Shown here piece after piece: positions 1-64,000 of a DNA stretch of 64,000 bases; position 1 is the stretch's first letter, and every line of letters starts with the position of its first letter. The stretch comes from an uncultured Clostridia bacterium (GTDB lineage: Bacteria; Bacillota; Clostridia; Christensenellales; Borkfalkiaceae), in NCBI GenBank assembly GCA_944368925.1, contig CALVXG010000010.1, positions 1 to 64,000 of the forward strand, given 5' to 3'. The notes beneath the pieces were generated by a model. It saw nothing but the letters and a program-made list of their open reading frames with translations. It did not search any database and had not been told where the DNA came from. The translations under genes and the position numbers were made by a program.

Positions 1-70
1 GCGACGGGAATCGAACCCACGACCTCCAGGGCCACAATCTGGCGCTCTAACCAACTGAGCTACACCCGCC
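1..70 (-). tRNA. tRNA-His(GTG), 3' end cut by window edge
   Basis: Reading the minus strand gives a D arm, an anticodon loop TTGTGGC with GTG at the anticodon positions, and a T arm. The acceptor begins with an encoded extra G before position 1, which is the tRNA-His hallmark. Four pairs of the anticodon stem are canonical and the fifth is an A-C mismatch. The last acceptor bases and discriminator lie outside the window. Confidence 0.88.
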
Positions 71-81
71 ATAAAATTTGG

Positions 82-155
<74 letters not shown>

Positions 156-194
156 ATACGTTGTTTGCTCGTCTCTTCGCTTTTGCGTTTTTGG

Positions 195-265
<71 letters not shown>

Positions 266-386
266 GATTCACAACGCTAAAAGATTATACCAAATACACG
301 GCCATATGTCAAACATTTTTCGCCTTTTTTTTCGAACATTTTTAAATTTTTACCGTATTTTTCCCGCACAGGCGCTCTCCCGCTTT

Positions 387-860
387 TCAGTGGATTTCTA
401 CGATCGTCGCCACTGCTTTTTTCTTCTCGATCACGAGATAACAATAGCTCTGCCTGGGCGAAAAACGCGTCATGCAGCCGGGGTTTATCACCAGCACGCC
501 GTCCTCTTCGTGCACGTCCGCCACGTGCGTGTGGCCGTAAAGCGCTATGTCGCACCCGCGCTCTTTCGCCGCCTGCACGAGCCGCTCCGTGCCGCTCTTC
601 ACCCCGTAGTGATGCCCGTGGCACATGAACAGCCGCCGCCCTTCCGCCTGCAGCACCAGCTCGCCCGGGATGCCGCCGAAAAAATCATTGTTGCCTGCCA
701 CCACATACGTCTTTTGCGGGTATTCCCGCAGCAATCCGTTCGCGTCCGACGCCAGATCGCCCAAATGAATTATATAGTCGCTCTCCGCCAGAACCGTCGC
801 GATTTTATCCAGCGGCTGCAGGTTGCGGTGCGTGTCCGACAAAATCACCAAAGTCTTCAC
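387..860 (-). CDS. YfcE/MJ0936-family metallophosphoesterase
   Basis: This 157-residue protein carries the calcineurin-like phosphoesterase metal motifs in order: SDTH near residue 8, HLGD near 33, GNND near 59, CHGHHYG near 79 and YGHTH near 103. The family hydrolyses phosphodiesters with two bound metals; the physiological substrate is not known. A longer open frame exists upstream, but it only reads rdgB in another frame. The GTG at 860 overlaps the rdgB stop as GTGA, so translation is probably coupled. It is the last gene of an AKR-rdgB-phosphoesterase operon. Family confident, substrate unknown. Confidence 0.88.
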   Translation of the reverse strand: MKTLVILSDTHRNLQPLDKIATVLAESDYIIHLGDLASDANGLLREYPQKTYVVAGNNDFFGGIPGELVLQAEGRRLFMCHGHHYGVKSGTERLVQAAKERGCDIALYGHTHVADVHEEDGVLVINPGCMTRFSPRQSYCYLVIEKKKAVATIVEIH

Positions 861-1444
861 AGTCCCAACTCCCCGATCTTCCGCGAAAGCTCCCTTAGCG
901 CCTTTCCGCGGTGCGATACGCTGTTTTTCTCCTCCGCCGTCGCCGTTCCGAAACTCTTTTTCAGCTCCTCGCTCCAAAAGAGAGGATCGTACCCGAATCC
1001 GCCCGTTCCTTCCTCGGCGAACAAAATCTTGCCGTACGTCCTGCCCGACGCCGTAACCGCCCTGCCGTCCGCAAGGCACAGCGCCACACAGCTTTCAAAA
1101 TGCGCGCCGCGCAAATTTTCGGGTACGTCTTTCATTTTTTCAAGCAAAAGACGATTGTTGGCGGCATCGTCTCCGTGCCTTCCGCAAAAACGGGCACTGT
1201 ATACACCCGGCGCCCCGTTCAGCGCGTCCACGCACAGCCCCGAATCGTCCGCCAACGCCGCACAATGTAATTTTTCGCTCACGGCACGCGCCTTGATCAG
1301 CGCGTTCTCCTCAAACGTCGAACCCGTCTCTTCGATCTCGTCCGTAAACCCCGTTTCCGCCATGGGAAGGATCGTATGCCCTTGAAAAATCTGCGCGATC
1401 TCGCGCAGTTTGGCCTTGTTCCCGCTCGCCACAACAATCTTCAT
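857..1444 (-). CDS. rdgB: RdgB/HAM1 family XTP/dITP pyrophosphatase
   Basis: This cytosolic house-cleaning enzyme removes non-canonical purine nucleotides (dITP, XTP) by hydrolysing them to monophosphates. The 195-residue length is normal. Visible motifs are SGNKAK near residue 7, FEENALIKA near 44, DDSGLCVDAL near 66, GGFGYDPLF near 147 and SHRGKAL near 177, which together form the substrate pocket and Mg2+ site of the family. It starts 11 bases after the aldo/keto reductase stop and overlaps the downstream phosphoesterase by GTGA, so all three genes form one operon. Confidence 0.95.
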   Translation of the reverse strand: MKIVVASGNKAKLREIAQIFQGHTILPMAETGFTDEIEETGSTFEENALIKARAVSEKLHCAALADDSGLCVDALNGAPGVYSARFCGRHGDDAANNRLLLEKMKDVPENLRGAHFESCVALCLADGRAVTASGRTYGKILFAEEGTGGFGYDPLFWSEELKKSFGTATAEEKNSVSHRGKALRELSRKIGELGL

Positions 1445-1455
1445 CTTTGTCTCCG

Positions 1456-2370
1456 TTACGGCAGGATATGCCCCGCCGCCAAATAGATTTCATACCACTC
1501 TTCCCGCGTAATGGTCACGTCCGCACCCACCGCGATCTCTTTTAAATGCGCCGTCTTCACCGTGCCCGTCACCACCTGCGCCTTCACCGGGTGCCGCAAG
1601 ATCCACGCCGCAACCGCAGCCGCTTTCCCGATACCGTACTTTTGCCCGATTTTTTCGAGTACGTCATTCAGTTTTTTGAACTTTTCGTTCCCGAGAAAGA
1701 CCCCTTCGAAAAAGCCGAAACGGAAAGGAGACCATACCTGCAGCACCATTTCTTTCAATCTTAAATAGTCGAGAATGTGTCCGTCGCGCGAAACCGCGCC
1801 CTCCGTCTCCATGTTCGTCTCAAACCCGCAGGAGATCATGCCCGCGTGCGCAGGCGAAAATTGCAGCTGATCCGCAAAAAGCCTCTGCCCTACCGCGCTT
1901 TTGAGAAGCTCGATCTGATACGGATTCATGTTCGACACGCCGAACATCCTTACTTTCCCCGCGCGTTCAAGTTCGTCAAACGCTTCCGCCACTTCTTCCA
2001 GCTCCATCAGCGCATCCGGTCGGTGCAAAAGCAAACTGTCTACATAATCCGTGCGCAGACGCTTCAAAGACCCGTCCACCGCTTCGAGAATGTGCTTTTT
2101 GGAAAAATCATACATCTTGCCGGATACGATCCCGCATTTGGTCTGCAAGATAAGTTTCTCTCTGGGAATTTTCAAGGCATGCACCGCTTCGCCAAACGCG
2201 CTTTCGCACGCTCCGCCGCCGTAAATATCCGCGTGATCATAAAAATTCAATCCGCGTTCATATGCCTTTCCGATAAATTGCTCACAGCTTTTTTTATCCA
2301 ACTGGCTCAGCGCCATACAGCCGACTGCGATGACCGGCAAAGCCCGATCCCCCGTTTTTACAAAACGCAT
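1456..2370 (-). CDS. Aldo/keto reductase
   Basis: A cytosolic NADPH-dependent carbonyl reductase of the AKR superfamily, about 304 residues. The catalytic tetrad is recognisable: Asp and Tyr in DHADIYGGG near residues 44-52, Lys in QTKCG near 82 and His in LLHRPD near 118. SNMNPYQ and TGTVKTAH near the C-terminus match the cofactor-binding region. The ATG at 2370 is chosen because GGAG lies 10 bases upstream; an earlier in-frame ATG at 2424 falls inside the -35 box and cannot be used. Its substrate cannot be read from the sequence. It leads the operon with rdgB and the phosphoesterase. Confidence 0.93.
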   Translation of the reverse strand: MRFVKTGDRALPVIAVGCMALSQLDKKSCEQFIGKAYERGLNFYDHADIYGGGACESAFGEAVHALKIPREKLILQTKCGIVSGKMYDFSKKHILEAVDGSLKRLRTDYVDSLLLHRPDALMELEEVAEAFDELERAGKVRMFGVSNMNPYQIELLKSAVGQRLFADQLQFSPAHAGMISCGFETNMETEGAVSRDGHILDYLRLKEMVLQVWSPFRFGFFEGVFLGNEKFKKLNDVLEKIGQKYGIGKAAAVAAWILRHPVKAQVVTGTVKTAHLKEIAVGADVTITREEWYEIYLAAGHILP

Positions 2371-2395
2371 CTGCACTCTTCTCCGTTTTTTGTTT

Positions 2396-2424
2396 ATTAT
2401 ACTACAGAATATAACTTTTTTCAA
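2396..2424 (-). promoter_or_regulatory. Housekeeping promoter of the AKR-rdgB operon
   Basis: On the minus strand TTGAAA (2419-2424) and TATAAT (2396-2401) are separated by exactly 17 bases. The start point would fall near 2389, just before the GGAG of the aldo/keto reductase. Confidence 0.85.
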
Positions 2425-2535
2425 GGCTTTGCGTTCCGATACGGCTTATACACACGATTTTTTCTCGTACCCCTGCCGCTGTATGGCTTTCCGACCGCCT
2501 TTCTGTAAATAATTTGCTCAATCCGGCGCATAACC

Positions 2536-2580
2536 GATGAAACCGCGTCGCGAAAATTCTTTTCGCGACGCGGTTTCATC
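2536..2580. repeat. Perfect 21-bp inverted repeat
   Basis: Arms 2536-2556 and 2560-2580 are perfectly complementary around a 3-base loop, giving a stem rich in CGCG. Neither strand has a T-tract right after it, so it is not a standard intrinsic terminator by itself. It sits between the AKR promoter and the terminator at 2589-2640 and may be a back-up terminator or an mRNA-end stabiliser. Confidence 0.7.
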
Positions 2581-2588
2581 TCTGCATC

Positions 2589-2640
2589 CAAAAAAGTCTG
2601 AACGGCTGACAGCGGCGGGAATTTCCGCCGCTGTCAGCCG
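2589..2640 (-). terminator. Intrinsic terminator of the Cys-repeat protein
   Basis: The 16-bp arms 2603-2618 and 2625-2640 are perfect complements. On the minus strand they are followed by a run of six T (complement of 2590-2595). It is placed directly after the stop codon at 2686. Confidence 0.85.
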
Positions 2641-2685
2641 ATACTTATCGTACCGTTTGATGTATGAACGAATCCGACCAAACAA

Positions 2686-3492
2686 TCATGCCGCTACTTT
2701 TTCCGTAACGATGACCTGACCGCATTCTTCGCAGTAATACCCCGTATACTGCCAGCCTTCATAGACCCACGTATATACGCGATCGCTCGGCGTATGCGCC
2801 ATCAGTTCCGTCACAACTTCTTTCACATACGTGTAAACCGTATTGCCTTCCGCGTCTTTGATTTCCAGCGTATAACGCGTCAGCCCTTCCGTCGCGCACG
2901 TCGCTTCCGATACGACCTGTACCGTATACCCGTTCGCTTCACCGAGAACCGGCAGCACGTATTCGATCGTACCCTGGCAATTTCCGCACGTCGCCACAAG
3001 TTTGCCTTCACTCTCCGCCGTCGGCTCCTGCGCGACCGCATACGTATAGCTATGCCCCAATGCAGGCATCGTCATGATCACTTCTTCGTGGCCGCAGACA
3101 GAGCAGACTTTATAAACCTTTCCGTCCGCTTCGCAGGTCGCGGGAACCGTGATCTCGTCACCGTAACTGTGATTTCCCGTAATCTCTACCAGATATTCCT
3201 TCCCGCAATCTGCGCAGGTAAAGTATCCGTACCCGTGTTCCAGACAGCTCGCAGGCGTATTGGCAAACATCCTGTCAACATCGTCTACCGTGTAAACCAC
3301 AGACCCGTCCGTATAGATCTTCGTTCCGTCACCGTTTACATGATACGGCGTAACAGGCAGAATCTCCGCAGTTACACTGCCTTCTTCCTGCTCCTCCCCG
3401 TTTACCGTGTAGACATAGTGGTAAATCACTTTGCCTTCCGTCTCGCACGTAGGTTCGATCCTTTCGATTTCATAAGAATCCGCCGCAAGATC
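2686..3492 (-). pseudogene. 5'-truncated Cys-repeat surface protein
   Basis: The reading frame is open from just after a TAG at 3493-3495 to the stop at 2686. It contains repeated modules of the type TCE..G...Y.CSVCG followed by LGHSY, which resemble the CxxCG modules common in large secreted proteins of gut Clostridia. No signal peptide, no ATG and no clear ribosome binding site precede it; only a GTG at 3429 could start it, giving 247 residues. I read it as the C-terminal remnant of a larger exported protein, left after a deletion or rearrangement. Its own terminator is intact. A short but translated protein cannot be excluded. Confidence 0.6.
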
Positions 3493-3495
3493 CTA

Positions 3496-3863
3496 CGATG
3501 AAAAAAATGCCGCATTCATAAACTCAAACGAGACCGGGAAATACATGACAACCGGTCAGCAGACAATCGCGGGAAAAGTTTGAACAGGCTAACGCGGACG
3601 GTCGCGAAATACAGTCAGGCAGACAAGACAGACAAGGTCAATCGCGGAATACAGTCGGGCAGACAAGAACTTCCACGGTAAAAGCTAAACAGACAAGCGC
3701 GGACGATTGGCATTTTGCATACGCGCTCATTTGAACAATATAATGCACTACAGGATATTGATTCGGGCATGCCATCGCCCCGAAAACGCCATTGCAATTA
3801 AACTGATTGGGTTTGAAATACTCCGAAAGGAATTACTTTTTATAAATTAGGAGGAGCGAAATC
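3496..3863. repeat. Gene-free stretch with direct repeats
   Basis: I see no gene here. A 26-bp direct repeat with two mismatches lies at 3602-3627 and 3642-3667 (TCGCGAAATACAGTCAGG-like), and related fragments such as CAGACAA and GCGGACG recur between 3550 and 3710. The stretch separates the truncated protein from the divergent XRE gene and could mark a deletion or an old mobile-element scar. Confidence 0.5.
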
Positions 3864-4169
3864 ATGGAAGTTTTGGAAAAAATCGATTCCCTGCGCAAAG
3901 AGCGCGGATGGTCGATCAACAATCTGGCAATGGAAGCCATGCTCACACAATCTACTCTGAACAACCTTTACGTGCGAAAAGCAGAGCCCAAATTATCCAC
4001 ACTGCGGGCGATCTGCAACGCATTCGGCATTACGCTCGCAGAGTTTTTTTCGGACGAAGAAAACCAAAACAAAAAATTTGCAGACGAAGGCGAACTGATT
4101 GCGAGAGTTACCGCACTCAACGACAGACAGAAAAAAGGATTGCTTCAATTTCTGAGAACACTGAAATAA
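3864..4169 (+). CDS. XRE-family helix-turn-helix regulator
   Basis: A 101-residue cytosolic DNA-binding protein. Residues about 7-62 form a Cro/C1-type HTH: SINNLAMEAMLTQSTLNNLY is the helix-turn-helix and ATLRAICNAFGITLAEFF-like sequence (TLRAICNAFGI here) completes the domain. The C-terminal tail is short and charged. AGGAGG lies 8 bases before the ATG. It precedes an ABC transporter by 150 bases with a strong promoter between, so it may regulate that exporter, but this is inference from position only. Confidence 0.9.
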   Translation: MEVLEKIDSLRKERGWSINNLAMEAMLTQSTLNNLYVRKAEPKLSTLRAICNAFGITLAEFFSDEENQNKKFADEGELIARVTALNDRQKKGLLQFLRTLK

Positions 4170-4194
4170 TCATTTGGGCAAAAAAATCATACCG

Positions 4195-4224
4195 TTGACA
4201 ATCCGTACTCAAATATGGTATGAT
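4195..4224 (+). promoter_or_regulatory. Consensus promoter for the ABC exporter genes
   Basis: TTGACA (4195-4200) and TATGAT (4219-4224) are 18 bases apart. The ABC ATPase ATG follows at 4321, leaving an untranslated leader of roughly 90 bases. This also argues against the longer upstream frame being translated. Confidence 0.8.
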
Positions 4225-4320
4225 GAACACAGCTGCCACACGGCAGAAATTGGCTGCAGACGGAATTTTTGCAAACGGTATGCAAGAATCCGAACAAATC
4301 TCTGCAGCTTACGGAGAAAT

Positions 4321-5052
4321 ATGAATAAAACAGTTTTGCGCATCGAACATCTTACCAAGACTTACGCAAAAACCAAGCGCGCCGTGGACGATCTTTCCCT
4401 GGATGTATGTGCGGGGGATATTTACGGATTTATCGGACAGAACGGCGCGGGAAAAACAACAACCCTGCGCGCGGTGACAGGCATTCTGCCCTTTGATTCA
4501 GGCAGGATCGAAATTGACGGAATTTCCGTTCAGGACGATCCCGTCGCCTGCAAATCAATGATTGCCTATATTCCCGACAATCCGGATCTGTACGATTACC
4601 TTACGGGCATACAATATCTCAATTACATCGGCGATATATTCGGCGTCGAAAAAGAAATCCGACGTGAACGTATCGAAAAATACGCGGAAATGTTCCGCAT
4701 CAAAGGCGATCTCGGTTCTTTGATCGGCGCTTACTCTCACGGCATGAAACAAAAACTTGCTATCATAAGCGCACTTCTGCACGCGCCGAAGCTCATGATC
4801 CTCGACGAACCGTTTGTCGGTCTGGATCCCGAAGCCGCCTTCAAAATCAAGCAGGTTTTCCGCGAAATGTGCGAAAACGGAAGCGCCATCTTTTTCTCGA
4901 CCCACGTTCTGGACGTCGCGGAAAAATTGTGCAATAAAATTGCGATCATTAAAAACGGCAAACTTATCGCCTGCGGCGACATTGAAAGTGTTCGCGGCAA
5001 CGAAAGCCTGGAAGACGTGTTCATGGAGGTACTCGAAAGCCATGAAAAATAA
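4321..5052 (+). CDS. ABC transporter ATP-binding protein
   Basis: A 243-residue nucleotide-binding subunit. Walker A is GQNGAGKTT near residue 39, the signature is YSHGMKQKLAI near 139, and Walker B is LMILDEPFVGLD near 158, followed by a switch His in STHVLD. This matches exporters of the CcmA/YhaQ type that pair with a separate membrane subunit. GGAG lies 5 bases before the ATG. The downstream permease starts 11 bases before this stop. The cargo is unknown. Confidence 0.93.
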   Translation: MNKTVLRIEHLTKTYAKTKRAVDDLSLDVCAGDIYGFIGQNGAGKTTTLRAVTGILPFDSGRIEIDGISVQDDPVACKSMIAYIPDNPDLYDYLTGIQYLNYIGDIFGVEKEIRRERIEKYAEMFRIKGDLGSLIGAYSHGMKQKLAIISALLHAPKLMILDEPFVGLDPEAAFKIKQVFREMCENGSAIFFSTHVLDVAEKLCNKIAIIKNGKLIACGDIESVRGNESLEDVFMEVLESHEK

Positions 5053-6613
5053 ATGGCTGCCGATGACCAAAATCCAGCTCATGGGTTTGTTCGGCATCAA
5101 TAAGGCAAAAAATTCCGCCGACCCTGCAATAAAACGCAAAACAGCCGGCGGGCTTGCCGCTCTCGCAATCGTCGGAGCCGTCATGATTTTTTATATCGTC
5201 CTGATCGCCGTTTCTTTCTGCAAACAAGGCATCGGACAGCATCTCCCTGCTTTGACGATCGCGCTGACCTCCCTCATTACTTTGCTCTTTTCTCTGCTGT
5301 ACGGCTGCTCTTCCCTGTTCGCCATGAAAGATTACGATCTGGTCATGAGTATGCCCGTTACAAAGCGCGATATCCTGATCAGCCGACTGCTCTGCTCGTA
5401 CATTGCAAACCTCGCGTTTGCGCTCGGTGTCACCCTGCCCTGCCTCGTCGTTCTCTTCGCCATGGACGGGTTTTCCGCCGCCGTTCTCGCCGTGACGCTC
5501 GTCGGCGCCGTCTTCGCGCCGCTCGTACCCATGGCCATCGCAACCTTGATCAGCGCTTTGCTCACCGCCCTTACGGCAGGTTTCAAATATAAAAATTTAC
5601 TGCAAAGCCTGCTCGGCATCATCGTGTTTGCGGGTGCCATGGTTGCCAGCTTTTCCATTTCTTTCAGCGCAAACGCCGAACAGCAAATCGACATGAACGC
5701 CATGTTCCGCCTGCTCGTAATGAATATCTACCCGCCCGCTTTGCTCATCGAAATGACGCTGGACGGCGCAATTTGGGCGATTTTTGTATTCATCGGAGCT
5801 TCCGCACTGATCGCCGCGCTGTTTATCCTCATCCTGTCGCTGGGCTATCGGAAAATTCACGACGCATTGACCGCAAAGAGCGCAGGTTCCAAGTACAACG
5901 CCGAAAAAATACGCGCTTCGTCCGCTTTTGCCGCCCTCGTCAGACGCGAATTCAAGCGGCTGTTTACCTGCTCCGCCTACCTTTTGAACAGCTTGTCCGG
6001 CACCCTTTTGCTGCTGGTCGCCGGCATCGCGCTCCTGTTTGTTGACGTCCCGTCCGCTCTCGCGCAGATGCAGCTGCTGACCGATCAGACGGCGCGCCTG
6101 GTCTATGCGGGGTTCGGAATTCTGATTTTCTGCGCGGGCATGAGCTGTCCTTCCGCTTCCGCGCTGTCCCTCGAAGGCAGCAGCCGCGGCCAGCTCTTCG
6201 TTCTGCCCCTCTCCGCAAGAAAAATTCTGGCCGCCAAAGCCATGCCCGGATTTTTGATCAATACGGCCGCGGGCTGGTTTACTTCCGTCATTTTTGCCGT
6301 TAAAATCGGCGCGGGCCCTCTCGGTTGGATTACTTTGCTTGTCAGCGTTCCGCTGTTTTGCGCTTTCAGCGCACTCTTCGGCAGTTTTCTGAACGTGAAA
6401 TTCCCGAAATACGACTGGACAAACGAAATACAGGCCGTCAAACAGAGCATTCCCGTCATGATCGCCGTGTTCGGGAGCATGGTGCTCGGCTTCGCCGTCA
6501 TCCTGCTCGGACTGTTCCTCGGCTTTTGGATCGTCCTCGCGGCAGATATTCTCTGCATCGTCTGCTCCGCCGCCTTCTGGCTGCACTTCAAACGCGTAAA
6601 ACTTTTCGTTTAA
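5042..6613 (+). CDS. ABC transporter permease
   Basis: A 523-residue integral membrane protein with many hydrophobic segments, for example residues about 40-60, 72-100, 120-150, 155-185, 195-215 and several at the C-terminus. MSMPVTKRDILISRL resembles the conserved cytosolic stretch of large ABC-2-like permeases (YhaP/YthQ type). The ATG at 5042 overlaps the ATPase gene by 11 bases with GGAGG upstream; the ATG at 5063 is an alternative. Together they form a heterodimeric exporter of unknown substrate. A perfect terminator follows. Confidence 0.88.
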   Translation: MKNKWLPMTKIQLMGLFGINKAKNSADPAIKRKTAGGLAALAIVGAVMIFYIVLIAVSFCKQGIGQHLPALTIALTSLITLLFSLLYGCSSLFAMKDYDLVMSMPVTKRDILISRLLCSYIANLAFALGVTLPCLVVLFAMDGFSAAVLAVTLVGAVFAPLVPMAIATLISALLTALTAGFKYKNLLQSLLGIIVFAGAMVASFSISFSANAEQQIDMNAMFRLLVMNIYPPALLIEMTLDGAIWAIFVFIGASALIAALFILILSLGYRKIHDALTAKSAGSKYNAEKIRASSAFAALVRREFKRLFTCSAYLLNSLSGTLLLLVAGIALLFVDVPSALAQMQLLTDQTARLVYAGFGILIFCAGMSCPSASALSLEGSSRGQLFVLPLSARKILAAKAMPGFLINTAAGWFTSVIFAVKIGAGPLGWITLLVSVPLFCAFSALFGSFLNVKFPKYDWTNEIQAVKQSIPVMIAVFGSMVLGFAVILLGLFLGFWIVLAADILCIVCSAAFWLHFKRVKLFV

Positions 6614-6661
6614 AAATCTTGCGGCCGCCCTTTGCAGATTTTTGCGGCTTGCCGCTTTTTG

Positions 6662-6709
6662 AAAAGGAGGGAGCCTCCCGCAACATGTTGCGGGAGGCTC
6701 CCTCCTTTT
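6662..6709. terminator. Bidirectional terminator (24-bp perfect palindrome)
   Basis: Arms 6662-6685 and 6686-6709 are perfect reverse complements with A4 at one end and T4-T5 at the other, so the structure works on both strands. It serves the ABC exporter (plus) and the M29 peptidase pair (minus), which converge here. Confidence 0.93.
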
Positions 6710-6763
6710 TCATTCATTTTTCCCGAAAAACGCGCAATTTCGGGAAAATTCGGTTTTTACTTT

Positions 6764-7996
6764 TTATACGCGGAACGCCCAGTTCCCGTTTTCAAAAATC
6801 GGGAAACGCGCACCTGTGTCCGTGACGCCCGTGATCGCAAGATCGTCGTTGCCGATCATGAAATCTACATGGATCATCGAATCGTTGATCCCCATGGCGT
6901 GCATTTCCTCTTCGCTGCGGTTTTCGTACCCGCGCACGCAGTTGGTAAAGCCCCTGCCGAGCGCCAAATGGCACGCCGCGTTTTCATCGAAAAGCGTATT
7001 GTAAAACAAAATGCCCGTATCGTTGATCGGAGAATGGAAAGGCACGAGCGCACATTCGCCCAGATACGCCGCCCCTTCGTCCATGGAAATCATCTTTTTC
7101 AGAACCGCTCCGCCCTGCGCGGCATGCACCTCCGTCGCCTTTCCGTTTTCAAAGCGCACGGAAAAATTGCGGATCAGCTGCCCCTGGTAGGAAAGCGGTT
7201 TCGTGGAATACACGATCCCTTCCGCCTCTCCGCGGCGAGGACTCGTAAAGCACTCCTCACTCGGTATGTTCGGGTTGAACTCCACGCCCGAAAGCGTCTT
7301 TTCACTGCCCGCCGCAAACAGTCCCTCTTTCATAAGCCCGACCCGAAGATTCGTACCGTTGGCACTCTTATATTCCAAAGACGTCAGTCCCAATCCGTTC
7401 AGATATGCACAGCGCGCCTGCAGCATCCTGTTATGTTCCTGCCAGTTCGCAATCGGATTCCCCTCGTACGCGCGCGACGAAACGAGGATCGCCTTCCACA
7501 ATTTTTCTTCCGCCGCCGTCGCGGGCGTCTTTGGATATACTTTCTTCGCCCACGCCTTCCCCGGCACGGCCGCTATACACCATTGGTATTTGTTCTCCAT
7601 CTTGTCGCGGTACGGCTTGATGATCTTCTGCCGCGCCTGCATCGCCCGCGCGTACTTTTCGCCGTCGATCCCGTTCAAACCGTCGGGATCTTCGCTTTCC
7701 AGATACAGCCGCGCCGGAAGCTCGCGTACCTGGCAGCGCAGTTTTTCCTCCTGCCAGCCCTGCACTTCGCCCAGTACCTCTTCGCTCTTGAATTCCGCGC
7801 CCAGCCGCGCGATCGGCTGGTGCGTCCACTCCACGCGTACTTTCGATGCCCCCGCGCGGTAACATTCCTCCGCACAATAGGTCACAAATTCCGGTTGATC
7901 CAACTCCGCCACGATCACGACTTCCTGCCCGTCCTGCACGTTCAAGCCCATCCGCGCGAGCAGTTTCGCATAATTTTTCAGTACCGTTTTCTGCAT
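6764..7996 (-). CDS. M29-family aminopeptidase (second copy)
   Basis: A 410-residue cytosolic metallopeptidase of the AmpS/PepS (M29) family, which removes N-terminal residues from peptides with a two-metal centre. Family signatures include NIPSEECFTSPRRGEAEG near residue 245, MDEGAAYLGECALVPFHSPI near 315, YNTLFDENAACHLALGRGF near 345 and IHVDFMIG near 380, which supply the Glu, His, Tyr and Asp metal ligands. The ATG at 7996 has GGAGAG 6 bases upstream; the earlier in-frame ATG at 8029 lies inside the upstream paralog. It follows that paralog at 11 bases. Confidence 0.93.
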   Translation of the reverse strand: MQKTVLKNYAKLLARMGLNVQDGQEVVIVAELDQPEFVTYCAEECYRAGASKVRVEWTHQPIARLGAEFKSEEVLGEVQGWQEEKLRCQVRELPARLYLESEDPDGLNGIDGEKYARAMQARQKIIKPYRDKMENKYQWCIAAVPGKAWAKKVYPKTPATAAEEKLWKAILVSSRAYEGNPIANWQEHNRMLQARCAYLNGLGLTSLEYKSANGTNLRVGLMKEGLFAAGSEKTLSGVEFNPNIPSEECFTSPRRGEAEGIVYSTKPLSYQGQLIRNFSVRFENGKATEVHAAQGGAVLKKMISMDEGAAYLGECALVPFHSPINDTGILFYNTLFDENAACHLALGRGFTNCVRGYENRSEEEMHAMGINDSMIHVDFMIGNDDLAITGVTDTGARFPIFENGNWAFRV

Positions 7997-8007
7997 TTTC
8001 TCTCTCC

Positions 8008-9243
8008 TCAGCGCAATGCCTTGCTCCACGTTCCGTTCTCAAAAACAGGGATACGTTCCCCCGTTTTCGTGACGCCGATGATCTCCAGATCTTCCGCGCC
8101 GATCATAAAATCCACATGAATGGACGAATCGTTCACGCCCATATCCGCAAAGTCCGACTTCTCGTATTTTTCAAACCCGACGATCGTGTTGGAATACCCT
8201 CTGCCGAGCGCCAGATGACAGCACGCGTTTTCGTCGAACAGCGTGTTGTAAAAGAGCCTGCCCGTCTGGTTGATCGGCGATTCGAACGGCACCAGCGCGC
8301 ATTCGCCCAAGTACGCCGCACCTTCGTCCATCGCAATGATCTTTTCCAGGAGCGATGCGTTCTTCTCCGCGCCGCATTCCACCGCTTTTCCGCCTTCAAA
8401 GCGCAGCCAGAAATTTTCGATCAGCTCCCCGCCGTACGAGAGCGGCTTCACCGCGTACACGATGCCTTCCGCTTTCCCTCTTTGCGGCGTCGTAAAACAT
8501 TCCTCCGTCGGAATGTTCGGATTGAAATGCTTTCCGTCTACCGTGCTCTTCCTGCCCGATATGAACTGCGCCTGCGGTATCAGCCCGACTTTCAGACGCG
8601 TGCCGTTGCTGCTCCAATATTCCAGGCTCTCCAGCTCCAGCGCGTTGAGTTTGTCACACTTGTCCTTCAGCTTACGGTTGTGCCACATCCAGTCGGTCAA
8701 GGGATCTTTCCCGTCCGCGCGCGACGTTTCCAAAATCAGCTCCCAAAGCCGCTCCACCGCCGTGTTCGCACGCTCGTCCGGGAACATCTTCTTCGCCCAG
8801 CCGACCGAAGGCACCGCCGCCACACACCACTGGTATCGGTTGGTCATCGCATCCTGGTACGGCTTTAAGATCGCATTGCGCGCCATCGACGCAAGCGTCA
8901 GCTTCTCCCTGTCCGCACCCTTCATTCCGTCTGGGTCCGCCGAAAGTATCTTAATGGTGACGGGCAGCTGCTCCGACCGCTCGCGGAATTTCTCTTCCTC
9001 CCACGTGGGCACGTTCCCAAGCTCGCGCACACTCTCAAAACGGCTCGCCAACTTTTCCAAAGGCTGGTACTGCCACTCTACCATGACTTCCGATGCGCCC
9101 GCCCGATAACACTCTTCCACCAGCACCGTGATAAACTCCGGCTGGTCCAGCTGCGCCATGATCACCACGCGCTGCCCTTTCTGAATACTCGCTCCCGTAC
9201 GGGCAATCAGCTTCGCATAATTGCGGATCAATGTCTTTTTCAT
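8008..9243 (-). CDS. M29-family aminopeptidase (first copy)
   Basis: A 411-residue paralog of the downstream gene with the same signatures: NIPTEECFTTPQRGKAEG, MDEGAAYLGECALVPFESPI, YNTLFDENACCHLALGRGYS and SIHVDFMIG. The two proteins are similar along their whole length, so the pair arose by tandem duplication. The ATG at 9243 is supported by AAGAGGA just upstream and by alignment of MKKTLIRNYAKL with MQKTVLKNYAKL in the copy; the frame continues to 9303 without a site. Likely works on peptides brought in by the cell's own Opp-type importers. Confidence 0.93.
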   Translation of the reverse strand: MKKTLIRNYAKLIARTGASIQKGQRVVIMAQLDQPEFITVLVEECYRAGASEVMVEWQYQPLEKLASRFESVRELGNVPTWEEEKFRERSEQLPVTIKILSADPDGMKGADREKLTLASMARNAILKPYQDAMTNRYQWCVAAVPSVGWAKKMFPDERANTAVERLWELILETSRADGKDPLTDWMWHNRKLKDKCDKLNALELESLEYWSSNGTRLKVGLIPQAQFISGRKSTVDGKHFNPNIPTEECFTTPQRGKAEGIVYAVKPLSYGGELIENFWLRFEGGKAVECGAEKNASLLEKIIAMDEGAAYLGECALVPFESPINQTGRLFYNTLFDENACCHLALGRGYSNTIVGFEKYEKSDFADMGVNDSSIHVDFMIGAEDLEIIGVTKTGERIPVFENGTWSKALR

Positions 9244-9342
9244 TCCTCTTGCCTTCTTCGTTTTTTTCTTTTCTATCATACACTTTTTATGAAAAAATGT
9301 CAATTCGCTTTCCCCATTCCTTCACTCTTCCCCGCAAACAGT

Positions 9343-9371
9343 TTGACATTTTTCTTTTTTCGCTCCATAAT
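9343..9371 (+). promoter_or_regulatory. Promoter giving a probable leaderless mRNA
   Basis: TTGACA (9343-9348) and CATAAT (9366-9371) are 17 bases apart. The expected start point, about 7 bases after the -10 box, coincides with the ATG at 9378, and there is no ribosome binding site before that ATG. Confidence 0.65.
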
Positions 9372-9377
9372 AATAGT

Positions 9378-10028
9378 ATGAAAATTTTACCGCCGATCTT
9401 AAAAAACTGCACAGAAATTTCCGATACCAAAATTTTGTATTCTGCCTGCGAAAAAGAAGAGCGGATAGAAAATCTGGTGATAAATTCTGCAGACCTTTCC
9501 GGCACAGCTTTGCCGAGGGCTGAATTTTCCTGCGTAAAATTCAGCGGATGCCGTTTCGGCGAAGCGAATTTCAAAGGCGCGGATTTTTGCGACGTTCTGT
9601 TTGAATCCTGCGACTTTTCCAATGCAGATTTCAGCAATTCCTCTTTCCGCCGCACGATCTGGCGAGACAGCAAAGGTGTCGGAGCCGATTTTTCCGAATG
9701 TTCCTTCCGCGACACGGTCTTTGAAAGCGACGTACTCTCTTACGCAAACTTCAATCGTACAAAGCTGCGATCTTTTTCCTTTGAAAGCTGTAATCTTTCC
9801 TGCGCGGATCTTGCGGAATGCATCTTAAAAGACGCCGTCTTTTCCAAAACCAAGTTTATTCGTGCAAACCTTACCGGAACCGCACTGAAAGGAATGGATC
9901 TTTCCGACTGCGATCTCAGCGCAATCACCATTTCTTCCTCACTCTTTGAACTGCGGGGCGCAACCATTTGTCTCTTACAGGGAGAAGCCTTTCTGCGCGC
10001 ACTCGGCATAAACATAAAAAATTTGTGA
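9378..10028 (+). CDS. Pentapeptide-repeat protein
   Basis: A 216-residue protein built from consecutive five-residue repeats of the A(D/N)(L/F)xx type: ANFKGADFCDVLFESCDFSN and similar stretches run from about residue 45 to 200. Such repeats fold into a right-handed quadrilateral beta-helix. Some relatives mimic DNA and protect gyrase, but many have no known role. There is no signal peptide or membrane segment, so it is probably cytosolic. The start at 9378 fits the leaderless promoter. It lies 58 bases before the sigma factor gene but outside its promoter motif, so a link is unproven. Confidence 0.9.
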   Translation: MKILPPILKNCTEISDTKILYSACEKEERIENLVINSADLSGTALPRAEFSCVKFSGCRFGEANFKGADFCDVLFESCDFSNADFSNSSFRRTIWRDSKGVGADFSECSFRDTVFESDVLSYANFNRTKLRSFSFESCNLSCADLAECILKDAVFSKTKFIRANLTGTALKGMDLSDCDLSAITISSSLFELRGATICLLQGEAFLRALGINIKNL

Positions 10029-10039
10029 GAATTTTCAGA

Positions 10040-10069
10040 TTTACCAACAATCTGATATATTAAATTGTT
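10040..10069 (+). promoter_or_regulatory. Shared motif upstream of the ECF sigma gene
   Basis: TTTACCAACA followed by 14 bases and ATTGTT. The same arrangement, with the same spacing, occurs at 12294-12323 before the lipoprotein gene and I saw it nowhere else in the window. It may be the promoter recognised by the adjacent ECF sigma factor (AAC-type -35 element) or, since AACAA and TTGTT are inverted repeats, a dimeric operator. Confidence 0.6.
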
Positions 10070-10086
10070 AATAGAATGAAGAGATT

Positions 10087-10614
10087 ATGAAAAATTCTGC
10101 CCTTGACAAACACATAGACTCTCTTCGCGCGGGTGATATGCGCGCGTTTGACGCTGTCTATGAACAGACAAACCGACCCGTGTACTTTGCGATCCTGTAT
10201 ATTGTGCGGGACAAAATGTATGCCGAAGACCTCCTGCAGGATACCTTTATACGCGCCCTGCAATCGCTGCATTCCTACCAAAGCGGCACAAATTTCACGG
10301 CATGGCTGATCCGCATCGGGAAAAACCTGGCGCTCAACCACATAAAACGCGCCAAACGCGAAACCGCAACAGATTTCGACACCGAATCTTACAAATTCGG
10401 TACTACCGAAACAAAAATTCCTTTCCTATTCGATCTCGCGGCAAAACACCTTGCCGAAGACGAATACGAAATTCTGATGCTTTGCCAGGTTGCCGGATAT
10501 AAGCGAAGGGAAGTTGCGCAGATGCTCAACCTGCCCATCGGAACCGTTACATGGAAAAACAACGAAGCACTGAAAAAGCTGAAAAAAATTCTGGAAAAGG
10601 AGGATGCCGTATGA
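10087..10614 (+). CDS. ECF-type RNA polymerase sigma factor
   Basis: A 175-residue sigma-70 family protein with only regions 2 and 4. Region 2 contains YAEDLLQDTFIRALQSL near residues 40-57 and FTAWLIRIGKNLALNHIKR near 71-90; region 4 has the HTH YKRREVAQMLNLPIGTVTW near 140-158. ECF factors redirect RNA polymerase to a small regulon when their anti-sigma partner is inactivated. The next gene overlaps by ATGA and encodes a membrane anti-sigma candidate, so the pair is translationally coupled. The shared motif at 10040 and 12294 suggests autoregulation and control of the lipoprotein. Confidence 0.93.
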   Translation: MKNSALDKHIDSLRAGDMRAFDAVYEQTNRPVYFAILYIVRDKMYAEDLLQDTFIRALQSLHSYQSGTNFTAWLIRIGKNLALNHIKRAKRETATDFDTESYKFGTTETKIPFLFDLAAKHLAEDEYEILMLCQVAGYKRREVAQMLNLPIGTVTWKNNEALKKLKKILEKEDAV

Positions 10615-11837
10615 AAAATCTGAAAAAAATGCTGCGCGAACAGTCGAATCAGATCCTGCCCGACGAACGGGTCAAGGAAAACATCCGCCGTCAGCTCGGC
10701 ATGGCTCCTCAGCCGCAGACGGAGGCCGTCTTCGCGCACGACTCTTCCACCACACGAAAGCACGGCAAAAAAACGCTCGTCGCCGTCCTTGCCGCTTTCC
10801 TTGCGCTCGCCCTCCTGCTCGGGATCCTGCTTCCCGTGCTCCTCAATAAAAAAGGATCGCCCGGCAATAACCCGCTCGGAAAATTTCCGTCCGTGTTGAG
10901 CAGCGAAAATTTCTATATCTACGGTGCCGCTTCCGTCGGCTCCCTGCTCGCTTCCAATTCCGCCGCACAGCAGACGGGCACGGCCGCTTCGGTAAAATCT
11001 CTGTCCTTATCCACCTCGCTTATCGCCCTCGCGGCCGATGATTCCCTCTCGGATAAAGAACTAACCATCGTCGATACCGTCAACAATTACCTCGCCCTGG
11101 TGGAAAACTTGCTGGGCGACGGCTCCATCGACCATTCCGACCCGCAAAAACCCGACGGTGTATACGCCGAATATGAATTTTATACGGTCATCTCCTACAA
11201 AGACCTGCTCGGCAACCGCGTCAGCTACCTGCTCTACTACAACGAAACACAGTTAAGCTCCGCTTATAAAAAGGACGAAACCGAAGAAAATTTCTCCATC
11301 GACGGAATTTTGGTCGTGGAAGGCGTCCCCTATCCCGTGAGCGGCACGCGCGGCGTCGAATCGGAAACGGAAGGCTCACACGAGTCGGAAACGGAAAACG
11401 AGCTGGAATTTACAGCATATCTCAACGAAAACAGGTCTTCTTTTATCCGCATGCAGCAAAAGACCGAATCGGAAACGGAAGACGGCGAAACCGAATCGGA
11501 ACAGGAATTTGAGTACACCTATTACGAAAACGGAAAGCGCGTCGAAAGCACGAGCGTCAGCTACGAGACGGAAGGCGAAGAACTCGAACTCAAAATGACC
11601 GTCCAAAAAGCAGGAAGCGAAAAAGACGAGATCGTCTTCGAACGCGACAACGCCGATTCCGCCCTGCGGGTACGCGCCCGCATTCAGGGCGAAGAAACTT
11701 CTTTCTTCATCCGCATCGTCCTCGAAAACGGCACGACGCGCTACCGCTATGAATTTTCCGGCGGACACAGCATGGACGAAGACCGCTGGGACGATGACGA
11801 CGATGATGACGACGATCACGGCCGCAGACCTTTCTGA
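10611..11837 (+). CDS. Membrane-anchored anti-sigma factor candidate
   Basis: A 408-residue single-pass protein. Residues 1-54 are cytosolic and charged, 55-79 form one membrane helix, and the rest faces outside. The outer part holds a domain starting at NNYLALVENLLGDGS near residue 158 and clusters of SETE/ETES repeats near 245-300, and it ends in a run of Asp before HGRRPF. Gene position (ATGA overlap with the sigma gene, AAGGAGG before the ATG) and topology support an anti-sigma role; no known ASD or zinc motif is evident. The outer domain is clearly homologous to the lipoprotein at 12387. Confidence 0.8.
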   Translation: MKNLKKMLREQSNQILPDERVKENIRRQLGMAPQPQTEAVFAHDSSTTRKHGKKTLVAVLAAFLALALLLGILLPVLLNKKGSPGNNPLGKFPSVLSSENFYIYGAASVGSLLASNSAAQQTGTAASVKSLSLSTSLIALAADDSLSDKELTIVDTVNNYLALVENLLGDGSIDHSDPQKPDGVYAEYEFYTVISYKDLLGNRVSYLLYYNETQLSSAYKKDETEENFSIDGILVVEGVPYPVSGTRGVESETEGSHESETENELEFTAYLNENRSSFIRMQQKTESETEDGETESEQEFEYTYYENGKRVESTSVSYETEGEELELKMTVQKAGSEKDEIVFERDNADSALRVRARIQGEETSFFIRIVLENGTTRYRYEFSGGHSMDEDRWDDDDDDDDDHGRRPF

Positions 11838-11944
11838 ATTAAACCTCTCTTCTTTTTGTGCGGCATTGATAAATATCCTTTAAAATAAAAATACGTCGGT
11901 TTTTCCCCGACCCCTTTGCCTCGCTTTTTTGAATTTACTTTCCC

Positions 11945-11985
11945 GCCGCCAGGGAGCAAACGTTTGCGCCCTGGCGGCACTTTTT
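11945..11985 (+). terminator. Intrinsic terminator of the sigma/anti-sigma operon
   Basis: Arms 11945-11961 and 11962-11978 pair with a single A/G mismatch and are followed by a T-tract at 11981-11985. It closes the sigma operon and separates it from the lipoprotein gene. Confidence 0.85.
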
Positions 11986-11989
11986 ATAT

Positions 11990-12290
11990 AGCCGAAAAAG
12001 GGTTTCCTTTTTTGCGGCCCGACATGTTCTGTGAAAGCCGCGTTGCTTTGGGCTTTCTCTTTGCAGGCGGAAACTTGCAACAACCAAAGCGGCTTTTCGT
12101 TGCGCCGCTTCTTTTTGGAGTTTGACGGCACAAAAAAGGCAGAAAAGCACAATGCTTTGCCCGTTTTTATGCGGACATTTGCGGCGGAGTTTATCGCCGT
12201 TATGAAAGTTTCGTCCCTCTTGCGCGTATCGATCCACGCGCGGCGCACATACTGTCAAAAAAAGATTTAAAAAAATTTTTAAAAATTTTA
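11990..12290. other. Gene-free stretch before the lipoprotein promoter
   Basis: I see no credible gene. Open frames here have no ribosome binding site and no recognisable protein features. The sequence becomes strongly AT-rich from about 12260, just ahead of the shared motif. Confidence 0.5.
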
Positions 12291-12293
12291 AAT

Positions 12294-12323
12294 TTTACCA
12301 ACAAAACGCACAACCCGATTGTT
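12294..12323 (+). promoter_or_regulatory. Second copy of the shared sigma-operon motif
   Basis: TTTACCAACA, 14 bases, ATTGTT, exactly as at 10040-10069, with AACAA (12300-12304) and TTGTT (12319-12323) in inverted orientation. The lipoprotein ATG lies 64 bases downstream. This suggests that the sigma operon and the lipoprotein belong to one regulon. Confidence 0.6.
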
Positions 12324-12386
12324 GTATAAGTGTACAGGGCAAGCGCAGAACCCAAAAATGAATTTTGAGAATCAAGGAGAAAAAAG

Positions 12387-13403
12387 ATGAAAAAACTTAT
12401 AATGGCAGGTTTGGCAACCGTTACGGCATTGACGCTTTCGCTGGGGATCGCCGCGTGCGACAGCAATGCAGGCAAATTGAAAGACGAATCTTTCGAGCGC
12501 CCCACAACGGCGGCACAGTCTTACAGCTTCAGCGCTGCTTCGGCAGGGACCATCATCTCCGCCATGAACGACGGCAGCGCAGCGCAGACCGCAACCGCGA
12601 AGGCATTGGCCGCAAGCAGAGCGGCCGTGACGGACGAAGAGACGATCTCTTCCCTCAACAATTACATGATGCTCGTGGAAAGCCTCCTCAGCGACGGCTC
12701 GTTCGGAACGAAATACGAAACTTCCGACCGTCCCGAATACGCGGTAAAAGCGATCGTCAGCTATTCGGACATCACGGGCGAAGCGCTCAGCTACACCATG
12801 TATTACAATGAATCGGATAAGACGACCCGCACGGAAAACGATGACCGCGGCCGCCGCGACGATTTCGACGACCGCTATGACTTTGACGATCACGACGAAA
12901 ACGAGACGGAAACGCGGGCAAACATTGCGGGCGTGCTCGTGATCGACGGAACCGATTATGCGTTCGACGGACGGACGGAGACGGAAACGGAAGGCAACGA
13001 AACAGAGAGCAAAACGCAATTTACCGTGACGCTCGGCGAAAACAAGACCATGCGCGTAGAGCAGGAATCGGAAAGCGAAACGGCGGAACGCGAAGAAGAA
13101 TACAGCTACATCATCTCCGAAAACGGAACCGTGACCGAAAGAAGCACCTTTAAGCTGGAACAGGAACGGGACGAGACGGAAATCGAATTCACCCTCCTGC
13201 GCGGAGGTGAATCGCAGATCTTCTTCTTTGAGCAGGACGCAGATAAACGGAATGCGATCCGCATCACCGTCGGTTCCAGAGATTCCAAAAATGTGTACTT
13301 TGTGACCGTCGGAACGGACGAAAACGGAAACGAGGTTTATGTCTATGAAACCGCAAACGGCGGCAGGTTCGAATGTGAACGCCACCACGGCGACCGCGAC
13401 TGA
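12387..13403 (+). CDS. Lipoprotein homologous to the anti-sigma outer domain
   Basis: A 338-residue secreted protein. The N-terminus is a lipoprotein signal with the lipobox GIAAC (Cys24), so the mature form is lipid-anchored outside the membrane. It shares an ordered set of blocks with the anti-sigma protein: NNYMMLVESLLSDGS, AIVSYSDITGEALSYTMYYNE, a VLVIDG block, ETETEG repeats and a closing YETANGG segment. An acidic Asp/Arg-rich insertion lies near residues 150-170. AAGGAG precedes the ATG. It has its own motif-bearing promoter and terminator. Function unknown; it may be the signal partner or decoy for the anti-sigma sensor domain. Confidence 0.85.
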   Translation: MKKLIMAGLATVTALTLSLGIAACDSNAGKLKDESFERPTTAAQSYSFSAASAGTIISAMNDGSAAQTATAKALAASRAAVTDEETISSLNNYMMLVESLLSDGSFGTKYETSDRPEYAVKAIVSYSDITGEALSYTMYYNESDKTTRTENDDRGRRDDFDDRYDFDDHDENETETRANIAGVLVIDGTDYAFDGRTETETEGNETESKTQFTVTLGENKTMRVEQESESETAEREEEYSYIISENGTVTERSTFKLEQERDETEIEFTLLRGGESQIFFFEQDADKRNAIRITVGSRDSKNVYFVTVGTDENGNEVYVYETANGGRFECERHHGDRD

Positions 13404-13428
13404 AACGCTTTAACGCTTTCATCGCTAT

Positions 13429-13466
13429 AAAAGGCGGAGCTAATAAAATAGCTCCGCCTTTTCTTT
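13429..13466 (+). terminator. Terminator of the lipoprotein gene
   Basis: Arms 13429-13442 and 13449-13462 are perfect complements (AAAAGGCGGAGCTA type) and end in a T-rich tail. Confidence 0.88.
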
Positions 13467-13562
13467 TTCCGAAAATCTTTTTTCTCAAACCTGCAAACAA
13501 AAGAGCAAACATTCGTCCTTTTGATTTATTTTGCGTTAAATTTATTAGCAAAAGCATTTCAA

Positions 13563-13590
13563 TCCCCCGCGGCTCCGCGTGGGGGATTGA
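13563..13590. repeat. Imperfect GC-rich hairpin
   Basis: AATCCCCC (from 13561) can pair with GGGGGATT (to 13588), with an inner GCGG/CCGC pair and a 2-base bulge. No T-tract follows. It lies between two terminators and may just be a decayed one. Confidence 0.45.
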
Positions 13591-13595
13591 AACAG

Positions 13596-13637
13596 AAAAA
13601 GCCGCGGCGGAATTTTGACTCCGCCGCGGCCGTTTTT
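13596..13637. terminator. Terminator of the amino acid ABC operon, both strands
   Basis: Arms 13601-13611 and 13620-13630 are perfect complements (GCCGCGGCGGA). Minus-strand readout is followed by T5 (complement of 13596-13600), and the plus strand by T5 at 13633-13637. It closes the transporter operon ending at 13653. Confidence 0.88.
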
Positions 13638-13652
13638 GTACTTTGTATCCGC

Positions 13653-14561
13653 TCAAAGAACCTTGGAAAGAAAATCTTTCAGGCGCGGGTTCTGCGGGGA
13701 TCCGAAAATCTGCGCAGGGGGCCCCTGCTCCTGAATCTTGCCGCCGTCCATAAAGAATACGCGCGTCGCCACTTCGCGGGCAAAACCCATTTCGTGCGTG
13801 ACGATCACCATCGTCATTCCCTCGTCCGCAAGCTCCTTGATCAGCTGCAAGACCTCCCCGACCATTTCAGGGTCGAGAGCGCTCGTCGGTTCGTCGAACA
13901 GCATCACCTTCGGATTCATCGCCAAAGCGCGCACGATCGCAATGCGTTGGCGCTGTCCGCCCGACAGCGTGGAAGGATAGACATTCGCCTTGTCCGCAAG
14001 GCCGATCCTCGTCAAAAGACGCATCGCGTTTTCTTTCGCCTGCTCTTGAATCTGCTTTTTGTTCGTTTCGATGGGCACGAGCTCTTTCTTTTTCTCTTCG
14101 CTGCGGAATAAATTCAGAAAACGCGTCAGCGCATTCTTCCTCTTCGCTTTCCGAAGATCCTGCATGCCCATATGAACGGGCGCGAGCGTGATGTTTTTCA
14201 GTACGTTCATGTTGTTGAAAAGATTGAACTGCTGAAAAACCATTCCCATCCTGCGACGCTGAAGATTGATGTCCACTTTCAGATCGCAAAGATTGTTCCC
14301 TTCAAAAAATACATATCCGTCCGTCGGATCTTCCAAAACGTTCAGACACCGCAAAAACGTGCTTTTTCCGCTCCCCGAAGGGCCGATGATCGCAATCTTT
14401 TCGCCGCTCTTTATCTTTTCGGAAATATCGTCCAGAACAAGAAGCGAACCGTATTTCTTCGAAAGATGCTGTACCTCGATCAGCGCTTCCGGATCGAAAG
14501 GCTCCACGGGCGTCTTTTCCGTTTTGAGAAATTTGGGAGAATGCTTTTTACTTTCTTTCAC
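13653..14561 (-). CDS. Polar amino acid ABC transporter ATPase (GlnQ-like)
   Basis: A 302-residue ATP-binding subunit of the PAAT family. Walker A is GPSGSGKST near residue 60, the Q-loop is MVFQQFNLF near 108, the signature is LSGGQRQR near 203 and Walker B is [12 protein letters not shown] near 224, then the switch in [12 protein letters not shown] lysine-rich insertion of about 45 residues ([12 protein letters not shown] through NKKQIQEQ) lies between Q-loop and signature, which explains the length above the usual 240. I choose the GTG at 14561 because GGAGG precedes it; it overlaps the permease gene by 14 bases. Confidence 0.92.
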
Positions 14562-15240
14562 TCTTGCGCATCCTCCTCTCCACAACACGGATCAATACTG
14601 TGATCAATACTACCAGCACCAGATAAACAAGCGCCAAAAACAGGTACGGCACAAGATAATCGTACGTCGCTCCCGCAATCGCCGTAAACGCGGCGTTCAG
14701 ATCCATCGTCGCCACATACCCCGCCACCGACGTGTCCTTCGTCAGCGCAATCAGTTCGTTCCCCAGCGTCGGGATCACGTTCTTGATCGCCTGCGGAATC
14801 ACTACGAACAGCATCGTCACCGTAAAGGACAACCCCAATGTCCTGCCCGCTTCCGTCTGCCCGATGTCCACCGACAAAATTCCGCCGCGCATGATCTCCG
14901 ATACGTACGCACCGCTGTTCAAACCGAATACGATCACCGCTTCCAACAGCGTGTTGATCCCCGACCCTCGGAAAATTATAAAATGAAATATGATCAGCTG
15001 CACAATGATCGGCGTCCCGCGGAACAACCCCGTGTACGCATCCCCGATGTAGGAAATTACTTTCACGACCCTGTTCCGCGTGCCCGCGACTTTCAGCGCC
15101 GCCACAAAAGATCCGATCACAATGCCGATAAGCAAGCCGCAAACCGCGATCACCAAAGTATTCCGTAACCCGATCAAGACAGTTTCATAATTGCCGTAAT
15201 CGAATAAATATTTGAAAAATGTATCCAGCTTCGCTTTCAT
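14548..15240 (-). CDS. Polar amino acid ABC transporter permease
   Basis: A 230-residue membrane subunit of the HisM/GlnP type with about five hydrophobic helices (near residues 22-50, 62-80, 92-115, 140-165 and 190-220). The EAA-like loop [20 protein letters not shown] near residue 128 docks onto the ATPase. It sits between the binding protein (20-base gap) and the ATPase (overlap). It probably forms a homodimer, since only one permease gene is present. Specificity is not readable. Confidence 0.93.
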
Positions 15241-15260
15241 TACCGGCTATCCCTTTCCTG

Positions 15261-16151
15261 TCAACCGTTGATCGCGTTCACCGACGCCTGCAACGTATCT
15301 TTATCCGCACATACCAGCTCGATCGTGCCGTTCGCAAGATCCTGTACAGCCGCCGCTACCGTCTGATAAGGCTTTACCGTCATGTTGTCACGGTATCCGT
15401 CAAACCCGAAACTTTCGTCCCCGTAGAGATAATAATACCCCGTCTGGTTCTTCGCAGCACCCGCATTCACGCCCGAAAGACTCTTCAGAACTTCCACAAC
15501 CTGCTCTTCCGTCGTGCATTCGTCAAACATCGTATTGTCCGCCGCTACCGCAATGCGCTGCGTCGTGTCATAATACGCCACCGAGAAATCAACCTGCTTT
15601 GCACGCTCTTCGTTGATCGTAAGACCCGCCAACGCAATGTCCGCATCGCCGCTGTTCACCGCTTCCAGCACCACTTCGAACGCCATGTGCGAAATCACAA
15701 GCTCTTTCCCCATCGCGTCCGCAAGGAATTTGGCGATCTGCATGTCGATCCCGCCGAATTCATCCAACCCGATACGGTATTCGAACGGCGCAAATTCCGC
15801 ATTCGTCGCAACAACCAATTCCTTCGTACGGTCCGTGCTCTCCGTCTTAACTTTGCCGATGGAAATCACTTCGCCGCTTTCCTGCGCCGCCATTTCCGCT
15901 TCGTACAAGGACTGGAACGTAACTTTCTGTCCGTCAACCTCATACCCCTCTTCGCTGCAAAGCTGCCCGAGAATTTCGTCGATCTGCGCCTTCAGCTCCG
16001 TGTTGCCCTTCCGGATCGCCGCTCCGTACTGCTCGTTCGAAAGATCGACGTCAATGATCTTCACTTCGGCCGACTTTCCGCATGCCACCATGGACACCGC
16101 CATCGCCGCCGCCAACAATGCGGCCACTACCGCCAAAAGTACCTTTTTCAT
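15261..16151 (-). CDS. Amino acid-binding lipoprotein of the ABC transporter
   Basis: A 296-residue extracellular solute-binding protein. The N-terminal signal ends in the lipobox MVAC (Cys24). The type-II binding fold motifs of family 3 are visible: ELVVATNAEFAPFEY near residue 129, GGIDMQIAKFLADAMGKEL near 152 and NSGDADIALAGLTINEERAK near 190. An unusual segment of about 100 residues (25-128) precedes this canonical domain; it mentions no other known domain and could be an extra lobe or a duplicated, degenerate half. It is the first gene of the transporter operon. Confidence 0.9.
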   Translation of the reverse strand: MKKVLLAVVAALLAAAMAVSMVACGKSAEVKIIDVDLSNEQYGAAIRKGNTELKAQIDEILGQLCSEEGYEVDGQKVTFQSLYEAEMAAQESGEVISIGKVKTESTDRTKELVVATNAEFAPFEYRIGLDEFGGIDMQIAKFLADAMGKELVISHMAFEVVLEAVNSGDADIALAGLTINEERAKQVDFSVAYYDTTQRIAVAADNTMFDECTTEEQVVEVLKSLSGVNAGAAKNQTGYYYLYGDESFGFDGYRDNMTVKPYQTVAAAVQDLANGTIELVCADKDTLQASVNAING

Positions 16152-16392
16152 CTTACCTGTACCTCTGCATTTATTTTATCATACCCCGAGCCATAGTCGG
16201 AGAAAAGATAACCGCTCCGCGCGCCGCTCCCCGCCTTTCCGCTTCCGAAAAAACAAAGCAGCCGCTCTTCTGCCCTCGCGCATACGCGCGCGCTTAAAGA
16301 ACGTGTTAATCATATCATGATACTTCAAAAAACGCAACTCTTTTTCGCTTCATTCTTTATTTTTATTCATTTTATTCACGCATTTCGCCCGT
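16152..16392. promoter_or_regulatory. Intergenic region upstream of the amino acid transporter
   Basis: On the minus strand a TATGATAAAAT stretch lies about 20 bases before the binding-protein ATG and can serve as a -10 element; no matching -35 box is obvious. I see no hairpin terminator for the upstream ATP-grasp gene. Confidence 0.4.
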
Positions 16393-17277
16393 TTATCCGC
16401 CCTTTCGTGCATGAATCACATTTTTTACCATATATTCCGCATACAGTCCCGCCACGTTGACACCCGTCACCCGTTCCGCCTCGTTGAACAGCGCATTCGA
16501 ATTCACTTCGCATACGTACGGTTCGCCCTTCTCGTCCAGAAGATCCACGCCGCAATAATCCAGTCCCAAAATCTGCGCGCACCGCTCCGCCGCCGCAAGA
16601 AACTTTTCCGAAAGCTCCGCTCGGCTGCCCTTGCCGCCCGCTTCTATGTTCGAACGGAAATCGTTGTCGTTTTTGCGCTTCATGCACGCGATCGCCTTTC
16701 CGCCCACGACAAGCACCCTGTAATCTTCGCCGCTCACTCCCACGCGCTTCTGGTACAGGTGCGGCACCATGCGAAATTCCTCCGCGACCGCGGAAAGCTC
16801 CTTTTCGTCCGAAACAAGACGCACGTCCATGCCCCAGCTTCCGAAACTCTTCTTCACGACCAGCGGATACCCGAGCCGCCGCCCGATCTCTTCGACATAC
16901 CCCGCGGGAAGCCGTGCGTCCGCATAATAACAAAGCGGCGCGGGAAGCGTCTGCGGTAAATTCACCCCGCCCCCCGCCAGCGCGATATACGTCAGCATTT
17001 TGTCGTCGCAAAGTTCCACCGCCTCCGCACGGTTAAAGAGCCGCAATCCGCCCCTTTCCAGCATCCGCGGAAGGTATTTATCCTTGTCCAAATAGACAAT
17101 AAAGTCAAAATTTTCGGGGTACGTTACCTCGTTTTCGCGTATACTGCACAAAAACGTGCCGTTTTTTACGATCTGTGTGTCCACGTCCCTTTCCTGCAAT
17201 TCTTCCTTGATTCGTTCCGCCTGACGTATCATTCCCGCCGAACGAATATATGCGTTTACCAACACCGCCGCCCGCAT
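16393..17277 (-). CDS. ATP-grasp (RimK-like) ligase
   Basis: A 294-residue cytosolic protein of the RimK/glutathione synthetase-type ATP-grasp fold. Visible elements are the lid and ATP contacts PLVVKKSFGSWGMDVRLV near residue 139, RVLVVGGKAIACMKRKN near 194, and the metal-binding end DYCGVDLLDEKGEPYVCEVN near 250. Such enzymes join a carboxylate to an amine through an acylphosphate. The substrate is not predictable. AAGGAG lies 9 bases before the ATG at 17277; the longer frame to 17337 crosses the hairpin at 17308. It is the last gene of the coaX-hom operon. Confidence 0.88.
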   Translation of the reverse strand: MRAAVLVNAYIRSAGMIRQAERIKEELQERDVDTQIVKNGTFLCSIRENEVTYPENFDFIVYLDKDKYLPRMLERGGLRLFNRAEAVELCDDKMLTYIALAGGGVNLPQTLPAPLCYYADARLPAGYVEEIGRRLGYPLVVKKSFGSWGMDVRLVSDEKELSAVAEEFRMVPHLYQKRVGVSGEDYRVLVVGGKAIACMKRKNDNDFRSNIEAGGKGSRAELSEKFLAAAERCAQILGLDYCGVDLLDEKGEPYVCEVNSNALFNEAERVTGVNVAGLYAEYMVKNVIHARKGG

Positions 17278-17307
17278 GATTTTTCTCCTTTTTCCGCTAT
17301 CGAAACA

Positions 17308-17335
17308 GCGCGGCGCAGTTTTCACTGCGCCGCGC
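17308..17335 (-). terminator. Hairpin between cupin and ATP-grasp genes
   Basis: Perfect 12-bp arms 17308-17319 and 17324-17335 with a 4-base loop. The minus-strand T-tract is weak (CTGTTTCG), so this may be a partial terminator that lowers ATP-grasp expression. Confidence 0.55.
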
Positions 17336-17343
17336 AAATCAAG

Positions 17344-17688
17344 TCATTTCTTGACAATAAATGCAAGATATTTCAGAGGCTGTTCCAGTTCGTTGCGCAG
17401 AGAATGACTCTCCCCGCCGCAGCAGATCAGCGTATCTCCCGCCCGCACGCGCGATTCCTGCGCACCGTCACGATACAATCCTTCGCCGCTCAAAATATAA
17501 ATGATCTCACTGTCGCCCTCGTGCGTATGATACCCGATCGAACAGTTTTTCAGCAAAACCATCTCGTTGCAGACGCGTACGTTCGCAGGCTTTTTTCCCG
17601 CCGTAAGATCCTTTATGAAAACTTCCCCGTCGCCGCCTTTGAAATGTTCCTCGATGCGGACGGACAGGTCTTCTCCTCTGTTGACCAT
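17344..17688 (-). CDS. Small cupin-domain protein
   Basis: A 114-residue single-domain cupin. Motif 1 is GYHTHEGDSEIIYILSGEG near residues 53-71, with two His and one Glu as metal ligands, and motif 2 is GDTLICCGGESHSLRN near 84-99 with the final His. Such proteins bind a metal and act as small-molecule sensors, isomerases or dioxygenases; the role is not readable here. It starts 3 bases after the hom stop, so it is cotranscribed and probably coupled. Confidence 0.88.
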   Translation of the reverse strand: MVNRGEDLSVRIEEHFKGGDGEVFIKDLTAGKKPANVRVCNEMVLLKNCSIGYHTHEGDSEIIYILSGEGLYRDGAQESRVRAGDTLICCGGESHSLRNELEQPLKYLAFIVKK

Positions 17689-17691
17689 CTC

Positions 17692-18975
17692 TCAGCCTCC
17701 AACACGGATCACCGAATTGACTGCCGTCACGTCTTCCAGCTGGCCGATCTTTTCCACCGCGCGCCGCACCGACATTTCGCCCGTCTCGTGCGTGATGAGA
17801 ATGATCGGGATCGTCTCCATGTCTTCCCCTTTCTGGAGCAGGTCAATGATGCTGATGTTGTACTTCGCAAAAATCCCCGCTACCTTCGCAAGAACGCCCG
17901 GACGGTCTTTCGCCGTAAAGCGGATATAATAACGGCTCTTGAAATCCGTCACAAACTTCACGCCCGGCTCCGCCGATTGCGTGTTTTTAAACGTCGCATA
18001 CTTCGCTTCGCTGTGCGTCGCCGCATAAATGACGTCCGATACGATCGCGCTCCCCGTCGGCAACGCGCCCGCGCCTCGGCCGTAAAGCATGATGTCCCCG
18101 ACGCTGTCGCCCTTCAGAAAGACCGCGTTGAAACTGTCGTTCACCGACGCCAGCGGATGATCTTTCCGTATAAACGCGGGATGCACGCGCACTTCGATGT
18201 TCCCCGCGCCGTCGTTTTTCCCGATCGCAAGAAGTTTCAGAACATACCCCAGTTCGTCGCCGTAGGCGATGTCCTGGCTGGCAATCTGCGTGATCCCTTC
18301 CCGATATACCTTGTCCAAAGGCACTTTCGTGTGAAACGCAAGGCTCGCCAGAATGGAAAGTTTGTACGTCGCGTCGTACCCTTCCACGTCCGCCGTCGGG
18401 TTCTTTTCCGCATAGCCGAGCGCCTGCGCGTCCTTGAGCGCTTCCTGGTACCCCAAGCCCTCTTTCGCCATGCGCGTCAGAATGTAGTTGGTCGTACCGT
18501 TGATGATACCCGTCAGCTCATGCACGACGTTCGCCTGCATGCCGTCGATCAGCGTGCGTATGATCGGAACGCCGCCTACGCAGCTCGCTTCAAAATACAG
18601 CCCCGCATTCGTACGCTTTGCCGCCTTTTCCAGCTCGTGCCAGTATTTGCAGAAAAGCTCCTTGTTCGAGGTCACTACCGTCTTCCCGCTGTGCAGAGCC
18701 GCCAGCACAAAACTGCGCGCAGGCTCTACCCCGCCGATCACTTCCACTACAATGTCTACATTCGGATTGCTCACCACTTCCGCAATATTATCGGAAATTT
18801 TGCTCTCCTCGACTCCCAGATCCAGGGCCCGCTGACGGTTGATCTCCAAAACACTTTCTACGGAAATATCCACATTCTGCGTCCGCTTATAAAATTCCCT
18901 GTGCTCCGTAAGGATTTTGTAGGTACCGCTCCCGACTACTCCCAAGCCCAGTATCGCAACGCCGATTGTTTTCAT
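17692..18975 (-). CDS. hom: Homoserine dehydrogenase
   Basis: A 427-residue cytosolic enzyme that reduces aspartate semialdehyde to homoserine, the branch point for threonine and methionine. The NAD(P) loop is GLGVVGSGT near residue 9, the substrate domain includes NGTTNYILTRM near 160 and DVEGYDATYKLSILASLAF near 200, and a C-terminal ACT domain starts near 345 (DRPGVLAKVAGIFAKYNISI), which usually mediates threonine feedback. AGGAGG lies 8 bases before the ATG at 18975. It follows coaX by 41 bases. Confidence 0.96.
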   Translation of the reverse strand: MKTIGVAILGLGVVGSGTYKILTEHREFYKRTQNVDISVESVLEINRQRALDLGVEESKISDNIAEVVSNPNVDIVVEVIGGVEPARSFVLAALHSGKTVVTSNKELFCKYWHELEKAAKRTNAGLYFEASCVGGVPIIRTLIDGMQANVVHELTGIINGTTNYILTRMAKEGLGYQEALKDAQALGYAEKNPTADVEGYDATYKLSILASLAFHTKVPLDKVYREGITQIASQDIAYGDELGYVLKLLAIGKNDGAGNIEVRVHPAFIRKDHPLASVNDSFNAVFLKGDSVGDIMLYGRGAGALPTGSAIVSDVIYAATHSEAKYATFKNTQSAEPGVKFVTDFKSRYYIRFTAKDRPGVLAKVAGIFAKYNISIIDLLQKGEDMETIPIILITHETGEMSVRRAVEKIGQLEDVTAVNSVIRVGG

Positions 18976-19016
18976 GTTTTTCGCCTCCTGTCTATGAATC
19001 GATTCTTTCCGCCGCT

Positions 19017-19799
19017 TCAGTTTCTGCCCGCCGCATTGTTCAGATCGTATAAATATTTGAGTCCTTGCAGCGTGAGCAGTTTGTCCACACAATCGATGCA
19101 AGAAACTTCTTTCGCTATTATTTCGCTGAACCCGCCCGTCGCCACTACCTTGACCGACGGATTTTTCATCTCGCGCTTCATCTTGCGGACGATGTAATCC
19201 ACAAGCCCCGCAAACCCGAATACCAACCCCGACTGCATGTTCGTCGTCGTATTCTTGCCGATCGCGCTGCGCGGCGTTTCAATCTCCACGCGGGGAAGCT
19301 TCGCCGTGCCGGATACGAGCGAATCCATCGATCCGCGGATCCCCGGCGCCACCGCGCCCCCGATAAACTCGCCCTGCTCATTGACCGCATTGAACGTCGT
19401 CGCCGTCCCGAAATCGATCACGATCAGAGGCGCTCCGTATTTGTGTATCGCCGCCACGTCGTTGACGATCCTGTCCGCACCCACTTCGCGCGCATCGTCC
19501 ACGCGAAGATTGTGTCCCGTCTTCAGCCCCGCACCGACCATCAGAGGCTCCACGCCCAGATACCCCGCACACATGTGCTGGATCGTATAGTTCAGCGCCG
19601 GCACCACCGACGATATGATCGCCCCGTCAATACAATCTTTCGCTATGCCCTGAATCGCCAGCATATTGGTCAGAATCGTACCGTATTCGTCGCTCGTACG
19701 TTTTAACTCCGTGGCGCTGCGGAAAGAAACTTTCAGATCGTTCCCTTCGAATAAACCGTATTTGATATTCGTATTTCCGATGTCGATACACAAAATCAT
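19017..19799 (-). CDS. coaX: Type III pantothenate kinase
   Basis: A 260-residue cytosolic kinase that phosphorylates pantothenate in the first step of coenzyme A synthesis. The ASKHA fold motifs are DIGNTNIKYGLF at residues 5-16 (phosphate 1), GADRIVNDVAAIHKYG near 101-116 and VIDFGTATTFN near 122-132 (phosphate 2), then GGAVAPGI near 141. Type III enzymes need a monovalent cation and are not inhibited by CoA. The ECF S component gene lies directly upstream (21 bases), which fits vitamin uptake plus use. Confidence 0.97.
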   Translation of the reverse strand: MILCIDIGNTNIKYGLFEGNDLKVSFRSATELKRTSDEYGTILTNMLAIQGIAKDCIDGAIISSVVPALNYTIQHMCAGYLGVEPLMVGAGLKTGHNLRVDDAREVGADRIVNDVAAIHKYGAPLIVIDFGTATTFNAVNEQGEFIGGAVAPGIRGSMDSLVSGTAKLPRVEIETPRSAIGKNTTTNMQSGLVFGFAGLVDYIVRKMKREMKNPSVKVVATGGFSEIIAKEVSCIDCVDKLLTLQGLKYLYDLNNAAGRN

Positions 19800-19820
19800 A
19801 CGACGTACCGTCCGTTTCCG

Positions 19821-20516
19821 TTATTTTTCGCGGGCCCCGCTTACCTTCACGCCCTGCGCTCCGCTCTCGTCACGCGATGCCTGTTCCGCCTGCACTCTCC
19901 GCGCGCCCCTGCGGCCTTGCATCGTCTTTCCCACAACGCGCACCACCGTGTAAATAGCCGGCGATGCCACCGCGTTGATGATAAATTCAAAAATAAAGTT
20001 CACACCCGCACAAACGACTATCAAAAAGTACAGCACCGTCTGCCCGTCCGCCAAAAAATTGGCCGTCAGCGTGTCGCTCATCAGCAATGCGCCCAAAATA
20101 AACAGTCCCGTGTTCACAACAGGCGCCACCAACGACGCCGTCACGACCGCCGCGCTCTCGCTTCTGCCCCGCAACCCCTTGAACACGAATCCCGCCGCAA
20201 CGCCCGCCGCAATCCCCTTTACAAGGCACAGCAGTATCGTCAGAAACGGATGATCCGTAAATAATATCAGCGTGAACTTGTCCATCCCGAATACGCCCGC
20301 CAGTATCACCACCAGCGCAAACACGAACCCCAACAGCCCGCCCGCAAGCGGCCCCAAAAGGATCGCTCCCAATACGATCGGAATCAGTACAAGACTCGGC
20401 GCCGTTACCCCGAGATTCCCGATCAGCGTGCCCACAAGCTGCAACACGATGACCAGCGCCACCAGAACCGCCAAAATGGCTATGTTCCGCGATGTGAAAA
20501 AAGCCGTCTTTTTCAT
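19821..20516 (-). CDS. ECF transporter S component, probably for pantothenate
   Basis: A 231-residue membrane protein with five to six hydrophobic helices (near residues 9-35, 40-62, 66-85, 96-120, 130-160 and 170-200), typical of substrate-capture subunits that share an EcfAAT energising module encoded elsewhere. The first helix ends in a small-residue-rich face as expected for the family. Pantothenate is my inference from the adjacent coaX; other vitamins are possible. The C-terminal tail (about 30 residues) is charged and unusual. The ATG at 20516 has GGAGG 6 bases upstream. Confidence 0.8.
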   Translation of the reverse strand: MKKTAFFTSRNIAILAVLVALVIVLQLVGTLIGNLGVTAPSLVLIPIVLGAILLGPLAGGLLGFVFALVVILAGVFGMDKFTLILFTDHPFLTILLCLVKGIAAGVAAGFVFKGLRGRSESAAVVTASLVAPVVNTGLFILGALLMSDTLTANFLADGQTVLYFLIVVCAGVNFIFEFIINAVASPAIYTVVRVVGKTMQGRRGARRVQAEQASRDESGAQGVKVSGAREK

Positions 20517-20672
20517 AACTGCCTCCATCGGATTTCTCTGCAGAATATCCGTGAAAAAAATGTATTTATGCGTCTTCGGACTCCGGCCCGCCGTACGGTG
20601 CCGTTCCCGCGCATATCTATGTTTATGCCGCGCACTGCGCGGTTATGAGAGGAACATGCGTCCCTTTCATGG
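20517..20672 (-). ncRNA. Structured 5' leader of the S component-coaX operon
   Basis: About 155 nt lie between the expected start point and the ATG. They contain a CCGCGC/GCGCGG hairpin (near 20633-20647) and a TATGCG/CGCATA stem that encloses a GC-rich region (near 20569-20618). I could not match it to a known riboswitch class (THF, TPP, FMN, cobalamin and preQ1 features are missing). It may be an unrecognised cis-regulatory RNA. Confidence 0.4.
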
Positions 20673-20678
20673 GATATT

Positions 20679-20707
20679 ATTATAGCAAAATCCGCCCGCA
20701 TTGGCAA
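20679..20707 (-). promoter_or_regulatory. Promoter of the S component-coaX-hom operon
   Basis: On the minus strand TTGCCA (20702-20707) and TATAAT (20679-20684) are exactly 17 bases apart. Confidence 0.85.
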
Positions 20708-20964
20708 GTAAATGAATGTGAAAACTTTTTCCGCCCCCTCCCTTCTTTCTCATTTTGCCGCCATTTTTCAAAAAAATAACAAATTTTTTAAAACTTTTTT
20801 ACCCTCGCCCAAATAATCGTAACATTTTTTTCCGCCGACGAATACATATGAGTATAAGACATTCGACGCAAAGACCTCTTCGCACAAGAATGTCAAAATA
20901 ACGGCCGCAGCTCGCATTTATACATAAATCACCCCTGCTGCGGCAAACCAGGAGGAAATTATCA
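20708..20964. other. Gap upstream of the Cys-rich peptide gene
   Basis: AT-rich sequence with no gene. A CCGCAG/CTGCGG inverted repeat (near 20911-20943) precedes the ribosome binding site of the small peptide gene. A TATAAG-like element near 20853 could be its -10 box, with no clear -35. Confidence 0.4.
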
Positions 20965-21168
20965 ATGAACGGTTGTTTCGGAAACTTCGGCGGCAACGGC
21001 TGCCTGTGGATCCTTATCCTTTTGCTCATCCTGTGCTGCTCGCAGAGCGGAATCCTGAATAACATTCTCGACAGCTGCTACCTGCCCGTCATCCTCGCCA
21101 TCGCTTACTGCGTGTGCAAGAAAGGCGGCTTGTGCAACATGTTCGGCAACGGCTGCGGCTGCAAATAA
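20965..21168 (+). CDS. Small Cys/Gly-rich membrane peptide
   Basis: A 67-residue protein of unknown function. NGCFGNFGGNGC opens it, one hydrophobic helix covers residues 12-25 (LWILILLLILCC) and a second covers 38-50, and the end is Cys-rich (CVCKKGGLCNMF then GNGCGCK), with about ten Cys in total. AGGAGG lies 9 bases before the ATG and a perfect terminator follows, so it is very likely a real gene. The repeated GNGC motifs at both ends could bind metal or form disulfides. I do not recognise a named family. Confidence 0.8.
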   Translation: MNGCFGNFGGNGCLWILILLLILCCSQSGILNNILDSCYLPVILAIAYCVCKKGGLCNMFGNGCGCK

Positions 21169-21204
21169 GCACCCGATCCGTCCGAATCCCTTTGTCCCTG
21201 CTTA

Positions 21205-21238
21205 AAAAAGCGTCCGCGGCCTGCCGCGGACGCTTTTT
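21205..21238 (+). terminator. Terminator of the Cys-rich peptide gene
   Basis: Perfect 15-bp arms 21205-21219 and 21224-21238 (AAAAAGCGTCCGCGG), ending in T5. Confidence 0.92.
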
Positions 21239-21420
21239 CCGTCGCCGCGTGCTTTTCTGCTCTCTTGCCCGTCTCCCGCACGGCAAAAAGCCTTTTACTT
21301 TTATAATCGCACGGCCCCATGCCCGGCTTTGCCGCGCGATCGGCGCCGTGACTTCGGCGGGCGGACAAACCCGCCGAAAAATCTGCCGCTACGGCGGCAT
21401 AGGCGGACTACCGAAAAACA
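21239..21420. other. Gene-free stretch between two terminators
   Basis: GC-rich sequence with no ribosome binding site or recognisable protein. I see nothing functional here. Confidence 0.5.
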
Positions 21421-21421
21421 T

Positions 21422-21462
21422 AAAAAAGGCGGCCGAAAGAATTCGTTCTTTCGGCCGCCTTT
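21422..21462 (-). terminator. Terminator of the Nudix operon
   Basis: Perfect 17-bp arms 21425-21441 and 21446-21462 with loop TTCG; the minus-strand readout ends in T6. Confidence 0.92.
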
Positions 21463-21542
21463 GGCCAATTTTGTCAAAATTTTCGTATACGTATATGTAT
21501 TTTTGTCACGATTTCAAAATCAAACGCAGACGGAATATGAAA

Positions 21543-22106
21543 CTATTTCGTTTCGCATTCTTCGGAAGGTGCGTCCTCTTTTTTATCGAGCAGATACCTT
21601 TGCACGGCGATGATCGTCTTCGCGTCGCGTATGCTTCCGCCGCGGATCATGGAGACAACCTTGTCCACGGGATAAAACGCCGCGCTTAAAAATTCGTCTT
21701 CATCGGGATGGACGACGCCCTCGCGGACGCCCTCCGCCCTGTAAATATAAATTTTTTCGTTTGTATAGCCGGGCGTGGGGTACATCGTATACAGGTGCTC
21801 CACCTTTTCGGGGATCCAGCCCGTCTCTTCTTCCAGCTCGCGCGCGGCCGTCGCGGCAGGATCTTCCCCGGGGTTGAGTTTCCCCGCAGGAATTTCCAGC
21901 AATTCCTCTCCGTACACATACCGAAACTGGCGCACAAGCAGGATCTTTCCCTCCCGCACGTACAAAACGCACGCGCCGCCCGGATGTTCGACCATTTCGC
22001 GCTTGCAGGGCTTTCCGTCGGGAAGCTGCGCATCGTCACAGCGCACGTTGATGATCTTCCCGCGGTACACATAATTTTTTTTGACAGTCTTTTCCGTCAG
22101 ATTCAT
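21543..22106 (-). CDS. Nudix hydrolase, ADP-ribose pyrophosphatase type
   Basis: A 187-residue cytosolic enzyme that cleaves ADP-ribose or related nucleoside diphosphate sugars to AMP. The Nudix box spans GKLNPGEDPAATAARELEEE then TGW, near residues 76-98, with the metal-binding REXXEE core. Upstream VREGKILLVRQFRY and downstream PTPGYTNEKIYIY are typical of the ADPRase group. The ATG at 22106 overlaps the stop of the preceding gene as ATGA with AAGGAG upstream; the longer frame reads through that gene. Confidence 0.93.
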   Translation of the reverse strand: MNLTEKTVKKNYVYRGKIINVRCDDAQLPDGKPCKREMVEHPGGACVLYVREGKILLVRQFRYVYGEELLEIPAGKLNPGEDPAATAARELEEETGWIPEKVEHLYTMYPTPGYTNEKIYIYRAEGVREGVVHPDEDEFLSAAFYPVDKVVSMIRGGSIRDAKTIIAVQRYLLDKKEDAPSEECETK

Positions 22107-22831
22107 AACCGCTCCTTTGCCGATTCCAGCTCTTTCGCGGCGAGCCGCGCCGCTTCCGCGCGCCCGACCGACTGCGCAAAATATACGTACCCGCACAAAA
22201 GCGCCGCACGCAGAGCCTCCCCTTTCGCGCTCTCCAACGCGTTCAAGAGAAGCATTCCGTCCACCTTTTTCGCGTCCGAAAGCGCAGACGCATACAGCGC
22301 CTTGCGCTCCGTTTCAACACAAAAACACGCAGACGTACCGCCGTTTTTGCGCATCTCCGCCTCCTCCCGCTCTGCCGAATGCTCCCCTTCGCGAAGCGAG
22401 TGCGGTTCACGGAACATCACCTTCACGGCATTTTTGAAAGGCTTGACGACCTGATTGCAGAAGGCGTAAAAACTTTCGTAAAAACTTCCGTCTTCGTAAA
22501 AGTATTCCTGCAAAAAACGGCTCAGGTCCATCGTTTTGTTGTCAAATTCCATCAGCAGACAGAAAATAAACGCCAGCTTCTCCGCAGGATCCTCGGGAAA
22601 CAATAACTTCTTCTGTGTCTTTCCGTACGGAGCATAGTTCATGTACTTGTCTTTCGCCGCGGGATAATCAAAATCTTTGGTTATATCCCTGAAAAACGCA
22701 TATAGAAGATCCGATGCCGCGATCGCCTGCAATAACTCCCCGATCTTCGTATCCGCTATGATAAACTTCGATTGCATCAGTTCGTCACAGCGCCGCAAAA
22801 ATAAATCGATTTGTTCCCGCCCCGTATCCAT
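22103..22831 (-). CDS. Protein of unknown function, coupled to Nudix gene
   Basis: A 242-residue soluble protein, mostly predicted helical and charged, without signal peptide or membrane segment. I do not recognise a family. The N-terminal part (DTKIGELLQAIAASDLLYAF near residue 27) and EFDNKTMDLSRFLQEYF near 96 look like packed helices; the C-terminal 60 residues are Ala/Glu-rich. It starts with a weak but present GGAG-like site and overlaps the Nudix gene as ATGA, so expression is coupled. The context suggests nucleotide or RNA housekeeping at most. Confidence 0.75.
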   Translation of the reverse strand: MDTGREQIDLFLRRCDELMQSKFIIADTKIGELLQAIAASDLLYAFFRDITKDFDYPAAKDKYMNYAPYGKTQKKLLFPEDPAEKLAFIFCLLMEFDNKTMDLSRFLQEYFYEDGSFYESFYAFCNQVVKPFKNAVKVMFREPHSLREGEHSAEREEAEMRKNGGTSACFCVETERKALYASALSDAKKVDGMLLLNALESAKGEALRAALLCGYVYFAQSVGRAEAARLAAKELESAKERL

Positions 22832-22988
22832 CTTCCGTCTCCTTTTTTCTGTGCAGTTTTTACAACTTTTCTTTGCCCGCTATCATTATAGCACAAAAAT
22901 AAGAAATTATTAAGTTAATTTTCGCAAATATCTTGCTTTTCCGAAAATTTTTATGTATAATATAGAAAATCTGTTTTGGAGGGCTTTT

Positions 22989-23216
22989 ATGAAATCCGTA
23001 AAAATTTCTCTGCAAATGGCGCAGAACGTCAAAGAGTTCGTCAAAATCGTGCAGGACTACCCTTATGAGATCGACCTGAAAAGCGATAAATACGTCGTCG
23101 ATGCAAAATCCATCCTCGGTATTTTCAGTCTCGATTTGTCCAAACCGCTCGTCGTGGAAATTCACTCCGACGACTGCGACGATCTCGTTGCCGCCCTTAA
23201 AAAATTCGCTTTATAA
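22989..23216 (+). CDS. HPr-like protein lacking the phosphorylated His
   Basis: A 75-residue protein. The C-terminal half matches the HPr fold of PTS phosphocarriers: VDAKSILGIFSLDLSKPLVVEI near residues 38-59 corresponds to the Ser46 region (KSIMGVMSL in classical HPr). However the HARPA loop with catalytic His15 is absent; the aligned stretch reads MAQNVKEFVKIV, and the protein is about ten residues shorter. It therefore cannot carry PTS phosphate in the usual way. GGAGG lies 6 bases before the ATG. A Crh-like regulatory role is possible (Crh also lacks the His), but this is inference. Confidence 0.8.
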   Translation: MKSVKISLQMAQNVKEFVKIVQDYPYEIDLKSDKYVVDAKSILGIFSLDLSKPLVVEIHSDDCDDLVAALKKFAL

Positions 23217-23317
23217 GGCGGATCAAATCTACGATTGTACAGGGGACAGAATTATCCGCTTTTGCTTAAAAAGCGGATTTTTTGTCCGTAAAGAAAATTC
23301 TTCCCAAGGTGAGTTCC

Positions 23318-23842
23318 ATGCAGATCCAAGGCGAAACGTTCATCAACAAATTAATATTGCTTTTCGTCTTCGATAAAATGGAAAGCGCTCTCTCCGAACG
23401 CACGATCATCGATATGTGCTCCACCAGCAACGACTGGATCAATTACATGGACTGCGTCATGATCATCTCTCAGCTTCTGGAAGACGGCTTCATCTGCACC
23501 GTCGAAACCAACGACGATACCCTCTATACCATCACCCCCGACGGCAGAAGCTGCCTCGCCAATTTCTACATCAATATCCCCAAAAGCACCAGGGAAGAAA
23601 TTTCCGTATTCGTCAAAAATAACAGCGCGCGCTACCGCAACCGCCAGGAATGCAAATCCGATTACTACCAGAACAAAGACGGCACTTACACCGTATTCCT
23701 GCGCATCCTCGCGCCCGCCCAGCCTATGCTGGAATTAAAATTCGTCGTGCCCGACCGTAAAACGGCACAAAATATCTACAAAAAATGGGAACTGAAAGCC
23801 GCCGACGTCTACGCCGTCATCTACGAAAACCTCGTAGACTGA
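23318..23842 (+). CDS. DUF4364 family protein
   Basis: A 174-residue cytosolic protein of the Clostridia-specific DUF4364 family. The N-terminal part (ETFINKLILLFVFDKMESAL near residues 5-24, then NYMDCVMIISQLLEDGFI and YTITPDGRSCLANFY) looks like a winged helix-turn-helix, so a DNA-binding role is likely. The C-terminal part has two beta-rich repeats. The ATG at 23318 is preceded by AAGGTGAG; an in-frame GTG at 23282 is less likely. It sits between an HPr-like protein and the TSCPD gene, all on the plus strand. Confidence 0.85.
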   Translation: MQIQGETFINKLILLFVFDKMESALSERTIIDMCSTSNDWINYMDCVMIISQLLEDGFICTVETNDDTLYTITPDGRSCLANFYINIPKSTREEISVFVKNNSARYRNRQECKSDYYQNKDGTYTVFLRILAPAQPMLELKFVVPDRKTAQNIYKKWELKAADVYAVIYENLVD

Positions 23843-23886
23843 CCCGATACGCCCGACACTTTCCTCCCTTCAGAGGTAATATATCT

Positions 23887-24153
23887 ATGTTCACTTATAA
23901 TACAAAAGGTACTTGCTCCCGTCAGATCATCTTCGACGTCGACGAGCAAAACAAAATCCACAACGTGAAATTCATCGGCGGATGCAGCGGAAACCTGCAA
24001 GGCATTTCCCGCCTCGTCGAAGGCAAAACCCTTGAAGAAGTCGAAACTACCCTCAAAGGCATCAAATGCAGGAACAATACCTCCTGCCCCGATCAGCTCG
24101 CACACGCTGTCGTCGCGTACAAAAACCGCGAACCCAAAGAAGTTAAAATTTGA
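23887..24153 (+). CDS. TSCPD-domain protein (TIGR03905 type)
   Basis: An 88-residue protein matching the small TSCPD family: GTCSRQIIFDV near residue 7, VKFIGGCSGNLQGISRLV near 27 and RNNTSCPDQLAHAV near 60. The domain also occurs at the C-terminus of ribonucleotide reductases (NrdJ), where its Cys residues bind metal or support redox chemistry. The stand-alone family is common in Clostridia and of unknown role. GAGG precedes the ATG. It is followed by a terminator. Confidence 0.9.
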   Translation: MFTYNTKGTCSRQIIFDVDEQNKIHNVKFIGGCSGNLQGISRLVEGKTLEEVETTLKGIKCRNNTSCPDQLAHAVVAYKNREPKEVKI

Positions 24154-24160
24154 TCGGAGA

Positions 24161-24188
24161 CCGCAAAGCAACGCTTTGCGGCTTTTTT
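24161..24188 (+). terminator. Terminator of the TSCPD gene
   Basis: Arms 24161-24169 and 24173-24181 (CCGCAAAGC) with T6 directly after. Confidence 0.92.
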
Positions 24189-24189
24189 C

Positions 24190-24508
24190 TTTTAAGCAAT
24201 TTTTCGCTTTCTTTTAACGGCCCTTCCCATCGGACTCCCCTGCCTTTTTTGCGGCACCAGGCTGCGCGTGCATTGTATAATGCTCTTGGCCCCGCTCATT
24301 ATTCCTTCCTTTTTTCAGCACCCGTAACTTTTTGGTATTTTGCCGCGATCGGTTTTTCCGTCTTCGCCAAACACCCGCAATTTTAATAGTTGTTTTGCAA
24401 AGCGGCCTTTTATTGCGCGCCTCTTTTGTCGAGAGCTCTCGCAAAAGGTGCGTTTTTCCTGTGTCCCGCGGGCGGCAGTCCGATTTGATTAAAATTTGCT
24501 TTGAAAAA
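24190..24508. other. Gene-free stretch between convergent units
   Basis: I see no gene. A TATAAT near 24278 has no -35 box at the right distance. Open frames on either strand lack ribosome binding sites. Confidence 0.5.
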
Positions 24509-24548
24509 GGGAGCGGCGCGCAAAGGAAAACCTTTGCGCGCCGCTCCC
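24504..24548 (-). terminator. Terminator of the HAD-asnA-GDPD operon
   Basis: Perfect 18-bp arms 24509-24526 and 24531-24548 with an A4 loop; the minus-strand readout ends in a T-tract (complement of 24504-24508). Confidence 0.92.
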
Positions 24549-24572
24549 CTTTTAAATTTCAGATTTACACGT

Positions 24573-25298
24573 TTATTGCAGGATATTGGTCGTGATCATA
24601 TCCACACCCCAGGCGATCAGATTTTTTGCTGCTTCGGGGTCGTCGCACGTCCAGCAGTTGACTTCGATGCCGTTTTCGTGCAATTTTTTCACCCATTCGC
24701 CGTTCAAAGAGGTATACAGAATGTCCAGGCCGAACTTGTCTTTTTTCAGCTTTGCGATCAGCTCGTCCGAGATCTCGCCCGTCAAAAACTGCGCGTGCTG
24801 CTTCGGCAGGATTTCACGCAGGAGCTGAAGGTTTTCATAAGTGAAAGAAATAAAGACGATGCGCTCCAAATCGTATTCCTCGGCGCAGATCTTCACGATC
24901 TCGTCAATACTCTCTTTTTTCATCGGATTTTTCAGTTCCACGACCGCCACTTTCTCATAGCGGCGTATTACGCGAAGGTATTCGGCCAGCGACAGCGGTT
25001 TCTGCATATCCGTATACCCGCCTTCCGTTCCGCGCTCCTGCAAACGCAGAGAACGGATCCTGGAAAACTCGACTTCTTCCAAGGGAATGTCTTCCTCCGC
25101 TACGCGCCCGCTCCTGTCATCGTGAAAAATCACATACTTTCCGTCTTTCGTCACATGCACGTCCGTCTCGACGCCGTAATAGTCGCGGTTTCCCGCCGCC
25201 ACAAACGCCGCGAGAGAATTTTCCAGTTCGATCCCGCTCAATCCGCGGTGTGCAATCATCTTCGTGCTGCCTTTCTTTTCCAAACGAATCGTATCCAT
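24573..25298 (-). CDS. Glycerophosphodiester phosphodiesterase
   Basis: A 241-residue GDPD-family TIM-barrel enzyme that releases glycerol-3-phosphate from deacylated phospholipids or teichoic acids. The catalytic set is visible: AHRGLSGIELENSLAAF near residues 16-32 (His-Arg, Glu, Asn), VETDVHVTKDGKYVIFHDD near 40-58 (Glu, Asp, His) and VELKNP near 117 (Lys). No signal peptide, so it acts in the cytosol. AAAGGAG lies 8 bases before the ATG at 25298. It is the last gene of a three-gene operon with asnA. Confidence 0.93.
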   Translation of the reverse strand: MDTIRLEKKGSTKMIAHRGLSGIELENSLAAFVAAGNRDYYGVETDVHVTKDGKYVIFHDDRSGRVAEEDIPLEEVEFSRIRSLRLQERGTEGGYTDMQKPLSLAEYLRVIRRYEKVAVVELKNPMKKESIDEIVKICAEEYDLERIVFISFTYENLQLLREILPKQHAQFLTGEISDELIAKLKKDKFGLDILYTSLNGEWVKKLHENGIEVNCWTCDDPEAAKNLIAWGVDMITTNILQ

Positions 25299-25320
25299 TT
25301 TATGCTCCTTTCTTCCGCCT

Positions 25321-26304
25321 TTACATCAGCGGTATGTTATTCTCTTTGCAATATTCTTCCGTCTTTTTATCCCAGAGAGATACCTGCACCTCGCCGATGT
25401 GCATCTTGTTCAGCAAAAACATGCACAGCCGCGACTGCCCGATCCCGCCGCCCATCGTCAGAGGAAGTTCCCCCGCCGCCAGCGCCTTGTGGAACGGATA
25501 TTGCAGACGGTCTGCACAGTTTTCCGCATTCAGCTGCATGACAAGACTCTTCTCGTCCACACGTATCCCCATCGACGAAATCTCAAACGCGCAGTCCAGC
25601 ACCGGATAATACAACACAATGTCTCCGTTGAGATTCCAGTCGTCATAGTCAGGCGCACGCCCGTCGTGCTTCTGCCCCGATTTCAGCTTTCCCCCGATCT
25701 GCATGATAAACGAGGACCCGTGCCCGCGCACATACTCCGTTTCCCGCTGCTTGGGAGTCAGCGAAGGATACATGTCTTCCAGTTCCTGCGTCGTCACAAA
25801 GGAAATGTCTTCGCTCAGATAATTGTCCAGCTCCGTATATTCCCGACAGATCGCTTCCGCCGTCCGCTGCAACGCCCCGTAAATCTTTCTGACCGTCTCT
25901 TTCAGAAAACCGATCGTCCTGTCTTCCCGACAGATCACGCTCTCCCAATCCCATTGATCGACGTAGATCGAATGCAGATTGTCCAGATCTTCATCGCGGC
26001 GAATGGCGTTCATGTCCGTATACAGCCCGAACCGCACCCCGAAACGGTACTTCGCCAACGCATAGCGCTTCCACTTCGCCAGTGAGTGCACGACTTCCGC
26101 CGTTTCTCCCGTCGCCTTGACGTCAAACGACACGGGACGCTCCACTCCGTTCAAATTATCGTTTAAGCCGCTCGCTCTGCTTACGAACAGCGGCGCGCTG
26201 ATGCGCGTCAGATTCAACGCTTCCGAAAGCTCCCTTTCAAATATTGTTTTGATCTCTTTGATCGCCTTCTCCGTACGGATCAGACTCAGTTTCGCATGGT
26301 ACAT
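25321..26304 (-). CDS. asnA: Aspartate-ammonia ligase
   Basis: A 327-residue cytosolic enzyme that makes asparagine from aspartate, ammonia and ATP, structurally related to class II tRNA synthetases. Family-specific stretches are LTRISAPLFVSRASGLND near residue 32, YTDMNAIRRDEDLDNLHSIY near 95, EYVRGHGSSFIMQIGGKL near 187 and LTMGGGIGQSRLCMFLLNK near 278. Length is normal (about 330). It starts 3 bases after the HAD stop, indicating coupling. Confidence 0.97.
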   Translation of the reverse strand: MYHAKLSLIRTEKAIKEIKTIFERELSEALNLTRISAPLFVSRASGLNDNLNGVERPVSFDVKATGETAEVVHSLAKWKRYALAKYRFGVRFGLYTDMNAIRRDEDLDNLHSIYVDQWDWESVICREDRTIGFLKETVRKIYGALQRTAEAICREYTELDNYLSEDISFVTTQELEDMYPSLTPKQRETEYVRGHGSSFIMQIGGKLKSGQKHDGRAPDYDDWNLNGDIVLYYPVLDCAFEISSMGIRVDEKSLVMQLNAENCADRLQYPFHKALAAGELPLTMGGGIGQSRLCMFLLNKMHIGEVQVSLWDKKTEEYCKENNIPLM

Positions 26305-26307
26305 CTC

Positions 26308-26988
26308 TTATCCCTCTCGTTTCATTTCCTCGATCATCTGCCCGAACGACAAAACAAATTCGTCCGCTTCCTTCTTAAGTTCTGCATGCAGATCCGCCGT
26401 CTGCGCATCGTATACGGCCGCCGTCTGCATTCCCGCTCTCTTCGCCGCAAGAATCGCCGCCAGATTGTCTTCGAACACGATACACGCCGCAGGTTCCGTC
26501 CCCAACTTTTCCGCACTCTTATAAAATATATCCGGAAAACTCTTATTCTTCCCCGCTTCTTCTACGGTGACGAACGCATCGAACAGCCCGTCGATCCCAC
26601 CCGCCTCTAAAACAGGCAGATAAAATTTGGGCGAAGACGCCGTCGCCACACAGAGCTTTCTCCCCGTTTCGCGCAAAAGCCGCACAAACTCCGCCGCCCG
26701 CGGTTTAAAGTACTTCGCCCCGTCTTTTGCCCTGTATTTGGACATCGACAGCTCCCGCCATTCCTCCACCAACGTATCTTCCGATTCGTTTGGCATGTAG
26801 TTTCGCACCGTGTACGCCGCACATTCACGAAAACCCAGGTGCGCGATCGCCGCCTGATACCCCTCGGGCACGCGCATTCCGCGCCGCGCAAAAAAATCTT
26901 CGTCCACTTCGCGCCAGATCTCCATGCTGTCGATCAGCGTGCCGTCCAGATCGAAAATGACCGCCCGTATTTTTTTCCAGTCTATCAT
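26308..26988 (-). CDS. HAD-superfamily hydrolase (phosphatase-type)
   Basis: A 226-residue cytosolic HAD phosphatase of the beta-phosphoglucomutase-like group. Motif I is VIFDLDGTLIDSM near residues 10-22 (nucleophile Asp and acid Asp), motif II is VATAS near 108, motif III Lys is in GKNKSFPDIF near 142, and motif IV is CIVFEDNLAAI near 163. The cap domain lies between I and II. The substrate is unknown. The start at 26988 has no ribosome binding site but matches a leaderless promoter. It heads the operon with asnA. Confidence 0.9.
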   Translation of the reverse strand: MIDWKKIRAVIFDLDGTLIDSMEIWREVDEDFFARRGMRVPEGYQAAIAHLGFRECAAYTVRNYMPNESEDTLVEEWRELSMSKYRAKDGAKYFKPRAAEFVRLLRETGRKLCVATASSPKFYLPVLEAGGIDGLFDAFVTVEEAGKNKSFPDIFYKSAEKLGTEPAACIVFEDNLAAILAAKRAGMQTAAVYDAQTADLHAELKKEADEFVLSFGQMIEEMKREG

Positions 26989-26995
26989 AGAATAA

Positions 26996-27024
26996 ATTAT
27001 AACATGATTTTCCGCAAACGGCAA
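26996..27024 (-). promoter_or_regulatory. Promoter giving a probable leaderless HAD mRNA
   Basis: On the minus strand TTGCCG (27019-27024) and TATAAT (26996-27001) are 17 bases apart. Only 7 bases separate the -10 box from the ATG at 26988, so transcription should begin at or one base before the start codon. Confidence 0.75.
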
Positions 27025-27149
27025 TCGATTTGAACCAACTTGCCGACCCGATTTTCTCTTCCTCCGACTTCGCCCGCAGAATTTTCGCCGCGCATTTTTA
27101 CAAAAAAAGAAAACGCTTTTTTCCTTTCGGGCAAGAGCGCAAAATAAAC

Positions 27150-27178
27150 TTGAACAAGCCGCGCAAATATGTTACAAT
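27150..27178 (+). promoter_or_regulatory. Promoter of the CxxC unknown protein
   Basis: TTGAAC (27150-27155) and TACAAT (27173-27178), 17 bases apart, followed by AAAGGAG and the ATG at 27197. Confidence 0.75.
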
Positions 27179-27196
27179 AACAAAAAGGAGATTTTC

Positions 27197-28063
27197 ATGG
27201 GATTTTTTTCACGCAGAAAAAAGAAAGATATGCCGCCAGCCACCCCCGAAGCGGACTGCCCCGTCACCCTGCTCGCCGAAGGCGGACGCTATGTGCGCGA
27301 GCTTCTCATCGCCCTGCCGCCCGCCGCGCAGGCGATTTTGCCCGAGCCCGAAGAGGCGGCGGCCGCCTTTCCCCATCTTAAAACGGAAGCAACCGACGCA
27401 CGGCCTTGCGGAAACTATGTTTTGTTTGCGGACGCATTCTGCCGCCCTTGTGAACAGGCGGTCGAATTTTTCCGTTCGCTCGCCGAACGGAACGAAGACG
27501 TCATCGTCTTCCCTCTGCACCGACAAAAATACCCGCACCCCGACCCTTCGCAAATTCCGTCTTTCTTTGAAGACGCGTCCGTTTACCGCTTATTCGGGTG
27601 CGCGGTCAGTCTCGGACTTTACGACAGGCTTGCCAAATCGTCCCGTCTTCCGCAGCCCTTTCTCTTTGCCCCCTCTCTTACAGCCGAGACTTTCTTCTTT
27701 TCCGATCTGTCCCCCTTTTACCGCACCGCGCTCCCCGCGCCGACGGCCGAAAACCTGCGCGCTCTGCTTTCTTTTTTCACCGAAATCAAGGGTACGTTAA
27801 ACGCTCCGCAATACAAATACGGGTTTGATTTCCTCTGCGCAAAAATTGTGCAGGCATACGCCCTGCTCGCCCGCCGGAAAGACTGCAACGGTCTGAAAGA
27901 ACTGGACGAGTATTTAAAATCCGATTGCATGGCGCTGCGCGTCGCCGCCGTGCGGCGGGCCCCTTTCGGGTTTATCGAAAGGCTCTCGCGCCGCGGCTTT
28001 GAAACGACGCCCGCCGCTGCCGCGGGCATCGCCTGGACGCTGTTCAAAGAAAAAACAAAATAG
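27197..28063 (+). CDS. Protein of unknown function with CxxC motif
   Basis: A 288-residue soluble protein. Residues about 73-105 (GNYVLFADAFCRPCEQAVEF then continuing) place a CRPC motif after a hydrophobic strand and before a helix, as in thioredoxin-like folds; a proline-rich region and a helical C-terminal half (residues 195-285) follow. I do not recognise a family and the fold is only a suggestion. It has its own promoter and AAAGGAG before the ATG, and it converges on the mgtA gene, with two hairpins between. Confidence 0.75.
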   Translation: MGFFSRRKKKDMPPATPEADCPVTLLAEGGRYVRELLIALPPAAQAILPEPEEAAAAFPHLKTEATDARPCGNYVLFADAFCRPCEQAVEFFRSLAERNEDVIVFPLHRQKYPHPDPSQIPSFFEDASVYRLFGCAVSLGLYDRLAKSSRLPQPFLFAPSLTAETFFFSDLSPFYRTALPAPTAENLRALLSFFTEIKGTLNAPQYKYGFDFLCAKIVQAYALLARRKDCNGLKELDEYLKSDCMALRVAAVRRAPFGFIERLSRRGFETTPAAAAGIAWTLFKEKTK

Positions 28064-28114
28064 CACGTTCCGCCGAACGCTTTTCTCTTTGCGGTTTTAT
28101 CGGCGGAAAGAACG

Positions 28115-28180
28115 GCGGCCCGTCGGCGCAATCTGCGCTGACGGGCCGCTTGCATGCGGACGGGCTTTCCCGTCCGCACT
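28115..28180. terminator. Two hairpins between convergent genes
   Basis: Stem 1 pairs 28115-28124 with 28140-28149 (and inner GGCGCA/TGCGCT pairs); stem 2 pairs 28156-28164 with 28169-28177. T-rich tails are short. They lie between the CxxC protein and the mgtA stop and probably end transcription from both sides. Confidence 0.7.
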
Positions 28181-28181
28181 T

Positions 28182-30887
28182 TTAAATCAGTTTTCCGTAC
28201 TTTCTGACATAGAGTTTTTTGACGAGCGTCGTCAAAAGCATATACGCCGCCACGATGCCCGCAAGCATTGCAAAATAAATCGCGGGCAGAGGGCAGAGCC
28301 CGATCGCCGAGCCGAACGTGAAGGGAACGGCCGTCAAAAACGCGATGCCGCAGAGCGTAAACACCAGCACGGGCAGCGACGCGCGGTTTTTCCCGACGGG
28401 AAGATGCGGACTGCGGAGCATATAAATGACCAGCGTCTGCGTGAACATCGACTCGATAAACCAACCCGTCTGAAAGAGCGCGATAAACTGCATTTTCAGC
28501 GCGCCGCCGGTAATCGCCGCAAACTGCCCGCCGCATATCGCGGGGCAAATGACAAAAAACAGCAATACGTATGTCAGAATATCAAACAAAGAACTCAAAG
28601 GCCCGAACCGCACCATGAACCGCGTGACCGAACCGCTGTCCCAGACGGACGGCTTTTCCAGCTCGGCCTTTTCCACGTTGTCCCAGGGCATAGCCGTGCA
28701 GGAAAGATCGTACACGAGATTCAAAAGAATGAGCTGAACGGAACGCATGGGCAAAAACGGCAAAAACGCGCTCGCCGCCAGCACCGAAAATACGTTTCCG
28801 AAATTCGAAGACGCCGTGATCTTGATGTACTTCATCATGTTCGCGTACGTCTTTCTGCCTTCCGTCACGCCGTCCGCGACCACCGTCAGATCTTTTTCCA
28901 AAAGGATCAAGTCCGCCGATTCCTTCGCAATATCCGCCGCCGTGTCCACCGAAATGCCGACATCCGCCGCGCGCATCGCGGGAGCATCGTTGATCCCGTC
29001 GCCCATATAGCCCACCGTATGCCCGTTTTCGCGCAAAACACGCACGACGCGCTCTTTCTGCGACGGCGAAAGTTTCGCAAAGACCGACGCCTTTTCCGCC
29101 GCCTTCGCAAGTTCTTCGTCGTTGAGCTCTTCCAATTCGCCGCCCAACAGCACCGCCCCGCCGTCCAGTCCGACTTTGCGGCATATGCACGCCGTCACCT
29201 TTTCGTTGTCGCCCGTTAAAATCTTTACCCGCACGCCGAGCGATTTTAACCGCTCCAGCGCGGGCGCCGTGGTCGATTTGGGCGGATCCAAAAACGCAAG
29301 GCACCCGATCAGCACCATTTCGCTCTCGTCCGCCGTGCGCAGCGGCTCGCCTTCCTCCAAGCGCTTTTGCGCTACGGCCAAAACGCGCATGCCCCGCTCG
29401 TTCAGTCCCTCCGAAAGCCGCCGCACGCGCGCCTTGACTTCCTCCATCAGCGAGATCACGGCGCCGTCCACCTCCGCGTAGGCGCACGCGGCAAGCATTT
29501 CTTCCACGGCGCCTTTGGTGATCAGCTGCACTTTTCCCGCCTTGTCCCGCACCGCCACGCTCATTCTGCGCCGCTCGAAATCAAACGGGATCTCATCGGT
29601 TTTGACGTAATTTTCCAGCACGTCATCCGAAATTTCGCCCGAATTGCACAGCTCGCGCGTGCGCTCGATCACCGCCGCGTCCATCAGATTTTTGAGGCCC
29701 GTCTGGTAATTGCTGTTGAGAAAAGCATGGCGCAGAACGCGCGCGTCTTCTTTCCCTTCCACGTTCAGATGCAATTCCAGCACCACTTTGTCCTGCGTGA
29801 GCGTCCCCGTTTTGTCCGTGCAGAGTATGTCCATCGAACCGAAATTCTGCACCGCGTTCACGTTCTTTACGACCACTTTTTTGCGCGAAAGCGTCACCGC
29901 CCCTTTGGCAAGGCAGGTCGTCACGATCATGGGCAGCATCTCGGGCGTCAGCCCCACCGCGATGCTCACGGCAAACAGCGCCGCGTCCGGCCAGTCTCCC
30001 TTCGTGATCCCGTTGATCAGAAAAACCACGGGCACCATGAACAGCATAAAACGGATAAGGATATGCGAGACCGACGCGACCCCTTTCTCGAATGCCGTCT
30101 TTTCCGGCTTCTTCGCGAGCGTTTTCGCCGTGCCGCCGAGCACGGTATCCGCCCCCACCGCCAGCACGATCCCCGTTCCGCTCCCGCTCACGACGTTCGT
30201 TCCGCAAAACGCCAGGTTCCGGCAGGACGTGACGGAGGAAAAAGAGGTCAGCGCCGCCGCGGTCTTTTCCTCCGGTACGCTCTCGCCCGTCAACGAAGAC
30301 TGCGACACGAACAGATCTTTTGCCGTCAGTATGCGCAGGTCTGCGGGGATCATATCTCCCGCGGAAAGGCAGACAATGTCCCCCACCGCCAGCTCCGCCG
30401 ACCCGATCTCCTGCCGCTCGCCGCGCAACACGTCGCATTTTGCGGACACCATCGCCGCAAGTTTTGCCGCCGCGTTCGAACTGCGCGTCTCCTGCACGAA
30501 ACGCAACAGGCCCGAAACGCCCACCATGCACGAAATCACGAGCACGGTCATATAATTTTTTTCTCCCGGTGCGGCGAATACGATGTCCGTCAGCACCGAA
30601 ACCAGCGCCAGCACAAACAAAATCGCCGTAAAAGGGTTGACAAACGCTGCCGCCAGGCGGCTCAAAATTCCCCGCTTCCCCGCGGCGGGCAATACGTTCT
30701 GCCCGTATCTGAGCCGCATCTGCTCCGCCTGCGCCTGCGTCAGCCCGCTCTGCGGCGTGCCAAGCGTACGGCACACTTCATACGGTTCGGAAAGCGCCGC
30801 TTTCTTCATCCTCGCCTTTGCTTCTTCGGCGCGGATCACGCCCTCCGCAAGCCCCGAAAGAAATCTTCTCTTGAATTTTTTTGCCAT
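28182..30887 (-). CDS. mgtA: Mg2+-transporting P-type ATPase
   Basis: A 901-residue P3B-type ATPase that imports Mg2+ across the cytoplasmic membrane. Visible elements are the actuator motif LTGESVPEEKT near residue 195, the phosphorylation site ILCTDKTGTLTQDKV near 355, the hinge GYMGDGINDAPAMRAADVG near 615, an N-terminal cation-ATPase domain and about ten membrane helices (four late in the protein after residue 660). AAGGAGG lies 8 bases before the ATG. A longer frame extends upstream to 31127 without a site and covers the leader ORF, so I reject it. Controlled by the M-box. Confidence 0.95.
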   Translation of the reverse strand: MAKKFKRRFLSGLAEGVIRAEEAKARMKKAALSEPYEVCRTLGTPQSGLTQAQAEQMRLRYGQNVLPAAGKRGILSRLAAAFVNPFTAILFVLALVSVLTDIVFAAPGEKNYMTVLVISCMVGVSGLLRFVQETRSSNAAAKLAAMVSAKCDVLRGERQEIGSAELAVGDIVCLSAGDMIPADLRILTAKDLFVSQSSLTGESVPEEKTAAALTSFSSVTSCRNLAFCGTNVVSGSGTGIVLAVGADTVLGGTAKTLAKKPEKTAFEKGVASVSHILIRFMLFMVPVVFLINGITKGDWPDAALFAVSIAVGLTPEMLPMIVTTCLAKGAVTLSRKKVVVKNVNAVQNFGSMDILCTDKTGTLTQDKVVLELHLNVEGKEDARVLRHAFLNSNYQTGLKNLMDAAVIERTRELCNSGEISDDVLENYVKTDEIPFDFERRRMSVAVRDKAGKVQLITKGAVEEMLAACAYAEVDGAVISLMEEVKARVRRLSEGLNERGMRVLAVAQKRLEEGEPLRTADESEMVLIGCLAFLDPPKSTTAPALERLKSLGVRVKILTGDNEKVTACICRKVGLDGGAVLLGGELEELNDEELAKAAEKASVFAKLSPSQKERVVRVLRENGHTVGYMGDGINDAPAMRAADVGISVDTAADIAKESADLILLEKDLTVVADGVTEGRKTYANMMKYIKITASSNFGNVFSVLAASAFLPFLPMRSVQLILLNLVYDLSCTAMPWDNVEKAELEKPSVWDSGSVTRFMVRFGPLSSLFDILTYVLLFFVICPAICGGQFAAITGGALKMQFIALFQTGWFIESMFTQTLVIYMLRSPHLPVGKNRASLPVLVFTLCGIAFLTAVPFTFGSAIGLCPLPAIYFAMLAGIVAAYMLLTTLVKKLYVRKYGKLI

Positions 30888-30930
30888 AATTGCCACCTCC
30901 TTCGATTCGTCATCGGAGAGGTAGCCGAAG

Positions 30931-31026
30931 TCATCCGAACGGGCGGAGGAATCTGCCGCTTCCGCCGCGCACGCCCGCCGCGCGCCCTGTTCGGTTTTTA
31001 CTTCGGCTGCCGCATCCTTCGTCCAT
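30931..31026 (-). CDS. 31-residue leader ORF upstream of mgtA
   Basis: A short ORF with an excellent AAAAAGGAGG site 8 bases before its ATG, located after the M-box terminator and ending 43 bases before the mgtA ATG. The peptide begins MDEGCGSRSKNRT and ends RFLRPFG; it is Arg/Gly-rich with a single Pro. Its position parallels the mgtL leader of enterobacteria, but the sequence differs. The 9-base stretch AGCCGAAGT inside the ORF pairs perfectly with ACTTCGGCT at its stop codon (30923-30931), and the mgtA ribosome binding site can pair with 30918-30924. A second, translation-linked control layer is plausible but unproven. Confidence 0.55.
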   Translation of the reverse strand: MDEGCGSRSKNRTGRAAGVRGGSGRFLRPFG

Positions 31027-31080
31027 TTTCCGATCCTCCTTTTTATTACCGAATGTCCGCCCTCGCAGATTTTGCCGTGC

Positions 31081-31113
31081 AAAAAACCGCGCGCCAAACG
31101 GCGCGCGGTTTTT
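31081..31113 (-). terminator. M-box-controlled intrinsic terminator
   Basis: Arms 31087-31095 and 31100-31108 (CCGCGCGCC) extended by A/T pairs; the minus-strand readout ends in T6 (complement of 31081-31086). As the expression platform of the M-box it should form when Mg2+ is high. Confidence 0.9.
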
Positions 31114-31124
31114 CCCGTCTCGTT

Positions 31125-31283
31125 CACACCGTTTGAGCTTTAACTTTAAGGGGCGGTGAAGCTGTATTATGTCGCGCCTTGTGTTCGACGCAACCTGTTC
31201 AGACCTGCGCACGATGTCTCCATCGCTCTGCGGCAACAGCCCGTATCCCCGTAAGAGCCTTACTTACCGGATATTCGGTTTTC
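31125..31283 (-). ncRNA. M-box (ykoK) Mg2+ riboswitch
   Basis: The minus strand carries the M-box core in order: GTAAGTAAGGCTCTTAC, GGGATACGGGCTGTTGCC, GGAGACATCG, GGTCTGAACAG and, at the 3' end, TTAAAGCTC, which match the conserved positions of the Bacillus subtilis ykoK leader. It begins right at the predicted start point, is followed by a strong terminator, and precedes a Mg2+ P-type ATPase gene, so identity and function agree. Confidence 0.9.
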
Positions 31284-31289
31284 GCCGTC

Positions 31290-31318
31290 ATTATACTCCC
31301 CGAAAACGCCTTTGTCAA
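31290..31318 (-). promoter_or_regulatory. Consensus promoter of the M-box/mgtA transcript
   Basis: On the minus strand a perfect TTGACA (31313-31318) and a perfect TATAAT (31290-31295) are separated by 17 bases. Confidence 0.92.
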
Positions 31319-31466
31319 GCCCGAAAAGGAAATTTCTTTTCTTTTCGGTATTTTATCACAAAAGCGCCCCGATCCAGCCTTTTCCTTTCTCCTCTTTATC
31401 ACAAACGCGCGGCTTTTCCCTCCACAATTTTACAAAAACGACGATACGTTGGCTTGTTTTTATGAC
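31319..31466. other. Gap between mgtA promoter and exporter terminator
   Basis: No gene or further structure is visible in this AT-richer stretch. Confidence 0.5.
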
Positions 31467-31505
31467 AAAACGCGCCGTGCGGTGATTTTTACACCGCACG
31501 GCGCG
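31467..31505 (-). terminator. Terminator of the MarR-exporter operon
   Basis: Perfect 14-bp arms 31471-31484 and 31492-31505 (CGCGCCGTGCGGTG), followed on the minus strand by T4. Confidence 0.88.
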
Positions 31506-31555
31506 TCCGTTCGCTTGCCCGCCTGAAGCGGGCCGTTTTGTTCTTTTTAAGATTC

Positions 31556-34264
31556 TTATTCCGTACGCAACGCGATGACGGGGTCGCGCTTTGCCGCCGC
31601 CGACGCAGGCAAAAGTCCGGAAATCAGCGTCAGCACGACGCTGATCACGACCATGATCAGAGCCGCATACCACGTCAGCGCCGCAAGCCCTGCGATGCCC
31701 GTCAAAGGCGTCAAAATCGCGTTGATCAGCAGCTGCAACAAGTACGCCACGATGGTGCCGATCAGACCCGCACAGAAGCCGATAATGAACGTCTCCGCGT
31801 TGAACATGTGCTTGATATCTTTTTTGCGCGCGCCGATCGACCGCAAAATACCGATCTCTTTCGTGCGCTCCACCACCGACACATACGTGATCACGCCGAT
31901 CATGACCGTCGAAACCACCAGCGATATGCCCGTAAACGCAATCAGCACATACGTGATCGCATCGAGTATGGTCTGCATCAGGCTCATCAGAACGCCCACC
32001 GTATCGGTGTATTTGACCTCCGAAGGGCCGTCATAGCCGTCATAGTTCCCGTTTGCATTGAAATACGCATCCCGCGCCGCGTTTACCGCATCGTTCCAGC
32101 CGTCCAGATAGGTTAGGATGCTGTCCTTCGTGTCAAAATCCCGCGCGTATATGCTCACCGTGTTGGGCGCAGAGTTCCCGCCGAGCAGTCGTATCAGCCC
32201 CGACGTGCCCTCGACGCTTTCTTTGGAAAAGACCCGCTCCGCCTGCACAGGCACGCCCATCGCTTCGCCGATCAGCTTGTTGTACAGCGGCGTGTACCCG
32301 GCCAGCGTATCGATCTCCGCCGTCGGATTCTCTTTCAGATATTGCACAATGCCCGACTCCGCATTGCGCTCCATATACTCCTGCAAAAGCTGTTCGGTGA
32401 GATTCAACCCCTCGCTGAGACAGCCGTACGTCAGCCCGTCTTTCAGACGAAGAATTCCGACCACCTTGATCTCCGTTCCCTTGTCCGTCGGCTTTTGCGA
32501 AAGTTCGTTGTAGGCCGTGTAATCATAACGGAATGTCCCGCCCGTTGACTGCGAAAATACTTCGTCGTTGTCGTAAAGCGTGAACGTCTTGTTCAGAATT
32601 TCTTCGAAAGGAATCGACATAATGTCGTTCCCTTCCAAACCGCTCTGGAACAATCCGAGGAAGTTCTCTTCGTCCAGATACCCCAGCTGCGCCATCGTCA
32701 GGTCGATCACGTCGTTGCTCGTACCCACAACCAGCACCGCCTCGTCGGACGCTTTCGGGAATTCCCCGAATACGTCGTACTGCGAAAGAATGTAGTCCCC
32801 GTAGCCTTCACCCGTCACGTCGCCCGTTCCCGGCATAAAATTCACAACGTCCGTAAAATAATCCACAAACCGCGTCAGCGAACCGTACTGCGTCTGCGTA
32901 CTCGTCAGAATCGTCGTGTAATACGCGCGCAGCTCCGCCAACGAGATGTGATAATCAAGATACGTCGGCTCTCCCATCCCCATTCCGGAACTTACCGTCG
33001 TCGATCCGATCCGAAGATCCGTAAACAGGTTCCTCGTCAGCGATAACCCGTATCCGTATGTGATCGCATTGTAATACTCTTGCGGCATCGATTCGATATA
33101 ATTCAGATAACTGACTTTCTTTCCCCCGATGTCCGCTACGTTGTCCGCACTCAGATCGTTCGACGTTGTCATGCCCTGCGCAAGCTGCGTCAGAAAAGAG
33201 TTGATATAGACCTTGTCTCCCAGATTCTCACCGATGTCCAGCTTCGTCCCGCCGCCCATAAAACTCGTCATCGCCTGCGTCAGATCCAGCGACGTCTCGT
33301 TGATCTCGATCGGATAATAGGACAACATATCCTCTTCCGTCTTTCTTATATAATTGTTGAATCCGTTCGAAAGCGCCAGCACAAGACATACGCTGATAAT
33401 CCCGATGCTCCCCGCTATCGACGTGATCAGCGTCCTGCCCTTCTTCGTCAGAAGATTCCGCCCGCTGAGTCTGAGCGCCGTAAACAAGCTCATGCTCGTC
33501 TTCGCTTTCTTCTTCCCTTTTACAGGCTTTTTCTCCGCTTCGCCGCCCGTCTCGCCGCCTTCCTCTTTCTCCGCATCGTAAGGATTCGAATCGGAAACCA
33601 CCGTCCCGTCTTTCAGCTCCACGATCCTCGACGAATACTGCCGCGCCAGCTCCGGGTTGTGCGTCACCATGATCACCAGCCGCTCGCCCGCAATCTCTTT
33701 GATCAGATCCATGATCTGCACGCTCGTCTTCGTATCCAACGCGCCCGTCGGCTCGTCCGCCAAAAGTATCTCGGGATTGTTCACCAGCGCACGCGCAATC
33801 GCAACCCTCTGCATCTGCCCGCCCGATAATTGATTGGGTTTTTTGTTCAGCTCCGCGCCCAGCCCCACGCGCCGCAAGGCTTCCTCCGCACGCTGCCGCC
33901 GCTCCTGCAACGATACACCCGACAGCGTCAGCGCCAATTCTACGTTCCCCAATACCGTCTGGTGCGGGATCAGATTGTAAGACTGAAATACAAATCCGAT
34001 GCTGTGATTGCGGTATGCGTCCCAGTCCCCGTCTTTATAATGCTTCGTCGATACTCCCTTGATCACCAGATCGCCCGACGTGTATTTGTCCAAACCGCCG
34101 ATAATGTTCAAAAGCGTCGTCTTGCCGCACCCCGACGCCCCCAGTATCGATACAAATTCCTTCTTCCGAAAACTCAGACTGATCCCCTTGAGTGCATGCA
34201 CCACCGAATCCGCTACTTTGTAGTCTTTCGTAATTTTATCAAGTTTCAATATCGCCTGCGCCAT
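31556..34264 (-). CDS. MacB-like ABC exporter, fused ATPase and permease
   Basis: A 902-residue protein. Residues 1-230 are an ABC ATPase of the LolD/MacB group: Walker A GASGCGKTT near 42, signature LSGGQMQRVA near 143, Walker B ILLADEPTGALD near 163. After a linker rich in Glu, Gly and Lys, a membrane helix near 275-295 begins the FtsX/MacB permease, with a large extracellular domain (300-765) and three C-terminal helices near 770-895. Fusions of this order export antimicrobial peptides, lipids or other compounds. The ATG at 34264 is preferred over 34273 because GGGAG is 10 bases upstream. It follows the MarR gene. Confidence 0.93.
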   Translation of the reverse strand: MAQAILKLDKITKDYKVADSVVHALKGISLSFRKKEFVSILGASGCGKTTLLNIIGGLDKYTSGDLVIKGVSTKHYKDGDWDAYRNHSIGFVFQSYNLIPHQTVLGNVELALTLSGVSLQERRQRAEEALRRVGLGAELNKKPNQLSGGQMQRVAIARALVNNPEILLADEPTGALDTKTSVQIMDLIKEIAGERLVIMVTHNPELARQYSSRIVELKDGTVVSDSNPYDAEKEEGGETGGEAEKKPVKGKKKAKTSMSLFTALRLSGRNLLTKKGRTLITSIAGSIGIISVCLVLALSNGFNNYIRKTEEDMLSYYPIEINETSLDLTQAMTSFMGGGTKLDIGENLGDKVYINSFLTQLAQGMTTSNDLSADNVADIGGKKVSYLNYIESMPQEYYNAITYGYGLSLTRNLFTDLRIGSTTVSSGMGMGEPTYLDYHISLAELRAYYTTILTSTQTQYGSLTRFVDYFTDVVNFMPGTGDVTGEGYGDYILSQYDVFGEFPKASDEAVLVVGTSNDVIDLTMAQLGYLDEENFLGLFQSGLEGNDIMSIPFEEILNKTFTLYDNDEVFSQSTGGTFRYDYTAYNELSQKPTDKGTEIKVVGILRLKDGLTYGCLSEGLNLTEQLLQEYMERNAESGIVQYLKENPTAEIDTLAGYTPLYNKLIGEAMGVPVQAERVFSKESVEGTSGLIRLLGGNSAPNTVSIYARDFDTKDSILTYLDGWNDAVNAARDAYFNANGNYDGYDGPSEVKYTDTVGVLMSLMQTILDAITYVLIAFTGISLVVSTVMIGVITYVSVVERTKEIGILRSIGARKKDIKHMFNAETFIIGFCAGLIGTIVAYLLQLLINAILTPLTGIAGLAALTWYAALIMVVISVVLTLISGLLPASAAAKRDPVIALRTE

Positions 34265-34319
34265 ACATTCCATTCTCCCAAATTATTTCACTGTGTTGTC
34301 TAAGCTCTTTTTTCCTGTC

Positions 34320-34781
34320 TTATACGCGCTCCGCTTGCGGCATCTCCCGCAACACCTCTCCGCATACGTCCAGGAATTCATTCGCACTCGTCAGAAAATT
34401 TCCGATCTTTTCCTCGCCCAACTTCTCCAGAATCTTTCGCAAAAACAGATTCACCCGCTCCTTCATCCGATCATAAATACCCTGCGCCTTCTCGCTCAGC
34501 TCTATATACGCAATCTTTCTGTCCGTCTTGTCCGGCACCCTGCATACGATCTCCCGCTCTTCCAGCTTGTTCACCATCTGCGATACCGCCGACCGCGTGA
34601 TCCCCAACGTGTTCGCCAACCTGCTCGATATCAGCCGCTTGCCCGATTCCTTCGCCAATACGATCTCCCGCATCATCTGCATCTCCGTATTGTTGAGCGG
34701 CAGCTCTTCGTCAAATATCTTTACATCTTCCAAACGCTTGTTAATATGGTAAATCTCCCGTAAAAAAGCACTCGCTTCCAT
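34320..34781 (-). CDS. MarR-family transcriptional regulator
   Basis: A 153-residue dimeric winged-helix protein. The recognition region is ISSRLANTLGITRSAVSQMV near residues 51-70, and the wing is PDKTDRKIAYIELSEKA near 83-99; the flanking helices form the dimer interface. It leads the operon with the MacB-like exporter and has a dyad-rich promoter region, so autorepression and control of the exporter are likely. The inducing ligand is not readable. Confidence 0.93.
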   Translation of the reverse strand: MEASAFLREIYHINKRLEDVKIFDEELPLNNTEMQMMREIVLAKESGKRLISSRLANTLGITRSAVSQMVNKLEEREIVCRVPDKTDRKIAYIELSEKAQGIYDRMKERVNLFLRKILEKLGEEKIGNFLTSANEFLDVCGEVLREMPQAERV

Positions 34782-34794
34782 AGCTCCCTCCTTT

Positions 34795-34850
34795 TTAACG
34801 TTAAGTTCTTAATTGTTAAATATTTTAGCCAACCTCTTAACAAAAGTCAA
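34795..34850 (-). promoter_or_regulatory. MarR promoter with TTAAC operator repeats
   Basis: On the minus strand TTGACT (34845-34850) and TAAAAT (34822-34827) are 17 bases apart. Directly downstream lies the palindrome TTAACGTTAA (34795-34804) and a further half-site GTTAA (34815-34819); another TTAAC lies in the spacer (34837-34841). Such AT-rich dyads are typical MarR sites. Confidence 0.75.
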
Positions 34851-34950
34851 TCGTTCGGATATGCCTTTTGAAAGAATTTCACCACAATATCATCTTTTCA
34901 CAAACCCATGATATTTTCTTCTGTTTCCCGCCCCTATCGTATAAAATGAA

Positions 34951-34976
34951 CGGCGGAAAGCTCCCGCTTTCCGCCG
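34951..34976 (-). terminator. Hairpin after the NYN gene pair
   Basis: Perfect 11-bp arms 34951-34961 and 34966-34976 (CGGCGGAAAGC). The T-tract is weak (TTCATTTTAT on the minus strand), so it is a probable, not certain, terminator. Confidence 0.6.
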
Positions 34977-35010
34977 CCTCTTTGCGTAAGATTCTTCGTT
35001 CTTGACTTCA

Positions 35011-35196
35011 TTACCAATCCTGCTTTTTCAAAGACTTGCTCTTTACATCGTCGTAATACGCAAAATACTTTTCTTTGAAAGACTTCTTCCCTTCCTGCTT
35101 CTTCATCAGATCCTGCAGCTCCTCGGGAGTAAAATCCGAAAAGTCCGCCTCTCCGTCATACGATGAAAAAAATTTGTAGAGATCCGCTTCCGACAT
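35011..35196 (-). CDS. Small acidic protein downstream of NYN gene
   Basis: A 61-residue soluble protein with an acidic N-terminal half (YDGEADFSDFTPEELQDLMK near residues 13-32) and a basic C-terminal half ending KSLKKQDW. The site GGGAGG lies 8 bases before the ATG, and the gene starts 14 bases after the NYN stop. I do not recognise a family. Co-transcription suggests it works with the NYN-LOTUS protein. Confidence 0.7.
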   Translation of the reverse strand: MSEADLYKFFSSYDGEADFSDFTPEELQDLMKKQEGKKSFKEKYFAYYDDVKSKSLKKQDW

Positions 35197-35210
35197 CCTT
35201 CCGCCTCCCG

Positions 35211-35984
35211 TTATTTCTTTTCCCTGCGGTATAAATACATCGTCGTCCCCGCTGCATCCGTCCCGATGCTGTACTTTTTAAGATACGGCGTCAGCTTCTC
35301 CATCAGCTTCTTGAATGAGTTGCACCCGAAATTCTTCGGTATAAAATCTGAATATTTCTGCTTCATCTCCGAAGAAATCTGCGCATAAAACGCCTTGCCG
35401 TTGTTGTCGATCATGCGATCAATGATATTGTGCAGATCACTCTTGCGCTTGTTGTCCAGTATTTCCGCCTCCGCAGGCACCGTCTGCTGCAGCGCAGGCT
35501 GCACCGCCTTCACCTTCGGATTCTGCACCTTCCTCGCTTCCTGCTTCTGCTCTGCCCCCGCATCGAGATAAATAAATTCGTTGAACGCGTTCACAAAACT
35601 CTGGTTTACGTTCCGTCCGCCCATCCCGATCACCGTCTTGTCCCGCTCGCGAAGCTCACGCACCAGCCGCGTATAGTCCGAATCTCCCGCCGCAATGCAA
35701 AATACATCCACGTCTTTCTCAAACAAGATGATCAGCGCCTGAATGATCAGCGCTATGTCGATCGTGTTCTTCCGCGGCTGCACCTCGAACTGCTGCACCG
35801 CCGTCATCGAATAACGGTTTACTTCCTCTTTCCATCCCTTAACCGACGCCTTCGACCAGTCCGCAAAAATCCGCTTGACAATTATGTTCCCGTAATTGGA
35901 CGCTTCATCAAAAATCTGCTTGGCATTCCCCGCCGATACGTTCTCCGCATCGATCAGCACTGCCACATTGTTCACCTTTTCCAT
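35211..35984 (-). CDS. NYN (LabA-like) nuclease with C-terminal LOTUS domain
   Basis: A 257-residue protein with two domains. Residues 5-145 match the NYN/PIN-like fold: VLIDAENVSAGNAKQIF near 9-25 (first acidic residues), DIALIIQALIILF near 75 and CIAAGDSDYTRLVRELRERD near 95-114, the acidic metal site of RNases. After a Gln/Lys/Pro linker, residues about 180-255 match an OST-HTH/LOTUS domain (HNIIDRMIDNNGKAFYAQI, then KNFGCNSFKKLMEKL), an RNA-binding module. An RNA-processing or RNA-decay role is likely; the target is unknown. Confidence 0.9.
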   Translation of the reverse strand: MEKVNNVAVLIDAENVSAGNAKQIFDEASNYGNIIVKRIFADWSKASVKGWKEEVNRYSMTAVQQFEVQPRKNTIDIALIIQALIILFEKDVDVFCIAAGDSDYTRLVRELRERDKTVIGMGGRNVNQSFVNAFNEFIYLDAGAEQKQEARKVQNPKVKAVQPALQQTVPAEAEILDNKRKSDLHNIIDRMIDNNGKAFYAQISSEMKQKYSDFIPKNFGCNSFKKLMEKLTPYLKKYSIGTDAAGTTMYLYRREKK

Positions 35985-36186
35985 ATATCCGTCCCCTTTT
36001 CTCCCCTTTTTCTATATTATACCGAATTTCAGATTTTGTGTCAAGTCCGCCCCCGTCCGAATAAAATTCTTTCCACCGGCTTTCCGCTTTTTCCGCATTT
36101 CAATCACTCCCCCTCTTAAAAATAAAAAAGGGTTTTCCGTAAATTAAAAAAAATTTATTTTTTTTCAAAAACAGGGTCAAAAATGA

Positions 36187-36215
36187 TTGAAAAATTTTTT
36201 TGAATCCGCTATAAT
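36187..36215 (+). promoter_or_regulatory. Promoter of tRNA-Ala
   Basis: TTGAAA (36187-36192) and TATAAT (36210-36215), 17 bases apart, ending 12 bases before the mature 5' end. Confidence 0.85.
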
Positions 36216-36227
36216 AATAGAGCTTTT

Positions 36228-36303
36228 GGGGATGTAGCTCACCCGGTAGAGCGATACGTTCGCAACGTATAGGTAGTCAGTTCGAGTCTGATCATCTCCA
36301 CCA
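36228..36303 (+). tRNA. tRNA-Ala(CGC)
   Basis: A complete 76-nt cloverleaf with encoded CCA. Acceptor GGGGATG pairs with CATCTCC, anticodon stem ATACG pairs with CGTAT, loop TTCGCAA, anticodon CGC. Its 3' end seems to be the insertion point of the islet that follows. Confidence 0.92.
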
Positions 36304-36305
36304 CC

Positions 36306-36357
36306 AAAAACCTAAATCAAACATCGTAGAAAGAATGTTTGATTTAGGTTTTTTTCT
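36306..36357 (+). terminator. Terminator directly after tRNA-Ala
   Basis: Perfect 19-bp arms 36306-36324 and 36335-36353, followed by more T. A second, unrelated terminator of similar strength follows the tRNA-end-like repeat at 37351. Confidence 0.92.
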
Positions 36358-36550
36358 TTTGGAATAAAACAGCCCCCCCCCGACTAAGTTTCTGTCATCA
36401 TCTACCCGAAAGCAGTACCAAAAGCCATCAGACAAAACGCCGACAGCGAATACTTCATACAGACAAAGGACTGAAATTCAAAAGCAAAAAACAGAACATC
36501 AGACGCGACAACAAAAGCAACAGGCAAAATACGCAAGAAAGAAACGTATA

Positions 36551-36712
36551 GAGCGGCGGTGTGCGCGGGGTGATCGCCAAACGGTTCAGCGGCGACACCC
36601 CGCGCCGCTGAATTTTTTGTTTCGGTTTCCGTTATTTCTTTGTCGTGGGGCGTGTGCTTGTCTGCGGCGGGCGTAGCCCGTCGCACTTGTATCAAGACAA
36701 GCACACGCCCCA
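36551..36712. repeat. Two strong inverted repeats in the islet
   Basis: Repeat 1 (36551-36612) pairs GCGCGGGGTG and GCC with GGC and CACCCCGCGC on the other arm, and ends in T6 on the plus strand. Repeat 2 has perfect 18-bp arms 36646-36663 and 36695-36712 with an inner GGCGGGC/GCCCGTC stem, giving a cruciform-like fold. No gene is visible. They may be an RNA gene, terminators or an origin-like site. Confidence 0.55.
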
Positions 36713-36881
36713 TCGTCACACCTAAGACAAACCCGTACTTTTCCGTACCAAACTTAAACTATTTTAATGTTTTAAAATTTAGTTTGAGAATTATTAAATC
36801 CGCAACATTACTATTTCATTACGCTTTAAAATAAAAAATATAAAAAATACAAAAAATATTTAAATCATACAAAATAAAATA

Positions 36882-36910
36882 TTGACAACAATAAACTTTT
36901 AGTATATAAT
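36882..36910 (+). promoter_or_regulatory. Consensus promoter of the orphan AT-rich gene
   Basis: TTGACA (36882-36887) and TATAAT (36905-36910) with a 17-base spacer, followed by AAAGGAG before the ATG. Confidence 0.88.
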
Positions 36911-36937
36911 AAAATCAAACAAATCAAAGGAGTAATT

Positions 36938-37330
36938 ATGATGAATTGGGAAACAGTAAAAATCGATAGTAGCAGACAAGGTAAAAACACTGCTTATGCA
37001 AGCATAGGTTTTGGCAGAATAGTATTAAATTCAGCCGCTTGTGAATTGGTAGACAATTTTTCTGAATATAAATATGTGCAAATTTTAAAAGCACGAAAAG
37101 ACGGAAAATTATGCGTAGGAATAAAATTATTAAAAGATTGCAAGGAAAATTCAATAAAAATTGGAAAAAGGAAGATTAAAGGGGCTATTGTTGAGAAGAG
37201 TTTAAGTATAGACAACAAACCTCTTATGGAAGATTTATTTGGTATACAAGGTACTCAAAATAAAGCAACAAGATACCCTGTAGTTCTTGATGATGATGAT
37301 AAAAGTATATTAGTAATTTATGGAGAATAA
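36938..37330 (+). CDS. AT-rich orphan protein of unknown function
   Basis: A 130-residue soluble protein, rich in Lys, Ile and Asn. ARKDGKLCVGIKLLKDCK near residues 51-68 and GKRKIKGAIVEKSLSID near 76 suggest beta strands; there is no signal peptide or membrane helix. I do not recognise a family. Codon use and base composition are far more AT-rich than in flanking genes, which points to transfer. It has its own consensus promoter, a good site and a terminator. Two ATGs in a row (36938, 36941) are both possible starts. Confidence 0.8.
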   Translation: MMNWETVKIDSSRQGKNTAYASIGFGRIVLNSAACELVDNFSEYKYVQILKARKDGKLCVGIKLLKDCKENSIKIGKRKIKGAIVEKSLSIDNKPLMEDLFGIQGTQNKATRYPVVLDDDDKSILVIYGE

Positions 37331-37362
37331 ATTCAATTTACATTATAGGCACTCCACCAACC

Positions 37363-37392
37363 AAAAAGGCACCTTTTTAGGTGCCTTTTTTC
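37363..37392 (+). terminator. Terminator after the orphan gene
   Basis: Perfect 12-bp arms 37363-37374 and 37379-37390 (AAAAAGGCACCT) with T6. It may be the original tRNA-Ala terminator. Confidence 0.9.
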
Positions 37393-37488
37393 GTTGTAAA
37401 GAAACGGGATCTGCTCCGTATCGGAAAAAAGGACATACAATCGTCCGTGCCGCCCGTGCAAAATTCAAAAAGCAAAACGATGTATAAA

Positions 37489-37522
37489 TCGGCGGGGAGC
37501 CCCGATAGAGGCTCCCCGCCGA
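37489..37522 (-). terminator. Hairpin after the MFS gene
   Basis: Perfect 13-bp arms 37489-37501 and 37510-37522 (TCGGCGGGGAGCC); only a weak T-rich tail on the minus strand. Confidence 0.7.
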
Positions 37523-37536
37523 AACATTGCTTGTTA

Positions 37537-38751
37537 TTAAGAAACTTCGGAATTTTCTTTGTCCGACGATCCTTTGTACTTTCTGCAAAGAACGATCAGT
37601 CCGATTATCAAAAGCAGCGGGAATGCCGTGGCGACAAGCAGCCCCATTTTCAGATTTCCGCCGAACGCATTGGAAATGCCCCCTACCATGGAGGGACTTA
37701 CGGTAGCGCCCAAATCTCCTGCCAAAGCCAAAATCGCGAACATGGCCGTGCCGCCCCGCGGACACTTCTGCGACGAAACGCTGATAGTCCCCGGCCACAT
37801 GATTCCGACCGAAACGCCGCAAAGCGCGCAGCCCGCCAATCCGACGATCGGGACGGCGGACAAGGACGCCGCCAGATAGCAGAGCACGCACAGTCCGCCG
37901 CACGCCAGCATCGTCTTGGTCAAGTCCAACTTTCCGCTCATCTTTCCGTACAGAATGCGGGAAATTCCCATAAATGCGGCAAACAGACAGGGTCCTGCAA
38001 GATCGCCGACGGTCTTGGAAACCCCCATCGCCGACTCCGTAAAAGCGGACGCCCATTGCGCCATCGACGCTTCGGACGCGCCCGCACAGATCATCAGCAA
38101 GATCAAAAGCCAAAACAGCGGCAGCCGAAACAACTGCCCTATACGCATTCCCTTCCCTTCTTCGACCAACCGATCGATGGGACATGAAATAAAATTGAAC
38201 GCGTTGACCAACGGTATGATCGCCCAGATCAGCGTAAGGATCTTCCAGTTCTGCACGCCGAACAACGTGAAAAAGAGCGTAGACCCCAAAATCACGCCGA
38301 CCGCTCCCCAACAATAAAAGGAGTGAAGAAGGCTCATCATGCCGTCCTTGTTTTTAAACGGACAAGCTTCCACGATCGGACTGACCAACACTTCTACCAG
38401 TCCGCTCCCCATGGCATAAAACACCACCGACACCAAAATTCCTATAAACGGAACGGGGAGCACTTCCGGCAGCACCGCCATCAGAACCAGTCCCGCCGCC
38501 GACAGCACCTGCGACGCAATTACGCAGGTACGGTACCCGATTTTATCTGCAAATTTTGTCGCCGCAAGATCAATCAATAATTGCGTCAGATAGAACACCA
38601 GCGGGATCAGCGCGATCGTTTCGAACCCGATCCCGTATGTATCCTTGAACGTCACAAATAACAGCGGGGCAAAATTCGCCGCTATGGCTTGCGTAACAAA
38701 TCCGAGATAACAGGCTATAAGAGTTTTCTTATAGTTTTTTTGCTTTGTCAT
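37537..38751 (-). CDS. MFS transporter
   Basis: A 404-residue major facilitator with about 12 membrane helices. The loop between helices 2 and 3 reads KFADKIGYRTCVIASQ, a variant of the GxxxDRxGRR signature, and the central loop is near residues 185-205 (CPIDRLVEEGKGMRIG). The pattern resembles the FucP/sugar and nucleoside branch more than drug exporters, but the cargo is not certain. The upstream AraC regulator with a sugar-binding-type cupin suggests a carbohydrate. Confidence 0.88.
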   Translation of the reverse strand: MTKQKNYKKTLIACYLGFVTQAIAANFAPLLFVTFKDTYGIGFETIALIPLVFYLTQLLIDLAATKFADKIGYRTCVIASQVLSAAGLVLMAVLPEVLPVPFIGILVSVVFYAMGSGLVEVLVSPIVEACPFKNKDGMMSLLHSFYCWGAVGVILGSTLFFTLFGVQNWKILTLIWAIIPLVNAFNFISCPIDRLVEEGKGMRIGQLFRLPLFWLLILLMICAGASEASMAQWASAFTESAMGVSKTVGDLAGPCLFAAFMGISRILYGKMSGKLDLTKTMLACGGLCVLCYLAASLSAVPIVGLAGCALCGVSVGIMWPGTISVSSQKCPRGGTAMFAILALAGDLGATVSPSMVGGISNAFGGNLKMGLLVATAFPLLLIIGLIVLCRKYKGSSDKENSEVS

Positions 38752-38792
38752 ACCCTCTCCTTTCAGGCCGCCGCAATCGTCAGCCGAATTGC

Positions 38793-38821
38793 ATTATAAC
38801 ACCATAACAAAGCAAACACAA
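38793..38821 (-). promoter_or_regulatory. Promoter of the MFS gene
   Basis: On the minus strand TTGTGT (38816-38821) and TATAAT (38793-38798), 17 bases apart. It lies in the gap below the AraC gene. Confidence 0.65.
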
Positions 38822-38856
38822 CCAAAATAAAAACACAATAAACCCGAATCGTTGCA

Positions 38857-39747
38857 CTATTTACCCATATTTCGGTATTGTCCCGGCGTGTACCCGTACC
38901 TCTTCCGAAAACAGCGGATAAAATATTGCACCGAATGAAAACCGCAGGAATCGCTGATCTCCTGCAGGGTCAGCGTCGTGTCCCCGATCAGTCCGTGCGC
39001 GATCTGAAGTCTGTGACGGATCAATGCGTCCACAGGAGAACAGCCCATATACGTCTGAAAACACCGCCCCGCTTCGCTTCGGCCTATATTGGCTGCTTTC
39101 GCAATATCATTGAGCGTGACGGGCTCTGCATAATGTTCCCGTATATACGAAAGCATCTTCCGCATCCGTATCTGCGCATTGATCTGAATGCGCGTGCTTT
39201 CCGATCGGGGCAGCGAATTGAAATGCAAAAACAGATATTCAAATATTTTGCTGAGATTGCGCTGGACAGCCATTTCGTAACAAGTCCCCTCTTCGCGCAT
39301 CAGAGAATATATATCCTTGATCAGCCCGTCCGCCTCATTCTGCCAGCCGACGGTGCGGTCAAACACAATAAAAGGCAAGGCATCGCAGCGGGCAATCGGC
39401 TGAATATACTTTCGGTTAATTTCGCTGTTTTCGGGCGCAATCGCGTCCCCCGAAAACACGATATTCGGCATGGGATCGGGAAGCGCTCCGGATACCTGCT
39501 TTATGCCGTGCAATATGTTCCCGTTGATGAATATACTTTCGCCCGGATTGAGCAAAACGTGCTGTCTGCCGATCTGAAAGTCCAAAACGCCGCACATTGC
39601 CGTAGCGATTTCAAAATCGGTATGCCAATGCAACGGCCCCTCCCGCTGCGCAAGCAAAGCAAGTTCGCCGCTAAAAAACGTGACGGGAAGCATCGCGTCG
39701 CGACGGCTTATCTGCTCCCTGAACTGATGATCTAAACATATTGACAT
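38857..39747 (-). CDS. AraC-family regulator with N-terminal cupin
   Basis: A 296-residue transcription factor. Residues 20-110 form a cupin-type effector domain (LHWHTDFEIATAMCGVLDFQ, then GESIFINGNILHGIK). Residues about 190-293 hold two HTHs: VTLNDIAKAANIGRSEAGRC and LTLQEISDSCGFHSVQYFIR, followed by the family signature CFRKRYGYTPGQYR. Such proteins activate carbohydrate genes on binding a sugar. It is followed on the same strand by the MFS gene, the most likely target; the plus-strand opp operon starts 480 bases away. Confidence 0.95.
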   Translation of the reverse strand: MSICLDHQFREQISRRDAMLPVTFFSGELALLAQREGPLHWHTDFEIATAMCGVLDFQIGRQHVLLNPGESIFINGNILHGIKQVSGALPDPMPNIVFSGDAIAPENSEINRKYIQPIARCDALPFIVFDRTVGWQNEADGLIKDIYSLMREEGTCYEMAVQRNLSKIFEYLFLHFNSLPRSESTRIQINAQIRMRKMLSYIREHYAEPVTLNDIAKAANIGRSEAGRCFQTYMGCSPVDALIRHRLQIAHGLIGDTTLTLQEISDSCGFHSVQYFIRCFRKRYGYTPGQYRNMGK

Positions 39748-40226
39748 TCTTTCACCCGCTCCGATTTTCTTTCGTCCTTGTCTATTATAGCAAAAAATAA
39801 CCGCTATTCCTATTCTTTTGCCGAAAAATCACCACAAGATTTTTTACATAACATAAAAGTAAAACTTTGCCTTTTAGCGGGAAAAAAGTATAAAAAAACT
39901 TATTCTGAAAAAAAATTTACGCATAATAATCGTATTTCTGCGTGAAAATATGATATTTTCAACTTTAAAAATTCCCTTTATTTACATCTGCTTATATATG
40001 GATATAAAAAAAACTAATGAATAAGTATAAAATATATCTTCGAAATACCTTGCGCAAATGCCCGATTCATGTTAAAATAAAAATGTGTTGAAACGAGGCC
40101 CCTCGTTTTCCTTGTTTGCTGAGCAAACAAGGAAACTCATTTTAACAGCATAGAAAAAGCAGTTGAGCTGTCTCTTTCAACATTCGCAAAATTTGTTTAA
40201 AAAATTTTTTACGGAGGCTGAACACA
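39748..40226. promoter_or_regulatory. AT-rich region with the opp promoter and leader
   Basis: No gene. A TATAAT on the minus strand near 39783 may serve araC. On the plus strand TTGCGC (40050-40055) and TAAAAT (40073-40078), 17 bases apart, can drive opp. The leader then forms two hairpins: AAACGAGG with CCTCGTTT (40091-40108), and 13-bp arms 40107-40119 with 40123-40135. Confidence 0.6.
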
Positions 40227-43076
40227 ATGAGAATGAGATTGTTCAACAAAAAGTCCTTTGCCTTACTCCTGGCATTGGTGATGCTGAGCTGTTTGCTGCT
40301 GCCTGTATTGATCGCATGCAACAAGAAAGCATCGGAAGAAGATTCTCTTAACACCTATCGGGAATACATTTCCAAATTCCCTGCGACCTGGAACACGCAC
40401 AACGGTACGACGGATGCGGACGAATATATCCAGGGTTACACGGAAATGGGCCTGTATGACCTTACGCTGAGCGAAGACCGCTCCACCTACGCTTTTGTAG
40501 ATGAGATGGCGACGGGAGATCCCAAAGACGTGACTTCTTCTTACGCATCCAAATTCGGCATTGCGGCGGGAGAAAGCGGAAAGGCATGGGAAATCACCCT
40601 CAACCCCGACGCAACGTTTGAAAACGGCACCAAAATCACGGCGGAAGATTACGTCTGGTCTATGGAACGCGTGCTCTCCCCCGACATGAAAAACAGCGCC
40701 GCTTCCAAATACATAACGGGCGATTACGAAATCTACAACGCAAACAATTATTACAGCTACGGTTCGACGGAAGAATATTTCAAAATCAAGGCCGATAAAA
40801 CCTACACCGACGACGAACTGAACAAGCTGGTCGAAGACGGACTCCTGTTCTTCTCCTTTACGAAGACGGCCATCTTTGATACGGAAGGTTCCTTTACCAT
40901 CGAAGGGCATCACAACATCGCGAGCCAGCAGAAGTTCTACCTGAATTCGGACGGCGAAGACGTGTACAATATTTTGTACAACAAATATGCGGCTTCGGCA
41001 AACGAATTCGGCTACATCCAGATCACGAAAGAAAATTTTGAAGATTTCAAAACCAACCTTTCCGTTCTGAGCGCATCGGCACTCGGCGCTCTGATCCCCA
41101 ACTGGTACGATTTACTCTCCGTATTGCAGGCGGCAAATCCCGTTTATACGAAAATCCCTGCAAAAGTTGCAGGAAGCGACGGCGAACAAGTTACCAACGT
41201 CTACACCGACGATCAGCTGAACAAACTGGTCGAAGACGGACTGTTGTTCTTCTCCTTTACGAAAACGCCCATCTTTGATACGGAAGGCTCCTTTACCATC
41301 GAAGGGCATCACAACATCGCGAACCAGCAGAAATTCTACTTAAATTCGGACGGCGAAGACGTGTACAATATCCTGTACGACAAATATGCGGCTTCGGCAA
41401 ACGAATACGGATACATTCAGATCACGAAAGAAAATTTTGAAGATTTCAAAACCAACCTTTCCGTTCTGAGCGCATCGGCACTCGGTGCTCTGATCCCCAA
41501 CTGGTACGATCTTTTGTCTGTGCTCTCCTATGAAGAAGTGGCGGAAACTCCGTTCAGCAACGTCGGTATCTTCAAGACGGACGACACGCATTTCGTGATG
41601 GTGTTTGTCAATCCCCTTTCCGCATGGCAGGTAAAATATCTGCTCACGGACAATTGGCTCGTTTACAAGCCTTACTATGAAGCGGGTTATTCGCAGCAGG
41701 GTTCTCTGACCGTGACCAGCTACGGCACGACCAGCGGACAGTACATGGGTTACGGCCCCTATAAACTTTCCAGCTACGAAAAAGACAAAGAGATCACCTT
41801 TGTCCGCAACGAAAACTGGTACGGTTACAAAGAAGGCGCGACCAACTACCACGAAGGACAGTTCCAGACGGATAAAATCGTCTGCCAGATCATTTCCGAC
41901 CAGGCGACCGCGCTGCTCGAATTTGAAAGCGGCAATCTGGATTCCGTCAAGCTGACGGCGAACGATCTGAACAAGTACAAATTCAGCGATTATCTGCTGA
42001 AACGTACGGCAAGCAATACCTGGTCCATCACGTTCAACTCGGACAAAGACGCGCTCAAAGCGATCGAAAGCGACAACCAGGGCAACCGTCAGATCCTTTC
42101 CGTGACCGAGTTCCGCAAAGCGCTCTCGCTCTGCCTTGACAGAAGTTATATCGGACAGAACATTCTCGCAGGATCGGCGGCGGCGTTCTCGTTCATCAAC
42201 AACAACTACTATTACGACATCGAAAACGATGCGAACAGCATTTACCGCAACAGCGAACCCGCAAAAGAATCGATCGTGAAGCTGTACGGCGTGGAATACG
42301 GCGAAGACAAGACGTACAAGACGCTGGACGAAGCATACCGCGCCATCACGGGTTACGACATCGACAGCGCAAAGGCAAACTTTGAAAGCGCTTACACGAC
42401 GGCCGTGGCGCAGAGTCTGTACACGGACGGCCAGACGATCAAGATCAACATTTACAACAACGCGCTTACCTCGCAGCTCTCCTCTTTGGAACAGTACATG
42501 CAGACGCAGGTCGATGCAGCGACCAAGGGCACGAAGCTGGAAGGCAAGATCAAGATTGAATTCAAAGCGCAGCAGAGCGGACGTCTCGAATCCATCGCGC
42601 AGGGATCTTTGGAAGCGGTTTACTACTCCTATTCCGGCGATTACAACGATCCGAACGGCATGCTCGGCAACTTCACCGACAGCGCGCAGACGACTCTGAT
42701 CGAATACGGGTTCGACCCGAAAACGGAAGTATTCTCCGTGACGAGCAAGTTTGACGGTGAAACGGAAGAAACCAAAGAAATGACCTACTACGCATGGCAG
42801 AAATCTATTGCGGCGGGCGGCACGTATGCCAATAAGAGCAACGACGTAAAACTTGCGATCATGTCTGCTCTCGAATACAACCTGCTCAGCAATTTCCGCA
42901 CGCTGCCTCTGTGTGTGGGAACCGACCTTACGCTTCGTTCCAAGAAAGTAACTTATGCTACGGATAATGCGAATATCTTTGCCATGTACGGCGGCGTACG
43001 TCTGATGACCTACAACTACAACGACGGCGCGTGGGCGAATTTCTGCAAAGATAAGGATAATCTGAACTACGCTTAA
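40227..43076 (+). CDS. oppA: Oligopeptide-binding lipoprotein with internal duplication
   Basis: A 949-residue extracellular solute-binding protein of family 5 (OppA/DppA), well above the usual 540-620. The signal peptide ends in the lipobox LIAC (Cys31). Family-5 stretches include KAWEITLNPDATFENGTKIT near residue 118, EDYVWSMERVLSP near 140, and YMGYGPYKLSSYEKDKEITF near 505. A segment of about 108 residues occurs twice (193-301 and 326-433) and is almost identical. The site GGAGG lies 9 bases before the ATG. It captures peptides for the permease and ATPases that follow. A partial terminator separates it from oppB. Confidence 0.93.
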   Translation: MRMRLFNKKSFALLLALVMLSCLLLPVLIACNKKASEEDSLNTYREYISKFPATWNTHNGTTDADEYIQGYTEMGLYDLTLSEDRSTYAFVDEMATGDPKDVTSSYASKFGIAAGESGKAWEITLNPDATFENGTKITAEDYVWSMERVLSPDMKNSAASKYITGDYEIYNANNYYSYGSTEEYFKIKADKTYTDDELNKLVEDGLLFFSFTKTAIFDTEGSFTIEGHHNIASQQKFYLNSDGEDVYNILYNKYAASANEFGYIQITKENFEDFKTNLSVLSASALGALIPNWYDLLSVLQAANPVYTKIPAKVAGSDGEQVTNVYTDDQLNKLVEDGLLFFSFTKTPIFDTEGSFTIEGHHNIANQQKFYLNSDGEDVYNILYDKYAASANEYGYIQITKENFEDFKTNLSVLSASALGALIPNWYDLLSVLSYEEVAETPFSNVGIFKTDDTHFVMVFVNPLSAWQVKYLLTDNWLVYKPYYEAGYSQQGSLTVTSYGTTSGQYMGYGPYKLSSYEKDKEITFVRNENWYGYKEGATNYHEGQFQTDKIVCQIISDQATALLEFESGNLDSVKLTANDLNKYKFSDYLLKRTASNTWSITFNSDKDALKAIESDNQGNRQILSVTEFRKALSLCLDRSYIGQNILAGSAAAFSFINNNYYYDIENDANSIYRNSEPAKESIVKLYGVEYGEDKTYKTLDEAYRAITGYDIDSAKANFESAYTTAVAQSLYTDGQTIKINIYNNALTSQLSSLEQYMQTQVDAATKGTKLEGKIKIEFKAQQSGRLESIAQGSLEAVYYSYSGDYNDPNGMLGNFTDSAQTTLIEYGFDPKTEVFSVTSKFDGETEETKEMTYYAWQKSIAAGGTYANKSNDVKLAIMSALEYNLLSNFRTLPLCVGTDLTLRSKKVTYATDNANIFAMYGGVRLMTYNYNDGAWANFCKDKDNLNYA
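40803..41524 (+). repeat. Tandem in-frame duplication inside oppA
   Basis: Copy 1 (40803-41129) and copy 2 (41202-41524) are offset by 399 bases, exactly 133 codons, and differ at only a few percent of positions, mostly silent. The 72 bases between them (QAANPVYTKIPAKVAGSDG in the protein) are unique. The duplication is recent or kept similar by gene conversion. Confidence 0.93.
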
Positions 43077-43104
43077 GCCGCGTTTTAACATTCTTGCATG
43101 CGGG

Positions 43105-43148
43105 AAGGGGGAAAGCCTGCGCGGGCGTTCCCCCCTTTCTGTTCTTTT
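43105..43148 (+). terminator. Partial terminator between oppA and oppB
   Basis: AAGGGGGAA (43105-43113) pairs with TTCCCCCC and T (43128-43138), followed by T-rich sequence. Such leaky stops give more binding protein than permease. Confidence 0.6.
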
Positions 43149-43160
43149 TAAGGAGACCCT

Positions 43161-44120
43161 ATGGCAAAATATGTGATCAAACGCATACTCCTCATGTTTT
43201 TCACGCTGTTCGTGATCATGACCGTATGCTTTGTACTCGTCAAACTTCTTGAACCCAACGAGATCCTCGACGTGACGCAGGCGGAACGCGAAGAAGCGAT
43301 CCGCGAAGCGCTCGGTTACAACAAACCCATTCTCGTGCAATACCTCATCTATTGGAAAAATATCCTCACGAGCTTCGACTTCGGCGTTTCGTTCAAGATC
43401 GAGTATCTCGGCTCGGTCAACAACGTGATCCGCGACAGGCTCCTGCCTACCATCCTCATCAACCTCTATGCGCTCGTCTTTTCCGTGCCCGTCGGCATCC
43501 TCCTCGGCATCGCCGCCGCACTCAAAAAGAACCGCTGGCAGGATCACGTCATCTCGACGGTCGTCATGCTGTTCGTGTCCGTCCCGAGTTTCGTCTATGC
43601 GTTCATCCTGCAATATTTCCTCGGCGCCAAGCTCGGATGGTTCCCGATCCAGATGTCCTCTGTCGCCAGCACGGGCGGCTACTTTACGTGGAGCATGTTT
43701 GTCAGCATGGTTCTGCCTATCCTCGCGCTCAGTTTCGGCTCCATCGCGTCTCTCGCACGCTTTACACGCGCGGAGCTCGCCGAAAGCCTCACCAGCGACT
43801 ATATGCTTCTCGCGCGCGCCAAAGGTCTGACCGTGGGACAAGCCACCGTACGGCATGCGCTGAAAAATGCCATGGTACCCATTCTGCCCACCATCATTGC
43901 CATGTTCGCCAATATCCTCACGGGCTCTCTGATCATCGAAAAGATCTTCTCCGTGCCCGGCGTCGGCGGACTGTATATCCAATCTATTCAGGAACTCGAT
44001 TACAACGTGTTCATGGCGATCACCGTCTTTTACACGTTCATCGGCCTTGCGGCCAATATCATCGTCGATCTGAGCTACGGTTTCCTGGACCCCAGAATTC
44101 GTATGGGAGCGAAGAAATAA
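43161..44120 (+). CDS. oppB: Oligopeptide ABC transporter permease OppB
   Basis: A 319-residue membrane protein with six helices. The first helix (residues 8-30) is followed by the periplasmic-side loop, and the BPD_transp_1 signature EAA loop reads DYMLLARAKGLTVGQATVRH near residue 213, which contacts an ATPase subunit. Ends with FLDPRIRMG as in other OppB proteins. AAGGAG lies 6 bases before the ATG. It is of normal length, unlike its partners. Confidence 0.96.
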   Translation: MAKYVIKRILLMFFTLFVIMTVCFVLVKLLEPNEILDVTQAEREEAIREALGYNKPILVQYLIYWKNILTSFDFGVSFKIEYLGSVNNVIRDRLLPTILINLYALVFSVPVGILLGIAAALKKNRWQDHVISTVVMLFVSVPSFVYAFILQYFLGAKLGWFPIQMSSVASTGGYFTWSMFVSMVLPILALSFGSIASLARFTRAELAESLTSDYMLLARAKGLTVGQATVRHALKNAMVPILPTIIAMFANILTGSLIIEKIFSVPGVGGLYIQSIQELDYNVFMAITVFYTFIGLAANIIVDLSYGFLDPRIRMGAKK

Positions 44121-44121
44121 T

Positions 44122-45621
44122 ATGAACGATACGCAATTTTCAACCCTGAATGCGGAAGATTTCCGCTTTGCGCAGCGCACGGACAAAATCCGCGACAAAA
44201 AGCCCGAAACCAAACCCGTCGGCTACTTCCGCGACGCGTGGCGGCGCTTCAAAAAGAACAAGGCTTCCATCGTCGCGCTGTGCATCATCGTGTTTCTGAT
44301 CTTGTTTTCGCTGATCGTTCCCCTCTTTTCGCAGTACGATATGTCGTTCAGCGACCCCGTCTACCGCAATAAGATCCCGAAAAATTCCGCGCTCGCGCAC
44401 ATCGGCATCGCCACAGGCGTCTACGAAAAAGAACTCAACACCCGCGCGCTCGAATATTATTCCGCCATCGGCATCGGCGCTTCGTACGACAAAGCCGCGG
44501 ACAAAGAAGACAACGCGCAGGGCATCGGCTCGGAATATGCCGCCATACGCAAGATCGCGGGAAAAACCGTCGACCGTACCGTCGTCAAAATGGACGCGTA
44601 TCTCGAAATCGGCTTCCGCTATATGTCCGTGACCCAAGCGGAATACGACGACATCCTCCGCTTCGAAGAGGAAACGGGCCTGCAAGTCCTCTACCCCATG
44701 GTCGATATTTACAGCAGCGAAGTCTACGACAAAGAGGACGCCAACTATTGGTTTAAAGTGGACGAGCGCGGCAGAGCGGTCACCGACGCGAACGGAAACC
44801 TCGAAGATCTGTACATGCGCGACGAAAACGGCAGCGTCGTGTACTCCGTTTCGCGCGACGTGAGCGGAAAAACCGTACGCGTGCTCTACTATAACTATTT
44901 CGTTTATCAGAACGGGTTCGAGCCCGAATTTCTGTTCGGCACCAACTCCGTAGGCCAGGATATCGTGGTCCGTCTTGCTTCGGGCATACGGCTTTCCCTG
45001 CTGCTCGCCTTCGGCGTTTCGATCATCAACCTGTTCATCGGCGCTATCTACGGCACCATCGAAGGCTATTACGGCGGCACGACAGACCTCATCATGGAAC
45101 GCATCGTCGATATTCTGGCGGGGCTTCCCTTCATCGTCGTGGCGACGCTGTTCCAGATGCACCTTGCAAACTCGGCGGGCATCATACCCTCCCTGCTGTT
45201 TGCGTTCGTGCTCATCGGGTGGATCGGCACTTCCAGGCGCGTGCGGACGCAGTTCTACCGCTTTAAAGGCCAGGAATACGTGCTCGCCGCGCGCACGCTC
45301 GGCGCGGGAAATTTGCGGCTCATGTTCAAGCATATCTTCCCGAATACCCTCGGAACCATCATCACGTCTTCCGTGCTGGTCATTCCCAACGTCATTTTCT
45401 CGGAATCTATGCTGTCCTATCTGGGCATCGTCAACCTGAGCGGCACCACGATGACTTCCATCGGCGCCATGCTGTCGGACGGGCAGGCAGTCCTTTCTTC
45501 CTTCCCCCACGTCATTTTCTTCCCCGCTCTCGTCATTTCCCTGCTGATGATCTCTTTCAATCTGTTCGGAAACGGGTTGCGGGACGCTTTCAATCCTTCT
45601 TTGCGCGGGGTGGATGAGTAA
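44122..45621 (+). CDS. oppC: Oligopeptide permease OppC with large outer insertion
   Basis: A 499-residue permease, about 200 longer than usual. Residues 48-70 form the first helix; the family's conserved FGTNSVGQDIVVRLASGIRL starts near 272. The roughly 185 residues between (85-270) are extra, mostly polar, and must lie outside the membrane since they replace the normal short loop. The EAA loop QEYVLAARTLGAGNLRLMFK near 390 is intact. It starts one base after the oppB stop. The insertion could contact the enlarged OppA. Confidence 0.93.
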   Translation: MNDTQFSTLNAEDFRFAQRTDKIRDKKPETKPVGYFRDAWRRFKKNKASIVALCIIVFLILFSLIVPLFSQYDMSFSDPVYRNKIPKNSALAHIGIATGVYEKELNTRALEYYSAIGIGASYDKAADKEDNAQGIGSEYAAIRKIAGKTVDRTVVKMDAYLEIGFRYMSVTQAEYDDILRFEEETGLQVLYPMVDIYSSEVYDKEDANYWFKVDERGRAVTDANGNLEDLYMRDENGSVVYSVSRDVSGKTVRVLYYNYFVYQNGFEPEFLFGTNSVGQDIVVRLASGIRLSLLLAFGVSIINLFIGAIYGTIEGYYGGTTDLIMERIVDILAGLPFIVVATLFQMHLANSAGIIPSLLFAFVLIGWIGTSRRVRTQFYRFKGQEYVLAARTLGAGNLRLMFKHIFPNTLGTIITSSVLVIPNVIFSESMLSYLGIVNLSGTTMTSIGAMLSDGQAVLSSFPHVIFFPALVISLLMISFNLFGNGLRDAFNPSLRGVDE

Positions 45622-47669
45622 TGAACAAAATTCTTGAAGTGAAAGACCTGCGGATCTCCTTCCGCACCGCGAACGGAAAAGTACAGGCCGTGCGCGACAT
45701 CAGTTTCGATCTCTTCGAACGCGAGACGCTCGCCATCGTGGGCGAATCAGGTTCGGGGAAATCGGTCACCACGCGCGCGATCCTCGGTATTTCCGCCCTC
45801 AACGCCGTCATCGAAGACGGCGAGATCCTCTACGACGGCAAGGACATTCTCAAATTCACGGAAGATGAGTTTCAGTCCCTGCGCGGCGACAAGATCGCCA
45901 TGATCTTCCAGGACCCCATGTCCAGCCTCAACCCGATCGTCAAAGTGGGAAAACAGCTCACCGAAGCCATGATCTTAAAAAGCAGGACGGGCAGGCGGGA
46001 AGGCAGGCGCGATTTTGACCGCTACGTCAGACTCCTCCGCGCCGCAGGCGCCTTGAATTCCGCGGACGACGAACTGCTGAAAGTGTTCGTTCGTACGGAA
46101 AAAGAGGCAACGAGGCTGCAAAATTCTTACAAACAGGCGCGCGAAAACGCCGAAGAGGCTAAAGCGCGCATCGACGACCTTCTGGTCGCTTTCGACAAAA
46201 AAGAAGCCGCGCGCGTTCAGCGCGAATGCGGCGGCATTCTGCGCTATGCGTCCGCCTGCAAAAATGCGTTTCTGCCCGCGCTCGACGACGAAAATTACTA
46301 CAAACTCTTACAATCGCTCAAAGAGGGCTCCGACCGTTTCTCTGCTTTGACGCAGCTCGGCGAAACCCTTGCAAAGGCGCTTTCCGAACCCGAGCCCGAC
46401 TTTTTTGTCACCGCGTACAACGCGGACAAAACAGCCGCTTCGCGCACGGCCGAAGCGTTCGAGCGGGACTTTTCCGCCGTTCTTGCCGCCGCGCTCGCGC
46501 GCTCGCACGAGGCGCACGCCGAAAAACAGGCCGCCTTTTTGCCCCTCTTGCGGGACGCTTTGCCGAAACTCGAAAAAGAGTGGGACAAAAAGGAGATCCG
46601 CGCCCTCGTCAAACAACTGACTGCGGGCGTAAACGGGTGCATCGACCATGCGCAGACCGTCAAAAACAGCACGGAGCACACCTTTGCGGGAAGCATCGCT
46701 TCCTGCTGCGAACGGTATTTTGCCGCATTGCGCAAAAACCGCAAAGAACAGGCCAGGTTCGACCGACAGACGGCGCGAAGAGAAAAACTCGTCCGCCGCG
46801 GCAAAAACCCCGACTGGAAAGTCACGCCTGCCGCCATTACGGATACAGACCTCATCAAAAAACGCATGCGCGAGGCGATCCTCGCGCTGATCGGATTGTA
46901 CGAGGAACGCGAAAGCGCGCCCTATCGTGCCGATGAAAATGCGCAAAAGGCACTCGGATATCTCAAACAGAAGGCGTCGCAGACGATCGCGCGCGTCACG
47001 AAAAACGCCGCAAAGCGCCGCGCCATCCGCCTTTTGAACGAGGTCGGCATTCCCGACCCCGAAAAGCGCTACAACCAATACCCGTTCCAGCTCTCGGGCG
47101 GACAGCGCCAGCGCATCGTCATCGCGATCGCGCTCTCTGCCGACCCCAAGATCCTCATCTGCGATGAGCCGACCACCGCGTTGGACGTGACCATTCAGTC
47201 GCAGATTTTGGAACTCATCAACAAGATCAAACGCGAACGCAATCTTTCCGTCATTTTCATTACGCACGATCTGGGCGTGGTCGCCAATATCGCCGACCGT
47301 ATCGCCGTCATGTATGCGGGAAAGATCGTGGAATACGGCACGAGCGAGGAGATCTTCTACTCCCCCGCTCACCCCTACACCTGGGCGCTGCTTTCTTCCG
47401 TACCCGATCTGGAAAGTACGGGAAAACTCGAAGCGATCCCCGGAACGCCGCCCAACATGATCTACCCGCCCAAGGGCGACGCTTTTGCGGACCGCAACCG
47501 CTACGCGCTGGAAATCGACTTCAAACAGCAGCCGCCCATGTTCCGTATCAGCGATACGCATTACGCGGCTACCTGGCTTTTGCACCCGCTCGCGCCGAAA
47601 GTGGAAATGCCGCAAACCATCAAAGACAGGATCCGCCGCATGAAGGAGGAAGCCGAACGTGAACAATAA
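45621..47669 (+). CDS. oppD: Oligopeptide ATPase OppD with long helical insertion
   Basis: A 682-residue ATPase, twice the usual 330. Walker A is GESGSGKS near residue 40, the Q-loop MIFQDPMSSLNP near 94, the signature [12 protein letters not shown] near 491, Walker B ILICDEPTTALD near 511 and a C-terminal oligopeptide-type region with YAATWLL near 640. About 345 residues between Q-loop and signature (115-460) are extra, rich in Ala, Glu, Lys and Arg and coiled-coil-like (ATRLQNSYKQARENAEEAKA). All ATP-site motifs remain. It overlaps oppC by one base (TAATG). Confidence 0.93.
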   Translation: MNKILEVKDLRISFRTANGKVQAVRDISFDLFERETLAIVGESGSGKSVTTRAILGISALNAVIEDGEILYDGKDILKFTEDEFQSLRGDKIAMIFQDPMSSLNPIVKVGKQLTEAMILKSRTGRREGRRDFDRYVRLLRAAGALNSADDELLKVFVRTEKEATRLQNSYKQARENAEEAKARIDDLLVAFDKKEAARVQRECGGILRYASACKNAFLPALDDENYYKLLQSLKEGSDRFSALTQLGETLAKALSEPEPDFFVTAYNADKTAASRTAEAFERDFSAVLAAALARSHEAHAEKQAAFLPLLRDALPKLEKEWDKKEIRALVKQLTAGVNGCIDHAQTVKNSTEHTFAGSIASCCERYFAALRKNRKEQARFDRQTARREKLVRRGKNPDWKVTPAAITDTDLIKKRMREAILALIGLYEERESAPYRADENAQKALGYLKQKASQTIARVTKNAAKRRAIRLLNEVGIPDPEKRYNQYPFQLSGGQRQRIVIAIALSADPKILICDEPTTALDVTIQSQILELINKIKRERNLSVIFITHDLGVVANIADRIAVMYAGKIVEYGTSEEIFYSPAHPYTWALLSSVPDLESTGKLEAIPGTPPNMIYPPKGDAFADRNRYALEIDFKQQPPMFRISDTHYAATWLLHPLAPKVEMPQTIKDRIRRMKEEAEREQ

Positions 47670-48888
47670 TATCCTGCTTCAAGTGCAGAATCTCTGCCAA
47701 TATTTCAAATCGGGGCAGTCCGAACTCAAAGCGGTCGACGACGTCAGTTTTTCCGTCCGAAAGGGCGAAGTCTTCGGGCTCGTCGGCGAATCCGGCTGCG
47801 GCAAAACCACGACGGGGCGCTCCATTATCCGCCTCTACAACATTACGTCGGGCAACGTGTACTTCAAAGGCACGCGCATCGCGGCGGGCACGCGCGCTTT
47901 GGAAGAAAAATTACAGAAAGTAAAGTCGGACGGACATAGAAAGATCGCGGAACTCAAACGCGAAGGCAAAACGCAAGAGGCGGAAAAAGCGGAAAAAGAG
48001 CTGAAAGCGGAGGAAAAAAACATCCTCGACGCGATCGCTTCAGCGCGTTCGGACGACAAGCATTGCAACAAAAAATACGCGGAACAGGAAATGCAGAAGG
48101 TAAGAGAGCACTTTGAACCGCTCCTTGCCGCCTGCGACAAATCCGCGCGCGAAAACCTGGAAAAAGAATACAAAGAGGCGCTGCGGCTCGCCAAAAAAGA
48201 CCGCATCACCAACAAAATACAGATGATCTTCCAAGACCCCATCGCGTCGCTGAACCCGCGCATGACCGTGCGGGACATCATCGCCGAAGGGCTGATCATC
48301 AAGGGCGTACGCGACAAAAAATACATCGACGAGCAAGTCTACAAAATGCTCGATCTCGTCGGGCTTTCCCCCGAACACAGCGGAAGATACCCGCACGAGT
48401 TTTCGGGCGGTCAGCGCCAGAGGATCGGCATCGCGCGCGCCATCATCATGCAGCCGGAACTCATCATCGCCGACGAACCCATCAGCGCCCTGGACGTTTC
48501 CATTCAGGCACAGATCATCAATCTGCTCAACGACCTGAGAAGGGAGCTCGGACTCACCGTCCTGTTCATCGCGCACGATCTGTCCGTCGTGAAATATTTT
48601 TCCGACCGCATTGCCGTCATGTACTTCGGCAAGATCGTTGAGCTCGCCGATTCGGACGAATTGTTCCGCCACCCTCTCCACCCTTACACGCGCTCGCTGC
48701 TGTCGGCGATTCCGCTGCCCGATCCGGTTTATGAGAAAAAGCGCAAGCGGATTCCCTACAATCCCCTTCTGGCACACGATTATTCCACCGACCTGCCTTC
48801 CTTCCGCGAAGTATCGAAGGGGCATTTCGTGCTCTGCAACGACGCCGAATTCGCCGATTACCTCGGCAAGATCAAGGATAAATCATGA
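47659..48888 (+). CDS. oppF: Oligopeptide ATPase OppF with helical insertion
   Basis: A 409-residue ATPase. Walker A is GESGCGKTT near residue 42, the Q-loop QMIFQDPIASLNPRMTVRD near 187, the signature [12 protein letters not shown] near 253 and Walker B LIIADEPISALD near 273. About 110 residues between Walker A and Q-loop (74-183) are extra, highly charged and helical (EGKTQEAEKAEKELKAEEKN). The usual OppF lacks them. The start is GTG with AAGGAGG 9 bases upstream, overlapping oppD by 11 bases. It pairs with OppD. Confidence 0.93.
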   Translation: MNNNILLQVQNLCQYFKSGQSELKAVDDVSFSVRKGEVFGLVGESGCGKTTTGRSIIRLYNITSGNVYFKGTRIAAGTRALEEKLQKVKSDGHRKIAELKREGKTQEAEKAEKELKAEEKNILDAIASARSDDKHCNKKYAEQEMQKVREHFEPLLAACDKSARENLEKEYKEALRLAKKDRITNKIQMIFQDPIASLNPRMTVRDIIAEGLIIKGVRDKKYIDEQVYKMLDLVGLSPEHSGRYPHEFSGGQRQRIGIARAIIMQPELIIADEPISALDVSIQAQIINLLNDLRRELGLTVLFIAHDLSVVKYFSDRIAVMYFGKIVELADSDELFRHPLHPYTRSLLSAIPLPDPVYEKKRKRIPYNPLLAHDYSTDLPSFREVSKGHFVLCNDAEFADYLGKIKDKS

Positions 48889-49280
48889 GATCCGCGCTCA
48901 GACCACTCATCGCCGCCCTTTCAGGTGCGGCCGTCTGCGCCGCGGTGCTCTTCGGCAAAGGGATCCTCTCCGCCGAAAACGCGCGCGAAACCGTGCGCAT
49001 TCTCAGCGACGCCTTCACCGTACCGGGGCTTCTGCTCCTTTTATGCGGGCTGTTCGTCTGGATCCTGCGCCAGGGCACCTTTTCGGGCATGGGCTATGCT
49101 TTCCGAAAGATCTACCTCGCCCTGCGTTCGGAAAAATACCGCGAAGAACACAAGGAAAGTTATTCCGAATACCGCGAGCGCAGGCTCAGCCGAAAAAGGC
49201 CTTTCCTCTTTCTGATCATAACGGGCGCGGCCTTTCTCGTGCCCGGCATCGCGTTTGCGATCGCGTACTTTTTCGTATAA
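48885..49280 (+). CDS. Small DUF3899-type membrane protein
   Basis: A 131-residue protein with three hydrophobic helices (residues 7-27, 45-63 and 106-130). The stretch GTFSGMGYAFRKIY near 65-78 is the conserved core of DUF3899 proteins, often found at the end of Opp operons of Clostridia. The ATG overlaps the oppF stop as ATGA, so it is coupled. Function unknown; it may assist assembly or regulation of the importer. Confidence 0.85.
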   Translation: MRSALRPLIAALSGAAVCAAVLFGKGILSAENARETVRILSDAFTVPGLLLLLCGLFVWILRQGTFSGMGYAFRKIYLALRSEKYREEHKESYSEYRERRLSRKRPFLFLIITGAAFLVPGIAFAIAYFFV

Positions 49281-49433
49281 CGCCCCTCTTTTTGCGGCGC
49301 GGTTTACGCCAAAATTTTTACTTTGTTTCGTTAAATCGTTTCGCCCGATCCCCTTTACTGCGGCATCGCATATTCCCGACAAAGCTCTCGGACGTTATTC
49401 CGGTAAAATCTATTTTATAAAGGACTGATTGCA

Positions 49434-50705
49434 ATGGATAAGGAACTTACTGAGAAATTTTTTGACATTCTTCACGAAGAACTTGTACCCGCTTTAGGGT
49501 GTACGGAGCCGATCGCCATCGCGCTCGCGAGCGCCAAAGCGCGCGACGTTTTGGGCAAAATCCCCTCGCACATCGTCGCCAAATGCAGCGGGAATCTGAT
49601 CAAAAACGTCAAGAGCGTCATCGTGCCTAACACCGAAAACCTGATCGGGATCGAGGCGAGCGCGATCGTCGGCGCCGTCGGCGGCGATTTTTCCAAGGGC
49701 ATGGAAGTACTCAGCACCGTCACGCATGAACAGCTCGAATACGCGAAAAAACTGTACGCCGACAAGATCTGCGAGGTCGAACTTCTCGACACTCCGTTAA
49801 ACCTCCACCTCATCATCTGCGCGGACGCGGACGGCGATCACGTCGAAGTGGAAGTGCGCAACCTGCACGACAACATCACACGCATCGAGAAAAACGGCAA
49901 GATCATCTACGACGCAAAGGAAAACGACGGCCTCTATTACGGCGTGCTCACCGACAGAAGCATTCTTACGTTCGACCGCATTTACGATTTCGCCGTACAT
50001 ACTCCCCTCGAACGGCTGAAGAAAGTGTTCCGCGAACAGATCGAAGACAATATGCGCATCGCCGAGGAAGGTCTGACCGGTAAGTACGGCGTAGGCATCG
50101 GGACGAGCATCATCGCCAACGATGATTCGATCGCCGCAAAATGCAAAGGTTACGCCGCCGCCGCCAGCGAAGCGCGCATGAGCGGCTGCATCATGCCCGT
50201 CATCACCAATTCGGGCAGCGGCAACCAGGGCATCGCCGCGTCCATTCCCGTCATTGTGTACGCGCGCGAAAAAGGCATCGGCGAAGAACAGCTCTACCGC
50301 GCTCTCGCCCTGTCAAACCTTCTCACCATCTACCAAAAAACCTTCATCGGAAGGCTTTCCGCTTTCTGCGGCGCCGTCAGCGCGACCGCCGCAAGCGGCG
50401 CGGCCATTACCTTCCTCGCGGGCGGTTCCCTCGACCAGATCAAAATGACCATCGCAAACGCCCTCGCCGACGTGAGCGGGATCGTCTGCGACGGCGCAAA
50501 GGCTTCCTGCGGCGCAAAAATTTCCGCAGGCCTCGACGCCGCCATCACAGGTCACTACCTCGCTATGGACGGGAAATATTACCAGCCCCATACGGGTATC
50601 CTGCAATCGGACATCGATCAGACCATTTCCGCGGTCGGCCGCATGGCTATGGAGGGCATGCGCGATACCGACAAGGTCATTCTGAAAATTATGCTCGGAG
50701 AATAA
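49434..50705 (+). CDS. L-cysteine desulfidase family protein (UPF0597/CyuA-like)
   Basis: A 423-residue cytosolic protein of the UPF0597/YhaM/CyuA family, related to the serine dehydratase alpha chain. Conserved Cys residues that bind a 4Fe-4S cluster are likely C23 (VPALGCTEPIAIALA), the Cys in EARMSGCIMPVITNSGSGNQ near 245, and those in CDGAKASCGAKI near 345. The family degrades cysteine to pyruvate, ammonia and sulfide. AAAGGA precedes the ATG. It is followed by a YitT gene, so it may form a two-gene unit. Reaction inferred from the family. Confidence 0.9.
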   Translation: MDKELTEKFFDILHEELVPALGCTEPIAIALASAKARDVLGKIPSHIVAKCSGNLIKNVKSVIVPNTENLIGIEASAIVGAVGGDFSKGMEVLSTVTHEQLEYAKKLYADKICEVELLDTPLNLHLIICADADGDHVEVEVRNLHDNITRIEKNGKIIYDAKENDGLYYGVLTDRSILTFDRIYDFAVHTPLERLKKVFREQIEDNMRIAEEGLTGKYGVGIGTSIIANDDSIAAKCKGYAAAASEARMSGCIMPVITNSGSGNQGIAASIPVIVYAREKGIGEEQLYRALALSNLLTIYQKTFIGRLSAFCGAVSATAASGAAITFLAGGSLDQIKMTIANALADVSGIVCDGAKASCGAKISAGLDAAITGHYLAMDGKYYQPHTGILQSDIDQTISAVGRMAMEGMRDTDKVILKIMLGE

Positions 50706-50726
50706 TTCCTCCCCTTCGGTGTCATC

Positions 50727-51605
50727 ATGAAAAGTAAAACCGGTAAATTTTTGATGCGGGAAGGCATTCGCTTTGCCGCCATGATCATCGGGTGCTGCCT
50801 GTATGCGCTCGGCGTCGATTGCTTTCTGCTCCACAACGAAATCGTCGGAGGCGGCGCTTCCGGACTCGCTTCCCTCCTCTACCTGCTCACCGACGGGCGT
50901 CTGAGCATCGGTCTCATGACCATGGCCATCAACGTCCCCATCCTCCTGCTCGGCTTCAAACAGATGGGCTGGCAATTCATTCTGCGCTGCCTTATCACCA
51001 TCGCCGTCCTCTCTTTCTTCAACGAGCTGTTCATTTCCCTGCCCAGTCTCACCGACAACCGTATCTTAGCCGCCGTCTACGGCGGTATCCTGCAAGGGAT
51101 CGGCCTCGGCATCTTCATTAAATTCAAGGTCTCCAGCGGCGGCACCGAATTGCTCGGCAGAGAGATCCAGCACTGGCTGCGCTTCTTCAGCATCCCCGTC
51201 TGGATCGCCATTCTCGACGCCATCATCATCATCTCGGGTGCCTTCGCTCTGCACGATCTCGAAAATATCTTTTACGCGCTGATCCTCATTTTCGTCAGCG
51301 CAAAAACGAGCGATATCTTCATCATGGGTATCAACCGCTCCAAGCTGTGCTATATCATCACCGATTTCGGCAACGACATTTCCGCTTATCTGCTCAAACA
51401 CAGCCCGCGCGGCATTACCCTGCTCCAGGGCAAAGGCATGTATACGGGAAACGATAAACAAATTCTCCTTACGTGCGTCAAACCCCAGCAGATCGATCAG
51501 CTCAAAGCCATCGTCCGCCAAATGGACGAACACGCTTTCGTCATCGTCAGCGATGCCAACGAAGTCATCGGCAAAGGGTTCCATGACCCTTCCAATACCT
51601 ATTAA
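50727..51605 (+). CDS. YitT family membrane protein
   Basis: A 292-residue protein with five N-terminal helices (residues about 12-200) and a C-terminal soluble DUF2179 domain (SAYLLKHSPRGITLLQGKGM near 225-244). The GGGASGLASLLYLLTDGRLS stretch near 47-66 is typical. The function of the family is unknown. There is no clear ribosome binding site before the ATG, and it follows the cysteine desulfidase gene by 21 bases, so translation may be reinitiated. Confidence 0.9.
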   Translation: MKSKTGKFLMREGIRFAAMIIGCCLYALGVDCFLLHNEIVGGGASGLASLLYLLTDGRLSIGLMTMAINVPILLLGFKQMGWQFILRCLITIAVLSFFNELFISLPSLTDNRILAAVYGGILQGIGLGIFIKFKVSSGGTELLGREIQHWLRFFSIPVWIAILDAIIIISGAFALHDLENIFYALILIFVSAKTSDIFIMGINRSKLCYIITDFGNDISAYLLKHSPRGITLLQGKGMYTGNDKQILLTCVKPQQIDQLKAIVRQMDEHAFVIVSDANEVIGKGFHDPSNTY

Positions 51606-51811
51606 GTGAACGCCTGAAATGAAAATTTTGCCGAGGCGGCGCAAGCTTTGCTTGCGCCGCCCCGTTTTTGCCCGAGTAAAAAATATTTTTCGGATATACC
51701 CGCAAATCGGCAGATCTGATGACTTTTTCGTGCAGATATGTTATAATGGATACGTCTTTTGCATTTTATCATACGACGGAATGCATTGAATTTATTTACG
51801 GAGGCAAAATT

Positions 51812-53215
51812 TTGAGCGGTTTTTTCGGCGTAGTATCCAAAAAAGATTGTGTGTTCGACTTATTTTTCGGCACCGACTATCATTCCCACCTCGGCACGCG
51901 GCGCGGCGGTATGGCCGTTTACGGGGAAAACGGTTTCAACCGCGCCATTCACAACATTGAAAATTCCCCTTTCCGCACCAAATTCGAACGCGACTTTGAC
52001 GAAATGAAGGGAAACATCGGCATCGGCTGCATTTCCGACAGCGAGCCGCAGCCCCTGCTCGTGCGTTCTCATCTCGGAAACTTTGCGATCGCGACCGTCG
52101 GCAGGATCAATAACATCGACGCGCTCGTAAAAAAAGCCTTCGACGAGGGCGCCACCCATTTTCTCGAAATGAGCGGCGGCAACATCAATGCCACAGAACT
52201 GTGCGCTTCGCTTATAAACCGCGGCGCCACCATACCCGAAGGCATCCGCCTCGCCCAAAACGCCATCGAAGGCTCGATGTCCATTCTCATTTTAACTTCT
52301 GACGGCATCTACGCTGCCCGCGACAAAATGGGACGCACGCCCGTCGTGATCGGCAAAAAATCTGAAGCATTCTGCGTTTCTTTCGAATCGTTTGCCTATC
52401 TGAATCTCGGGTACAGCCCCTTTAAAGAACTCGGCCCCGGCGAAATCGATTTTATCTCCGCCGACGGCGTCGACGTCCTTTGTCCGCCCTCCGAAGAGAT
52501 GAAGATCTGTACCTTCCTTTGGGTATATTACGGGAATCCGGCATCCGTTTACGAGGGGCTCAACGTGGAAAATATGCGCTATCATTGCGGCGCCATGCTG
52601 GCGCAGCGGGATAACGTCACCGCCGACGCCGTCGCGGGCCTTCCCGATTCGGGCACGGCACACGCAATCGGCTACGCCAATAAATCCAAACTGCCGCTCA
52701 GCCGCCCGTTTGTCAAATATACGCATACCTGGCCGCGCTCTTTCATGCCGCAAAACCAGACCCGCCGCGATCTGATCGCGCACATGAAACTCATCCCGAT
52801 CGACGAAATGATCCGCGGCAAACGCCTCGTGCTCATCGACGATTCGCTCGTGCGGGGTACACAGCTGCGCGGTACCGCAGATTTCCTGTACGGAAGCGGC
52901 GCAAAAGAACTGCACATCCGCCTCGCCTGCCCGCCCCTGCTCTTCGGCTGTCCCTATCTGAATTTTTCGAGGTCTTCTTCCGATCTCGAACTCATCGCCC
53001 GCCGCAAAGTCGCGGCCATTGAGGGCGAACACTACGAATCTCGTCTCGACCGCTATGCCGATCCCGACAGCGACGAATACGCCGCCATGCTCGAAGCCAT
53101 CCGCAGCGAACTGCAATTCACCTCCCTTGGCTACAACCGTCTGGACGACATGCTCTCCTCTACGGGGATCCCCGCCTGCAAATGCTGCACGTACTGCTGG
53201 AACGGAAAAAAATAA
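51812..53215 (+). CDS. PurF-like protein without the N-terminal Cys nucleophile
   Basis: A 467-residue paralog of amidophosphoribosyltransferase, which starts purine synthesis from PRPP and glutamine. The PRPP loop LVLIDDSLVRGTQLRGTAD near residue 350 is intact and C-terminal CPPLLFGCPY and PACKCCTYCW keep Fe-S-type cysteines. The start is TTG at 51812 (GGAGG 6 bases before); it reads MSGFFGVVSKKD where true PurF reads MCGVFGV, so the catalytic Cys1 is Ser. The longer frame to 51719 crosses the promoter. It cannot use glutamine by the usual route. Confidence 0.85.
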   Translation: MSGFFGVVSKKDCVFDLFFGTDYHSHLGTRRGGMAVYGENGFNRAIHNIENSPFRTKFERDFDEMKGNIGIGCISDSEPQPLLVRSHLGNFAIATVGRINNIDALVKKAFDEGATHFLEMSGGNINATELCASLINRGATIPEGIRLAQNAIEGSMSILILTSDGIYAARDKMGRTPVVIGKKSEAFCVSFESFAYLNLGYSPFKELGPGEIDFISADGVDVLCPPSEEMKICTFLWVYYGNPASVYEGLNVENMRYHCGAMLAQRDNVTADAVAGLPDSGTAHAIGYANKSKLPLSRPFVKYTHTWPRSFMPQNQTRRDLIAHMKLIPIDEMIRGKRLVLIDDSLVRGTQLRGTADFLYGSGAKELHIRLACPPLLFGCPYLNFSRSSSDLELIARRKVAAIEGEHYESRLDRYADPDSDEYAAMLEAIRSELQFTSLGYNRLDDMLSSTGIPACKCCTYCWNGKK

Positions 53216-53225
53216 AAACACCGAG

Positions 53226-53262
53226 GGGATCGGCAAAAAGAACGCCGATCCCTTCTTTTTCA
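53226..53262 (+). terminator. Terminator of the PurF-like gene
   Basis: Arms 53226-53234 and 53244-53252 (GGGATCGGC) followed by a T-rich tail. Confidence 0.88.
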
Positions 53263-53331
53263 CTTTTACAAAACAACACATTTTCTTTTTATAAAAACAT
53301 GCGCGCTTTTTGGGAAAGAAGTCAAAATCTG

Positions 53332-53360
53332 TTGACAAATTCCCAAAAAAAAGATAAAAT
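53332..53360 (+). promoter_or_regulatory. Promoter of tRNA-Ser
   Basis: TTGACA (53332-53337) and TAAAAT (53355-53360), 17 bases apart. Confidence 0.88.
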
Positions 53361-53396
53361 AAATAAGCTGGTTTGAAAACCGAATACATGAAAAAT

Positions 53397-53487
53397 GCAG
53401 AGATGTCTGAGCGGCCTAAGGAGCACGACTGGAAATCGTGTGTACGTCATAAGCGTACCATGGGTTCAAATCCCATTCTCTGCGCCA
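53397..53487 (+). tRNA. tRNA-Ser(GGA)
   Basis: A class II tRNA of 91 nt with encoded CCA. Acceptor GCAGAGA pairs with TCTCTGC, anticodon stem CACGA pairs with TCGTG, loop CTGGAAA, anticodon GGA, then a long variable arm (GTACG with CGTAC). Bases 53429-53487 are part of the attachment repeat of the integrated element, which therefore restores an intact tRNA gene. Confidence 0.95.
53429..53487. repeat. Left 59-bp attachment repeat, inside tRNA-Ser
   Basis: The sequence from the anticodon loop (CTGGAAATCG) to the CCA is repeated without mismatch at 56023-56081. It defines one end of a 2,594-bp unit. Confidence 0.95.
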
Positions 53488-53488
53488 A

Positions 53489-53516
53489 AAAAGCACCTTT
53501 TTCAGGTGCTTTTTCT
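53489..53516. terminator. Element-borne terminator after tRNA-Ser
   Basis: Arms 53489-53498 and 53504-53513 (AAAAGCACCT) with T-tails on both strands; it can end both tRNA-Ser and the integrase transcript. Confidence 0.88.
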
Positions 53517-53522
53517 TGTTTT

Positions 53523-54353
53523 TTACGGTTCTATGCGGAATTTTTCGTATTCGCTCTTCCGAAACTGTGTACTTGTATGCGTGTATATCCCCAGCGTTAC
53601 TTTTATGTCGCTATGCCCTGCAAGGCTTTGACAAACATTGACATTGATTCCGCACTCTGCGCAACGTGTTACAAAGGTATGCCGCAAATCGTGCAGCTTA
53701 TGGGTCGGGCAAAACCGCTTGAACGTTCGGCTTACGATACATTGTTTATACGGGAACACAAGCAGGCTTTCAGGGCATTGCGCTCTCTGTCTTTGGAGAA
53801 GTTCCCGAACGTGCGGGAGCATATCCAGACGGCGAAACGATGAAAGCGTTTTTGTGCCGCGTATCAGGATCGTGCCGCTTTCAAAGTCCACATCAGACCA
53901 ACGCAGGGCAAGAGCTTCGCAACGCCGTACACCCGTATAAAGGTAGAACTCAAAGAGATTGCGCATATAATGATTGCCGACAGCGCGGAGAAATTCTCTC
54001 TGCTCCGTAACGGTGAGAGCTTCGCCAAGTTTCGAGCGGTGCTTTATCGGTTCAGCCTTTTTCATGATGTCGCTTTCTATGTAGTCCAGTCGGAACGCCT
54101 TGTTCAGGCTGTTATTCAGGACATGAAAGGCATACTTCCGCATACGGGTAGATTGTATTGCCGCCAATGCTTTGTCGATTGTAAAAGCGTTGAGTTCGTC
54201 AAGGCGCATATCTTTGAGCCATTGCGGCAAGTGTATCCGTATCACTCTTTCTATGTTCTCCGCCGTGCTTTTCGATACGGTCGGGAGCTTGTAAATGTTG
54301 TACCAATCGGAGAGCCATTCTCCCAAGGTAAAACGTGCTTTCTGTTTTCTCAT
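53523..54353 (-). CDS. int: Tyrosine recombinase (phage-type integrase)
   Basis: A 276-residue site-specific recombinase. Residues 10-95 form the core-binding (SAM-like) domain. The catalytic domain shows Arg in YTGVRRCEALALRW near 141, a Lys in RGTKTLSS near 167, HxxR in LHDLRHTFVTRCAECG near 224, His in LAGHSDIKVTLGIYTH near 247 and the nucleophile Tyr in that same stretch. It is shorter than most phage integrases because the N-terminal arm-binding domain is absent. The gene lies next to the tRNA repeat, as usual. It is followed by no excisionase. Confidence 0.95.
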   Translation of the reverse strand: MRKQKARFTLGEWLSDWYNIYKLPTVSKSTAENIERVIRIHLPQWLKDMRLDELNAFTIDKALAAIQSTRMRKYAFHVLNNSLNKAFRLDYIESDIMKKAEPIKHRSKLGEALTVTEQREFLRAVGNHYMRNLFEFYLYTGVRRCEALALRWSDVDFESGTILIRGTKTLSSFRRLDMLPHVRELLQRQRAQCPESLLVFPYKQCIVSRTFKRFCPTHKLHDLRHTFVTRCAECGINVNVCQSLAGHSDIKVTLGIYTHTSTQFRKSEYEKFRIEP

Positions 54354-54498
54354 AAGCCTACCTACAAATTAATACCGAGCCAACCATAAGCCAACCGTCC
54401 GCGGGGCGTGCTAATCACTCAAACGCCGTTGGGCTTTGTTGCGCGGTTCGAAATTACAAACAACTCTCTCCGACTATCGCCGAACACGCTTTGGCTTT

Positions 54499-55299
54499 TT
54501 AATGCGGCAATGGGACGGGCGTGAACTCATCGCACCAGAGCGGCGGGAAACACCTGCTTTCAAGCGGTTTTCGGAAGTCTGACAGGGACAGCGGAGCGTC
54601 CAAAATGAATTGCATATAGTTCACTGTTCCGTAGTATTCACTTTCAAAAGAGGACGAGCAAGCAACGCGTTTGACAGTCATTTCCGCAAGTACTTTTTCA
54701 ATCGTTTCGGAATCTGTGGTCGTCTGCGGGGCTGTCAGATTGCGGGACATGAAGAAACACTTCTCACCTGCAAGCCTTTCGTCCAGATTGTCTTTTGTCA
54801 TGTACTTTGTTATGTAAGCGCCGATATTGTCAACGTTGTCAATGCGGTTGATTTTGACAAAGCCATTTCCCCAGATTTCAGCCAGCCGTTCTTTCGGAAC
54901 ATACGAGCAATTCATCAGAAGATGATAATGGACTGCGCCGCGTTCCTGAAACTCCGGAACGGCAATATACTGCAACTTTGTATGAAGCTGATAGGACAGC
55001 CGCCGCATGAAGTCCGTAAACTGCTTGTTTGCTTTTTTCAGGTTCGTTACATTATCGGCAAAAGTGAGCGTTACAAACTTTGAGCGATTGGAAAAATTAG
55101 CGTTCGCATATCGTCGTACTTTTTGGCGAGCGCGGGAAGCGGTCTTTTCTCTGTTCTGTCGTTTCTGTTCGTCCGTGGTAGTGGTTTGTCCAGCTCTACC
55201 GATGCGATTACAGCGCAAAGGCACAACGGGACTTTCGTACTCGTAGAGTTCGACATTATTCCCAGATACTATTAACTTTTGCGTGTAACATTTTCGCAT
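54499..55299 (-). CDS. Rolling-circle replication initiator (HUH Rep)
   Basis: A 266-residue replication-associated protein of the G2P/ORF2-like HUH endonuclease group. Motif 1 is SKFVTLTFADN near residue 72, motif 2 is RGAVHYHLLMN near 119 with the HYH metal site, and the catalytic Tyr is in IGAYITKYMTK near 158. Such proteins nick the double-strand origin and start rolling-circle copying. The N-terminal third is basic and Arg/Lys-rich. It precedes the integrase by 145 bases. Presence of a Rep suggests a free circular stage. Confidence 0.9.
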   Translation of the reverse strand: MRKCYTQKLIVSGNNVELYEYESPVVPLRCNRIGRAGQTTTTDEQKRQNREKTASRARQKVRRYANANFSNRSKFVTLTFADNVTNLKKANKQFTDFMRRLSYQLHTKLQYIAVPEFQERGAVHYHLLMNCSYVPKERLAEIWGNGFVKINRIDNVDNIGAYITKYMTKDNLDERLAGEKCFFMSRNLTAPQTTTDSETIEKVLAEMTVKRVACSSSFESEYYGTVNYMQFILDAPLSLSDFRKPLESRCFPPLWCDEFTPVPLPH

Positions 55300-55490
55300 T
55301 AAGAATACCTTTAATCAAGTCAAGTCGTGCGGCGGAACGCCGCCCCCCGCTCCCCCATGTTCGGACCGGGGGCGGCAGTTCCCTGCCGTCCGCGTAAAGT
55401 AAAAGCCCCTACACGGGACAGGTGCAAGGGCTTAAACAGATTTAGCGGTAGACTAAACATATTGAATTGTAGACATAGCCTGTCCCGCTA
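55300..55490. promoter_or_regulatory. Rep leader with hairpins, possible dso
   Basis: No gene. GGCAG/CTGCC (near 55377-55390), GCGGCGGAACGCCGC near 55331, AAGCCC/GGGCTT (55408-55433) and CGGGACAGG/CCTGTCCCG (55418 and 55479 region) can all form stems. The third resembles an attenuator on the minus strand. One of them may hold the Rep nick site; I cannot tell which. Confidence 0.45.
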
Positions 55491-55583
55491 TCTCATTACG
55501 TGATATATTATATCATCACATTTTGAGATAGTCAAGACTATTTTTAAAACTTTCTTGATTTTTTTCTCATTTTGAGATAAAAT
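55490..55583. promoter_or_regulatory. Divergent control region with XRE operators
   Basis: Plus-strand promoter TTGATT (55555-55560) and TAAAAT (55578-55583) have a 17-base spacer that contains the palindrome TCTCA-TTT-TGAGA (55565-55577), so a bound repressor would block the xre promoter. Towards rep, TATCTCA (55490-55496) and TGAGATA (55524-55530) flank the perfect palindrome TGATATATTATATCA (55501-55515). Confidence 0.75.
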
Positions 55584-55611
55584 TTTATAAAACGACATAG
55601 GGGAGTCAGTT

Positions 55612-56004
55612 ATGTACAATAAATTTGCCGAATGCCTTACCGCCCTAATGAAAGAGCGGAACATTACACAATCACATCTTGCAGAGTGCCTAAAAGTGAA
55701 GCAGAACACTATCAGCCAATGGGCAAAAGGCAAACGCGAACCCGATTTTGATATGCTGATAAAAATCTGTATTTTGTTTGATACTAATCCTACCGACATT
55801 CTGAATTATCCCGCCGTAAAGAAACAAATAAAATATGGTTTTTTGCGTGATGTGGTCGGCAATGACAAACAATTTCAGAAAGAACAGAGAGCTCTATCAG
55901 ATGAAATGTTTGAACAAGGTATGCACCCTGTCGATATGCAATTAGAGTGCGAGAAACTTTACGAACAATATTATAAAGCGTACAAAGAGAAGTTTGGTTT
56001 TTAA
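55612..56004 (+). CDS. XRE-family repressor of the element
   Basis: A 130-residue regulator. Residues 8-62 form a Cro/C1-type HTH: ITQSHLAECLKVKQNTISQW near 19-38 and DFDMLIKICILFDTNPTDI near 45-63. The C-terminal half (QKEQRALSDEMFEQGMHPVD near 90) is helical and probably makes dimers. GGGGAG lies 6 bases before the ATG. It is transcribed divergently from rep; TCTCA-N3-TGAGA sites in its own promoter and just after its stop suggest a lysogeny-like switch. Confidence 0.92.
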   Translation: MYNKFAECLTALMKERNITQSHLAECLKVKQNTISQWAKGKREPDFDMLIKICILFDTNPTDILNYPAVKKQIKYGFLRDVVGNDKQFQKEQRALSDEMFEQGMHPVDMQLECEKLYEQYYKAYKEKFGF

Positions 56005-56005
56005 T

Positions 56006-56020
56006 ATCTCAATTTGAGAT
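56006..56020. promoter_or_regulatory. Operator-like palindrome beside the right repeat
   Basis: ATCTCA-ATT-TGAGAT begins 2 bases after the xre stop and ends 3 bases before the right attachment repeat. It has the same TCTCA-N3-TGAGA core as the xre promoter operator. Confidence 0.75.
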
Positions 56021-56022
56021 GT

Positions 56023-56081
56023 CTGGAAATCGTGTGTACGTCATAAGCGTACCATGGGTTCAAATCCCATTCTCTGCGCCA
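56023..56081. repeat. Right 59-bp attachment repeat (tRNA-Ser fragment)
   Basis: An exact copy of 53429-53487. It is the original 3' half of the chromosomal tRNA-Ser gene, now cut off from its 5' half. Confidence 0.95.
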
Positions 56082-56087
56082 TACGTG

Positions 56088-56127
56088 AATAATACGAACT
56101 CTCAATGGGAGTCCGTATTATTTTTTT
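56088..56127 (+). terminator. Native-type tRNA-Ser terminator, displaced
   Basis: AATAATACG (56088-56096) pairs with CGTATTATT (56114-56122), with an inner ACTC/GAGT pair, followed by T7. It directly follows the right repeat. Confidence 0.88.
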
Positions 56128-56547
56128 ATCGGCGGCTTTGCCGCATGGCTGAAAAGAACGAAGATTTTATATTGCTATACAGCGGATCCCGACAAAGTCT
56201 GACCAAAAAAACGCAAGCTCTGTCGCAACCCAATACCTCGTACCAACGTGCGGTTGCGGATATACGATTTCTGATCCCAAAAAACGCAGTTCTGTTGCAA
56301 TTATAAATTTTACAGAGGAAAGAAAGTATAAATACTTTTTGTTCCTGCTAAAATTTAAGACAGCCTGGCGGCCGCACGCATCTGCGCGCGGCCGCCCTAT
56401 CAGAGCCAAAGCAGGCGGGCAAGGAATTTTCCTTGCCCGCCTGCTTTGCATATCTCTGAATTTTTTAGCAACCGTTTTTTAATTGTAAAACCCCGCGTTA
56501 CCTTACAAACCTTTCGGAAACCCGACGGCAAAGGCATGCGCGCACAT
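56128..56547. other. Gene-poor stretch with two strong hairpins
   Basis: I see no credible gene. Hairpin 1 (near 56364-56396) is a GGCGGCCGC/GCGGCCGCC stem. Hairpin 2 has perfect 17-bp arms 56408-56424 and 56431-56447 (AAAGCAGGCGGGCAAGG). T-tails are short. They probably end the minus-strand carbohydrate operon. Confidence 0.55.
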
Positions 56548-56837
56548 TTATTCGTGCTTCGGCAGGACGATATCCGCGCGAAGCGACTGTTTTTCCGCCG
56601 CCTCAACTTTTTCCGATTTATTTTTGTCGGATAAGCTGAGATCCCGCAAAACCACTTTTACCGGATTTTTCGAGCGGAATAAAAATTCTGCCTGCACAAA
56701 AGATTCCCTGTCCTTGCGGGAAAATGCGACGGGCGAACAGTCTCCCCGCATGCCTGTCTCCCAGCAAACACCGAAAACGCGCGCTTCCCGCGCTGCAAAA
56801 CCGCCCCGTCCCGAAAATATCCGTGCAATTTCAGCAT
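56548..56837 (-). pseudogene. Remnant of a sialate O-acetylesterase-like gene
   Basis: The ATG at 56837 overlaps the upstream GH78-like stop by 7 bases and has AGAGAGGA before it. The first residues, MLKLHGYFRDGAVLQRGKR, match the start of SASA-type acetylesterases. After about 33 residues the frame loses similarity and stops; a second frame with LFRSKNPVKVVLRDLSLSD continues to 56548. Nearly all of the catalytic region (normally 450-650 residues) is missing, so this is a broken gene. The identification rests on the N-terminus alone. Confidence 0.5.
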
Positions 56838-58879
56838 TGCGTTTTTCCTCTCTTTAAAACGTCCAGCAGCCAGCACGCCACGGACGACCATCCGTGACAA
56901 AGACTTCCCGCATCTTCAAAATCTGCTTCGCCGTTCTGCGTTTCCCAAAACGAAGTCGCCCCTGCAAACAACATCTTCCCGAAAATCGAGCACAGGTCTT
57001 CCAGACAATAATTTTCGTCGTCGTCCGTTTTCAGAATCGCATCGTACTTCAGCTGCAGCGCCGCCAGCGTGAGCGGTACGCACTTTTTCGGCTTTTTCAA
57101 TTCCGATACCATCTCTTTCTTTCTCCTGTCGGGAATTTCTCCCGTCAGAAGAAACAGCGCCTGCGTATAGGCGTGCCAGCCCCTGCGCGCCCCGTTCACA
57201 CGATACGAAGAGTACAACCCCATCTCCGCATCGTAAAATTTATCGAAACTTGCGGAAAGTTCTCCCGCATACTTCTCCAGTTCTTCCGCTTCTTTTTCCC
57301 GCTTTTGCCGCCGCTCCAGCGCAGCGATCGCCTTCGCCGCCCGATAAACGAGCGCCGTCAGCAGACCGTCCGCATACGACGGGATCTCCTCGCTTCGGAA
57401 AATCTCCCCGCCGTCCAGACCGGCCGACCATTCGTGAAAATTCCAGTAGCCAGGCTCCGTAAAGACATGCACGCCGTCTTCCTCCGTGTTCGAACGGAAC
57501 GTCCGCAATGCGCGCTCCGCAAAGGGCAGCATTTCCTCCGCAAAGTCTTCCCTGTAATCCGCCGCCGCATTTTCGGCAATCGCCAGCAACACATACGCCG
57601 TAAACGATGGGATCACGATCGGCGCACGCGCGGGCGCGCACAGTTCCACCAGACCGTTCTCCCTCGCCGATCTGCAGAACAAACGAAGGCCCGCGCGCGG
57701 CAATTCGTACTCCTTAAACGCACTGTACCCGAACAGCATCTGGTTGCGCGAATCCATCCCGTACAACGCCTGCTCCCGCCAACAGCAATCTTCATAATGC
57801 TCGTGCGCACATAATTTCAGCGTACGCACCGCCGTATCGTAAATTTTTTGCACAAGTCTGTCGCCGAAAACCGCCTTCTCTTCCCTGAAAGGATACATCA
57901 CTTCGCAAACCGTCAGCCGTTCCAGAAGCAGACTGTGCGTCTGCACATACAAGCACAAATACCTGCCGCCGATCCGATGCAGATAATCCGTCCATTCGTT
58001 TTTACCCGCGCGCAGCTTCAGTTCCGCCGCAAAATTGCGGGTATCTATGTGGGCGCGTACGCGAAGATCGCTTAAATGCTCCCCCCAGACGAGCACCGCA
58101 TCGCAGGGCTCTTCCACTTCTACTTTAAGACTGCAATGTCCCGCACTCTCTTCTCCCAGATCGCAAACAACAAAAATGCCGTCCCCGTCGGGAGCGGAAA
58201 AATCAAGAGGCTGCCGCAGATCCGCAAAGGAAAGCCTCTCCTTTCCCGTCATATCGGAAAACCGAAGTGCCGACATCCACGCTAACTGCGCCCTTTCCGC
58301 CGCCGTCTTGCCGCCGCGGTACGCAAAAACGCCCTGCGCCGCCACAAGGCTCCCTTTCGGCGATCCGACCTTACACAGAGGAATCGGCCGCGCCGTCTCG
58401 CAAAACGACGCGGACACGCGCACCGCGTTTTTCCAAGCCTGTGCTTCCTTCGTGAAATCGTACCCCCAGCCATAGCCGAGCTGCGGCGTCACGAGACAAT
58501 CGGCGACAAAATACCCTTCCGCCGCGCGGCACTGCGTCTTTTCGTCCGAAATCGCCGCAAGTTTGCCGTCCGCTTCCACTTCGAACGCGATCCCCGCCTG
58601 CATCGCGCGGCCCGTCGCAAAATCTGCGTCCATATGATACGCGAGAATCCGAAGTTCGTTGACCCCGCTGCGGACAAATTCCGTTATATCCGCCGTATCT
58701 ACGCTCTTATAACGGGGGAGATCCGCATACTGCCCGTTGCAGACAAGTTTCCCGTTGACAAACGCCGCATATTGCCTGCTCGCCGAAACGCGGAGCAGGG
58801 CGGTATGTTCACAAACGAACTCCGCCCTGAATTCCGCATACTGCGTCGCCTTTGATCCTTCCTGCCAAATCCAATTCAT
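56831..58879 (-). CDS. GH78-like (alpha-L-rhamnosidase-type) glycosidase
   Basis: A 682-residue protein with the layout of GH78-like enzymes: N-terminal beta domains (residues 10-330, e.g. FRAEFVCEHTALLRVSASRQ near 16) and a six-hairpin catalytic barrel from about 340. The region HEHYEDCCWREQALYGMDSR near 358 matches the conserved general-acid segment, and EDAGSLCHGWSS near 655 the C-terminal end. No signal peptide, so it acts inside on imported oligosaccharides. The ATG at 58879 has AGGGA upstream; a TTG at 58984 is an alternative. Exact specificity is not certain. Confidence 0.8.
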   Translation of the reverse strand: MNWIWQEGSKATQYAEFRAEFVCEHTALLRVSASRQYAAFVNGKLVCNGQYADLPRYKSVDTADITEFVRSGVNELRILAYHMDADFATGRAMQAGIAFEVEADGKLAAISDEKTQCRAAEGYFVADCLVTPQLGYGWGYDFTKEAQAWKNAVRVSASFCETARPIPLCKVGSPKGSLVAAQGVFAYRGGKTAAERAQLAWMSALRFSDMTGKERLSFADLRQPLDFSAPDGDGIFVVCDLGEESAGHCSLKVEVEEPCDAVLVWGEHLSDLRVRAHIDTRNFAAELKLRAGKNEWTDYLHRIGGRYLCLYVQTHSLLLERLTVCEVMYPFREEKAVFGDRLVQKIYDTAVRTLKLCAHEHYEDCCWREQALYGMDSRNQMLFGYSAFKEYELPRAGLRLFCRSARENGLVELCAPARAPIVIPSFTAYVLLAIAENAAADYREDFAEEMLPFAERALRTFRSNTEEDGVHVFTEPGYWNFHEWSAGLDGGEIFRSEEIPSYADGLLTALVYRAAKAIAALERRQKREKEAEELEKYAGELSASFDKFYDAEMGLYSSYRVNGARRGWHAYTQALFLLTGEIPDRRKKEMVSELKKPKKCVPLTLAALQLKYDAILKTDDDENYCLEDLCSIFGKMLFAGATSFWETQNGEADFEDAGSLCHGWSSVACWLLDVLKRGKTQC

Positions 58880-59091
58880 ATTTTCCCTATATTTCAGGCA
58901 TATAAGCCCGTTTTTTTCCGATTCGATCAGCCCGTCGACAATCCTATTTACATAAAATCCGTCCGCATAAGGCTGAAACCGCAATTCGTTTTCGTTGAAA
59001 AATTCCTGTTAATTACCGCTTTTGTCGATGATCATTCAAGCCATCGTTTCCGTCATCGAAATGCCTTCAAGTTATACAGTCAGCACTTTTA

Positions 59092-59487
59092 TCAGAAACG
59101 GATCGTTACGGGAGCGTGCGAAAAGGAAGAAATCGTCGCCGTTGCGTCCTTCAGATAGCAGACGAGCGTGTTTCCCGAAGGGCCCGTCTTGTACATGGCC
59201 CGCAAAGAAGGATATTCCTCCAGCATGCTCTCCTGCGCTTCGACGCGGTCATCCGCAACGAGCGTACACGCGACGCGGATCCATTCGTCCCCTTTCATCG
59301 CGCACAGTTCCGCTTTCGGATTCGCCGCAATCTGCTTTGCGACCTCTTTTCCTTTGCCCGTCTGAATATACAATTTCCCTTCAAAAATATGTACCGTGCC
59401 GAACGGACGCACTCTCGGTTGGTCGCCCTCTTCCGTCGCAAGATAATACGTCTGCGCCGCTTTGAGAAAATCATAAACGCGTTTCAT
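59092..59487 (-). CDS. Pyridoxamine 5'-phosphate oxidase-like FMN protein
   Basis: A 131-residue split-barrel protein of the PNPOx-like superfamily. QTYYLATEEGDQPRVRPFGT near residues 12-31 and IFEGKLYIQTGKGKEVAKQI near 34-53 are the typical strands and FMN-phosphate contacts; the rest matches stand-alone flavin-binding members that are not involved in vitamin B6. It probably binds FMN or F420-like cofactor in a dimer. GAGG precedes the ATG. It lies between two glycosidase genes but seems separately placed (104-base gaps). Confidence 0.88.
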   Translation of the reverse strand: MKRVYDFLKAAQTYYLATEEGDQPRVRPFGTVHIFEGKLYIQTGKGKEVAKQIAANPKAELCAMKGDEWIRVACTLVADDRVEAQESMLEEYPSLRAMYKTGPSGNTLVCYLKDATATISSFSHAPVTIRF

Positions 59488-59671
59488 ATCTTTCCTCCCC
59501 GCATTTTTTCTACATTATAACACTTGTCTTTCTCCGTTTCAAGAAAAATCGGTATAATTCCGCATAAAATCACGCCTATATCGAAAATAAAATTTTTGTC
59601 CTCTCTCGGCCCTTTTCTGAAGGAAGGGCGGCGGCCCTTTACAGCGTGAAACTGTTCCGCAAAAAGGCAAG

Positions 59672-59706
59672 ACGCTGCGGGGCAACCAACCTTTGCCCCG
59701 CAGCGT
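59672..59706 (-). terminator. Hairpin after the GH95-like gene
   Basis: Perfect 14-bp arms 59672-59685 and 59693-59706 (ACGCTGCGGGGCAA); a T5 run follows a few bases later on the minus strand. Confidence 0.75.
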
Positions 59707-59714
59707 AGAACAGG

Positions 59715-61841
59715 CTATCTGTAAGAACACACCAAAACATATGTCTGCCCTTTCTTCGTTCCGAATTCTAATACTTCGCCTTTCAGCTCACATACTTTTC
59801 TTCTTTTCTCTTCTTTCCCTTCAAACAGAGATACTTCCAGATATTCTGCCCAAGGATTTCGGATGCGGCAGCACTTTCCCTGTAAACTCTCTATCGTCAC
59901 TTGTTTCGGACAGGAAAACTCAAAATCATACGTTGATTCCACACAGAAACCGCCTTTGGCATACAGACGAAACGCAGCCGTAAAATTTTTATGCAGCGGC
60001 ACCGAAGGAAATACAGAAATAACACCGTCATAACTTTGAAGCATGCATTCGTTGATTGCCGTGATCGCATTTCCGTTCAGCTCATACCCGCAATTTCCGT
60101 CAAACCCGATGCAGTTGCCCGCAAGCCTGCTCTTGCTCTGCCGGCCGATCCAGTCATAGACAAAATCCCCCAGTCCCAGACGCGCTGCCCAGATCGGGGA
60201 ATTATCCCACGAAATGAACCCGATCAATTCGTTTCTGCCTATTCTGCGCAGAAAATTGTTCATCAACAGTCTGTAGTTGCCGTCCGTAAGCATTCCGAAA
60301 GGACTGATCGCCTCCAACGCAGGGTCGTCCCAATTGCTTCTCCTGCGGAAAAGACTCTCTTCCCCTGCAAGATAACGCCGCGGATACCCCCCTTCATACA
60401 GCGGCGCAAGATTTTCTTCGATATCCTTTACCTGCGCAAGAAAGTCATCCTGCTTTATGCCGTGATTTTCCAAAACTTCGATCAGCGCCCGGCATACGCA
60501 ATGCAGCGCACATACATCGCTGACCGCATGTCTGACGGCATGATAACTCTCCCGCGCGTTTGTCTGTCTGACGTATATCTTGCCGTCTTTCTTCTCCAAC
60601 AACGCCTGCATATAAAACCGCACGCCTTTTTCCGCCAAAGTATAAAAATCTTCCGTCAATATCCGTTCATCGCCCGTATATTCGTACTGCTCGTATATCC
60701 GCAAGGCAATTTCAAGCGTCGTCGCATATATTTTTTCCACGGCGCAGCCGTCATTGTATTCCCGCCCGCCAAAAAGCGTCATCGTTTCGGGCAGAGATAC
60801 CGCACCATGCGTCCCGTATTTTTGCGAACAAATTTCTTCGTTTTCCGCCACAGCCGCCAGATACATCCTCTTCATGCTGTCGAAAACACCCCATTCGCCG
60901 ATCGCATTCATACCGCCGTAGAGACATCTCTGGTTGTACCACCAGTACGCCACCGCCCATCCGCGCACCACATCCTCGTCATTCCGAAATACCCCGTTCA
61001 TAAAATGATACGGAAGTGCGGCATACATCCCGCTCAAAAGAAGATATCTACTTATATAATAAAAATGCTCGACTTCTTTCTCCCTGCCGCTACGCAGGAC
61101 GATCCAGCTTCTTTCCCACCTTTCTTTCCAGAACGCCCCGCCTTCTTTCATATCGCGCGCCGTATCCCTGTGCAGGATCTCTCCCTCCGATCCCGCCCAC
61201 CCGTGCGCAACCGACACAACGGCCGTAATGCTTTTCTGCGCGTGTGAGGGAATGCGGAAGGCGTCTTCTCCCGCACGGCCCGACGCATAAACAGCCAGTC
61301 TGTATCCGAACTCCGTGCCGTGCTCGATGCCTCGGCGGGACAGCGCTCGGCAATTTTCCGATCCGGAAAATTGAAATCGGTTCCATTCTTCCCTGTCGTC
61401 CAGATGCGAGACGAACGTTTCTCCGATCAGATCCGTTCCCTCACCCTTTTCAATCTTTTTTTCAAACGCGCTCAGCCGTATGCTCAAAGCGGTTTCACCG
61501 TCGTTGCGAACGCTTATCAAAAAACTTTCTTTGTCCGCCAACGGGTAAAGCCTGATATGCACTCCCCCGCAGCCGATACGCAAAACGTTTTCGTATAATT
61601 TCAGAACCGCTTTCGCCCCAGAAAAATCCGTCCCTTCGATCCATATGTTTCCGCAGCTCACCTGACTTTGCGGAGATGCGTCCGGATGCGTCACCTGCAG
61701 GCGCAACCCGCCTGCCTCCGCACTCACACACACGCCCAGAATTCCCGTCCCGAATATCGCATACCGGTCAGTAAGTCTGTGATAACGAAGATCGTGCGAG
61801 GATACGATCCGCTTTACCGACCCGATTTCCTCCGCTTTCAT
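59715..61841 (-). CDS. GH95-like six-hairpin glycosidase
   Basis: A 708-residue protein. Residues 1-240 form a beta-sandwich; a helical barrel follows (RYLLLSGMYAALPYHFMNGV near 270, then GWAVAYWWYNQRCLYGG near 296). Near the C-terminus ITAINECMLQSYDGVISVFP resembles the conserved EMLLQSH..I.LLPALP stretch of GH95 fucosidases/galactosidases. Overall similarity is distant, so it may belong to a related family. No signal peptide. It starts 4 bases into the stop of the URO-D gene (ATGA overlap), so they are coupled. Confidence 0.75.
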   Translation of the reverse strand: MKAEEIGSVKRIVSSHDLRYHRLTDRYAIFGTGILGVCVSAEAGGLRLQVTHPDASPQSQVSCGNIWIEGTDFSGAKAVLKLYENVLRIGCGGVHIRLYPLADKESFLISVRNDGETALSIRLSAFEKKIEKGEGTDLIGETFVSHLDDREEWNRFQFSGSENCRALSRRGIEHGTEFGYRLAVYASGRAGEDAFRIPSHAQKSITAVVSVAHGWAGSEGEILHRDTARDMKEGGAFWKERWERSWIVLRSGREKEVEHFYYISRYLLLSGMYAALPYHFMNGVFRNDEDVVRGWAVAYWWYNQRCLYGGMNAIGEWGVFDSMKRMYLAAVAENEEICSQKYGTHGAVSLPETMTLFGGREYNDGCAVEKIYATTLEIALRIYEQYEYTGDERILTEDFYTLAEKGVRFYMQALLEKKDGKIYVRQTNARESYHAVRHAVSDVCALHCVCRALIEVLENHGIKQDDFLAQVKDIEENLAPLYEGGYPRRYLAGEESLFRRRSNWDDPALEAISPFGMLTDGNYRLLMNNFLRRIGRNELIGFISWDNSPIWAARLGLGDFVYDWIGRQSKSRLAGNCIGFDGNCGYELNGNAITAINECMLQSYDGVISVFPSVPLHKNFTAAFRLYAKGGFCVESTYDFEFSCPKQVTIESLQGKCCRIRNPWAEYLEVSLFEGKEEKRRKVCELKGEVLEFGTKKGQTYVLVCSYR

Positions 61842-62920
61842 ACCGAAATACCCTTTTTAACAAGCTCGGAAACAAGCTTGAATTTGCCGCAATCCACGTC
61901 GGGCGGACAACTGTCACTGTTGGCAAGAATAAACCGCTTGCCTTTCGCCTCCGCAAGAAGACCGTTTACATAATCCGTAAGCTCTTTTTCGGAAGAATTC
62001 CTGAAAAACACTGGATCGATCCCCCCGATCAGCCCCTTTTCGGGCGGCAATTTCGCAAATGCATCCTTCATGTCGATGTTGCCCGTCGGATAAGGAGTGA
62101 TCGACTCGATAAAATCGACACAGCTGCCGCACATGTCTTCGTACAACGACTTGATCAGACCGCATGCGTGATGGATCAGGATCTTGCCGCCCTGGTGTAT
62201 AAGTTTGCCCCAATGCTCAATTTCCGGCAATACGTATTGCCGGAATTGCTGCGGATTCAGCATCGTGGTCGATGTGTCTTCCCAGAAAATAAACGCCTCC
62301 GCACTGCTGCCTAGAGAATATTCCACGCTCTTTACAGAATTTCTGTCAAAATAATACAGCGCCTCTTCCACAAGCTCGGGAAAATCGTACAGAGCATAGT
62401 TGAGCATCTCTACCCCCGACCAATGCTCCAAAAGCGACTCGAAACCCGTCTTCATCTCCGGCGATATCACGGGAATAAACAACCCCTCTTCCCCTACGTA
62501 CTTTTTATCCGCATCGTATCTTTCAAAATTCGGCTTCAGCTTCGTGTTTTTCAGAATATAAATCAGTACTTTGAAATCCTCTTCTTTCGTTACGGGATGC
62601 TTCGTCAGAAACCACGTGTTACTCTCCGCCACAAATTTCTTCTCCTCCGTGATCTTCCCAACCGGCGTACTGTATTCCACATACATTTTATCTCCGTCCG
62701 CCCTTTCCCGCACTTCACAATTCTCGCGGATTACATCTACCAGCAAATGCGAACCCCTGTGCATATAGTCCGCACCCATTCTCTTACAAAAGGCAAGCAT
62801 TCCCTGTCTCTGCACTTCCGCAGGCTGCGCTTCCCAAAAATACGCCAGAAAAGGCGCAAACGGCACCCGGTCTACCTCCCTTCCGTACAATGCGTTCAAC
62901 AACCTTTCACGTCCTGTCAT
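61838..62920 (-). CDS. URO-D/MtaA-like methyltransferase-type protein
   Basis: A 360-residue TIM-barrel protein of the uroporphyrinogen decarboxylase superfamily. MTGRERLLNALYGREVDRVP at the N-terminus is typical. It has a His-x-Cys in ILIHHACGLIKSL near residue 250 and a later Cys in ANSDSCPPDVDCGK near 335, the zinc-ligand pattern of MtaA/MtbA-type methyltransferases rather than of haem enzymes. It may transfer methyl groups from a corrinoid, but no corrinoid protein gene is in view. Overlaps the neighbours on both sides by a few bases. Confidence 0.85.
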   Translation of the reverse strand: MTGRERLLNALYGREVDRVPFAPFLAYFWEAQPAEVQRQGMLAFCKRMGADYMHRGSHLLVDVIRENCEVRERADGDKMYVEYSTPVGKITEEKKFVAESNTWFLTKHPVTKEEDFKVLIYILKNTKLKPNFERYDADKKYVGEEGLFIPVISPEMKTGFESLLEHWSGVEMLNYALYDFPELVEEALYYFDRNSVKSVEYSLGSSAEAFIFWEDTSTTMLNPQQFRQYVLPEIEHWGKLIHQGGKILIHHACGLIKSLYEDMCGSCVDFIESITPYPTGNIDMKDAFAKLPPEKGLIGGIDPVFFRNSSEKELTDYVNGLLAEAKGKRFILANSDSCPPDVDCGKFKLVSELVKKGISV

Positions 62921-63581
62921 TTTCCGTTCTCTCCCTTTCCTTATAATATTCCGCCAGCAATTCCAGCTCCGTCCAAAGCCGCCCGTTCACCTTTTCAAAG
63001 AGCGGCGTCATCGTTTCCAGCCAGTTCCCTGGCGTCGCGTCCGTCTGCAGTTTCCCCTTGTACCGCGCCTGCGTATACCTGCGCGGCGTTTCGTCATACA
63101 TGAACAGGTACCTGTCCGTCAAACCGATCGAACTGTGCATGATCGGCTCCGCTTTTCCTTCTTCCCGCAGCTGATAATGGTAAAATAAATATTCGGATAT
63201 ACTTTCCTGCCGCAGTATCCCGAAAAAACACCGCGGCCTGCACCTCTCTTTCCGCATCCAATGCGCCTTGTCTTCCTTGGGTACGTAACTGAATACTTCG
63301 GGAATGTTCCGCCAGTATGACGGACCGCCTATCCCGTACTGAAGATGCAGATATCCGCTCAAAAAGCCGAAAACCTTTTCCACGGAAAAAACTTCCCCGA
63401 TCTTTTCGATATACAGCACGATCCCTTCCCCCGCACGGAATATTGACGCCGTGATCAGATCTGTAAACGCTCCGCTTCGGATCAGCTTGTTCCAGCCGCT
63501 CTTCAATATGTCCGCATTAAATTGCCCGTTCACCGCAGCATAATAATATTCGCTTTTTATTTCTTCTCGTATTTTCCCCAT
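62907..63581 (-). CDS. Protein of unknown function between two URO-D genes
   Basis: A 224-residue soluble protein without signal peptide. It contains aromatic-rich stretches (YGIGGPSYWRNIPEVFSYV near residue 82 and FYHYQLREEGKAEPIMH near 130). I do not recognise a family. It overlaps the preceding URO-D gene by 25 bases and the next by 14, so it is translated with them and probably acts in the same pathway. Confidence 0.7.
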   Translation of the reverse strand: MGKIREEIKSEYYYAAVNGQFNADILKSGWNKLIRSGAFTDLITASIFRAGEGIVLYIEKIGEVFSVEKVFGFLSGYLHLQYGIGGPSYWRNIPEVFSYVPKEDKAHWMRKERCRPRCFFGILRQESISEYLFYHYQLREEGKAEPIMHSSIGLTDRYLFMYDETPRRYTQARYKGKLQTDATPGNWLETMTPLFEKVNGRLWTELELLAEYYKERERTENDRT

Positions 63582-64000
63582 TTTTTAAACATATCGCACA
63601 TGTATTTTGTGGACTCCTCCGTTATGTTGATGGACGCCGGCATCGGATACGTCTTCGCCATGAAACCGCCGCCGTATCGGCCGAATGTGCCGATCAATTT
63701 TTTCACACGCTCTTCTATTTCCGCAAAATCTCCCTTCGGCAATACCGTCTGAATATCGCACGGACAAAAAAAGCATATCCTTCCCCCGTACGCTTCGTCC
63801 AGACGATCGATCCCCATATTGTCCTGCTGATCGATCTGCAATACATCTGTACCGATCTCAATAAAATCTTCAATCAGATCGAATATGTACCCGCAGGAAT
63901 GTATAAAAAACTGCATACCCGCTTCGTGAACTTTGCGAATGATCTTTTCGTAAGACGGCTTGAAAAACTTTCTCCACATCTGCGGACTTATGAATAAACT
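63557..64000 (-). CDS. Second URO-D/MtaA-like protein, cut by window end
   Basis: The last 148 residues of a URO-D superfamily protein; the frame is open to the window edge, so the start lies outside. FFIHSCGYIFDLIEDFIEIG gives the His-x-Cys zinc motif, followed by a Cys-containing FFCPCDIQ and MAKTYPMPASINI near the end. It resembles its neighbour at 61838 only in fold and motif, so they are not recent duplicates. Confidence 0.85.
   Translation of the reverse strand, partial: SLFISPQMWRKFFKPSYEKIIRKVHEAGMQFFIHSCGYIFDLIEDFIEIGTDVLQIDQQDNMGIDRLDEAYGGRICFFCPCDIQTVLPKGDFAEIEERVKKLIGTFGRYGGGFMAKTYPMPASINITEESTKYMCDMFKKWGKYEKK

What the first reader, a model, noticed from the sequence alone, without database searches (positions are those of the whole stretch)
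53429..56081. A 2,594-bp integrative element with only integrase, HUH Rep and an XRE repressor
Perfect 59-bp repeats of the tRNA-Ser 3' half bound a unit with three genes. Seen directly: the repeats, the intact tRNA rebuilt at the left end, a terminator at each side of the junctions, and catalytic motifs in Int and Rep. Most integrative elements also carry mobilisation, cargo or phage genes; this one has none. It may be a minimal self-replicating, integrating plasmid or a satellite that borrows transfer functions. This is my best candidate for an undescribed system.
Basis: partly seen in the sequence, partly recalled or inferred. Interest (0 to 1): 0.8.

Follow-up and report, generated by a model that had tools for sequence, protein, structure and literature searches.

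The report
Tiny integrating plasmid with RNA switch
A 2.6-kilobase mobile DNA parasite sits in a serine tRNA gene of a bacterial genome with only an integrase, a rolling-circle replication gene and a repressor; sister elements in eleven related species share what looks like an RNA on/off switch in front of the replication gene.

Summary
Perfect 59-bp repeats of the tRNA-Ser(GGA) 3' half (53429-53487, 56023-56081) bound a 2,594-bp unit with a tyrosine integrase, an HUH Rep (PF23343) and an XRE repressor. It is one of a family: 13 of 398 genomes in its taxonomic family (own included) carry a close Rep, and ten complete elements of 2.45-3.13 kb lie between tRNA-Ser repeats. A related species has the empty site; two species share a 97%-identical element beside 77%-identical chromosome. 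So it moves.

Best reading: a minimal integrating rolling-circle plasmid that needs a helper for transfer. Related Reps and a similar origin-like motif occur in a 1.5-kb plasmid and in Zot-bearing, inovirus-like contigs. It is a new variant of a known kind (IMEs, AICEs, RCR plasmids), not a new category.

The unexpected part: in 12 of 12 intact family leaders the rep transcript begins with a box complementary to the loop of a downstream terminator. Eleven box sequences keep the complementarity (mean run 7.75 bp against 4.44 +/- 0.25 in shuffles). I read it as a co-transcriptional attenuator, possibly setting copy number and incompatibility. Circle, nicking, attenuation and helper are untested.

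The parts
53397..53487 (+). tRNA-Ser(GGA), intact; its 3' 59 bp (53429-53487) are the left att repeat
   Evidence: ARAGORN; repeat D1
53490..53514 (.). terminator-like hairpin between the tRNA and the end of int
   Evidence: seen directly in the sequence
53523..54353 (-). tyrosine recombinase (integrase), 276 aa; R143, H221, R224 and H247 invariant in the 6-row Int alignment
   Evidence: PF00589 1.2e-20, phrog_1 7.4e-56; alignment A2
54499..55299 (-). HUH Rep, 266 aa; H124-Y-H126 and Y162/Y166 motifs
   Evidence: PF23343 1.8e-24; invariant columns in 14 Reps; AlphaFold model pLDDT 84, viral ORF2/G2P Reps among the best fold matches
55304..55320 (-). candidate double-strand origin, ACTTGATTAAAGGTATT on the minus strand, directly before rep
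   Evidence: position checked; similar motif before rep in sister elements, pGTG5 and inovirus-like contigs
55394..55512 (-). rep leader taken from the -10 box to past the terminator; attenuator candidate
55479..55487 (-). box A (CGGGACAGG), near the 5' end of the predicted transcript
   Evidence: 9-bp Watson-Crick match to the terminator loop
55403..55433 (-). terminator hairpin; its loop region (55414-55422, CCTGTCCCG) is box A'
55507..55535 (-). promoter PR, TTGACT-17-TATAAT, reading into the leader, rep and int
   Evidence: comparable promoters in 12 of 12 leaders
55516..55530 (.). operator-like repeat overlapping PR
   Evidence: repeat family D2
55565..55579 (.). operator-like repeat between PR and the XRE start
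   Evidence: repeat family D2
55612..56004 (+). XRE/Cro-CI repressor, 130 aa, divergent from rep-int
   Evidence: HTH_26 9.2e-12; RstR-like below cut-off, 37.7 of 80 bits
56007..56021 (.). third operator-like repeat, beside the right att site
   Evidence: repeat family D2, 80%
56023..56081 (+). right att repeat (59-bp tRNA-Ser fragment)

Best explanation
It is a minimal integrating rolling-circle plasmid, one member of a mobile family. Int integrates the circle into the anticodon-to-3' half of tRNA-Ser and rebuilds the tRNA (shown by anatomy and an empty site). When repression by XRE lifts, Int excises the circle and Rep nicks the origin before rep and replicates it by rolling circle (inferred from families and motifs). 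Rep output is gated twice. XRE represses PR (inferred from operator-like repeats). The leader then chooses between pairing A:A', which blocks the terminator hairpin, and forming the terminator. The complementarity and its variation between elements are shown; termination itself is predicted. My preferred mechanism is that leader RNAs already terminated, with A' exposed in their loop, bind box A of new transcripts and push them to terminate, so copy number is sensed and each A/A' pair defines an incompatibility group (inferred). Transfer to new cells needs a helper, most likely a resident conjugative system using Rep and its origin as relaxase and oriT (inferred, about 45%; inovirus packaging about 25%).
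For: Repeats, tRNA and genes. Family: close Rep in 13 of 398 genomes. Of 14 loci examined, 11 have flanking repeats (22-61 bp; spacing 2450-3133 bp), 10 at tRNA-Ser and one at tRNA-Glu; the other three reach contig ends. XRE in 10 of 10 further elements tested. Empty site L101: tRNA-Ser runs straight into the same right flank. L034/L035: 97.0% identity inside the element against 76.7% in 0.9 kb of adjoining chromosome. Related Rep and origin-like motif in 1.5-kb plasmid pGTG5 and in Zot-bearing contigs. Leader: A:loop complementarity in 12 of 12, mean Watson-Crick run 7.75 against 4.44 +/- 0.25, highest of 500 shuffle means 5.25. Nascent folds pair 0.88 of A' with the 5' end against 0.26 +/- 0.07. 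L034 and L035 have identical Reps, yet A and A' both differ. In 398 genomes the 12 best hits of a model of the leader's 3' part are the 12 elements it was built from. PR in 12 of 12.
Against: No reads, so no attP junction, copy number or RNA was seen for this element. In L037 the strict Watson-Crick run is only 5 (40.6% of its shuffles reach it); it needs a G-U pair; L034 has 6 (4.8%). In the cross test L044's loop matches L043's leader better than its own (8 against 7) and L034's matches two others equally. The A/A' difference between L034 and L035 lies in a stretch (about 200-900) that is 77-95% identical per 100-column block while most of the rest is nearly identical, so the whole segment may have come in by recombination. 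In L035 and L042 the A:A' form is the full-length minimum fold; L040/L041 pair only 0.43 of A'. Operator dyads are only modestly above chance (15 against 7.4 +/- 2.6, shuffle maximum 15). Coupling protein in 4 of 13 carriers, MobT/Rep_trans in 0 of 13. The pair L041/L043 shows no clear excess of element identity (90.1% ungapped, 80.4% with gaps, against 84.1% flank ungapped).
Confidence: 0.7

Rival explanations
1. It is a filamentous-phage (inovirus) satellite: Rep makes single-stranded circles that a helper inovirus packages and exports.
For: Contigs L108 and L111 carry Reps 46% and 41% identical with a similar origin-like motif and a Zot protein (PF05707 1.1e-19 and 7.4e-11); bajarodino virus 41, filed under Inoviridae with an annotated Zot, has a 42% identical Rep. 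Zot hits in 59 of 398 family genomes. The XRE matches the phage RstR model below its cut-off.
Against: Zot hits in 4 of 13 carriers (one of them weak, G001) and none in the window's genome. Elements share no DNA with 15 Zot-bearing loci beyond two matches of 43 and 51 bp; no Rep match and no hit to the origin pattern used in those loci. No known packaging signal to test.
Confidence: 0.2
2. It is an integrative and mobilizable element (IME) in the strict sense: the Rep is first of all a relaxase, and replication is secondary.
For: 118 of 144 streptococcal IMEs use relaxases related to RCR initiators, 35 of them without a coupling protein (PMC5357655, PMC5704250, passages). RCR plasmid Reps can act as relaxases with ICEBs1 (PMC5714925, passage). 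Coupling protein in the window's own genome.
Against: The two best plasmid matches to Rep are in 1.5-2.2-kb plasmids typed non-mobilizable; coupling protein in only 4 of 13 carriers, MobT/Rep_trans in none.
Confidence: 0.3
3. The leader is an attenuator of the pIP501 kind, controlled by an antisense RNA from the opposite strand; box A only mimics that RNA's loop.
For: pIP501 pairs a repressor (CopR) with antisense-induced attenuation in the rep leader (PMC4981023, passages), the same logic as XRE plus leader.
Against: No promoter-like match at a shared position on the opposite strand of the 12 leaders, while PR is near consensus in all 12; a simple consensus scan can miss promoters. It does not explain why box A is kept complementary in cis.
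Confidence: 0.2
4. A and A' are a DNA-level inverted repeat (protein-binding site or single-strand origin), not an RNA switch.
For: An inverted repeat also folds in single-stranded replication DNA; proximity to rep.
Against: A starts 21-39 nt after the start of the -10 box and A' is always the loop of a hairpin followed by T's. A and A' differ together between L034 and L035 although Rep is identical and the XREs are close. Same strand layout in all 12.
Confidence: 0.15
5. A decayed prophage or IME, no longer mobile.
For: Remnants exist: L194 (int with only a 15-residue match to the Rep tail), L038 (Rep lacking its first 78 residues).
Against: Int and Rep are open, with an XRE, in 11 complete elements of similar size; recent transfer and an empty site.
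Confidence: 0.05

Closest known systems
Small cryptic rolling-circle plasmids of Bacillales (pGTG5 1,540 bp; pHT926 1,786 bp; pEF60063-3 2,180 bp)
   Same: Rep 36-48% identical; motif ACTTGATTATAG just before rep in pGTG5; very few genes
   Different: No integrase is annotated; pGTG5's second gene is hypothetical with a sub-threshold ribbon-helix-helix match, so a repressor there is not excluded
Streptococcal IMEs with RCR-initiator relaxases (PF02486/MobT, PF01719, PHA00330; PMC5357655, PMC5704250)
   Same: Integrase plus RCR-type initiator, site-specific insertion, some lack a coupling protein
   Different: Most IMEs are 5-15 kb and nearly all carry cargo (PMC5704250 passage, which also names the 1.7-kb MTnSag1 and cargo-free Tn5520); here 2.45-3.13 kb with no recognised cargo. 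PHA00330 could not be tested here
Actinomycete ICEs (AICEs, pSAM2 type; PMC3218068)
   Same: Integrate by Int, replicate by rolling circle via Rep; weak RepSA similarity (31 of 34 bits)
   Different: AICEs were called there by Int + Rep + FtsK-type Tra; no Tra here
XRE/Rep/Int cassettes in Enterococcus faecium (pC4-1-optrA region, L008) and a human-gut phage record (L007)
   Same: Divergent XRE-like gene, then a small ORF, Rep, (HTH in L008), integrase-like ORF
   Different: Rep 34-36%; Int of L008 24%; no long flanking repeat found; leader architecture not found by the scan
pIP501 replication control (CopR + RNAIII attenuation; PMC4981023)
   Same: Repressor at the rep promoter plus premature termination in the rep leader
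   Different: No conserved antisense promoter seen; instead a same-strand box complementary to the terminator loop; pIP501 replicates by theta

Membership tests
REP_ORF2-G2P rolling-circle replicons | HUH Rep of PF23343 | tested here: met
   86.3 bits against a cut-off of 27.8; fold matches to viral ORF2/G2P Reps
REP_ORF2-G2P rolling-circle replicons | double-strand origin nicked by Rep | tested here: inconclusive
   similar motif before rep in elements, a plasmid and viral contigs; nicking not testable
Integrative element of the tRNA/tyrosine-integrase class | tRNA 3'-end repeats, intact tRNA, int next to one end, empty site in a relative | tested here: met
IME | own relaxase/oriT used with a foreign conjugation pore | tested here: inconclusive
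   Rep could serve; coupling protein in 4 of 13 carriers; transfer not testable
AICE | FtsK/SpoIIIE-type Tra with Int and Rep | tested here: not met
   three genes only; 16 other ORFs without Pfam match
Inovirus (prophage) | Zot/pI morphogenesis gene | tested here: not met
   none in the element; no Zot hit in G000
Inovirus satellite | packaging in helper particles | not testable with these tools
   no reads or particles; Zot in 4 of 13 carriers
pIP501-type attenuation | antisense RNA promoter opposite the leader | tested here: inconclusive
   no promoter-like match at a shared position in 12 leaders, by a simple consensus scan only
Known Rfam leader/attenuator | match to an Rfam family | tested here: not met
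   only a chance-level hit (MIR5048, 14 of 160 bits, E 3.1) touches the leader

The most novel reading that the evidence does not exclude
A family of about 2.5-3 kb integrating replicons controls Rep with a same-strand RNA: terminated leader RNAs act in trans on new leaders through a hypervariable box/loop pair, giving copy-number feedback and an immunity or incompatibility specificity that diversifies independently of the proteins, without any antisense gene.
Probability: 0.33. Interest if true: 0.72.

Novelty: new variant of a known kind. Interest (0 to 1): 0.56.

Why it matters
It shows how little an integrating, apparently self-replicating element needs (three genes in 2.45-3.1 kb; the review seen names one smaller IME, MTnSag1, 1.7 kb), and it gives a natural series of related elements with full boundaries. 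The leader is a compact, testable RNA device whose specificity box has diversified while base pairing was kept. If it works in trans, plasmid copy control needs neither an antisense promoter nor extra proteins. The related Rep and origin-like motif also link small plasmids, inoviruses and integrative elements.

Tried and rejected
Lone curiosity: rejected by the relatives. Known Rfam RNA: none. Resident inovirus as obvious helper: not supported, Zot in 4 of 13 carriers and not in the own genome. Leader elsewhere: 61 of 398 genomes have a model hit at E <= 0.01; the 12 best (46.5-61.5 bits) are the training elements, which match by construction. Of the other hits I looked at three (G024 42.6, G349 38.8, G091 38.5 bits): no Rep or Int match nearby, and G024 looks like an ordinary terminator. 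Antisense promoter: none at a shared position. Rep tree: element Reps form two supported clades (genus g1, 6 rows, 99/99; g4, 5 rows, 100/99), but their relation to plasmids and inoviruses is unresolved. Order-wide search at E <= 1e-20: 2 of 396 genomes, own and G531, probably the genome of L005. A first attempt to force A:A' in folding did not apply the constraint; those 'enforced' values are void and one search replaces them. Foldseek against PDB gave no match at E <= 0.001. Viral contigs searched with the single Rep: none; with an alignment: 35 loci. Operator dyads: weak statistics. The blind scan covered 1,276,742 strand-bases of loci then held (some stored twice), recovered 10 of the 12 leaders (misses L034, L037) and gave 6 other places. 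What the 11 distant Rep places (27-36%) are was not determined.
Full report
OBSERVATION. The window holds perfect 59-bp repeats at 53429-53487 and 56023-56081. The left copy is the 3' half of an intact tRNA-Ser(GGA) at 53397-53487; ARAGORN finds no tRNA at the right copy. Between them lie Int (53523-54353, minus), Rep (54499-55299, minus) and XRE (55612-56004, plus), with Pfam E-values 1.2e-20, 1.8e-24 and 9.2e-12. The 16 other ORFs of 40 aa or more wholly inside have no Pfam match at E <= 0.01. Rep belongs to PF23343, 'Replication-associated protein ORF2/G2P'. In 14 aligned Reps H124, H126, Y162, K165, Y166 and K169 are invariant, the HUH and Y-xxx-Y pattern (motif naming recalled). The AlphaFold model (pLDDT 84) has viral ORF2/G2P Reps among its best fold matches; PDB gave none at E <= 0.001.

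IT IS A FAMILY. A scan of GTDB contigs gave four Rep relatives. In 398 genomes of the same taxonomic family, 23 have a Rep match at E <= 1e-10: 13 (own included) with a close Rep (47-100%), and 11 places with distant ones (27-36%), one genome having both. I examined boundaries in 14 loci: the window, 12 other family loci and L005, a more distant relative. Eleven have flanking direct repeats of 22-61 bp with start-to-start spacing 2450-3133 bp: ten at tRNA-Ser (GGA or CGA), one (L005) at tRNA-Glu. The other three (L038, L039, L044) reach contig ends. The third gene is an XRE protein in 10 of 10 further elements tested. Some members add one small ORF between leader and rep (L033, L034, L035, L037).

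IT MOVES. In G018 the same tRNA-Ser, below the same upstream gene, runs straight into the sequence that follows the window's right repeat: an empty site. The element is patchy: close Rep in 7 of 40 genomes of the genus, and Int at 65% identity or more in 9 of 40, of which G027 is a remnant and G013 is cut by a contig end. Two species, G001 and G017, carry elements 97.0% identical inside while 0.9 kb of adjoining chromosome is 76.7% identical. A second pair, L041/L043, gives no clear signal (90.1% ungapped, 80.4% with gaps, against 84.1% ungapped in the flank).

REPLICON. The best plasmid matches to Rep are in 1.5-2.2-kb Bacillales plasmids (46.5% pGTG5, 48.1% pEF60063-3); the best viral-contig match is L108 (46%). 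L108 and L111 also encode Zot (1.1e-19 and 7.4e-11). Directly before rep a motif of the type TTAACTTGATTAAAGGTATT recurs in the family elements, in pGTG5 as ACTTGATTATAG and in five of the 35 viral contigs as ACTTGATTATA (L108, L110, L111, L112, L116). I take it as the double-strand origin. The Rep tree does not resolve whether elements descend from plasmids or phages.

THE LEADER. Rep and Int are read from a near-consensus promoter (0-3 mismatches, spacer 16-17) in 12 of 12 leaders. The predicted transcript opens with box A and continues to a GC-rich hairpin followed by T's. The loop of that hairpin, A', is complementary to A in 12 of 12; there are 11 different box sequences among the 12. The strict Watson-Crick run averages 7.75 against 4.44 +/- 0.25 when the upstream part is shuffled (highest of 500 means 5.25). 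Weak cases: L037 (run 5, reached by 40.6% of its shuffles) and L034 (run 6, 4.8%); in the cross test L044's loop matches L043's leader better than its own, and L034's matches two others equally. Folding the transcript only as far as A' pairs on average 0.88 of A' with the 5' end, against 0.26 +/- 0.07 with shuffled upstream (L040 and L041 only 0.43). In the full leader the minimum fold beats the A:A' form by 0.8-7.5 kcal/mol in ten; in L035 and L042 the A:A' form is the minimum. Because A' is the whole loop, I infer that a full A:A' helix and the terminator exclude each other. L034 and L035 have identical Rep proteins and close XREs, yet A and A' both differ, which speaks against a binding site for either protein; but the difference lies in a stretch of lower identity that may have been exchanged as a block. 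A blind scan of 1,276,742 strand-bases recovered 10 of 12 leaders and gave 6 other places. A covariance model of the leader's 3' part ranks its 12 training elements first in 398 genomes (46.5-61.5 bits); 61 genomes have some hit at E <= 0.01, and the three others that I inspected (42.6, 38.8, 38.5 bits) have no Rep or Int nearby. Rfam has no match beyond chance level.

HOW IT WORKS. Shown: boundaries, rebuilt tRNA, empty site, mobility, gene families, leader complementarity. Inferred: XRE at operator-like repeats (55516-55530 overlaps PR; 55565-55579; 56007-56021) keeps PR shut; derepression gives Rep and Int, excision and rolling-circle copies; the leader then limits Rep. I propose that finished leader RNAs expose A' and capture box A of new transcripts, so that the terminator forms. 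This would make copy control and specificity lie in one RNA pair. The antisense alternative known from pIP501 (PMC4981023, passages) has no promoter candidate at a shared position here.

TRANSFER. No transfer gene was recognised. RCR plasmid Reps can act as relaxases with ICEBs1 (PMC5714925, passage). A coupling protein is found in 4 of 13 carriers, the window's genome included, MobT/Rep_trans in 0 of 13, and Zot in 4 of 13, not in the window's genome. Neither helper is established. [quoted passage not shown] the paper itself was not held).

NOVELTY. Integrase plus RCR-type initiator is a known combination (AICEs, PMC3218068; streptococcal IMEs, PMC5357655 and PMC5704250; passages seen). The listings showed no description of this family or leader, which is limited to the open-access library. 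I rate it a new variant of a known kind; the leader is what a specialist would not expect.

Noticed in passing
L195 (G000:C31, 6026 bp, the window's own genome): A second, larger Int-Rep-XRE element: Int 5013-5930 (46% to the window's), Rep 450-1379 (PF23343 9.6e-12), XRE 1642-1938. A 77-bp repeat at 33-109 and 5950-6026 looks like a tRNA 3' half plus the element's start; the right copy, after int, would then be an attP-like junction (circle or tandem in the assembly).
   Followed up: partly
L102 (G006:C103), beside tRNA-Ser(GGA) at the site matching the window's: Two tandem 206-bp units (93% identical, no gene seen), each ending in about 21 nt of the tRNA 3' end, between tRNA and right flank; a partial match in L106 (G003), and an unlike stretch of about 206 bp with a tRNA fragment beside the element in L036. 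Reminiscent of E. coli rtT repeats (recalled).
   Followed up: partly
window 56082-56126 and genus genomes: A 45-bp terminator-like hairpin (AATAATACGAACTC...) recurs at several places in genomes of this genus, the window's included.
   Followed up: no
L045-L055: Eleven places with distant Reps (27-36%) form a separate clade in the same taxonomic family; their element type was not determined.
   Followed up: no
L194 (G027:C89) and L038 (G026:C2): Remnants: int beside tRNA-Ser(CGA) with only a 15-residue match to the Rep tail; and a Rep lacking its first 78 residues.
   Followed up: partly
L033, L034, L035, L037 between leader and rep: One extra small ORF (93-133 aa), similar by eye in L033-L035 and different in L037: possible cargo or accessory replication gene.
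   Followed up: no
L008 (Enterococcus faecium pC4-1-optrA region) and L007 (human gut phage record MT839696): Similar layout: divergent XRE-like gene, small ORF, Rep, (HTH in L008), integrase-like ORF.
   Followed up: partly
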